A stretch of 42,429 bases of DNA. Source: Synechococcales cyanobacterium PMM_0072 (GTDB lineage Bacteria; Cyanobacteriota; Cyanobacteriia; Cyanobacteriales; Chamaesiphonaceae). The position numbers and the translations under genes are program-made. Every line of letters starts with the position of its first letter. Position 1 is the first letter of the stretch. Under the pieces are notes generated by a model. That model made no database searches. It was not told the origin of the DNA and was given only the letters and a program-made list of their open reading frames with translations. Positions 1 through 42,429 of the stretch are shown piece after piece. The stretch lies in NCBI GenBank assembly GCA_949127675.1, contig CASBPY010000248.1, positions 1-42,429 on the forward strand, written 5' to 3'.

Positions 1-686
1 AACTGTCGATCGGCAATACCAGCAGATTCCTTGGTGGCAAGTTTGGCAACTGCCTTAACTGGATTAATGAGCCACTGCGCCCAGTTCCACACCTTCAACA
101 GTTTCTGTGCCGATGGTTCAAGTTTTTTATAAGTTTCGTAGGCTTCATAAGTCTGAGCAATGGTGACTCGATCGAGTGCCGGAGCCAATTTCTCCATCCA
201 CTGATCCATGTCATCCGTAGTACCCCGAATCAATCCATAGGCTTGGGTAACGTAGATATTTAGCAGTGGGTATTTGACTTCTGGGTGATAAATTTTGGCA
301 ATGGCGACAATTAATTCCTGACATCGTGCCCAAAACGTTGCCCAATCTTCCCAAATTGGTCGATCGATCTGGGACTCACCAATCACTTTTTGCAATACTG
401 TCGTAACTAATGCTGCGGCATCCCCAGTCAGAGGAATCGCATTTGCGGTAATGGTTTGGAGTTCTTGACTAGCTGCGGAGATCGCCTCTGTGCTGGTACC
501 AATCGCCGACTTCTGTGTCCACCGCACCAATAACCACCGCCAACCAACAAATACTAGGGTAAATACACCCCAAACCCAATTCAGTCTCAACTCATGGATT
601 TTGACCCCAGCAGCAACAAGTAGGAAGATGAGAATACTCGCGATCGGCGATACCAGAATAGCCCACTGCCAAGGTTTAAGCTGCAT
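1..686 (-). CDS. Membrane-anchored GTPase-family protein (cyanobacterial), N-terminal part only; truncated by window start
   Basis: Open reverse-strand frame from ATG at 686 to the window edge: MQLKPWQWAILVSPIASILIFLLVAAGVKIHELRLNWVWGVFTLVFVGWRWLLVRW...; absent from the ORF track because no stop lies in the window; two hydrophobic N-terminal segments. Confidence 0.55.
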   Translation of the reverse strand, partial: MQLKPWQWAILVSPIASILIFLLVAAGVKIHELRLNWVWGVFTLVFVGWRWLLVRWTQKSAIGTSTEAISAASQELQTITANAIPLTGDAAALVTTVLQKVIGESQIDRPIWEDWATFWARCQELIVAIAKIYHPEVKYPLLNIYVTQAYGLIRGTTDDMDQWMEKLAPALDRVTIAQTYEAYETYKKLEPSAQKLLKVWNWAQWLINPVKAVAKLATKESAGIADRQ

Positions 687-728
687 GTTAATATTCTCTC
701 GATTGAAGGTTTCTGAGATCTAAGAGTT

Positions 729-1160
729 CTAGATTATATTGAGAAAATTATCAATAGAAATGATTGGGCAAGAAAAAGCAGCTTTTAACACCAGTAAATC
801 GGAGTCCCCCGTCACCAGATAATCAGCCTCACCAATCAGAGCTAAAGCCAAAAAAGGTACATCAAATGGATCTCGACATTCAGGAGTAGTAGGTAAAATA
901 TCTGGCATCACTACAGATTCACAAAATAGTAAATAATCTGACAACAAATCCTCTTGCTCAATTGGCGTAAGTCGAAACTTAGGATAGGCAATCACTCTAA
1001 TTAATTCAGTAGTTGTAGCTTTAGAAACCAGCGGTGTAAAACAGCCAGATTGCCAAGCGAAGCGCAACCTCGACATCTTGCCGCCAAAGACCAATGCTGA
1101 AATTAAAATATTAGTATCAATCACAACTCGCAGACCAGAATTCATGGCTGACGCGCCCAA
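729..1160 (-). CDS. Putative PIN-domain toxin of a type II TA pair
   Basis: MRVVIDTNILISALVFGGK... PIN-like acidic motifs (VIDTNIL, CRDPFDVPFLALAL, DYLVTGDSDLL); overlaps the upstream AbrB-like ORF. Confidence 0.85.
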   Translation of the reverse strand: MGASAMNSGLRVVIDTNILISALVFGGKMSRLRFAWQSGCFTPLVSKATTTELIRVIAYPKFRLTPIEQEDLLSDYLLFCESVVMPDILPTTPECRDPFDVPFLALALIGEADYLVTGDSDLLVLKAAFSCPIISIDNFLNII

Positions 1161-1366
1161 TCGACTGCGTCAGCTAGATCTTGCTCATTAATTCCCAGAT
1201 CTGCGAGTTTTGCTCGAACTGCATCCGCTCGTTGAATCTTGACCGGAGTAAGAATAATCCGCCTACCCTCCACTGAAACCTCAAAATACTCAATCTCACC
1301 GATCTCACGAGTAATACTTTTAGGCAGAGTAAGCTGATTTTTCGATGTCAACTTGGCGATTGTCAT
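1142..1366 (-). CDS. AbrB/MazE/SpoVT-type antitoxin
   Basis: MTIAKLTSKNQLTLPKSITREIG... swapped-hairpin AbrB signature; 19-nt overlap with the PIN ORF. Confidence 0.85.
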   Translation of the reverse strand: MTIAKLTSKNQLTLPKSITREIGEIEYFEVSVEGRRIILTPVKIQRADAVRAKLADLGINEQDLADAVDWARQP

Positions 1367-1492
1367 ATAGTCTTTAAATCATATAGTAAGATTTCCTTAC
1401 TTTATTATAAACTAACTTCTTGACCGATCCTGCTAATTTTAAGGCGTATTGATATCACGAATGATCATGGTTGAGACGTTATTTATGGGGGT

Positions 1493-1571
1493 GGGTGGGT
1501 TTTGTGTGCCTACGGCAGGCTACGCCAACGCGGTTAATCGCATGGCGCAAATTATTTGCATAAACCCACCC
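1493..1571. repeat. Intergenic inverted-repeat element (MITE-like/REP-like)
   Basis: Perfect 10-bp arms gggtgggttt (1493-1502) and aaacccaccc (1562-1571) flanking tgcctacggcaggctacgcc. Confidence 0.6.
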
Positions 1572-1579
1572 CTACAGGT

Positions 1580-2929
1580 TTATCGCATCGTCACAAATTC
1601 TTCAGCCGAACTGGGGTGAATTCCCACAGTGGCATCAAAATTGGCCTTCGTTGCGCCCATTTTCACGGCAATTGCGACACCTTGAATGATTTCCGCCGCA
1701 TGATCTCCGACCATGTGGGCACCGAGGACTCGATCGGTATTAGTGTCTACAACTAGCTTCATCAGGGTTTTTTCCTGCTTGGCTGGGAGCACATAGTACA
1801 TCGGGCGGAAACTACTCTTATAGATTTTGATGGCATCGCCGTGAAGTTCTCGCGCTTCTTCTTCGGTTAGTCCTACGGTTGCTGCTTCTGGAGTAGTAAA
1901 AATCGCCGTAGGAATATCGGCGTAGTTCATCACACGCGGTTTATTGCCAAATACCGTATCAGCGAAAGCACGACCTTCATTAATCGCAACAGGTGTAAGT
2001 TGAATATTGTCGGTACAGTCGCCGACGGAGTAGATATTCTCCACATTTGTCCGGCTATTACCATCGACTAGAATCGCGCCATGATGGGTTTTGACATCGA
2101 CATTTTCTAGTCCCAAATCGGCTGTGTTGGGCTTGCGTCCCAGTGCGGCGAGACTGACAGCATCAGCGAAGATCGTCGATTTACCATCTTTTGTTGTGAC
2201 GGTGACAGAGACTCCTGTCTCGGTTTTTTCGATCGACAAATCACTGGAATTATTAATTATCTTCACGCCATGCTCGATCATCCCCGTCTGGATTGCCGAT
2301 CGCAAGTCAGCATCAAAACCACGTAAGATCATCTCTGGGCGGATAATCTGGACTACTTCTGTGCCCAACCCATTCATAATGCAAGCAAACTCTGAACCGA
2401 TATAACCAGCACCCAAGATCACCATCTTTTTAGGTTGGGTCTGTAAATCGAATATATCATCTGACACGATCGCGTGTTCAATCCCTGGAATGTCTGGACG
2501 CACAGGTACACCGCCAACAGCAATCAAAATCTTATCAGCAGTTACCGTTCGATCGCCCACCTGGATCGTATGATTGTCGATGAATTTGCCCCGTCCCTCT
2601 AGCAATTCTACTTTAGAGTTATCCAGCATCCGCTGATAAATTCCATTCAAGCGGGTGACTTCACCATTCACCGCTGTCATCATCTTAGGCCAGTCCAACT
2701 GGCTCTTGACTGCACTCCAGCCATAACCTTCCGCATCGGTGAATAGTTCGGGGAAGTGGGATGCATACACCATCAATTTTTTGGGAATACAGCCCCGATT
2801 GACACAGGTACCACCGAGTCTGTCGTACTCAGCAACACCGACTTTGGCCCCATATTCGGCTGCACGTCGCGCCGTCGCAATCCCGCCCGAACCTGCACCA
2901 ATCACGAATAGGTCAAAATCATAGCTCAT
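1580..2929 (-). CDS. gor: Glutathione-disulfide reductase
   Basis: FAD motif GAGSGG, redox motif GGTCVNRGCIPKKL, NAD(P) motif GAGYIGSEFA, C-terminal HPSSAEEFVTMR. Confidence 0.93.
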   Translation of the reverse strand: MSYDFDLFVIGAGSGGIATARRAAEYGAKVGVAEYDRLGGTCVNRGCIPKKLMVYASHFPELFTDAEGYGWSAVKSQLDWPKMMTAVNGEVTRLNGIYQRMLDNSKVELLEGRGKFIDNHTIQVGDRTVTADKILIAVGGVPVRPDIPGIEHAIVSDDIFDLQTQPKKMVILGAGYIGSEFACIMNGLGTEVVQIIRPEMILRGFDADLRSAIQTGMIEHGVKIINNSSDLSIEKTETGVSVTVTTKDGKSTIFADAVSLAALGRKPNTADLGLENVDVKTHHGAILVDGNSRTNVENIYSVGDCTDNIQLTPVAINEGRAFADTVFGNKPRVMNYADIPTAIFTTPEAATVGLTEEEARELHGDAIKIYKSSFRPMYYVLPAKQEKTLMKLVVDTNTDRVLGAHMVGDHAAEIIQGVAIAVKMGATKANFDATVGIHPSSAEEFVTMR

Positions 2930-3023
2930 AAGTGTCTTTCCTGTGGTTCTCGATCCTTACCCAAAATTTTGATGTGTTGTTGAATTAGTTGGGTGGCGAA
3001 GATCTCCGCCACCAACCATCAAT

Positions 3024-3551
3024 CTAGCCTTTCAAATAAGCCAACATCGTATCAACGTCAGAAACTTCAAACGGATCGGTTTCACAGTTGTCGCCAAAAC
3101 CAGCTTCTGCAAAGACTTTCTCGACTTTGCCATCTTTAATGACCATCGAGTATCGCCAAGAACGCATTCCAAAACCTAAGTTGGACTTTTCGACCAACAT
3201 CCCCATTTTACGGCTGAATTCACCGTTACCATCGGGTAAGAGCTTGACGTTTTTTACGCCCATATTTTTGCCCCATTGGTACATCACGAAGGCATCGTTA
3301 ACAGACAAACAGTAGACTTCATCGATGCCTAGTGCCTTGATTTGGTCGTATGCTGCATCATAGCCAGGTAGGTGACTAGTAGAGCAGGTAGGTGTAAATG
3401 CACCTGGGAGCGAGAAAACGATTACTCTCTTGCCAGCAAAGATATCTTGTGTAGTTACATCTTGCCATTTGAAAGGATTGTCACCACCGATCGATTCATC
3501 CCGAACGCGAGTCTTGAATACGACATTAGGCACTTGCTCGATTACAGCCAT
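3024..3551 (-). CDS. Peroxiredoxin (Prx5/type II family)
   Basis: [15 protein letters not shown] peroxidatic Cys motif, 175 aa. Confidence 0.92.
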
Positions 3552-3641
3552 GATTTGCTCCTAGTAAATAATTATTTTTAGCACGTAGTCCCTGATTACT
3601 GATATCAATAACTGGAACTAGTGAGATTAAACTTGTATATC

Positions 3642-3656
3642 TCAGAATAATTCTAA
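3642..3656. promoter_or_regulatory. Candidate Fur/PerR-type operator
   Basis: tcagaataattctaa; core AGAATAATTCT is a perfect odd palindrome, located between divergent peroxiredoxin and Fur-family genes. Confidence 0.4.
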
Positions 3657-3791
3657 TTTAAGAGAAAGTCAAGATTAAGAATATCTAAAATTTAGTTGTT
3701 GTTCTTAGAATTTGGGCATTATAATTAAATCTCACAAGCACAAGTCTTTATTTATACTAGCCACTAGTTTCTAGTCTCTAGTCTTTTCGCA

Positions 3792-4220
3792 ATGTCCCAG
3801 CCATCAACAGACGCGATCGTTACCACCCTTAAAGCTAAAGGCTTGCGGGTGACACCCCAAAGATTTGCTGTGTATGCCAATTTACTTGCGCGTACCGATC
3901 ATCCTACGGTCGAGCAACTTTTGGTGGATTTGAATCAATATTGCCCTGTCTCGTCCCAAGCGACGATTTATAGCTCTCTACAGGCACTTCGCACGGCGGG
4001 ATTGATCCGTGAAGTTCTGCTAGAAGCTGGGGTGTCGAGATATGATGCCAAAGTTGAACCCCACCACCATTTCCATTGTCAAGAATGCGGCTCGATCGAG
4101 GATATTGGTTGGGATGCTTTGCCTGTAGTCGAGTTCGATCGATTACGAGTCGGTTTGCAAGCACATGCTTATGAGATTACAGTGCGTGGTTGCTGCGATC
4201 GATGTCAAGCAGGTAATTAG
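3792..4220 (+). CDS. Fur/PerR-family transcriptional repressor
   Basis: LKAKGLRVTPQRFAVYANLL, HHHFHCQECG, C-terminal CCDRCQ; divergent from peroxiredoxin. Confidence 0.9.
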   Translation: MSQPSTDAIVTTLKAKGLRVTPQRFAVYANLLARTDHPTVEQLLVDLNQYCPVSSQATIYSSLQALRTAGLIREVLLEAGVSRYDAKVEPHHHFHCQECGSIEDIGWDALPVVEFDRLRVGLQAHAYEITVRGCCDRCQAGN

Positions 4221-4426
4221 TTCAACCCTTATTCTGACAAGTATGGTTTCGATTTTGTCGATCACAATGTTTGAAATCACAGCGATTAGTAATCTCAACA
4301 ATAGTGTGTGCAAATAATTGAAGCTATAATTTTGGTTGATAAAATATTGCGTGTTTATACGGTTGCTTTACCTCTGAAAAGACAGCTAGATTGTAATTAT
4401 CATAGCAAAATTTGGATAGACGCATA

Positions 4427-4672
4427 ATGGTATGTAAATGTTGTGGAGAGTGTGCTGAACTTACACTGAAAGAGGAAGGTTATTTAAAAAATCAATACCA
4501 ATGTTCAAACTGCAATAAAACATTTTGGCAAGAACATCGATGGGTCAGAGATATTCAAAAAATTGGCACAGTAATAACTGTCATAACAGTTGTTCACAAA
4601 GTGGCTGGTGGTGATTTAGTAGGAGCATTAACATCCATTGCTAATGGTGGAAATGGTGACATAATAGGTTAA
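4427..4672 (+). CDS. Small zinc-ribbon-like hypothetical protein
   Basis: Two CxxC pairs (CKCCGEC, CSNCNK) then a hydrophobic/Gly tail; the ORF track uses TTG at 4412, ATG at 4427 is more likely. Confidence 0.55.
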   Translation: MVCKCCGECAELTLKEEGYLKNQYQCSNCNKTFWQEHRWVRDIQKIGTVITVITVVHKVAGGDLVGALTSIANGGNGDIIG

Positions 4673-4690
4673 TACAATAAACACTATTTT

Positions 4691-5026
4691 CTACCCAACA
4701 GCAAATTCTGTAAACTGTCGCATATATAGTGAATGAAATCCATTCACTATATTTTGCTTGTCAATACCCATCTCCGTAAGTTTGACAGCAATATCAAATT
4801 CAGTACCATTATGTTGAATCCAAATTTTGCCATCTTTGATATCTAGATGCACAACACAACCATAGATTCGATGATTATTGCGCCAACCGACATGCATTAG
4901 TTGATAATGATTTCGTTCGACATCAAAAACTAACTGTGATTCAACTTCACGATCGCTAGAACCATAAGCAGCTAATTCAGTAAGTAAATCTTGGATTTTG
5001 GTTTGATATTCAGTTAGCTCTGCCAT
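4691..5026 (-). CDS. xisI: XisI family protein (fdxN element excision controlling factor-like)
   Basis: MAELTEYQTKIQDLLTELAAYG...VERNHYQLMHVGWRNNHRIYGCVVHLDIKDGKIWIQHNGTEFDIAVKLTEMGI; pairs with XisH. Confidence 0.88.
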   Translation of the reverse strand: MAELTEYQTKIQDLLTELAAYGSSDREVESQLVFDVERNHYQLMHVGWRNNHRIYGCVVHLDIKDGKIWIQHNGTEFDIAVKLTEMGIDKQNIVNGFHSLYMRQFTEFAVG

Positions 5027-5430
5027 TTGACAATCTCCTTTGCTTCTGGCTCATAAACTGCCAATTTTAGTTGATGTTGTTGAATCGTAGCTTGGACAAA
5101 TGGAAGCTGAAAAAACGAATCATAGGCACTCACAGGAATCGCTAAGTACAATGCATATTCAGGGTATTGCTCTTGCATCAGCAATCGATAGTTTAAATAT
5201 TGTCCGAGTGCTGTATGAAATTCCGAAACTGCCGAACCACTGAGAAAACTTTTTACCTCAACTGCAATTTTTTCATTTTGACGTTCTGCTGCAATTACTT
5301 TTTCTGCACCTAAATCCACATAGAGCGAACCCAGTCCAAATTCCAGCGCGAGAGGATCGTGAGTTATCGTCCAACCATCATGCTCTAAAGCAGTTTTCAC
5401 TGCATTATGAAAAATATCGCGTGCGGACAT
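5014..5430 (-). CDS. xisH: XisH family protein
   Basis: MSARDIFHNAVKTALEHDGWTITHDPL...EKIAVEVKSFLSGSAVSEFHTALGQYLNYR; 13-nt overlap with xisI. Confidence 0.88.
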   Translation of the reverse strand: MSARDIFHNAVKTALEHDGWTITHDPLALEFGLGSLYVDLGAEKVIAAERQNEKIAVEVKSFLSGSAVSEFHTALGQYLNYRLLMQEQYPEYALYLAIPVSAYDSFFQLPFVQATIQQHQLKLAVYEPEAKEIVKWQS

Positions 5431-5445
5431 AGCAGATTCTAATCG

Positions 5446-5483
5446 TCGATCGATAGTTAGATCGTAACATTACTATCGATCGA
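5446..5483. repeat. Perfect 12-bp inverted repeat in the divergent xisH/cobN spacer
   Basis: tcgatcgatagt (5446-5457) and actatcgatcga (5472-5483), 14-nt spacer. Confidence 0.6.
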
Positions 5484-5553
5484 TCTCGAAAAATTCGTGA
5501 CCCCAACTCAAGTTCGTTAGAATAAGGTGCTGTCTGTTAGGGTAATTTTTTAG

Positions 5554-8500
5554 ATGCACCGTCTCGCAACTATTCCAGGTGGTTGGAACCCTACGGCTGA
5601 AGGGGTAATCTTTGTCGAACAGCAGCCAGCACCGATCGCATTTATTACCGCCGCCGATACTGATATCCAGACATTAGCAGTTGCAGCGACTAAATTACCA
5701 GCAGAGTTTCCCCAAGTGCGGGTGGTGAACTTGTTGCAACTCCAGCAGCAATTGACGATCGATACCTATGCCGAGGATGTATTGACGGCGGCGAAGGTGA
5801 TAATTGTCCGGTTGATTGGGGGTCAATCCTACTGGAGTTATGGACTGGAAGTCGTGCAGGAGACGGCTAGGCAGACGGGAGCGGTGTTAATTGTTCTGCC
5901 AGGGGATGAGCGTCCCGATCCGACCTTGATCAGCCATTCGACGGCGAGTTTGGCGGATGTCGATCGAGTGTGGCAGTATCTGATCGAAGGTGGGGTGGAT
6001 AATTACCGTCAGTTATTGAATTTTATCGCTAGTCGGTGGTTAGATTTTGAGTGTGGATATCGATCTCCTCAAGTGGTACCCCGTGTGGGAATTTATGATG
6101 AGGTGAGATGGTTGCCGGAGGGACTGCCAAGCGAGGGCGGGGCGGCGATCATCTTCTATCGGGCGCATTATCTATCTGGAAATTTGGCAGCGATTGAGGC
6201 ATTGTGTCAAGCTTTGATCGATCGAAAGCTCACTCCAGTGCCGATTTATGTGTCTTCGCTCAAAGATCCGGTAGTGCAGCGGATATTGACTAGTTATTGC
6301 CAGCAGGGTGTGGATGTTTTACTCAATACCACCAGTTTTTCACTGGCAAGTTTGGACACGGATACGCCCCAGGTAGGCTTTTGGGCAACGCTGAATTTAC
6401 CTGTTTTTCAGGTGATTTTGAGCGGTGCGGGGAAGGAATTTTGGGAATCTGGTTGGCAGGGTTTGACACCCCGCGATATGGCGATGAATGTCGCTTTACC
6501 AGAGGTGGATGGGCGGATTATTACGCGGGCGATTTCGTTTAAGGCGGTGCAAACTCAGAACTCGGCACTTCAGACAGATGTGTTGGTGTATGAACCTGTG
6601 ATCGATCGAGTCGAATTTGTGGCAGAATTAGCTTTAAATTGGAGCAAGCTCAGGGAAACGAATGTATGCGATCGCAAAGTCGCCCTCATCCTGGCAAATT
6701 ATCCGACTCGCGATGGGCGGTTGGCGAATGGGGTGGGTTTGGATACACCCCAAAGTTGTGTGGAAATATTGCACGCGCTCAAGGCGGCAGGTTATCAGGT
6801 GGGTGATATTCCCGCTGATAGTGGGGAGTTAATTAAATTATTAACCGCCGGAATTACCAACGATCCTGAAGGTGAGGGTTGGCGGAATGTTTATCAATCA
6901 TTGTCTGAGGAGGAATATCAGGCGCATTTTGAGACGCTGCCGATCAAGGTGAAAGAAGGGATAATCGACAGGTGGGGCGATTGTTGCAATCAAGAAGGGT
7001 ATTCGCATTCGACAACCCTAGATGGGGGGTACCCACGAGTGGCACCCCTACAGATGGCAAATGGGTTGGCGATTGCTGGGATTCAGTTTGGGAATGTATT
7101 TGTGGGGATTCAACCAACGCGAGGGTATGACAAAGATCCTGACTTAAATTATCATGCGCCAGATCTGGTTCCACCTCATCAATACGTCGCATTTTATCAT
7201 TGGGTGAGGGCCAATTTTGGGGCAAATGCGATCGTTCATGTCGGCAAACATGGCAATTTAGAATGGCTCCCAGGCAAAAGTGTCGCCCTGTCTGAAAATT
7301 GCTATCCCGAAGCTGTATTTGGCGCAATGCCGCATTTATACCCCTTTATCGTCAACGATCCTGGTGAGGGTTCCCAAGCGAAACGCCGCACTCAAGCAGT
7401 AATTCTCGATCATCTCACGCCACCAATGACACGGGCGGAACTCTACGGAAGTTTGCATCAGTTGGAGGGTTTAATCGATGAATATTACGAAGCCCAAACC
7501 CTAGATCCGCTGCGGATGCCAGTAATTCGCGATCGATTAATCAACCTCATCCACCAAGAAAACCTCCACAAAGATCTCGGCATCAACGATAAATTCCCCT
7601 CCGAGGAGGGGTGGCGCGACAGCGACGGGGTGGGTGCCGATGCGATCCTCACCCAATTCCTAAACACCGCCGACGGTTATTTATGTGAACTAAAAGAAGC
7701 GCAAATACGGGATGGTTTACATATTTTTGGGCAATGTCCCCAGGATACCCAATTACGCGATCTAGTTGTCGCGATCGCCCGTAATCCTAATACTAATAGA
7801 CTGGGATTAACACGCGCGATTGCACTTGATTGGGAGTTAGATTTCGATCCATTGACGGCAGATTTAGCCCTTACTCTTTCAAAGGAGCCGGATTTTTTTA
7901 ACCGCAGAGGCGCAGAGAGCGCAGAGATGGAGAAAGAGAGCGAGAAGTTACAATATATCGATCGATTATTTCAAGATAAACTAAAAACCTGTCGAATCAT
8001 CGGCGATGTAGTAGAAATACTCGAAGAATCCGCCGCCGAATTAGTAACGGCAATAATCGACAACCAAGAACTACCTAATATTGGCGAAAACACTCGATCG
8101 GAATTAACCTGGATATCCACTAAATTACTCCCCGCACTTCAACAAACTAACCTCGAAATGGTTAACCTCCTGCGCGGATTAAATGGTGAATATATCCCCT
8201 CTGGTGCATCCGGCGCACCCACCCGTGGTAAACCCGAAGTCCTCCCCACTGGGCGAAATTTTTACTCAGTAGACATCCGCGCCGTACCTACCGAAACCGC
8301 GTGGTGCTTAGGAAGAAAAGCCGCCGAAGTGTTGGTCGATCGATATACTCAAGACAATGGTGAATATCCCAAAACCCTTGGCTTATCGATTTGGGGCACA
8401 TCCACCATGCGAACTGGTGGCGACGATATCGCCCAAGCTTTAGCCCTCATCGGTGTTCAACCCGTCTGGGATGGAGTATCGCGGCGAGTCGTGGATTTTG

Positions 8501-9462
8501 AGATCTTACCACTATCAATTTTAGGTCGTCCCCGCGTCGATGTCACCCTGCGAATTTCTGGCTTTTTTCGCGATGCTTTCCCGAATCTGATCGATTTATT
8601 CGATAGTGCAGTTAAAGCCGTCGCCGCCTTAGATGAAACCCCAGATCAAAATCCCCTCGCCGCCCAAGTGCAACAAGAGCGAGTTAAATGGCTAGAGCAA
8701 GGAGTTGGAATAGATGAAGCCGAAACTCGATCGCAATACCGGATTTTTGGCTCGAAACCTGGGGCTTATGGTGCTGGATTGCAAGGTTTAATTGAGTCGC
8801 AAAACTGGGAAACTGAGGCAGATTTAGCCCAAGCTTATATTAATTGGAGTGCTTATGCTTATACCAGTAAAGCTGAAGGAATATCCGCACCCGAAGCATT
8901 TAACCAACGCTTAGGCAATATGCAGATCGTCCTCCAAAATCAAGATAATCGCGAACATGATTTACTCGATTCCGATGATTATTATCAATTTCAAGGTGGT
9001 TTAACCGCAGCAATTAAAGCAGTTTCAGGCAATACCCCCGAAGCCTATTTCGGCGACAATTCTCGCACCGAACAGCCCAAAGTTCGTAAACTGACAGAAG
9101 AGATAAATAGAGTGTATCGATCGCGTGTCGTCAACCCTAAATGGATCGCCGGAGCCATGCGACACGGCTACAAGGGAGCCTCAGAAATGGCAGCGACATT
9201 AGATTTCTTATTCGCCTACGATGCCACCGCTAATTGCGTTCAGGACTTCATGTATCAAGGTGTAGCGGATGCTTATTTATTCGACGAAAATGTCCGAGAA
9301 TTTATCGAACAAAATAATCCTTGGGTACAGCGAGATATGGCGGAAAGATTATTAGAAGCTAATCAGCGGGGTTTATGGAAAGAGGTGGCACCAGAGACAG
9401 TCGAACGGTTGAGGTTGATGGTGAATGAGGCGGAAGGGGTAATTGAATCTCAGGGGAATTAA
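5554..9462 (+). CDS. cobN: Cobaltochelatase subunit CobN (CobN/ChlH-type large subunit)
   Basis: 1302 aa; [93 protein letters not shown] motifs. Confidence 0.92.
   Translation: [1302 protein letters not shown]
7023..7053. repeat. Repeat-like segment inside cobN (tggggggtacccacgagtggcacccctacag)
   Basis: Imperfectly palindromic GGGGTACCCA...TGGCACCCC of the type frequent in cyanobacterial intergenic DNA; in frame, encodes [10 protein letters not shown]. Confidence 0.55.
7594..7634. repeat. Repeat-like segment inside cobN (ttcccctccgaggaggggtggcgcgacagcgacggggtggg)
   Basis: Hairpin CCCCTCC/GGAGGGG plus GGCGCGACAGCGACGGGGTGGG; in frame, encodes [14 protein letters not shown]. Confidence 0.6.
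7898..7926. repeat. Repeat-like segment inside cobN (ttaaccgcagaggcgcagagagcgcagag)
   Basis: Encodes NRRGAESAE, a recurrent cyanobacterial repeat peptide; in frame. Confidence 0.7.
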
Positions 9463-9523
9463 TAGAAGATAGAGTTCTTGAAAGTATTTTTATACAGTAT
9501 GAGTATCGAGTAGCTATTTGACA

Positions 9524-9619
9524 ATGAGAGTAAAAAATATTGCAGATGTTAAAAATCTTCTAATTAAGAGAGGATTAGCGCATGAAGATGAAATATTTGG
9601 CTGTACATCATGGAATTAG
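9524..9619 (+). pseudogene. Possible N-terminal remnant of an SMI1/KNR4-family gene
   Basis: MRVKNIADVKNLLIKRGLAHEDEIFGCTSWN* resembles the N-terminus of SMI1/KNR4 immunity-type proteins, then stops. Confidence 0.35.
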
Positions 9620-9856
9620 ACCTGACGTACCAGAATATTACAAGAAACGGATTAAGAAATATAGGGCACACTAGAAAATATAAGTGATTTACAATAATTT
9701 GTTCAAATCCATCTCAAAAAATTGATGATATCCTGGCGAATCGATCGTATCTGCACTCGAAAGGTTTTAATCTGTGGATAATAGAATGGGGGATTCGATT
9801 ACCTACGGTAGGCTGCACCAATGATCGGGTTGAAAGTCTATCTCGATCGATCGCAA

Positions 9857-10125
9857 TTAATAGACCTCATCATGACTACCCAGATTAATCAATAGGACTA
9901 TATCCTCGCTGATAAACTTAAAAATTAGCCGATACTCATAAGTGATACTCATTGACCAACTCCCTCAAGATTCCCACTTAAAGCATGAGTTCTTAAAGAT
10001 GGATTAAAAGGATCTTGGATAAATAGCTCCACCTTCTGTTTGAACTTCTCCCCTAGATCTGGATGCTTCTTTCTCCATTTCTTCAAAATTCTTAAAAATG
10101 GTTCATCCCAAATAATTTCAATCAT
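9857..10125 (-). pseudogene. RelE/YafQ-like mRNA interferase toxin disrupted by a frameshift
   Basis: Frame 1 (10125-9949) MIEIIWDEPFLRILKKWRKKHPDLGEKFKQKVELFIQDPFNPSLRTHALSGNLEGVGQ*; continues in another frame as WSMSITYEYRLIFKFISEDIVLLINLGSHDEVY* ending at 9857; 269 nt in total. Confidence 0.75.
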
Positions 10126-10339
10126 CGTCTTCTGTCATAGTCATCAACATCGAAACATCACCAGAGTAAATATTACCTTGGCGATAGTTTTCTTCCGCTT
10201 CTTTAACTCGATTGACAGTTTTACTTCGTCTAGTTTCAATTAACCGCTTATTCAGAACATCTGCTAAATAGAACTGATCTTCAACGGCTAATTCAGAGAT
10301 GCTTTGGAGTACTTGATTTAGGTTAGTGACAGATTGCAT
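10118..10339 (-). CDS. Antitoxin-like partner of the RelE-like toxin
   Basis: MQSVTNLNQVLQSISELAVEDQFYLADVLNKRLIETRRSKTVNRVKEAEENYRQGNIYSGDVSMLMTMTEDDD; stop overlaps the toxin ATG; track start is 10375, internal ATG at 10339 preferred. Confidence 0.6.
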   Translation of the reverse strand: MQSVTNLNQVLQSISELAVEDQFYLADVLNKRLIETRRSKTVNRVKEAEENYRQGNIYSGDVSMLMTMTEDDD

Positions 10340-10446
10340 AATTTCTCTCAAATAGAGACAATTACATTTTAGCAAGAATTATTTAGAGTCGGTATTGCCT
10401 CGCATGTTTACCTGTGATCGCGCAAGATCCCCAAATATGCCGCGAT

Positions 10447-11400
10447 TTATTCGTCAATCTGCGGAGTTTTCACCACAACGACACGCTTGCGCCGCCGTCG
10501 AAGATAATAGGCACCACCACAGCAGATCGCGATAAACGGGGCAAACGGAATTAACCATAATAATCCCAATGCCAGGTTTGTCGCCAGACTACTAGCGGCA
10601 TGAGTAGAGCTTTTCCAGGTTTCCTGCACCTGTACCCCAAACCCGTCAGTAATTGGCAGATTGGATTGAGATTCCGCAATTCTCAGATTAATCGTCGAAT
10701 AAGCTACTTGCTGGCGCAGATTCTTGACTGCTGCATCCAACCGTTCGATTTGGTCACGAATCGCTGCCAGTTCTTTCGATACAGCCAAGATATCTTTAAC
10801 AGAACCCGATCGATCCATAATCTTGCGGGTCAAATCTTCTTGTTGTCGTAGATTTTTCAGCCGTGCATCGGTATCGACAAGCTGCTGACTCACATCCTCT
10901 GATTTAATTCCTTGATTCTCGACTCGACCCAACTTGGTGATTTCGGCTAGTGTGCTCTCTAGGGCAATACTGGGAACTTTGAGCATCACTGTCGCCTGAT
11001 GGTTCCGACCATTTTCGGGTAAACGGTCATCCTGAAAATTATAAATATCGCCCTGCTTACTCTGCACAATCTGTCGCAGTTGCACCATCGCCTTGTCGAT
11101 CGATTCCAATCGGAGTGACAGTTCGGCGGTTTTAACTAGCTGCGGTTTTTGGGATGTGGGGATCGCCTGTGAAGTTTCTACAGCTTGATTTTTGAGCAGA
11201 TTTGATTTATCACCAGCAGACTGATCCAGTTGATTCGCCGGCGATGTTGGGGCTGAAGCGACTCCAGCCGTTGTCTCAGTTAGCTGGGATCTACTACCGC
11301 AACTATTTAAAGCAAGGCTACCACTGAGCAAAATACTGGAGATCGCGATCGATCTCCAACTCAGCCTCTGTAAATTATTCATCCTCTTCACACTCCACAA
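10447..11400 (-). CDS. DUF4349 domain-containing lipoprotein-like membrane protein
   Basis: N-terminal signal LLSGSLALNSCGS, central coiled coil (ARLKNLRQQEDLTRKIMDRSGSVKDILAVSKELAAIRDQIERLDA), C-terminal TM plus RRRRKR. Confidence 0.85.
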   Translation of the reverse strand: MWSVKRMNNLQRLSWRSIAISSILLSGSLALNSCGSRSQLTETTAGVASAPTSPANQLDQSAGDKSNLLKNQAVETSQAIPTSQKPQLVKTAELSLRLESIDKAMVQLRQIVQSKQGDIYNFQDDRLPENGRNHQATVMLKVPSIALESTLAEITKLGRVENQGIKSEDVSQQLVDTDARLKNLRQQEDLTRKIMDRSGSVKDILAVSKELAAIRDQIERLDAAVKNLRQQVAYSTINLRIAESQSNLPITDGFGVQVQETWKSSTHAASSLATNLALGLLWLIPFAPFIAICCGGAYYLRRRRKRVVVVKTPQIDE

Positions 11401-11584
11401 TTTTTCGATCGAAGCAATTCTACAGACTACAAGTATAAATTAAATCATTACGAACATTTAGGTTCAAATCGATCGCACTTATTCATGTCCTTTTTATCGA
11501 TTTAGATGGTTAGATATCAGCATCAATCTACAATTAAGATAAGTCCAGATCATCTTTGCGTATTTAAGGAAGGAGAATTTACAG

Positions 11585-12241
11585 ATGGTAATTGCTGCAC
11601 CAGAACTAAAATCTGAAATACAGCCGATCGGAGAGCAGAGAGTCGTAATTAGGGGCTTATCTTGGGATGCCTATCTCCAAATTCTTGATGCCTTGCCTCA
11701 ATCTCGTGGTTCTCGGTTGACTTATGATGATGGAATGTTGGAGATTACTGTGCCTTTAGAATTACATGAATTTTCAGGTCGCTTGATTGAATGCTTTGTT
11801 CGGGTAATGGTTGAGCTAATGGGCCTAAAAATCAAAACGATGGGTTCGACAACGATGAACTATCCCAATCTCAAAAAAGGCGCAGAACCAGACAATGCTT
11901 ACTATATCCAAAATCAACCTTTAGTCAAAGGGCGGAATGTAGATTTTAGTCAAGATCCGCCACCAGATCTAGTAGTTGAAGTAGATATTACTCATACAGA
12001 TATTGCCAAGAATCAATTTTATGCCACTCTGGGAATACCAGAATTTTGGCGATTTGATGGTAAGTTATGGCGAATTTATCAGCTTCAGGATCATGTTTAT
12101 ATTGAAGTTGAAGCTAGTCCCACATTTCCTCAAGTCCCAAAACAACTTTTGTATACGTTCTTGGATCAGGCAAAAGAAGATGAAATTGAGGCAGTTCGAT
12201 CTCTACGATCTTGGTGGCTGCAATTAGGGGAGAAAGATTAG
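11585..12241 (+). CDS. Uma2 family endonuclease (DUF820)
   Basis: LTYDDGMLEITVPLELHEFSG...KGAEPDNAYYIQN...DPPPDLVVEVDITHTDIAKNQFYATLGIPEFWRFDG. Confidence 0.9.
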   Translation: MVIAAPELKSEIQPIGEQRVVIRGLSWDAYLQILDALPQSRGSRLTYDDGMLEITVPLELHEFSGRLIECFVRVMVELMGLKIKTMGSTTMNYPNLKKGAEPDNAYYIQNQPLVKGRNVDFSQDPPPDLVVEVDITHTDIAKNQFYATLGIPEFWRFDGKLWRIYQLQDHVYIEVEASPTFPQVPKQLLYTFLDQAKEDEIEAVRSLRSWWLQLGEKD

Positions 12242-12316
12242 GCAATGTTATTAGCTGATGAGGCTTATCCGATCTTCACAAATAAGCCGTAATCTAATTG
12301 CCAAATAGTTACTAAT

Positions 12317-12859
12317 TTACTCGCCTAACTTGAGTAATTCAACATCAAAAATCAGCGTTGCATTCGGTGGAATCACTCCACCAGCACCCGCCGCGCCGTA
12401 ACCTAATTTTGGTGGAATCGTTAGCTTCCGACGTTCACCGACTTTCATCGTACTGAGAGCTTCGTCCCAACCTGGGATTACTTGTCCCGCACCTACTTTG
12501 AAGCTAAAAGGTTGACCGCGATCGCGAGAACTGTCAAATTTCTTACCATTGGTGAGGGTACCAGTATAGTGAACGAATACCGCTTGCCCTGGTTTTGGTT
12601 TAGCTCCTGTACCCGCTTTGAGGATGGTATATTTCAAGCCAGAGGGAGTGGTAATTGTTTTTGGAGCTTTTTTGGTAGCAGCAGCGATTATATGCTGGAG
12701 CGGTTGCTGCTGTGTAATATTAACACTGGCGATCGCTTCTGGATTGCCAATCGTGAACTGCAACAATGAACTCAAAACAGCCGAGCAAAGCATCCAATTA
12801 GAACAAACTAAAAAATTCATCATTAATGCACCTTGATTTCCAATTACCCAACATATCAC
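12317..12859 (-). CDS. FKBP-type peptidyl-prolyl cis-trans isomerase
   Basis: VFVHYTGTLTNGKKFDSSRDRGQPFSFKVGAGQVIPGWDEAL...LGYGAAGAGGVIPPNATLIFDVELL; N-terminal signal-like segment. Confidence 0.94.
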   Translation of the reverse strand: MICWVIGNQGALMMNFLVCSNWMLCSAVLSSLLQFTIGNPEAIASVNITQQQPLQHIIAAATKKAPKTITTPSGLKYTILKAGTGAKPKPGQAVFVHYTGTLTNGKKFDSSRDRGQPFSFKVGAGQVIPGWDEALSTMKVGERRKLTIPPKLGYGAAGAGGVIPPNATLIFDVELLKLGE

Positions 12860-12933
12860 ACATTAATCTCGGTTAACTAATTGATATCTGCCAATAGCTA
12901 GGTAGTCCAACTATTATAACTTATCAAAAGTAT

Positions 12934-13632
12934 CTATCTTAAATACTTTGCCCATCGATCGATCACCTCTGGCGAACCATACCAAATTCCTGAAGTTCGC
13001 GGCGAATGTTTAACTCCTTCAATGGTGATATTCGTTGCACCAACTAAATGCGCCGCAGCAATTGCCGTAATCCCATCACCCCAAATATTTCCCTCTCCAC
13101 AAGTCTGTTGATAGCTACTATAAGCCAACCACTGACCAAGTTTTTTCTCGCCATAGATCGCTTTTCCGGCAACGCAAATATATTGGACATCTGGATACAT
13201 TGCCCCAGGATAATTATCATTGACAAAATCAAGATTTTTCTTGGTCCATCGTTCACCACTAATATGGGGAGTGCCGAGGGTAATTAGACTGGCGATCTTA
13301 GCTTTAGCATTCCACAACTTGACTGTTTGATCAACATCACCATGAATTGTATACGGAATTTCACCTAGATAAATTCTACTAATCCACCCACCTGCCGAAT
13401 GTCCAATTAGGTTGATTTGGTTAGCATTATTATCTGTTAACGCTGTGTTGACAGTTCGATCGAGTTGACGCAGAATCGGAATCATCGATCGACCACCCAA
13501 GGTTGGCAGCCAGTCACGTTTTCGCAATGGTACAGTGGTTGTCGGCGTACCTAGATCGGTTAAAGCTTGTTGAAGTGGTAGATAGACATCCGCACTTTCG
13601 AGATAGCCAGGTAAAATAATAGTGGGTAACAT
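12934..13632 (-). CDS. Alpha/beta hydrolase (lipase-like)
   Basis: LIGHSAGGWISRIYLG nucleophile elbow; ITLGTPH. Confidence 0.82.
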   Translation of the reverse strand: MLPTIILPGYLESADVYLPLQQALTDLGTPTTTVPLRKRDWLPTLGGRSMIPILRQLDRTVNTALTDNNANQINLIGHSAGGWISRIYLGEIPYTIHGDVDQTVKLWNAKAKIASLITLGTPHISGERWTKKNLDFVNDNYPGAMYPDVQYICVAGKAIYGEKKLGQWLAYSSYQQTCGEGNIWGDGITAIAAAHLVGATNITIEGVKHSPRTSGIWYGSPEVIDRWAKYLR

Positions 13633-13715
13633 TATTTAAAATAATAATCGATCGAGCAACCCAAATTAGCTTCGGATTAGTCGATCGATAAAAATAGCAT
13701 AACTGGTTTGAATTA

Positions 13716-14900
13716 TTATCGATCGACAGAACCCATAATAATATCGATACTACCCAAAATAGTCACCAGATCGGCAACTTTCACCCCCCGTAATAGGTGA
13801 GGTAAAATTTGGAGATTATTAAAATCAGCAGCGCGAATTTTCCATCGCCACGGGAAGATATTGTCTTCGCCAATAATGAAGATCCCTAGTTCACCTTTGC
13901 CGCTTTCAATTCTGACATAATGCTCACCCTTGGGAATCTTAAATGTCGGTGCAACTTTCTTGCTGATGTACTGATAGTCCATGGCATCCCACTCGGATTT
14001 TGGCCCTGCGGCAATCCGTTTGGCTTCGAGGTTTTCGTAGGCACCCCCAGGTAACGCCGCAATCGCTTGACGCAAGATCTTCACCGATTCCCGCATCTCG
14101 CGAATTCGGACGAAATACCGTGCTAAACAGTCACCAGCGGTTTCATATTGGATGTCCCAATCGAAATCGTCATAACACTCATATTTATCGACCTTTCGGA
14201 GATCCCACTTCACCCCAGAAGCCCGCAACATCGGGCCAGACAAGCCCCAATTAATCGCTTCATCCCGACCAATTGTCCCAACACCTTCAACGCGGCGGCG
14301 GAAGATGGGGTTATTGGTGATTAATTGCTCGTACTCATCTACTTTTGGCTCAAAGTAATCGCAGAAATCCAAGCATTTGTCGATCCAACCATAGGGTAAA
14401 TCGACGGCAACTCCACCAATGCGGAAGTAGTTATTATTCACCATCCGATAGCCAGTTGCAGCTTCCCACAGATCGTAGATCATCTCCCGTTCGCGGAAGA
14501 TATAGAAGAACGGAGTCTGTGCGCCGACATCAGCCATGAATGGGCCAAGCCAGAGCAGGTGATTGGCAATCCGGTTGAGTTCGAGCATGATTACCCGAAT
14601 GTGACTGGCGCGTTTTGGAACGGTAATATTCGCCAATTTCTCAACCGCATTAACGGTGATCGCTTCGTTGAACATCCCCGCTGCGTAGTCCCAACGGCTA
14701 ACGTAGGGCACGAACATCAGATTGGTGCGGTTTTCGGCGATTTTCTCCATGCCGCGATGGAGATAACCAATTACAGGCTCACAATCGACGACATCTTCAC
14801 CGTCGAGAGTGACAATCAGCCGCAATACTCCGTGCATGGATGGGTGGTGCGGCCCCATGTTCAGCACCATCGGTTCGGTTCTAGTTTCGAGTTGTGCCAT
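13716..14900 (-). CDS. ndhH: NAD(P)H-quinone oxidoreductase subunit H
   Basis: [50 protein letters not shown]-terminal DIIMGSVDR. Confidence 0.97.
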
Positions 14901-15082
14901 AGTCTCTATATTGCGATCGGGTGCTGAAATAAACTATTAGTAATTACTATATGCTTGCCATAGATGGCGGAGTATCAATATTTACCACGGATTCCCCTCA
15001 TATATTATAGGGGTTTGGTACCGATCGGCGTAAGCTCAAAACCTATTCTCATAGTTGGCGTGATAATATCACTAGTACGATC

Positions 15083-15850
15083 GTGGAATATCAGGGGGTT
15101 ATGGGGATGGGAGTATTGCAAGCACTAATTTTTGATGTCGATGGGACTTTAGCAGATACCGAGCGAGATGGCCATCGAGTGGCGTTTAATCAAGCGTTTG
15201 CTACTGCTGGACTGGACTGGGATTGGTCGATCGAACTATATGGCAAACTCCTCGCTGTTACTGGTGGGAAGGAGCGGATGCGCTTTTATCTGGACACTTA
15301 CCGTCCCGATGTGCGGATGAATGACGAGTTAATTGCTGACTTGCACAAGGCTAAAAATCAGTATTACGCCCAGCTATTAGAGCGCGGCGGCATTCCCCTT
15401 CGACCAGGTGTTAAACGCTTGCTAGAAGCTGCTAGAGCTGCCAATCTTCGCCTCGCCATTTCGACCACTACCACCCCTGCCAATGTATTCGCGCTCCTAA
15501 CTGGAAATATTGACGCTGACTGGTTTGAAGTAATTGCTGCTGGTGATATTGTCCCCAAGAAGAAACCCGCATCAGATATCTATGACTATGTATTGGCAGA
15601 AATGAAATTACCAGCAGCGGATTGTCTGGCGTTTGAAGATTCGGAAAATGGGTTAATCTCAGCAATGGATGCTGGAATTACCACCTTGGTGACGATCAAT
15701 GATTACACCCAAAATCATAATTTTGATCGCGCTCAATTAGTCCTATCTGATCTCGGCGAACCAAATCATCCTTGTCAAATCATTCAGGGTGATATGTCTG
15801 GTTCTACCTATGTCGATCTTGCCCTACTCTCTAAATTGATTGCAGTATAA
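15083..15850 (+). CDS. HAD-IA family hydrolase (CbbY/phosphatase-like)
   Basis: LIFDVDGTLADTERDGHRVAFNQAF; LAISTTTTPANV; FEDSENGLISAMDAGI; start may be a downstream ATG. Confidence 0.88.
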   Translation: MEYQGVMGMGVLQALIFDVDGTLADTERDGHRVAFNQAFATAGLDWDWSIELYGKLLAVTGGKERMRFYLDTYRPDVRMNDELIADLHKAKNQYYAQLLERGGIPLRPGVKRLLEAARAANLRLAISTTTTPANVFALLTGNIDADWFEVIAAGDIVPKKKPASDIYDYVLAEMKLPAADCLAFEDSENGLISAMDAGITTLVTINDYTQNHNFDRAQLVLSDLGEPNHPCQIIQGDMSGSTYVDLALLSKLIAV

Positions 15851-15907
15851 ATTCGCGATCTCGAACAGAACATTGCGGCTTTGAGGTCGATCCATTTTTA
15901 AAAACCA

Positions 15908-15945
15908 ATCAAACAGCTCCGAGGTCTAACTTGAAGCTGTTTGAT
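15908..15945 (-). terminator. Rho-independent-like terminator between convergent HAD and TPR genes
   Basis: Perfect 11-bp arms atcaaacagct/agctgtttgat, 16-nt loop; on the minus strand followed by GGTTTTT. Confidence 0.65.
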
Positions 15946-15952
15946 ATCTGGC

Positions 15953-16600
15953 TCAACTAATCACTTGTTTAAGCTGTGATTGAATAATTGGATATTCTCT
16001 GGCAGCTTCAGGTAATTTAGTCAGAGCTTCTTGCCATAGTGGAATTGCTCGATCGAGTTGACCTTTTGCTTGATATAGTTGACCGAGCTTATCTAAAATC
16101 TGACCCTCCCAATATCGGTCAGGATCGCTCAATTCCCGTTCGATGATTAAACTTTGTTGATAAGATTCGATCGATTCATCCCATTTACTTTGAGCGCGAT
16201 ATACCATCCCCAAATTATTAAAAGACGCGCCTGCACCTTCCCGATCTCCCAACGCTTGACAGATCGCTAAACTTTGCTGATGACATTCGATCGATTGATC
16301 CAAATTGCCCTGATTATAGTAAACCAACCCCAGATTATTAAAAGCCGCGCTTTCACCTTCTCGATCATCCAATTTGCGACAGATAATTAGATCTTGTTGA
16401 TGACAATCGATCGCTTCAGCCCATTGACCTCGATCGTTATATTCTAGACCTAAATTATTGAGGGATATACTCTCACCTGCTAAATTTCCGGCTGATTGGT
16501 CACTCTTCAAACTTTGCTGATACTGTTCTATCGATCGATCTGCTAAAAAATCACTCACTAAATCTGTTTCACTTGTCACTGTAGCTGCCTCTAATCTCAA
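15953..16600 (-). CDS. Tetratricopeptide repeat protein
   Basis: Repeated NNLGxxYxxxGxxxxAIxxxQQxLxIxxxLGDREG units. Confidence 0.87.
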   Translation of the reverse strand: MRLEAATVTSETDLVSDFLADRSIEQYQQSLKSDQSAGNLAGESISLNNLGLEYNDRGQWAEAIDCHQQDLIICRKLDDREGESAAFNNLGLVYYNQGNLDQSIECHQQSLAICQALGDREGAGASFNNLGMVYRAQSKWDESIESYQQSLIIERELSDPDRYWEGQILDKLGQLYQAKGQLDRAIPLWQEALTKLPEAAREYPIIQSQLKQVIS

Positions 16601-16662
16601 TGTTAAGTCATTATTCTAACTATTTCTCCGCAGTTCCAGACTGATCCAGCCCATTGAACATC

Positions 16663-17634
16663 TCAAATACTAATCGCAACTTTCCCCCGCACTTGCCGCT
16701 GTTCGAGGTGGCGAATTGCCGCTGGAACTTCGCTCAGGCTGTAAGTTCGATCGATAAAAGGTATAACTTTTCCAGCTTCAATTAAATCCTTCAAAATTAC
16801 CAAATCCGATCGATCGGGTTTAACCATCAAACACTTCAGATTCCGACGCATAATTCTCGAAATTACCGAGCCGAACAACAATACCTGAAACAGTCGCGAG
16901 ATCGAACCGCCGATGAGGACATAAGTGCCATCCGGCTTCAATATTGGTGCATAGTCAAAAACCGATCGATAAGCTGCTGCATCTAAAATTAGGTCGTACT
17001 GCTGCCTATTTTTGGTGACATCTGTTTGATTGTAGTCGATAATGTAGTCTGCGCCAATCGATCGTACCATCTCGATTTTGTTTGTACTGCATACCGCCGT
17101 TACCTCCGCCCCCAATGCTTTGGCAATCTGCACCGCAAACGATCCCACACCGCCCGAAGCACCATTGATTAATACTTTTTGACCAGATTGAATCTGACCA
17201 CAATCCCGCAGCCCTTGGAGCGCGGTTAGGGCAGCACCAGGAACAGTTGCAGCTTGCTCAAAGGAAATATTTCTCGGCTTGGGCGACAATACCGCTTCGG
17301 TACCACAGGCGTACTCGGCAAACGCACCGAATCCACACTCCGACAGATCCCCAAATACCTCATCTCCCACCTGAAACTGCTTCACCTCTTTACCAATAGC
17401 TTCAACTATTCCAGCGACATCCATGCCGAGGATCTTGATTTTAGGCTTGAGGATGCCCCCGAACATCAGGCGACTCAGGAATGGATCTCCGCGCATCAGA
17501 TGCCAGTCGCCAGCATTGACGGAGGCAGCGCGAACTTGCACCAGTACCCCATTATCTGTGACTACGGGCTTGTCAACTTCTTGCAAGCTCAATACATCTG
17601 GTGAACCATATTCGGTCTGAACGATCGCTTTCAT
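16663..17634 (-). CDS. NAD(P)-dependent MDR oxidoreductase (quinone oxidoreductase-like)
   Basis: MKAIVQTEYGSPDVLSLQEVDKP...GWASGGVGSFAVQIAKALGAEVTAVCS-type Rossmann region (INGASGGVGSFAVQIAKALGAEVTAV); track start 17697 would place the operator in the coding region, so ATG 17634 is preferred. Confidence 0.88.
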   Translation of the reverse strand: MKAIVQTEYGSPDVLSLQEVDKPVVTDNGVLVQVRAASVNAGDWHLMRGDPFLSRLMFGGILKPKIKILGMDVAGIVEAIGKEVKQFQVGDEVFGDLSECGFGAFAEYACGTEAVLSPKPRNISFEQAATVPGAALTALQGLRDCGQIQSGQKVLINGASGGVGSFAVQIAKALGAEVTAVCSTNKIEMVRSIGADYIIDYNQTDVTKNRQQYDLILDAAAYRSVFDYAPILKPDGTYVLIGGSISRLFQVLLFGSVISRIMRRNLKCLMVKPDRSDLVILKDLIEAGKVIPFIDRTYSLSEVPAAIRHLEQRQVRGKVAISI

Positions 17635-17657
17635 GTTTGTCAGCCTCCACAGCATTG

Positions 17658-17690
17658 ACTTACACTGTAAGTGTAACTTATAGTGTAAGT
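17658..17690. promoter_or_regulatory. Probable TetR operator overlapping divergent promoters
   Basis: acttacactgtaagtgtaacttatagtgtaagt: 9-bp outer arms ACTTACACT/AGTGTAAGT plus inner palindrome TTACACTGTAAGTGTAA. Confidence 0.7.
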
Positions 17691-17729
17691 CTGTCAAGAT
17701 AGAAACGTGAAAAAGTTTAGATAGTTAAG

Positions 17730-18389
17730 ATGAGCAACTCAGATCCATCGCCTCAGATGCCATTGAGTCGGGAACGGATTTTACGCATGGCGATATTCCT
17801 AGCGGACAAGGGCGGGATTGAATCGCTCTCGATGCGGAAGCTGGCGGCGGAGCTGGGGGTTCAGGCAATGTCGCTGTATAACCATGTGGCGAATAAGGAC
17901 GATCTGCTCGATGGCATTGTGGATATTGTGATTGGTGAGATTGATGTGCCCAATCTGGGCATTGATTGGCAGACGGCAATGCGGCGACGGGCAAATTCGG
18001 CTCACGAGGTGCTATTGCGTCATCCTTGGGCGACGATGCCGATCGTCTCTCGGATTAATGTGGGGCCAGCAATGTTACGCTATATCGACGCGACATTGGG
18101 GTGTCTCTGGGAAGCGGGCTTTTCGTTCGAGCTGGTAGATCGAGCTTGGAATGCGATCGATAGTCACATCTATGGATTTACGCTTCAGGAGCTAAACTTT
18201 CCGATCGAGTCGGCGGAATACGCCAAGACAGCCAAGGAATATCTGCCGAATATCCCCCCTGACAAATACCCCTATATGAATCGACTGACCCATTACTTAA
18301 TCGACGGACACTATGATGGTATTGCAGACTTCAATTTCGGTCTGGAATTGATTCTCAATGGTCTCGAACAGTTGCTAAATCAAGCCTAA
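17730..18389 (+). CDS. TetR/AcrR family transcriptional regulator
   Basis: SRERILRMAIFLADKGGIESLSMRKLAAELGVQAMSLYNHVANKDDLLDGI HTH; TetR-C-like C-terminus. Confidence 0.93.
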   Translation: MSNSDPSPQMPLSRERILRMAIFLADKGGIESLSMRKLAAELGVQAMSLYNHVANKDDLLDGIVDIVIGEIDVPNLGIDWQTAMRRRANSAHEVLLRHPWATMPIVSRINVGPAMLRYIDATLGCLWEAGFSFELVDRAWNAIDSHIYGFTLQELNFPIESAEYAKTAKEYLPNIPPDKYPYMNRLTHYLIDGHYDGIADFNFGLELILNGLEQLLNQA

Positions 18390-18393
18390 TTAT

Positions 18394-18464
18394 TGGAGTG
18401 GGACTTGGGCGATCGATCTAGGAAAGTAGGGACGAAGTAATTATCGAATACCTTCAGATCTGGA
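18394..18464 (-). pseudogene. Short relic of a ClC/USP C-terminal coding segment
   Basis: Aligns to 19264-19344: first 49 nt with 8 mismatches, then an 8-nt gap and a conserved end; minus-strand codons read LRPYFPRSIAQVPL versus LRPHFPGSIAKVPL in the intact gene. Confidence 0.7.
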
Positions 18465-18714
18465 TCGCCTGAATTAACTCTTCTCGAAGAACACGACGTA
18501 GATCGTTCTCGGTTAATGGTCGATCGGCTAGTGCTTTGAGATGAGTTCTTAATACTTCGTTAATCAATGTTTGATAACCAAGACCCTTAGCTTCTGCTTG
18601 TTGCCGAAAACTATCTAAAATGTCATCGTCAAGGTAAATTGTGATGCGTGTTTTACCAGTAGATGGAATCACAGCACCACGCTTTCCTTTTGAAAAATCA
18701 TATTCACTCCTCAT
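18454..18714 (-). CDS. brnA: BrnA family antitoxin
   Basis: KTRITIYLDDDILDSFRQQAEAKGLGYQTLINEVLRTHL; downstream of BrnT. Confidence 0.88.
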   Translation of the reverse strand: MRSEYDFSKGKRGAVIPSTGKTRITIYLDDDILDSFRQQAEAKGLGYQTLINEVLRTHLKALADRPLTENDLRRVLREELIQAIQI

Positions 18715-18970
18715 AAGCTTTTGCCTCCTGTCGAGTTGCGCGACGGGCAGAAATCAAGCGAACTGCATCACCACGCATTGTGTAAACAACGACCAAGAGC
18801 AGTCCTGAGTTTCCTATTCCCAATGTGATAAACCGCTCTTCATCAATTGAATCAGGATCGATATCATGAATGGCAAGAGGATCGAAAAACACAAATTCAG
18901 CTTCAGCAAATGAAACATTATGCTTTCGCCAATTTGTTTGTGCTTTTAGAGGATCGTACTCGAAGGTCAT
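18704..18970 (-). CDS. brnT: BrnT family toxin
   Basis: FEYDPLKAQTNWRKHNVSFAEAEFVFFDPLAIHDIDPDSIDEERFITLGIGNSGLLLVVVYTMRGDAVRLISARRATRQEAKAYEE. Confidence 0.92.
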   Translation of the reverse strand: MTFEYDPLKAQTNWRKHNVSFAEAEFVFFDPLAIHDIDPDSIDEERFITLGIGNSGLLLVVVYTMRGDAVRLISARRATRQEAKAYEE

Positions 18971-19091
18971 ACATACATTGTACGCATATCACAAGGCGTG
19001 AGCAATAAGAATTCTTGGTAAACTAGCCTAACTATTATTAGGCGGAAACTTTCCACCTATCATTCTATGTAAGGTGGATTTACTGAAAAAT

Positions 19092-21698
19092 TCAAGTTCC
19101 ACGCACAATAATCACTGTCCGATCGCTCTTTTGGGAAATCGCCGCCGGAATATTACCATTGACCACTTGCTCCAAGATCCCCGCGCGACTCGCCCCCAAG
19201 ACGATCGCATCACTATCGCACTCTTCGGCATAGTTGAGAATGGCTGTGAAGATCGAACTAGCATGGAGCGGGACTTTGGCGATTGATCCAGGGAAGTGGG
19301 GACGGAGCAATTGGGTGATGCGATCGAGGGTTGTCAGATCTGGGTTTTTCTCCATTGGGTTAAATACTTGACACAGACTGACTAGAGATCGATCTCCGAG
19401 GGTCGTTAATGCTGGAAGGAGTTCGATCGCCAGTTCAGAATTCGGGCCGCCCGCAATTGGCACCAACCACCGATCGAACTGAGTCCGACCGTTAGATTTA
19501 ACCAAGATCGACTCACAAGTTGCCTGTTGAATTACGGCATCGACTACTGGACTAAAAATCCAGTCTGGAGTCCTGCGGGTACTGCCTTTCCAACCCATTA
19601 ATGCCAAATCGATTCGCTCCGATCGGATCGTTTCTAGTACGGCGGTGGCGAGATTGTGGGCGACCCGAATTTGGGTATGGACAGGGATATTCAAGGTCAA
19701 ACCCAGACTAGTCGCCTGCTGGAGTAGTCGTTTGCCGATCGTGGTTTTAACACGAACTTCGAGCAAAGGTTTATGTGAGGGCACGACAATTATGTGCAAT
19801 ACTTCAACTTCATAATCGCGGCTGCGGGCGATCGCCATTGCCATTTCTATCAGTAGTTGGGCAGTGTTTGGATTACTCACCAATACCAGCAATCTGCCCC
19901 TGCCGACTTCTGGGGCGCGAGTTTGATAGATAACGTGCGAAACTGGGGCGATCTCGCCGAGCAGATCCGCTCGATCGTTGAGATAGGCGGCTTCAACGCG
20001 AATGATATCGCTGCGCGTAATAATTCCGACCAATTTTCGCCGATCGACAATTGGGAGACTACCGAGACGATAGCGATCGATCAGATGGAGAATATGGGCG
20101 AGGGTATCATCGGGAGTAGCGGTCATCGGTGCGGGAGTCATCAGATCGGCGACTGTCGCGAGATCGCCGCCCCCACGCTGCACCTGATTCAAGATATCTC
20201 GCTCGGACAATACTCCCACCAAACTGCCCTTTGCCATTACGGGGAATGTATGGTGCGAAGACTGGGAAAACAGGATTAATGCCTCCGCTCCCGTCATACT
20301 GCTAGGGATGGTTTCAACTTTGGGCTGCATCACCTGAGTGGCGGTTAATTCTGTCCAGAGTGGCGGTGATGTCGATCCATCCTCTAGATGAATGCCATTA
20401 GCTGCTAGCAATAGATCGTAGAGCGATCCTTTTTGCAGTCTTTCCGCGACCAAATTAGTCGTGACAACACCGATCATTAATGGTAAGACCAAATTAAAAT
20501 CAGAGGTCATTTCAAAGACCAAAATCACTGCCGTAATCGGTACTCGCGAAACAGCACAGAAAAAAGCCGCCATGCCCACATAAGCGTAAGTAATCGGCGA
20601 GGCTGTGAATGACAGATAGTGGGCTAAATTGCCCACCAAATAGCCCAAAGCAGATCCCAGCGTCATCGAGGGAATCAGCAGCCCCCCAGGTGCGCCCGAA
20701 CCAGTTACCAAGATAATCAAGCCAAATTTGATCGTGAAGACCATCGCCACCATCTGCCAGTCTGCGTCCCCACTCAGCAACAGATGTCTCAATCCCGCAT
20801 TATCCCGAAATACCAATGGGAGCGCAGCTAAAGCCAGCCCCGAAACTAGTCCTGCCAATCCAACCCGCCAGGGCAAAGCCACAGGCAAAAACCGTCGATA
20901 CCACCCCAAACTCAGCAACACGCCGCGATTAAATAAGACTCCCAAACCGCCTGCTAAAATCCCCAATAGTAAGTACCAGGGAATCTCCGGTACTGAAAAG
21001 CCATTGTGGATATTATTATTGAGATGTGCTTCAAAATTGAGATTCCAGCTTCGGGAACCACCGATCCTGGCGACCGCTGAGGCGACAAAAGAGGCTAAGA
21101 TTGCCGTGCCCAATGTAATTCCCGATAGATCTTGGAGCAATTCTTCGACGACAAATAAAACACTTGCGATCGGCGCATTGAAAGCGGCAGCAACTCCAGC
21201 CCCAGCACCCGCTGCAATCAGTTGACGACGATGTTCGGGGGAAGTCGGGAACCAATGACTGAGTTGATTGGCTAGTGCCGCGCCGATTTGTACGGTGGGG
21301 CCTTCCCGTCCTAATGGCATCCCAGCGGCGAGTACTAGTGTGGCACTGAGCCATTTGACCGCAGCCAGTCTCAGGGTCAAGGGCATGGGCACTCGTGCCA
21401 ATACTGCTTTAACCTCCGACATCCCACTGCCACTCGCCCCAGGTGCCACGTATCCCGCCAGCCAGCCAGCTAATAGCCCCGCGACTAACCCGATCGTCGG
21501 TAGTGATAAATAGGCAGGTACGATGCGAGTGGCTTGCTGTCGCCAGCCGCCCAACCAACTGACACTCTCCCCGAGGGCGATCGCTGCCAACCCAGAGACT
21601 AAGCCAATTACACAAGCTTCGATCGCCGCTAGTCGCTTGGGGCGTAGGAATATTTGGGCGATCTGGTTTTGTAGTATTCGTCCGTTGCGGCTTATCAT
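19092..21698 (-). CDS. ClC-type chloride channel/antiporter fused to CBS pair and two USP-like domains
   Basis: MPLGREGPTVQIGAAL, GSGAPGGLLIPSMTLGSALG, CBS segments (VMQPKVETIPSS..., LMTPAPMTATPDD...), C-terminal USP-like halves. Confidence 0.92.
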   Translation of the reverse strand: MISRNGRILQNQIAQIFLRPKRLAAIEACVIGLVSGLAAIALGESVSWLGGWRQQATRIVPAYLSLPTIGLVAGLLAGWLAGYVAPGASGSGMSEVKAVLARVPMPLTLRLAAVKWLSATLVLAAGMPLGREGPTVQIGAALANQLSHWFPTSPEHRRQLIAAGAGAGVAAAFNAPIASVLFVVEELLQDLSGITLGTAILASFVASAVARIGGSRSWNLNFEAHLNNNIHNGFSVPEIPWYLLLGILAGGLGVLFNRGVLLSLGWYRRFLPVALPWRVGLAGLVSGLALAALPLVFRDNAGLRHLLLSGDADWQMVAMVFTIKFGLIILVTGSGAPGGLLIPSMTLGSALGYLVGNLAHYLSFTASPITYAYVGMAAFFCAVSRVPITAVILVFEMTSDFNLVLPLMIGVVTTNLVAERLQKGSLYDLLLAANGIHLEDGSTSPPLWTELTATQVMQPKVETIPSSMTGAEALILFSQSSHHTFPVMAKGSLVGVLSERDILNQVQRGGGDLATVADLMTPAPMTATPDDTLAHILHLIDRYRLGSLPIVDRRKLVGIITRSDIIRVEAAYLNDRADLLGEIAPVSHVIYQTRAPEVGRGRLLVLVSNPNTAQLLIEMAMAIARSRDYEVEVLHIIVVPSHKPLLEVRVKTTIGKRLLQQATSLGLTLNIPVHTQIRVAHNLATAVLETIRSERIDLALMGWKGSTRRTPDWIFSPVVDAVIQQATCESILVKSNGRTQFDRWLVPIAGGPNSELAIELLPALTTLGDRSLVSLCQVFNPMEKNPDLTTLDRITQLLRPHFPGSIAKVPLHASSIFTAILNYAEECDSDAIVLGASRAGILEQVVNGNIPAAISQKSDRTVIIVRGT

Positions 21699-21710
21699 TG
21701 TTTAGAAGTT

Positions 21711-23663
21711 CTAAGTCTCTGTTAACCAATAAAATTGAAATCCTTGCAATGTAATCTGACGATCGAATTGCGATGGGATTCTACCACTATATAGATCGAC
21801 AAACCGACCATGAGGATTAATCCCTTTATTGCTAATAGCTTCCAAATCTAAAGATTGAGGATTAGCGTCAAAATTGGCGACAACTAGCACTTTTTCTGAT
21901 GGACGTTCCCGATCGAACCGGATAAAACACAGTAAATGTTCATTCTCCACATGCAGCAATTCACGATTATCAAAATCGGCAAACACCGAAATTTCTTTGC
22001 GAATCGCAATCATTTTTTTCATCGCAGTGAAGATCTTATATTCCACCGTACCTGACTGTTTGCGTAGTTCGGCTTGATGCCAATCGATTTTGGGACGATG
22101 TACCCACCGATTATCATTACTTTTGTTGGGATCGTCGATATAACTATAATCATTGAGTACGCCCAGTGCGTCGCCATTATACATCAGCGGAATACCGCCA
22201 AAAGCTAGAATAATGCCGTGCAGTAATAAAATTTTATCAATTGCGCTTTCGATCGACTGCTCGTCGGCGATTTCTATTGCCGATTCTAACCCTACCAAAG
22301 ATGCCAGCGAACCACAAATTCGCCCGTCGCCAGTGACTGGATTGTGCATAAATTCTAGCCCTCTGGGTGAGGCATCAAACTTGCCACTAAAGTAATCAAT
22401 TAAAAATCGGCGATGTGCATGAGGTTCGTAACCTGCGATCCGAATATCATTGTCATCAAAACCAAAACCGATATCATCGTGACACCGCACATAATTTAGC
22501 CAGGTAGCGCGCTCTAATTTATTGGGTAAACTTTTGATCCCTTGGTAAAGTAGCTTGGTATTTTTAGTGGCAATCCCATCCCAGAGTAATGCCATTAAAG
22601 TGGCATTATAGGCAATTTCACATTCTTTGGCGACGATCGCATCTTCACCAAAATACTTAATTACTTCAACAGGCGCAACAATTGCTTCGGCAATAAACAA
22701 TACCCCAGGTGCGGTTACTTGGCAGCAGTCTTTCATTAACTGCAAAATTAAATGGGCATTGCGTTCATTTTGGCAAGAGGTACCAACTTTTTTCCATAAG
22801 AAAGCCACCGCATCAAGGCGTAAAATATCCACACCTTGATTTGCCCAAAATAGGATAATATCGAGCATTTCGATAAACACTGCGGGATTACTGTAGTTTA
22901 AATCCCATTGATATTCATGAAAAACTGTCATCACCCATTTTTCCATCTCTACATTCCAAGTGAAATTACCTGGATCTGTTGCTGGAAAAACTTCTGGCAT
23001 ACTTTGTTCAAATAGATCGGGAATTTGCCGATTTTCAAACACATAATAGTAATCTTGATAGCGAGGATCTCCCATCTTCGCTTTTTGTGCCCATTCATGT
23101 TCGTCGGAAGTGTGATTGAGAACGATATCTAGTGTTAGTAAAATATCCCGCTGGCTCAACTCGTCCGCTACTAGGCGAATATCGTCTAAAGTGCCCACTC
23201 GATCGTCTACTTGTCTAAAATCACTAATCGCATAACCACCATCACTCTTACCCTGAGGGCACATCAAGATGGGCATAATATGTACCATATTAATACCGAG
23301 TTCTTCAAAGTAACCGATCTTAGTTGCTAGATCGGCTAAATTATCGGCAAAGCCGTTGCTATATAGTGCCATCCCCACCCATTTTTGCGACAAAAACCAG
23401 TTGTGATTTCGTTCGCGTTCGATATCAAGCTGTTCCAATTTTGGGGCGCGATCGATATAGCCTTTTGCCATCGTTTCTACTAACCGCAACATTTGCCGAT
23501 CAAAATCATCGCGATGCCCATATAGTTTAGAAAATAGCGAGTGAATCGCGTAAAAATTCGCACCCAATCGGGTATAAAAATGTCGAAGATCTTGGCGACG
23601 AATTTCCGGTTTGAGATCGTCTAAGATTGAATTTAATAATGAGTGGGAAATCTGCTCGTACAT
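21711..23663 (-). CDS. Amylosucrase (GH13)
   Basis: GYAISDFRQVDDRVGTLDDIRLVADEL, LDIVLNHTSDEHEWAQKA, GVDILRLDAVAFLWKKVGTSCQN, FIAEAIV, NYVRCHDDIGFGF. Confidence 0.9.
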   Translation of the reverse strand: MYEQISHSLLNSILDDLKPEIRRQDLRHFYTRLGANFYAIHSLFSKLYGHRDDFDRQMLRLVETMAKGYIDRAPKLEQLDIERERNHNWFLSQKWVGMALYSNGFADNLADLATKIGYFEELGINMVHIMPILMCPQGKSDGGYAISDFRQVDDRVGTLDDIRLVADELSQRDILLTLDIVLNHTSDEHEWAQKAKMGDPRYQDYYYVFENRQIPDLFEQSMPEVFPATDPGNFTWNVEMEKWVMTVFHEYQWDLNYSNPAVFIEMLDIILFWANQGVDILRLDAVAFLWKKVGTSCQNERNAHLILQLMKDCCQVTAPGVLFIAEAIVAPVEVIKYFGEDAIVAKECEIAYNATLMALLWDGIATKNTKLLYQGIKSLPNKLERATWLNYVRCHDDIGFGFDDNDIRIAGYEPHAHRRFLIDYFSGKFDASPRGLEFMHNPVTGDGRICGSLASLVGLESAIEIADEQSIESAIDKILLLHGIILAFGGIPLMYNGDALGVLNDYSYIDDPNKSNDNRWVHRPKIDWHQAELRKQSGTVEYKIFTAMKKMIAIRKEISVFADFDNRELLHVENEHLLCFIRFDRERPSEKVLVVANFDANPQSLDLEAISNKGINPHGRFVDLYSGRIPSQFDRQITLQGFQFYWLTET

Positions 23664-23740
23664 CGAAATATATGCTTAATCTTGTTAGTTTTATCTGTCT
23701 ATCATCGATCAAACGAGCGATGAAATTAATAACTTGTCGA

Positions 23741-25930
23741 TTATAAATTAAAAAAATCATAATGCTCGATCGCTTCCAAAATCCCCTTGGCATGTGCGCC
23801 TTCAGCAAAATAAACTCCCTCGGTATCGTTCAACATCGATAACTCCTGATGGTGACGATTTGCTACGACTACGCCGAGTGTATCGCCACGGAGCATATCT
23901 TCATCACTGCCAGAGCCACCATTGACCAATACCCGCTCCAGGGGAATATTCCACTGTCTGGCTATATATCGTAAGGCTAAACCTTTTGATGCTCTAGCTG
24001 GTACAAAATCAAGATATTGACCGAATGAAAGTGTCGTGTGGACGGATAGTTCTTGTTGCCGCAAGATCGTTAGAATTTCTTCTAGAGATGGTGCGATCGT
24101 CGCGTCGTAATAGTAAGACACCTTAAATCGACTTTGCTCGCGCTTGGACTGGATCGTCAAACCAGGTAATGGATCGATCGTCCGGCGCAATACTTGTGGT
24201 GTCCACCCCCGATCGATATGACGGTTCCAAGCAACATCCGCAGTTAGTTGGGGAGGATAATAAATTTCCGTCCCTAAACTGGTAATCAACACATCTGGGG
24301 TCGGAATGCCATAAGTCTTAAAAATCTTCAGGGCTGAATCCAATCGCCGCCCCGTGGCAACTCCAAATAAAAACTGCCGATGCTGTTGACGCGCTATGCG
24401 GACAAATTCTGTTAATGCCTCATCATTACCTAATAATGTATTATCGATCGCTGTAAATAGAGCGCGGCGGCGATATTTACCTGCTTTGGGGACGATCGGT
24501 GTTGGTTTAGGTAATGGTTTGCCCTGCAATACCAGAGATCGAACTTTGTGGAGATAAGATCGCGCATGAGCATCCCAAGAGTAAAATTGAGCGACATTTT
24601 TTAAACCATTATCGACATATTCTTGCCACAGTGACCCATCTTCAAGTATCTGTAATAATGCAGACTCGATCGCCTCGCCATCTAAAGGATCGACGAGTAA
24701 TCCATTGTGACAATTGCCAATAATATCCACTGGACCACCATTTTCCGTCGCTACCAATGGTAAGCCACTTGCCGCAGCTTCTAATAACGTCAACCCAAAT
24801 GGCTCAGTCAGAGCCGGATTGACAAACACACCTTTAGAAGCAGCCGCCAACCGATAAATATCCGCTACTTCACCAGATGTATGATGTTTTGGCAATGCTA
24901 CGCAGCCATAGAGATCATAGCAATCAATGACTAATAATAATTCAGTTAAAACAGTTTGGGCACCTTCATTTAATTCGCGAATATCATCCCGATTACCTGC
25001 AATAATTACCAAATTGGCTAATTGCTGTAATCTAGGTGATCGACCATAAGCTTCCAATAGGGTCGCAATATTTTTTCGTTCATCGGGTCGGGACAATGCT
25101 AGAATTATCGGCCGATCAGGATGGGTCAAAAACTTAGTCAAAGTATTGCTAAATTCGACATTTTCACCCTGACCATCTGGCGGATAAAATTGCTCCAAAT
25201 CTGTCCCTGGTGGGATCACCGCCATTTTTTCTGGCGTGTAATAATCATACAGCTCGTATTGATCTTCAATTTCGTTCCGCGTACTGGTAATCACCAAATC
25301 CGCAGTACTGAGTGTATCTTCTTCGGCACTAATCCGCTGGAGCATCTGATAGCGTTCCTCAATCTGCTCCATTGTCATCCCCAACGCCAACAATCGCCGT
25401 AACTTATCGCGACCTAACGAATGTCCCGTGTGAATCAATGGGAGTCCGGTTAAATGCGATAACCTAGCTCCCACATATCCCGCATCAGCATAGTGAGTGT
25501 GGAGCAGATCGGGCAAACGCGGCTGAGTATGCAGCCAAGTTAATAATCGATCGGTAAAACCATCGAGATGACCCCATAATTCTTCTTTAGGAAGATAGGC
25601 ATCTGGCCCTGCTTCAATCCTGACGATCTGGGCATTGTCCGCCAAAGACTCCGTTAATACCCGATAATCATCACTGACAGTATCATCAACGATCCGGCGG
25701 GTAACTAAATCGACACGCTCAACATCGGGCTGTTTTGCCAGAGCTTTAGCCAGTTCGACGACATATTTAGTTTGTCCGCCAGTGTCGGCATCCCGGCCCA
25801 GTTCTAGATCTTGCCCTCGAATCAGCCCGTGGATACTAATTAATAAAATATATAAGGGCCGGTTAGTGGTAGTATTCGGCATGGTGACTCCTGCTTGATG
25901 GACATACCTATCTATATGTATACAATACAA
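23741..25930 (-). CDS. Sucrose-phosphate synthase (GT4 plus C-terminal SPP-like HAD domain)
   Basis: ISIHGLIRGQDLELGRDADTGGQTKYVVELAKAL, LSRPDERKNIATLLEAYG, EPFGLTLLEAAASGLPLVATENGGPVDI; start possibly ATG of MPNTTTNRP. Confidence 0.92.
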   Translation of the reverse strand: MYCIHIDRYVHQAGVTMPNTTTNRPLYILLISIHGLIRGQDLELGRDADTGGQTKYVVELAKALAKQPDVERVDLVTRRIVDDTVSDDYRVLTESLADNAQIVRIEAGPDAYLPKEELWGHLDGFTDRLLTWLHTQPRLPDLLHTHYADAGYVGARLSHLTGLPLIHTGHSLGRDKLRRLLALGMTMEQIEERYQMLQRISAEEDTLSTADLVITSTRNEIEDQYELYDYYTPEKMAVIPPGTDLEQFYPPDGQGENVEFSNTLTKFLTHPDRPIILALSRPDERKNIATLLEAYGRSPRLQQLANLVIIAGNRDDIRELNEGAQTVLTELLLVIDCYDLYGCVALPKHHTSGEVADIYRLAAASKGVFVNPALTEPFGLTLLEAAASGLPLVATENGGPVDIIGNCHNGLLVDPLDGEAIESALLQILEDGSLWQEYVDNGLKNVAQFYSWDAHARSYLHKVRSLVLQGKPLPKPTPIVPKAGKYRRRALFTAIDNTLLGNDEALTEFVRIARQQHRQFLFGVATGRRLDSALKIFKTYGIPTPDVLITSLGTEIYYPPQLTADVAWNRHIDRGWTPQVLRRTIDPLPGLTIQSKREQSRFKVSYYYDATIAPSLEEILTILRQQELSVHTTLSFGQYLDFVPARASKGLALRYIARQWNIPLERVLVNGGSGSDEDMLRGDTLGVVVANRHHQELSMLNDTEGVYFAEGAHAKGILEAIEHYDFFNL

Positions 25931-26107
25931 TTAGGGTGGGGCATAAAATTTGCTGGTTTTGCGATTAAGCTACATTTAGGCAAGGTAACAATTAATTTTT
26001 ATAGTGATTTATAGAGAAGTAGCAATGCGATTGACTACAATAAAAATAGAGGAATATTAATTATAGATTAATCGATTTTGCTCTGTTTTTATTGATGAGG
26101 TTATAGT

Positions 26108-26605
26108 ATGGCGCGTCCTTTTCGGAAAATTTTGGTAGCAGTGGATCGATCTCCAGTTAGCGTGCAGGTGTTTGCCCAAGCACTAGCTCAAGCCCAAGTT
26201 TTTGATGCGACGCTGATCTTATTATCGGCGATCGAATTAGACTACAGTATCTTCTCACTCAATCCACCGATGTATGCTGGCGGTGATGCGATGACCCTCA
26301 GTCAATCCGCAACCGAAATCTATCTAGCCCAACAGCAACAACAACGTGCAGATGGATTAGCCTTTTTACAAGATCTCGCTCGACAAGCTGATGCTGTCGG
26401 TGTCCCCACCGAAATTAGCCAGCAATCGGGCAATCCGGGCCGATCGATCTGTGATGTTGCTAAAGCTCAATCTGTAGACCTGATTGTCGTTGGTAGGCGC
26501 GGTTATAGTGGCTTAAATGAATTGTGGATGGGCAGTGTCAGTAATTATGTCTTACATCATGCACCTTGCTCGGTATTAATCATTCAAACAGTCGCGGCGG
26601 CTTAA
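26108..26605 (+). CDS. Universal stress protein
   Basis: KILVAVDRSPVSVQVFAQAL, VDLIVVGRRGYSGLNELWMGSVSNYVLHHAPCSVLII. Confidence 0.93.
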   Translation: MARPFRKILVAVDRSPVSVQVFAQALAQAQVFDATLILLSAIELDYSIFSLNPPMYAGGDAMTLSQSATEIYLAQQQQQRADGLAFLQDLARQADAVGVPTEISQQSGNPGRSICDVAKAQSVDLIVVGRRGYSGLNELWMGSVSNYVLHHAPCSVLIIQTVAAA

Positions 26606-26734
26606 ACTGCGATCATCAGATATTAAAACTACATTCGATCTCTAACATGATGATCCGTGGGTGTCAATCGGACTAAACTTCATTTGTGCCGCCAATACCG
26701 ATTGTCTTAGTATTGCGGGGAGTTCTAACTTTTA

Positions 26735-28015
26735 TTAGAGCGATTTAGAAGCCATTGGCTCAGACGCTCGTGCGGATTGGAGGCTGAGGAATTGCCAGAG
26801 GAGATTGCCTTCCCAACCAGGAAATTGCATCAAACCCCACCGGAGGGAATTGGGTGCGGTGGCAAATAAGCGCACCATCGCTGCCAGCAATTCTGGTGTC
26901 GATAACCCGTCGGCCAAAAATCCTGCCCATTGACTTTGGGGCAGACTGAAGAAGGTATCGAAATGCTGTTTTAACAGCACCTCGTCGAAGCGCATCAACT
27001 TCTCCAAGCCAAACCGATAGAGATAGTACTTCCGCAAGCGATCGGGATTCCATAGCTCCTGCCAAGCTACACGAGCGATCGCCGCTGTTTCGGCTTGGGG
27101 ATCTTTAAGGGCGGTGGCGATCACCTCAGCCAAGCCAGGAGCGCGGCGCAGCAACGCTCCTACCAGATAACCAGATGCTGGGTGGACCATGCTCGCCGCG
27201 CCGCCAAAAGCGACGATCGGTTGATGGAGATCCGGCAGAGGTAACGTCATCGGAAAGATCACCCGTTCGACTTCATGGACGGCAGTAACGCTAATTCCGC
27301 GCGCGGCAAGCCGATTGTGCAAACGTCGCTCTAGAAACTCGAAACTCAGTGGAGGTGACATCGCCAGCGATGTCTCTTCGACAAAATAGACATCCTCGCC
27401 AAAATCTCCCGCATATAAAAATGTCGGCGGCTCGTTAGCACGTTCGGTTTCCGAGAGATGCTCGCTGCGAAAATCCATGAAGACGAATTGTTGCGGATCG
27501 ACTGGCGGTGCCGAAAAATGACCGACGATGCCATAAGCAGTTTGATACGCTATCGCCCCCTGAGCCTGCCGCTTGACAAACATCGGCTCGTGTCCACTCG
27601 CATCGATTACCACTCTGGCACTAATCATTTCGCCCTCAGTCGTCGTGACGATCGATCTGTGGGATTCATGCTCGATACTCTTTGCTTTGCCCTGTTGCCA
27701 GACAACTCCGCCTGCCTCGCACTTGGCTAAAAGATAGTTTTGCAGTTTGACCTTATCGAATAAACCATAGCCGCGATGATGATCGACTCGATCGCGTCCG
27801 AAATAAGATCCGCAATTTTCCCAACAATGACCTAATAATTCTTTCAGCCCCAGTGCTTCGAGTTCGTCTTGCCAGATTCCATAAGTATTTGGCCACACTT
27901 GCCGCAGTTGACGGGCAGTCATTCCGCCCACTCGCAAACCCCGTTCGCTCAAAGCAGCGGCAATAATCGTTCCCGCAGGGCCGGAACCAATTACGAAGGC
28001 ATCAAAATCAAACAT
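26735..28015 (-). CDS. crtL: Lycopene cyclase (CrtL-type)
   Basis: FDAFVIGSGPAGTIIAAALSERGLRVGG...WPNTYGIWQDELEALGL, FMDFRSEHL, FGGAASMVHPASGYLVGALLRRAP. Confidence 0.9.
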   Translation of the reverse strand: MFDFDAFVIGSGPAGTIIAAALSERGLRVGGMTARQLRQVWPNTYGIWQDELEALGLKELLGHCWENCGSYFGRDRVDHHRGYGLFDKVKLQNYLLAKCEAGGVVWQQGKAKSIEHESHRSIVTTTEGEMISARVVIDASGHEPMFVKRQAQGAIAYQTAYGIVGHFSAPPVDPQQFVFMDFRSEHLSETERANEPPTFLYAGDFGEDVYFVEETSLAMSPPLSFEFLERRLHNRLAARGISVTAVHEVERVIFPMTLPLPDLHQPIVAFGGAASMVHPASGYLVGALLRRAPGLAEVIATALKDPQAETAAIARVAWQELWNPDRLRKYYLYRFGLEKLMRFDEVLLKQHFDTFFSLPQSQWAGFLADGLSTPELLAAMVRLFATAPNSLRWGLMQFPGWEGNLLWQFLSLQSARASEPMASKSL

Positions 28016-28358
28016 AGTCGGGTCTATTGATCTCCAAATCCGAATCTGAAGTTACGATCAGGTTAATTCTAAATTTTCTGTAGGTATATACAGAGTCTCG
28101 ATCCGATCTTACCATGAAATCGATATCGAAAAAATGGTGAGAATAGCTAATCTGCTATGTTTAGGTACCCTCCATCTCGGATAATACTTCCGGTGGCTTT
28201 TATGGCTATCGTTGGGATCTCAGAATTAAACGGTACGACTCTCTGGCTGGTTCATCGTCGGATTTAGAATTTACCCTCAGTTTGTCATCTCCCTTTGTCT
28301 AGATTTATCCCCTTTGATAGATGTAGATCTCTAACAGCCGACTGTAAAATCATCACAA

Positions 28359-29384
28359 ATGATATTACAACATTTTATGAATTCACAAATATCGATCCTG
28401 TTTGACAAAATGCAGGCAATGCTAGACGGATTGATTACTCTATTACCAAATTTAGTATTATCCTTAATCACCTTTGCAATCTTTTTCTATGCTGCTAGAA
28501 CGATTAAGCAAGTAGTTAGAACTCTGACTCGCAATCGTCGCGAAGCCCGCAGTTTAGGAATGGTATTGGGCAGACTAGCACAAGGGACAATAATTCTGAT
28601 TGGCTTGTTTGTGGCTTTAACGATTGTCATTCCCTCCTTAAAAGCTAGCGATCTCGTTCAGCTATTGGGAATAAGTAGTGTGGCAATTGGTTTTGCATTT
28701 AGGGATATTTTACAAAACTTTTTATCAGGCATTTTAATTTTATTAACCGAACCTTTTCAAATCGACGATCAAATAGTGTTCAAGAATTTTGAAGGAACCG
28801 TTGAAAATATTCAAACGCGCGCGACAACAATTCGCACTTATGACGGTCGGCGGATCGTCATTCCCAATTCCGAACTATTTACCAATTCCGTCACGGTGAA
28901 TACCGCTTTCGAGCATCGCCGTCTTCAGTACGATATCGGCATCGGCTATGGCGATGACATCGACACCGCCAGAGAGCTAATTTTAGCAGCGGTACGGGAG
29001 ACAACGGGAGTATTGACCTCACCTGCTCCCGATGCGATCGTCGTCGAACTCGCAGGTAGCAGCGTGAATATCCGCGCCCGCTGGTGGGTAGAGCCGCCCC
29101 GTCAGGCAGATGTATTGGACTTGCAAGATCAGGTATTGAGCAATATTAAGACCAAGCTATTCGCGAATGGGATCGATCTACCCTACCCGACGCAGCAAAT
29201 TCTCTTTCACGACCAAACTGAAGCCACTGATGGCGATCGGACCCAACAACGAGAAGGTTGGCCCGCTGGCAATGGCAAAGTACCACAATCGCGCAGCATT
29301 AGTAGTTCGCTCCAGCAGTTGGCAGAAAATAGATCTCAGCGGAATGGTGCCAAATCGAGTAGTCCCAACGTGACAAAGGGATAA
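28359..29384 (+). CDS. Mechanosensitive ion channel MscS-family protein
   Basis: LLGISSVAIGFAFRDILQNFLSGILILLTEPFQIDDQIVF...GTVENIQTRATTIRTYDGRRIVIPNSELFTNSVTV. Confidence 0.94.
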   Translation: MILQHFMNSQISILFDKMQAMLDGLITLLPNLVLSLITFAIFFYAARTIKQVVRTLTRNRREARSLGMVLGRLAQGTIILIGLFVALTIVIPSLKASDLVQLLGISSVAIGFAFRDILQNFLSGILILLTEPFQIDDQIVFKNFEGTVENIQTRATTIRTYDGRRIVIPNSELFTNSVTVNTAFEHRRLQYDIGIGYGDDIDTARELILAAVRETTGVLTSPAPDAIVVELAGSSVNIRARWWVEPPRQADVLDLQDQVLSNIKTKLFANGIDLPYPTQQILFHDQTEATDGDRTQQREGWPAGNGKVPQSRSISSSLQQLAENRSQRNGAKSSSPNVTKG

Positions 29385-30748
29385 TGCAAACCAAGTTCAC
29401 CAAGCTACTCGACACGCTCCACTCTAGTTTCTGGTTCGTTCCGACACTGATGGTTGCCGCAGCGATTTTACTATCATTTGTGACGATCCAGATCGACCAA
29501 AATTCCAGAACAGATCTAATTAGCAATACTGGCTGGGCTTACGCCTTGGGACCGAGTGGTTCGCGGGCAATCCTGTCGGCGATCGCAGGTTCGATGATCA
29601 GTGTAGCGACTACGGCATTTTCGATTACGATCGTTGCCCTCCAACTAGCATCTTCACAATTTGGCCCGCGCCTATTGCGGAACTTCATGCAGGATACTGG
29701 CAACCAAGTCGTTTTGGGAACATTTATCTCGACCTTTGTGTACAGTTTGATGGTACTTCGCACGATTAATGGAGTCAACGAAAATGAATTCGTACCGCAT
29801 CTAGCGGTAACAGTGGGACTTGGCTTGGCACTGGCGAGTGTCGGCGTGTTGATTTACTTTATCCACCATTCGGCGGCATCGATCCAAGTCGATAATGTGA
29901 TTGGCAAAGTAGCAGAAGAACTCGAAGCGGCGATCGATAAGCTGTTTCCGACCCAAATCGGACGCGGTGCGTCCAAGCACCGCCAAGAACCCTTAAGTGC
30001 GGACATTCCTGCTGATTTCGATCTCGAGTCCAGTCCAATTCCCGCCGCTAGTAGCTGCTACGTTCAAGCGATCGATACCGATGTCTTGATGCAGATTGCC
30101 AAGGACGAAGATCTGCTGATTGCGATCCAACATCGTCCTGGCGACTTTGTAGTCAAAGGCAGTCCGCTGGTATTAGCTTATCCCGCAGCAGCCCGAAAAA
30201 AGCTCGTCAAACAGATTAATGATGCCTTTATTTTGGGCGTGCAGCGCACCGTCCAGCAGGATGTCAAATTTCCGATCGAACAACTCGTAGAGATCGCCGC
30301 CCGCGCCCTCTCCCCAGGGATTAATGACCCGTTTACTGCTGTCACTTGTATCGATCGACTTAGTGCGGCTCTATGCCATCTCGCCCAAAAAGAAATTCCT
30401 TCTAGCTATCGCTATGATGACCAAGACAAATTGCGCGTGATTACCCGCTCTGTGACTTTTGAAGCAGCCTTAGATAAGGCTTTTAATCAAATTCGCCAAT
30501 ACGGACATAGCAGCGTCGCGGTCACGATCCGATTGCTAGATGCGATCGGTACGATCGCCCCATTTACCCATACTAAAGCCGACCTCACCGCTCTATTACG
30601 CCATGCCAATACGATCGAGCGTGGTAGTCAAGACGGGATTGTGGAAGCCTTGGATCGGCAGGATGTTCGAGTCAGCTATCTAGGAGCAGTCAAAGCAATC
30701 AACAACCACAGAAGCAAATATGTTAGCGATTATAAGACTGACCATTAA
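29384..30748 (+). CDS. DUF2254 domain-containing membrane protein
   Basis: SFWFVPTLMVAAAILLSFVTIQID...TAFSITIVALQLASSQFGPRLLRNFMQD...ALSPGINDPFTAVTCIDRL; TAATG overlap with mscS-like gene. Confidence 0.88.
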   Translation: MQTKFTKLLDTLHSSFWFVPTLMVAAAILLSFVTIQIDQNSRTDLISNTGWAYALGPSGSRAILSAIAGSMISVATTAFSITIVALQLASSQFGPRLLRNFMQDTGNQVVLGTFISTFVYSLMVLRTINGVNENEFVPHLAVTVGLGLALASVGVLIYFIHHSAASIQVDNVIGKVAEELEAAIDKLFPTQIGRGASKHRQEPLSADIPADFDLESSPIPAASSCYVQAIDTDVLMQIAKDEDLLIAIQHRPGDFVVKGSPLVLAYPAAARKKLVKQINDAFILGVQRTVQQDVKFPIEQLVEIAARALSPGINDPFTAVTCIDRLSAALCHLAQKEIPSSYRYDDQDKLRVITRSVTFEAALDKAFNQIRQYGHSSVAVTIRLLDAIGTIAPFTHTKADLTALLRHANTIERGSQDGIVEALDRQDVRVSYLGAVKAINNHRSKYVSDYKTDH

Positions 30749-30785
30749 ATCGAATGGCTTGCCGTCTGCGATAGCAATCGTTGAT

Positions 30786-32192
30786 TCACTTGTTTTGCTG
30801 ATCTAATAATTTGACCGCTAGATCTTGCCATTCTTGCCGCAGTTTGTTGTCTTTTTCTGCCGTTGTCAAAGATCGACCTTTTAGTTCAGGATGTTTGGCA
30901 TAAAAGGCTCGATCGACTTGACGATAGAATTTCTTGGCAGGGATATTGAGTGCTTTTAATCTGCGATCGAGATCTTGTTGCCGTTGTTTAATTGGTGGCT
31001 GAGATTTAAAGGGATTGGGAATAGAATTGATCATACCTGTGGTGGTACTGTTAATTTTATCGTTAACCACTTTGATCGGATCGATCCATTTTACCCACTT
31101 AATTCCACTACTAATTACCAAGCAGATAATGAAAATGCCTGACATTGCTTTGCCAACTTGCAGAGCAGGTTTTTTCCACTCATGGGGATCTCTGGCTGGT
31201 AGCTGTGGTGCTACTGTTGGTATCTCTTTTTTGCCAGGACTAACGGCGATCGTTTTGAGCTGAGAGATATGACTAGCATAGGTGATCGGAGTCGCATTTG
31301 TGGTGGTGATCGGCAGATGACTCCCGATCGATTCCAGATTTCGAGCAGGGAGATCTGCCAATACTTCGGCGACAGATTGATAGCGATGTTGGGGATTGTA
31401 CTGGAGTAATCGATCGATTACTGCTCCAAATTCGGGGCTAAGATTTAGATGTTTTCGCCATTCCCAAGTTGTCTCAACTGGATTGTAAATAGTACTAGCA
31501 TCTTTACCAGTTAACAATGTTAATGCCGTCGCACCCAGAGAGTAAAGATCGCTGGCTGGTGATACTTTACCGCGAATCATTTGTTCATCGGGTGCATAAC
31601 CTTGCTTACCAATGCGGGTGGAAATTTTGGCAGTACTATATTGGGCCACGATGGTGGTGGCGATTTCTTTGACTCCACCAAAATCAATGAGAACGGGTAA
31701 TTTATCTCGATCGCGATAGATAATATTATCCGGTGAAATATCACGATGAATTACGCCTAGTTGATGAATATATCCGAGAACTGGTAATAAGTCATGAAAT
31801 AGTTCCACGACTTCACCTTCGCTAAAAACTTGCTGCTGCTTTAGCCGTTGATTTAGCCGTTGAAGATAGGTTTCGCCCTCGATATAATCTTGGATTAATA
31901 ATAGCGATTCAGTTCCAGCCCCATTGACCCGCAATAGTTCGCGAAAGGCTGGAATCTGGGGATGTTGGAGTTTGTACAAAACTCCCGCTTCTCGTTCAAA
32001 TAGTTCTTTTGCCTTGGCTAATTCGGCTTGTCCCCGTACTTGGGGTGCAAACTCTTTGAGTACACATTTTTCCCCAAATTTATTCCGATCGATCGCTAAA
32101 TAACTCCGCCCAAATCCACCCCGTCCCAATTCGCGGACGATTTCATAACGATTACCTAATACGTTACCTGGTGTGAGTAAGAATGACTCCAT
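30786..32192 (-). CDS. Serine/threonine protein kinase
   Basis: LGRGGFGRSYLAID, VIHRDISPDNIIYR, LIDFGGVKEI; ATG 32192 preferred over track start 32234, which lies in a heptad repeat. Confidence 0.9.
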   Translation of the reverse strand: MESFLLTPGNVLGNRYEIVRELGRGGFGRSYLAIDRNKFGEKCVLKEFAPQVRGQAELAKAKELFEREAGVLYKLQHPQIPAFRELLRVNGAGTESLLLIQDYIEGETYLQRLNQRLKQQQVFSEGEVVELFHDLLPVLGYIHQLGVIHRDISPDNIIYRDRDKLPVLIDFGGVKEIATTIVAQYSTAKISTRIGKQGYAPDEQMIRGKVSPASDLYSLGATALTLLTGKDASTIYNPVETTWEWRKHLNLSPEFGAVIDRLLQYNPQHRYQSVAEVLADLPARNLESIGSHLPITTTNATPITYASHISQLKTIAVSPGKKEIPTVAPQLPARDPHEWKKPALQVGKAMSGIFIICLVISSGIKWVKWIDPIKVVNDKINSTTTGMINSIPNPFKSQPPIKQRQQDLDRRLKALNIPAKKFYRQVDRAFYAKHPELKGRSLTTAEKDNKLRQEWQDLAVKLLDQQNK

Positions 32193-32198
32193 AGAAAG

Positions 32199-32213
32199 AG
32201 TTGGGAGTTGGGA
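32199..32213. repeat. CCCAACT heptad short tandem repeat (about 2 copies)
   Basis: agttgggagttggga immediately upstream of kinase ATG. Confidence 0.7.
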
Positions 32214-32286
32214 GAGTATGTGTAGGGTGGGCACTGCCCACCATCTAGATCTCAGCTAATATTCAACAAAAATCGACAGTTGGGTG

Positions 32287-32318
32287 TGTTGGGTTTCATT
32301 CTTCAACCCAACCTACAG
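32287..32318. repeat. Intergenic inverted repeat/possible terminator
   Basis: gttgggtt...aacccaac perfect 8-bp arms around tcattcttc; common cyanobacterial intergenic repeat type. Confidence 0.55.
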
Positions 32319-32346
32319 ATCTAAAAATCTCACTATTCACTATCCA

Positions 32347-33744
32347 CTAATTTAAAAAGTGTTTCTCAACGATCGATACCAGATATTCTGTCCAATGCTT
32401 AGTCACTTCCATTGTCTCAGCTTCAACCATCACTCGAATCAAGGGTTCCGTACCAGAAGCGCGGACTAATACCCGCCCAGTATCGCCCATCGCTGCTTCA
32501 GCTTGAATAATCCCATCCTGCAATGGTTGGCATTGATCCCAGTTTAACCGAGCTTCCCGATCGTCAACGCGAATATTGTGCAGAATTTGGGGATAGGTTT
32601 GAAAACTACCATCGACCAGATCCGCCAGAGATTTACCTGACTGCTGGACGATCGCCGCTACATGCAATGCTGTCAGGATACCATCCCCACTGACGCTATG
32701 CTGGGGGGAGAGAATATGTCCCGACTGTTCACCGCCTAACATCGCACCACTGCTAGCCATCTCTGCTTGAACATATTGGTCGCCTACTGCTGTTCGGACA
32801 ACTTTACCGCCCAATGCTTGCCAAGCCCGTTCAAAGCCGAGATTTGCCATGACTGTCGTAATAATTTCATCCTTTGGCAATAGTCCCTGTTTACTAAGAT
32901 ATTGACCCCAGAAGTAGAGAATATAATCACCGTCTACTTTACGCCCGCGATTGTCTACTGCCAAAACTCGATCGGCATCCCCGTCAAAGGCAAAGCCCAG
33001 ATCCGCTTGATGCGTAACCACTGCTTCTTGTAGTAATCCCATATGGGTAGAACCGCAATTGACATTGATTCGATCGCCATCAGCTTCTTCATGCAGGCAC
33101 GTCACTTCAGCCCCTAAATTTTTAAAAACCGCTGGAGCTACTTGTACCGATGCACCTGCGGCTAAATCGAGGACGATCTTCATCCCTGCCAAGCTAGTAC
33201 CTGGAGTGAGAGATTCCTGCATCGCTTCCACATATTGAGTGATTAATTCCGGCGTGAAGTAGAGATGACCCCATTTTTCTGGTTCGACGATCGATCCAGA
33301 CTGCCCCCGAATTCCCGCTTCGATCGCTACCTGCAAGTCCTTAGACAACTTTGTACCATTTGCACCAAAAAACTTAATTCCATTATCCTCAGGCGGATTG
33401 TGGCTGGCAGAAATCATCACACCACCGATCGCATCGCTAGTCGCAGTCAGATGGGCAACCCCAGGCGTAGGACACAAGCCCAAATTCCACACTTCAATTC
33501 CGGCTGAAGTAATCCCCGCCGCCAAAGCACTAGCAAGCATATCACTAGAATTGCGTGAATCTTGCCCGATAATAATCGGCCCGACATCCGCAGCAGCCTC
33601 TCGCAAGACCATTCCCGCCCAGTAGCCCACTTGGAGAGCTAGATTAGCGGTGAGGATATCTCCCACCCGCCCCCGAATGCCATCGGTACCAAATAGGGCT
33701 GAATTGGGCAGATTGAGACTGTTGATAGGTGAGGATGTAGTCAT
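32347..33744 (-). CDS. glmM: Phosphoglucosamine mutase
   Basis: [57 protein letters not shown]. Confidence 0.96.
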
Positions 33745-33967
33745 AAATACGGTGGAGGGAAATTTAGGAGTCGCTTGGTCATCATATTACTGACCGTGGC
33801 AATACTCAAGATCGATCGGTGTCTTTTGGACTGATTGCTCAGTCGTAATGCTGTTCAGATCTTACTGTTTGCACAAGTTAAGATCATTCTTCAGGAATAA
33901 TCGATCGATCCGTGGTAGCTATATTTAAGGTGAATGGAATTCCATCCCCTCGAAAGAATTTATTTTT

Positions 33968-34732
33968 GTGTGTGAGGCACAAGCAATGGAAAGCACTAGA
34001 ACTGGCTCTCGGTTTCCTGAATTATTTGCTGGATTGGCTTTACTATCGGCAGCTCTAATTGCTAGCTCATTTTTATGGGCGGGGGCAATTCGGAATATCA
34101 AACGAGTAGACGATGGATTATTAATTACTGGCTCGGCGAAACGACCAATCAAGTCAGACTATATTGTGTGGAAGGTCGCTATTACTAGCCAACAGCCAAC
34201 TGTTCAGGCAGCATACAAAGAACTCAATAGTAGAACGGAGCGAGTTCAGCAGTATCTGAAAGAGGCAAAAGTTGCCGACTCAGAAATTTCGCTGAGTTCA
34301 CTAGAAACAGTAGCAATTCCTGAACTAGTTAAAGAACGAGAAACAGGTAAAATACTTGGTTACAAACTCAGCCAGCGGTTAGAGATTCGATCGAATCAAG
34401 TTGAGCGTTATGCCAAATTATCACGGCAAATTAACGAACTGATCAATGAAGGCATCCCCCTCACTTCCGAGCCACCAGAATATCTCTACAACGAACTCAG
34501 CAAACTGCGGATTGAGATGATCGCCGAAGCCACCAAAGATGCCAAAGCTAGAGCCGAATCGATCGCTAAAAGTACTGGAAATAGGGTTGGTGGGGTGCGG
34601 AGTGCGGATACTGGGGTATTCCAAATCACCGAGCGCAATTCAACTGCGGTGAGTAATGGTGGTAGCTATGATACCAGTTCGATCGACAAGGATATCACCG
34701 CAGTAGTTTCAGTTAAATTTGGGATTGAGTAG
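33968..34732 (+). CDS. SIMPL (DUF541) domain-containing protein
   Basis: LLITGSAKRPIKSDYIVWKVAITSQQPTVQAAYKEL...DAKARAESIAKSTGNRVGGVRSADTGVFQI. Confidence 0.88.
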   Translation: MCEAQAMESTRTGSRFPELFAGLALLSAALIASSFLWAGAIRNIKRVDDGLLITGSAKRPIKSDYIVWKVAITSQQPTVQAAYKELNSRTERVQQYLKEAKVADSEISLSSLETVAIPELVKERETGKILGYKLSQRLEIRSNQVERYAKLSRQINELINEGIPLTSEPPEYLYNELSKLRIEMIAEATKDAKARAESIAKSTGNRVGGVRSADTGVFQITERNSTAVSNGGSYDTSSIDKDITAVVSVKFGIE

Positions 34733-34756
34733 AATTAGCCCTACCTAATTTTACTG

Positions 34757-34794
34757 CGATAGCCAGTTCCAGAAACAATCTCAACTGGCTATCG
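34757..34794 (+). terminator. Strong hairpin downstream of SIMPL gene
   Basis: Perfect 12-bp arms cgatagccagtt/aactggctatcg; no clear U-tract directly after. Confidence 0.5.
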
Positions 34795-34809
34795 TCTGAA
34801 ATAAAGACT

Positions 34810-34836
34810 AGACAGATTAAAATTACTCATCTGTCT
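34810..34836 (+). promoter_or_regulatory. Second tandem hairpin in leader of next gene
   Basis: Perfect 8-bp arms agacagat/atctgtct with 11-nt loop, 53 nt before ATG at 34889. Confidence 0.4.
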
Positions 34837-34888
34837 GGATCTCAATCTTTTTATCAAATTATCAAACTGAAGCTCAGGAGCACTAACG

Positions 34889-35266
34889 ATGCAACTTAAA
34901 TCAATCTGTGGCTCGATCTTCGCCGTCCTCGTGGCAATCCAAGTCACCCCCGCTTCCGCTCAATTAGTACCGGAACCTTGGGTTACAGTAGGTTCCAAAG
35001 ATAGTGATGTCACCTATGGGGCTGGTGTGAGATTTTTCGATCTTGGAGCTGAAATCGGTACTGGGCCAAAAGGTGTCACAGGTGTTGACGCACTCAAGTT
35101 TTTTAGCTTCCCCTTTGTGGCTCCCTACGCTGGTTTAGGACTTTATGGCGACAAAGGTGTTGCTTACTCTGGTGGCGTTCACTTTACCCCACCTGGCAAT
35201 ATGTTTTATGGCGTTGGCTATCACTCCATTCGCGGGATCAATGGTCAATTAGGGATCAAATTTTAG
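34889..35266 (+). CDS. Small secreted/outer-membrane-like hypothetical protein
   Basis: Signal peptide MQLKSICGSIFAVLVAIQVTPASAQ then Gly/aromatic beta-rich sequence ending in ...GQLGIKF. Confidence 0.65.
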   Translation: MQLKSICGSIFAVLVAIQVTPASAQLVPEPWVTVGSKDSDVTYGAGVRFFDLGAEIGTGPKGVTGVDALKFFSFPFVAPYAGLGLYGDKGVAYSGGVHFTPPGNMFYGVGYHSIRGINGQLGIKF

Positions 35267-35301
35267 ATCCTAGTTAGAATTAGAGTGTTAATTGGGTCTA
35301 A

Positions 35302-35330
35302 TCCCAACTCCCAACTCCCAACTCCCAACT
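35302..35330. repeat. TCCCAAC heptad tandem repeat (4 copies)
   Basis: tcccaactcccaactcccaactcccaact ending one base before the methyltransferase ATG. Confidence 0.85.
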
Positions 35331-35331
35331 C

Positions 35332-35979
35332 ATGACCCTCACTTCCCAACAACGCCGCAAATTAGACAGTGGTAACGATCGAGAGTTTTATGGAGTCCCT
35401 CGATTTGTTACCCATGTGGATAGCGGCTTTATCGATCGATTAACCAATTTATATCACGATAGACTTACGCCGAATACGCGGATCTTTGACATGATGAGTA
35501 GTTGGGTATCCCATCTGCCTGATGATATCCAGTTCGAGCATGTTCACGGGCATGGTTTGAATGCCGAAGAACTCGCTAAAAATCCGCGACTAGATGAATA
35601 CTTTGTCCAGAATCTCAATCAAGATCAGCAGTTACCCCTTGCTGATGCCAGCATTGATGCCGTCTTAAATACTGTCTCTGTCCAATATCTTCAATATCCC
35701 GAAGCAATTTTTGCAGAAATTCACCGGATTCTCAAACCAAATGGAATTGCAATTTTTAGTTTCTCCAATCGAATGTTTTATCACAAAGCGATCGAGATTT
35801 GGCGCGATGGCAGTGAGACCTGTCGAGTAGAATTAGTCAAAGGTTATTTCCAATCTGTCCCAGGGTTTAGTCAGCCTGAATCGATCGTTCATGTCAGTCA
35901 AGTACCTGATTTCCTACGGATGATTGGTGTCCCTGGTGGCGATCCTTTTTATGCCGTAATTGCCCAGAAAATTGGTTAG
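35332..35979 (+). CDS. Class I SAM-dependent methyltransferase-domain protein
   Basis: FDMMSSWVSHLPDDIQFEHVHGHGLNAEELAKNPRLDEYFVQNLNQDQQLPLADASIDAVLNTVSVQYLQYPEAIFAEIHRILKPNGIAIFSFSNRMF. Confidence 0.85.
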   Translation: MTLTSQQRRKLDSGNDREFYGVPRFVTHVDSGFIDRLTNLYHDRLTPNTRIFDMMSSWVSHLPDDIQFEHVHGHGLNAEELAKNPRLDEYFVQNLNQDQQLPLADASIDAVLNTVSVQYLQYPEAIFAEIHRILKPNGIAIFSFSNRMFYHKAIEIWRDGSETCRVELVKGYFQSVPGFSQPESIVHVSQVPDFLRMIGVPGGDPFYAVIAQKIG

Positions 35980-36129
35980 CACATTTAATTTTATGGCAGT
36001 AAAGCTAACTTTATAGAAGTATCCCTATCTTTTTCTAGCGACCAAATCTCAATCTCATTTTAGCTGATATTGCTTATTTCTATAATCAATATCAGTAAAA
36101 GGTTTAAAGTATGACTCCATACCAAAAAG

Positions 36130-37072
36130 TTACTCTAAACTTTCAAACTGTAGCCGTTTAGTTGACCACAATTGATCGGCAATGCTTTGATATAGCCCAA
36201 AACGTTGCTCAAAGTCTGCCTTCTTAAAAGCTGAATGAGACTGAAATTGTACGCCCGTTCGTTGAATCATTTTCTTGAATCCAGGGTTATTTTGATAACA
36301 AGTGGGATGCAGCGATTTCGCCAAACTTCAGTAACCATTGTTTGATACATTTATCCGCTTCTCCTCGTTTACCAACATCGTCAATATTGGCAAGTAAATA
36401 ACCTTTCAACATATCTGTTGCTGACAACGATAAACCACGATCGTTCATCGTCTCAAAGATGGTATATGCATCCTCATCAGAATAGGCGGTGATTTCAACA
36501 ATATGAACCTTATCTTTCAGCCAGTCGATAAAATAAGGCAAAGCTTTGTCTTTCAACTCATCGGGAAAATATTCCTCAACATCTTGATACCGCCCCATTA
36601 AATTAGCCACTGATTCTGGCTTTCCGATAGGATCGAATGGCTGCCCATTAAAAAGTGACTCCATACAGTCATTTCGTTCCAAGACGTTCAAATTAAAAGA
36701 TTTCTCGCCGAATGATTCTGCAAAAATCAAATCCTCAATTTTGGACAGATCATTACGCCCTTTCTGTAAATTGTTTAAATAAACTAATAGTAAAGTCAGC
36801 GAAGTAAGCCGCTGTTGACCATCAACAACCATTCGGAGCGTGTCACGCTGACTAATAATAATGGAACCGAGGAAGTAGTATCCATACTGAATAACCTCTT
36901 TTCTGGGATGATTTGGATCGTAATCTTCTCGAAAGCGTCCTGTCAGATCGTTAACCAATTCAGCAATCTGCTTGGATTGCCATTTATACTCTCGTTGGTA
37001 ATAATCAATGCCATATTTTGCCCCACTCAACAGTTCTCGAACAGTTCGTGTCTTACCTTGAATTTCTTGCAT
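36130..37072 (-). pseudogene. DUF262/DUF1524 (GmrSD-like) gene with internal deletion and frame change
   Basis: N-terminal ORF 37072-36287 has the DUF262 region (MVVDGQQRLTSLTLLLVYL; ETMNDRGLSLSATDMLKGYLLA); ORF 36324-36130 in another frame carries a DUF1524-type C-terminus (AKSLHPTCYQNNPGFKKMIQRTGVQFQSHSAFKKADFEQRFGLYQSIADQLWSTKRL). Confidence 0.75.
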
Positions 37073-37171
37073 GACCTCATTTCCTCACAACTAGTTAAAG
37101 ACAGAGGCAAAACCGATTTAATATTTTTGATAATCTTGTCTCTCTGTTATTATTCCCTCATAAATCCAAAC

Positions 37172-37474
37172 ATGTTCTTGTCCTTGTTATTGTATTTTGA
37201 CCGACACTTCACCGAACAGATCGTCAGTAGTCAAGAACCGCTGGTTTGGGTATTTCCGACTGGTACAGAGATTAGACTGGCACTAACTCCCCTCTATCCA
37301 TCCGTACCACTTACAGCTAGCTTAGATCCCCAGCTATATGAGTTATTAGAGCTGGTAGATGCCGTCCTTGTCGGGCGGATTCGCGAGCAACAATATTGTC
37401 CTGCAAGAACGATTGGGGGCGACACCGTGAGCGATAACCCAATTTCTCAAATCAGCCCATGCGAATTGGCATAA
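37172..37474 (+). CDS. Hypothetical protein
   Basis: ATG within the track ORF 36815-37474; [66 protein letters not shown]...; 3' end overlaps folD antisense by 28 nt. Confidence 0.35.
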
Positions 37475-38331
37475 CTCCAAACCGTATTTTCCAATAACAT
37501 CGTCACTGTCATCGCCCCTACCCCTCCAGGTACAGGTGTAATCCAACTCGCCACATCCTTCACCGAGTCAAAATCTACATCCCCAACCAATCGCGACTTA
37601 CCAGTACTGGGATCTTCGATCCGATTGATCCCGACATCAATTACCACCGCCCCGGGCTTAACCATTGTGGCAGTAATCATCTGCGTCCGCCCTACCGCTG
37701 CCACCAAGATATCTGCTTCCCTACAAACAGCGGCAATGTCAGGCGTGCGAGAATGAGCGATCGTTACTGTAGCATCAGCCGCTAACAACATCAAAGCCAG
37801 CGGCTTGCCAACTAAAATACTCCGCCCCACCACTACTGCGTGTTTGCCGCGCACATCAAGCTGATATTCCGCCAATAGCCGCATTACGCCCCCAGGGGTG
37901 CAACTTTGGAGTCCAGGCTCTCCCCGCACCAGTCGCCCTAAATTGAGTGCATGTAGACCATCTACGTCCTTGTGCGGCGCGATCTCATGTAATAGTGCCA
38001 CCGAATCAAACCCATCTGGCAACGGTAATTGGACTAAGATCCCATCGACTCGATCGTCAGCATTTAATTCATGGATGATTTCTGTCAATTTTTCCTGGCT
38101 CACACTAGCCGGAAAGTGTTGCCCAAAAGACCTCACCCCCACCTTCGCACAAGCTCGCTCCTTACCCCCGACATAAGCAGCACTCGCTGGATTATCCCCC
38201 ACCATCAGTACCGCCAATCCAGGTGGGCGACCAATTTGTGGTTCCAATTTGCCAATTTGCTGTTGCAGCGCATCCTGCATCTTCACAGCCAAAGCTTTAC
38301 CATCGAGAATCTGACCAGTATTTGTGCTCAT
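37447..38331 (-). CDS. folD: Bifunctional methylenetetrahydrofolate dehydrogenase/cyclohydrolase
   Basis: [73 protein letters not shown]. Confidence 0.96.
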
Positions 38332-38427
38332 AGTTATCTAAAAATTGAGGATATATTGCGTCAAATGGATCTTTAACTTTTCGATTTTCGTACTTTACGC
38401 TTGGAACTAACAGCACCCTGAAATCTC

Positions 38428-39591
38428 ATGAAACTTACATTAGTTAGTTCTTCCCTGAATGTTGGTGGCGCAGAGCGAGTCATCTCAACTATGGCAAACT
38501 ATTGGGCTGCCAAAGGTTGGCAGATTACAATTCTTACTTTTGATGATGGTGCCGAACTACCATTTTACGATCTCGATCGCCGAATCGATCTACATCCATT
38601 GGGAATTAGAAGTCCAGATGGCTTCAAATTTTCGGTGTCTTCAGTGACATACAATCTCCGCCGGATTCAAGTCCTCAAGCAAGCAATTGTTGCCAGTCAA
38701 CCCGATCTGGTGATTAGCTTTGTCAACACCACCAACATTATGACACTTCTGGCTTGTCGGGGGCTGAAGGTCAAAACGATCGTCAGTGAGCATGTCCATC
38801 CAACTTTTGGTCAACTGAATAAAGCTACTCAACTACTGCAACAGTTAACTTATCGGCAAGCAGATCTAGTCACAGTCCAAACTCATGCGGCACTGTCTTT
38901 TTTCCCGCTTGATCGATCCAAAACTTTTGTGATTCCTAATCCAGTTATTTTACCAAAATCAGAGCCAATTCAATCTCAATTGTATACCGACGATCGACAT
39001 TTACTGGCGATCGGTAAGTTGATTCCCGAAAAAGGTTTCGATCTAGCAATTAAAGCTTTTGCTCAAGTTGCTGAGAAATATCCTGAGTGGACTTTGACAA
39101 TTTTAGGCGAGGGTGAAATGCGATCTGAACTGGAAGATTTATGCGTGGATCTAGAGTTATCAGATCGGGTATTTATGCCAGGAGTTGTCAAAAATATCGA
39201 TGCTCATTTGCGAAAAGCTGATATCTTTATCCTCCCTTCACGGTTTGAAGGCTTTCCCGTGACCCTGTGCGAAGCGATGGCTTGTGGTGTACCTGTAATT
39301 GCTAGCAATTGTTTGAGTGGTCCTCGTGAAATCGTCCATGATGGCATCGACGGTATGTTGGTAAAACCGGAAAGTGTGAGTGCTTTAGTGATCGGATTGA
39401 GCCAGTTAATGTCCAATCCTGGCAAGCGTCAATATTTCTCACACCACGCGCCACAAGTCCTCGACAGGTTTGGGGTTGAACCAGTAATGGCAATTTGGCA
39501 AAGAGCGATTAGACAGGTATTGCAACCAAATCTAAGTAAGCCAATTAAACGGAAACGACACATAATTCTGGGTGGATTAGTAGCAAAGTAA
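38428..39591 (+). CDS. Glycosyltransferase family 4 protein
   Basis: SSLNVGGAERVISTMANYWAAKGW, AIGKLIPEKGFDLAIKAFAQ, LPSRFEGFPVTLCEAMACGVPVIAS. Confidence 0.92.
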   Translation: MKLTLVSSSLNVGGAERVISTMANYWAAKGWQITILTFDDGAELPFYDLDRRIDLHPLGIRSPDGFKFSVSSVTYNLRRIQVLKQAIVASQPDLVISFVNTTNIMTLLACRGLKVKTIVSEHVHPTFGQLNKATQLLQQLTYRQADLVTVQTHAALSFFPLDRSKTFVIPNPVILPKSEPIQSQLYTDDRHLLAIGKLIPEKGFDLAIKAFAQVAEKYPEWTLTILGEGEMRSELEDLCVDLELSDRVFMPGVVKNIDAHLRKADIFILPSRFEGFPVTLCEAMACGVPVIASNCLSGPREIVHDGIDGMLVKPESVSALVIGLSQLMSNPGKRQYFSHHAPQVLDRFGVEPVMAIWQRAIRQVLQPNLSKPIKRKRHIILGGLVAK

Positions 39592-39597
39592 ATCGGC

Positions 39598-40818
39598 TTA
39601 GGTGCAGTACTTTTCGACACAACGAATAAACATTTCTACCCCTGTAGCTAGAGCCGTTTCATCAAAGTCAAAGCGTGGATGATGATGGGGATATGCCAAC
39701 GATCGATCTGGATTAGCAGAACCGACAAAGAAGTAACATCCAGGTACTTGTTCTAGGAAAAAAGACATATCTTCTCCGCCCATTGTCTGACATTCAGGTA
39801 CAATCCCTAGTGGTGTCTCGACTAAATCAACTGCAACCGATCGAACCAATTCAGTAATTTTTTGATCGTTAATTACAGGTGGGTAAAATTTGACATAATC
39901 TAGCTTGTAAGTTGCCCCGTATGCTGCACAAATTCCGGAGACAATTCCTTCAATTCGTTGATGGAAGAAATCTGCTAAATTAGGATTAAAGTATCTAACT
40001 GTCCCCGCCAAACTAGCAGTATCAGCAATCACATTCTTAGCAGTTCCAGCATTAAATTGCCCGACAGTAACTACCGCCGAATCGATCGGATTGACATTGC
40101 GTGAGACGATCGTTTGTAGTGCTGTCACAATCTGGCTGGCTAAAACAATTGAATCCACCGTCTGATGAGGCATCGCGCCATGTCCGCCCTTGCCCTGAAT
40201 CGTTAGACTAAATCTCTCTACCGCCGCCATCAACGCGCCACTTCGCACCCCAATTGTCCCCAGTGGTAAATTATTCCACAGATGTAGCCCGATGATCGCA
40301 TCCACCTCTGGATTTTTGAGCACTCCCGCCTCAATCATCGGTTTGGCACCTCCAGGCCCTTCCTCCGCAGGCTGGAAGATGATTTTGACTGTCCCCGCAA
40401 AGTCATCCCGATGCTGGGATAGATAGTAAGCCGTGATTAGGGCGATCGAAGTATGTCCATCGTGTCCACAAGCGTGCATGATCCCAGGATGTTGGGACTT
40501 ATAGGGCACATCATTAGCTTCCTGAATCGGCAATGCATCCATATCCGCCCGAATCGCCAGTGTGCGAAACCGCGTACTAGCTTTCCGCCCCTCAATCGTT
40601 GCCACAATCCCAGTTTCGGCAATACCCGTCTGATGAGAGATACCCCATTCCGTCAGTTTACTAGCAATCCTCGCCGCAGTGATTTGTTCTTTAAATCCCA
40701 GTTCTGGCTGTTGATGGATCTGTCGTCTCAAGGCAACTAGATCGGGCTGCAAGGCTTGAATACTCGATCGAATCTTGTCAGGATTAATTGGCTGAGTGGG
40801 CGCGTTGGTGGCAAACAT
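39598..40818 (-). CDS. M20 family metallopeptidase (amidohydrolase/N-acyl amino acid hydrolase-like)
   Basis: LRRQIHQQPELGFKEQITAA, MHACGHDGHTSIALITAYYL, FQPAEEGPGGAKPMIEAGVL, MGGEDMSFFLEQVPGCYFFVGS. Confidence 0.93.
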   Translation of the reverse strand: MFATNAPTQPINPDKIRSSIQALQPDLVALRRQIHQQPELGFKEQITAARIASKLTEWGISHQTGIAETGIVATIEGRKASTRFRTLAIRADMDALPIQEANDVPYKSQHPGIMHACGHDGHTSIALITAYYLSQHRDDFAGTVKIIFQPAEEGPGGAKPMIEAGVLKNPEVDAIIGLHLWNNLPLGTIGVRSGALMAAVERFSLTIQGKGGHGAMPHQTVDSIVLASQIVTALQTIVSRNVNPIDSAVVTVGQFNAGTAKNVIADTASLAGTVRYFNPNLADFFHQRIEGIVSGICAAYGATYKLDYVKFYPPVINDQKITELVRSVAVDLVETPLGIVPECQTMGGEDMSFFLEQVPGCYFFVGSANPDRSLAYPHHHPRFDFDETALATGVEMFIRCVEKYCT

Positions 40819-41386
40819 TAGGCTTTGGGTTTTAGGTTTTGGGGCTAGGAGTTCTAGTGCCCCATGATTAAAATTACTGACTACTTACGCCTTATCTTAA
40901 CGTTGCAGCTAGTTAGTCAACCAGATCTACTCAAGATCAAAACGACAAAATCACTGCAAGAAGTGCTGATTTCCGATTAAGTAGCGTTTTATTGGCACTC
41001 GTAACCAAATTTTCGATATAATAAGCTCAGGCAAAGCCTACATTAACGCAAAATATCTCCCAGCGTGAGATAAGACCAAGTTTTTAGCATAATTTGCTTA
41101 ACTAACCAAAATATTAAAAGCTCATGTATTTATTCAGTTGGCATCGATTTAAAATCTAGCAAGCTCTGTCCAGTTGAGGACAATAGATCGGTCGATGCTT
41201 ACTCCTTCCCCCGCTAAAGTTACTTAAATATACCGAACAATCTCACTAACATTGGCGTAGCTACTCATACAGAGCATCGCTGCAACTGGTATTCAAGGAT
41301 AAACGCTAAATTGGCGAGTAAGCTCTAGGTCGATCGGCAGATTTCCTTAATTAGTATTCAATATCACTATTTTCAGATCTCCAACC

Positions 41387-42429
41387 ATGCAAAATCAGAC
41401 ATCAGATCGAGATATTCAAAGCTTAGAAAACATCATGGATTCCAATGTCCTCGGCGACACGAATATCAACTACTCAAAAATCTTGATCACGCCTAAAGAA
41501 CTCAAAGAAAAACTACCCTTATCCCCAGCATTGGAGCAACGGATCGTTAACTATCGCCAACAGATCCAAAAAATCTTAGACTTCCAAGACAATCGTAAAT
41601 TCATCGTCGTTGGCCCCTGCTCGATTCATGATGTTGATGCAGCCTTAGAGTATGCTCACAAACTCAAAGATTTAGCAGATCGAGTCCAAGATAAATTCCT
41701 GCTAATCATGCGAGTTTACTTCGAGAAACCACGCACTACCGTCGGCTGGAAAGGATTGATTAATGATCCCGATATGGACGAATCATTCGATGTCGAAAAA
41801 GGCTTACATACTGGCCGTAACCTATTAATTAAAATTACCGAAATCGGTCTACCTACCGCCACAGAAGCTCTCGATCCGATCGTCCCCCAATACCTCGATG
41901 AACTTATTTCTTGGGCCGCAATTGGTGCTCGTACTACCGAATCCCAAACTCACCGTGAAATGGCCAGTGGACTATCCATGCCCGTCGGCTTCAAGAATGG
42001 TACCGATGGCAGCGTTACTGTCGCCCTAAACGCACTTGAATCAGCAAGGCAACCCCACAACTTTCTCGGTATCAACAAGCAGGGACAAGTTAGCGTTTTT
42101 CAAACCAGAGGTAATGCCTATGGACACATTATTTTGCGCGGCGGCGGTGGCAAACCCAATTATGATCCGATCAGTGTTCAACAAGCCGAAACCGAACTGA
42201 AAAAAGCCGACTTACCACCCCGGATCGTGATCGATTGCAGTCATGGCAACTCTAATAAAGATTATCGGCTCCAACCGATCGTCTTTGAAAGTACGATCCA
42301 ACAAATCATCAACGGCAATACCTCGATGGTTGGGATGATGCTAGAGTCCAATCTCCACGAAGGTGGACAATCAATTCCCGCCGATCTGAGTCAGCTCCAA
42401 TACGGCGTTTCGGTCACGGATAAATGCAT
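41387..42429 (+). CDS. 3-deoxy-7-phosphoheptulonate synthase (class I DAHP synthase), truncated by window end
   Basis: KFIVVGPCSIHDVDAALEYA, RVYFEKPRTTVGWKGLINDPDMD, GARTTESQTHREMASGLSMPVGFKNGTDG, ILRGGGGKPNYD, DCSHGNSNKDYRLQ. Confidence 0.95.
   Translation, partial: MQNQTSDRDIQSLENIMDSNVLGDTNINYSKILITPKELKEKLPLSPALEQRIVNYRQQIQKILDFQDNRKFIVVGPCSIHDVDAALEYAHKLKDLADRVQDKFLLIMRVYFEKPRTTVGWKGLINDPDMDESFDVEKGLHTGRNLLIKITEIGLPTATEALDPIVPQYLDELISWAAIGARTTESQTHREMASGLSMPVGFKNGTDGSVTVALNALESARQPHNFLGINKQGQVSVFQTRGNAYGHIILRGGGGKPNYDPISVQQAETELKKADLPPRIVIDCSHGNSNKDYRLQPIVFESTIQQIINGNTSMVGMMLESNLHEGGQSIPADLSQLQYGVSVTDKC

Follow-up and report, generated by a model that had tools for sequence, protein, structure and literature searches.

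In the window, a 42,429-nucleotide contig (C248), the gene for the cobaltochelatase subunit CobN contains members of three unrelated families of short repeats that are dispersed through the same genome. CobN is the cobalt-inserting enzyme of vitamin B12 synthesis, and this cobN is an intact, orthodox member with its core under purifying selection. The genome (G000) comprises 2.92 Mb in 303 contigs and is 83% complete; its near relatives bear the database label Chamaesiphon. With good confidence, we explain the repeats by loops that put up with in-frame insertion in an otherwise normal CobN, so that repeats active in the lineage build up there passively.

Table 1. Position of cobN, three of its variable loops, and the repeat copies within them
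Feature	Position in window	Strand	Basis
cobN, cobaltochelatase subunit CobN, 1302 aa, intact	5554..9462	+	TIGR02257, PF02514, core dN/dS
Variable loop 1, residues 475-506, 32 aa here; 8-125 aa between fixed anchors	6976..7071	+	31 orthologues
Family 1 copy in loop 1, GTAG-tagged REP in reverse-strand reading, encodes GYPRVAPLQ	7023..7056	+	copy count, consensus
Variable loop 2, residues 672-706, 35 aa here; 15-41 aa	7567..7671	+	31 orthologues
Family 2 copy in loop 2, cccctcc/ggagggg hairpin in 5' part	7591..7635	+	core count, relatives, RNA hairpin
Variable loop 3, residues 769-816, 48 aa here; 12-92 aa	7858..8001	+	31 orthologues
Family 3 copy in loop 3, encodes FNRRGAESAE, near consensus over ~34 nt	7894..7927	+	copy count, consensus

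A sequence-only reading had proposed three repeat-like segments lying in frame in an intact cobN. That proposal was borne out, and it withstood both of the refuting checks that it had named. The open reading frame runs through all 1302 codons without interruption, and GGYPRVAPLQ, FPSEEGWRDSDGVG and NRRGAESAE are read from it at segments 1, 2 and 3, respectively. Throughout the genome, the core of segment 1 (7027-7048) has 54 matches with at most 3 mismatches, the family 2 core CCCTCCNNGGAGGGGTG has 14 and family 3 has 13, versus none for the reversed-pattern control in each case. Almost every other copy of the three families that was inspected lies outside long ORFs. Each family is multi-copy, although the long specific form of segment 2 is itself single-copy in this genome, its exact pattern matching only itself. 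Several long ORFs overlap repeat copies near one of their ends (L096, L004, L005, L008, L117, L129, L130 and L133); these repeats may precede the actual start codon and were left out as insertions. Two clear exceptions inside ORFs were seen in the same genome, both in ORFs named by reading their sequence: a PurL-like ORF in which a family 1 copy is read in the frame used in cobN, giving GYPQGAPLQ (L095; G000:C173, repeat 8930-8951), and a mannosidase-like ORF with an in-frame family 2 copy, giving FGYPSKEG (L131; G000:C170, repeat 2052-2068). The fragmented, incomplete assembly could raise the suspicion of a chance resemblance or an assembly chimera, but the controls without a single match, and the recurrence of the phenomenon in the three-contig genome G006 and in named isolates, leave either with next to no probability, and we rejected both.

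The identity of the host enzyme is clear. The protein matches the CobN equivalog model TIGR02257 over its full length with 1647.8 bits, twice the cut-off of 822, whereas every Mg-chelatase H model scores below its own cut-off (BchH, 697 bits versus 829). PF02514 spans residues 140-1279, CobN proteins (9uk9 and 7c6o) come nearest among solved structures, and 614 anchor residues are conserved. For the core, dN/dS was 0.057-0.078 in comparisons with G003, G004, G005, G006 and G008. The idea of a relaxed or alternative chelatase, also raised from the sequence, is contradicted by the model scores, the intact frame and the low dN/dS; only the long nonhomologous loops speak in its favor, and we rejected it as highly improbable.

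All three segments map at or beside gaps in the alignment with the solved CobN structures. An AlphaFold model of residues 190-1302 (pLDDT 56, pTM 0.34) was too poor for a fold search; it places the three loops in low-confidence coil, which counts for little because much of the model is equally low in confidence. Since the model is poor, it is the variability in length and the alignment gaps that suggest that the loops are surface exposed.

Eleven segments of CobN differ in length between fixed anchors, and the chief variable sites (at least seven) are residues 181-201, 262-280, 474-507, 671-707, 768-817, 827-851 and 1103-1112. The repeat copies sit in three of these length-variable loops, in keeping with the tolerant loops proposed earlier. 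In the CobN alignment, which covers about 40 of the 60 relatives, the loop flanks are approximately 90% identical within the genus and the loop content is unrelated. Over one aligned stretch, loop 1 measures 21 aa in G009 and G010, 45 aa in G000 and 138 aa in G003, and loops 2 and 3 differ correspondingly. In G009 and G010, which belong to the sister genus, the loops in this alignment are short and free of repeats. Relatives without the repeats have no peptides of equal length at these sites, the DNA of loops 1, 2 and 3 measuring 51, 87 and 81 nt in G009 versus 123, 123 and 183 nt in the window. Other Chamaesiphon species hold different repeats in the same loops, with up to 5 segments and 295 nt. 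Long tandem peptide repeats were also seen in CobN, near residue 185 in G013 (L035) and in loop 1 of G014 (L089).

The length of CobN varies far more than that of its paralogue ChlH: by open-frame length in the same set of genomes, CobN ranges from 1229 to 1455 aa (SD 60), versus 1325 to 1360 aa (SD 10) for ChlH. ChlH serves as a control for size and family, but it is probably more strongly expressed than CobN, and the repeat load of CobN could owe something to low expression or large size.

Family 1 (sequence GGGTACCCACNAGNGGCACCCC) fits a known class of mobile repeats, the GTAG-tagged REPs, which are described as having a GTAG end, an imperfect palindrome, inverted dimers and an association with RAYTs (PMC3733652). 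On the reverse strand, its consensus starts with GTAGGGGTGCCC and ends with GGGTACCC, the GTAG standing at the end of an imperfect palindrome within the 20-40 bp range. Many copies form pairs of opposite orientation about 15-17 nt apart, as expected of dimers; the copy in cobN is a single unit. A Y1_Tnp match whose frame is broken by a stop (G000:C289:12557-12814) adjoins two family 1 copies, and another Y1_Tnp match, in G006 (C1:141724-141981), has a copy at a distance of about 300 bp. The locus of the first match (L249:12557-13206) looks like the remnant of a RAYT-like Y1 transposase with an in-frame stop, and the two neighboring copies are on the same strand. Because of the GTAG end, the imperfect palindrome, the inverted dimers and the Y1 matches near copies, family 1 was probably mobilized by a RAYT-type Y1 transposase. 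The REP assignment covers family 1, not families 2 and 3; for all three, the route by which they reached cobN would be transposition.

The original family 1 pattern is carried by 8 of 9 Chamaesiphon genomes. G008 and G005 share the loop 1 copy with the window, and G003 has an eroded version; the insertion is therefore probably older than those species. The 45-nt family 2 element also recurs in other Chamaesiphon genomes, with 84-95% identity in the better matches of a DNA search; in the second half of the cobN copy, the sequence has diverged from the consensus of its own genome. The family 3 copy was seen in G000 alone and is near consensus, and therefore this insertion looks recent.

RNA folding showed that segments 1 and 2 form hairpins. 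Combined with the family 1 insert common to the window, G008 and G005, which has thus outlasted speciation, this is what could be expected if the insertions were retained for a function, for example, as a loop that binds a partner or, between folding units, as an mRNA hairpin or a pause in translation. However, loop content and length differ in every species, no conserved motif is left, and the sister-genus relatives and Crocosphaera are wholly without inserts. We regard retention for a function as unlikely and return to the tolerance of the loops, under which the insertions would be effectively neutral and the repeat peptides would be translated and retained in the protein.

To compare CobN with other genes, we counted ORF-interior segments matching at least 2 intergenic places in samples of 85-347 ORFs from five genomes. 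In G006, the sample comprised 0.81 Mb of the three-contig genome and 347 ORFs with a minimum length of 250 aa; the count there is 5 (295 nt) for CobN and 1 each for 13 other ORFs. CobN has 4 such segments in G003 (runner-up, 2) and 3 each in G014 and G041 (runner-up, 1 in both). In the genome of the window it has 2 by this strict test, with family 2 below the threshold, and four other ORFs have 1 each. CobN ranks first in all five sampled genomes (Poisson P of 1.4e-7, 6e-6, 6e-6, 8e-4 and 1e-3), the values for G014 and G041 being biased because these two genomes were picked for long-looking loops.

Capture of repeats by CobN extends beyond Chamaesiphon. Loop 1 of CobN contains TGCCCNA heptads in Calothrix brevissima, Nostoc carneum and Nostoc sp. 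106C, the genomes of which have 1070, 778 and 89 matches to this pattern, respectively. In Crocosphaera watsonii, the pattern has no match in the genome and the CobN loop is short and without inserts. Goleter apudmare has a different repeat of 24 nt in loop 1, with 13 matches in its own genome. Among six cyanobacterial genomes drawn at random, two were confirmed: CobN of G046 contains a 35-nt repeat with 10 matches in its own genome, and in G031 an CCCCCCTTATTAAGGGGGG element with 34 genome matches lies inside cobN (C22:124213). Two others of the draw, G042 and G049, have short loops and no CobN repeat, although G049 is rich in one repeat; G037 and G026 stand outside the verdict. Judged from these sequences, repeat capture appears to be a recurrent property of cyanobacterial CobN. 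We put the odds at about even that such capture recurs in CobN throughout the phylum, with the mobile repeats of each lineage repeatedly becoming loop peptides that record repeat activity.

The absence of a CobN repeat from the repeat-rich G049 indicates that abundance in the genome is insufficient for capture. This would fit a second explanation, in which repeats insert preferentially into the DNA of the cobN loops, further ones landing beside or within a first palindromic repeat, so that the choice of target and not protein tolerance alone fills the loops. In G003 and G006, members of several families are clustered in the loops, and by eye one repeat is interrupted by another. These interruptions, in cobN loops 1 and 3 (L079 and L083), look like nested in-frame insertions. 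Against target preference, the sites within the one protein are independent, the families differ by lineage, and all insertions are at length-variable sites and not spread over the gene. Target preference is possible, but we doubt it.

According to the explanation by tolerance, three unrelated short dispersed repeats would have inserted in frame into three CobN loops. The variable sites would lie between rigid, conserved blocks of the protein, and insertions that are free of stops and a multiple of three bases long would be tolerated there, while all others would be lost. In most genes, such insertions would be purged. Since in-frame, stop-free insertions would be tolerated at its variable sites, cobN may passively gather whichever small repeats move in a lineage.

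Elhai and others have studied short cyanobacterial repeats, both dispersed and tandem, which are reportedly small, lineage specific and mostly intergenic, and the repeats in CobN are of the same kind. The nearest precedent for capture in frame, already named in the sequence-only reading, are the Rickettsia palindromic elements (RPEs), which are 105-146 bp long and occur in frame in many protein genes (Ogata et al. 2000; reviews PMC2229807, PMC10969869). The likeness holds in principle: small dispersed palindromic repeats are fused in frame within a conserved enzyme, and RPE hosts stay functional. With segments kept in frame and a core under purifying selection, cobN would resemble the RPE host genes if its product is active. 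Compared by description, the cyanobacterial CobN elements differ from RPEs in that they are 34-45 bp long, outside the RPE size class, and in that several unrelated families enter one enzyme in several lineages. Fusions of MITE or ERIC elements also join small mobile repeats in frame to genes, but they measure about 100 bp and more and are scattered over enterobacterial genes (PMC2759123, PMC10969869), whereas the CobN elements are concentrated in one enzyme.

REPs inside genes have been reported as well, including double insertions in uvrA, and also in recB. Family 1 shares with GTAG-tagged REPs and REPINs (PMC3733652; PMC3116915) the GTAG end, the imperfect palindrome and the inverted dimers, and the RAYT-like remnant beside two copies may point to a RAYT association as well; it differs in that CobN is the top target in several genomes, while the available portions of these two papers describe no single metabolic enzyme in such a role. 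A literature search with little coverage of subscription journals returned no report tying CobN to repeats. Thus, intragenic repeats such as RPEs and REPs are known, and one enzyme as a recurrent trap for several families is new in the sense of being absent from the literature searched.

Most descriptions of selfish repeats captured in frame have them dispersed across unrelated genes. CobN offers natural replicates of how mobile DNA turns into protein, which sites tolerate it and how long inserts persist. If capture is indeed phylum-wide, CobN would naturally record the activity of repeats and serve as a model of selfish DNA becoming protein, and its loops may be a practical marker of which repeats were once active in a genome. 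The loops are also places where gene models and assemblies can break. Among the draft cobN contigs of G001, G002, G004 and G008 (L075, L077, L080 and L084), several break in or near repeat-filled loops.
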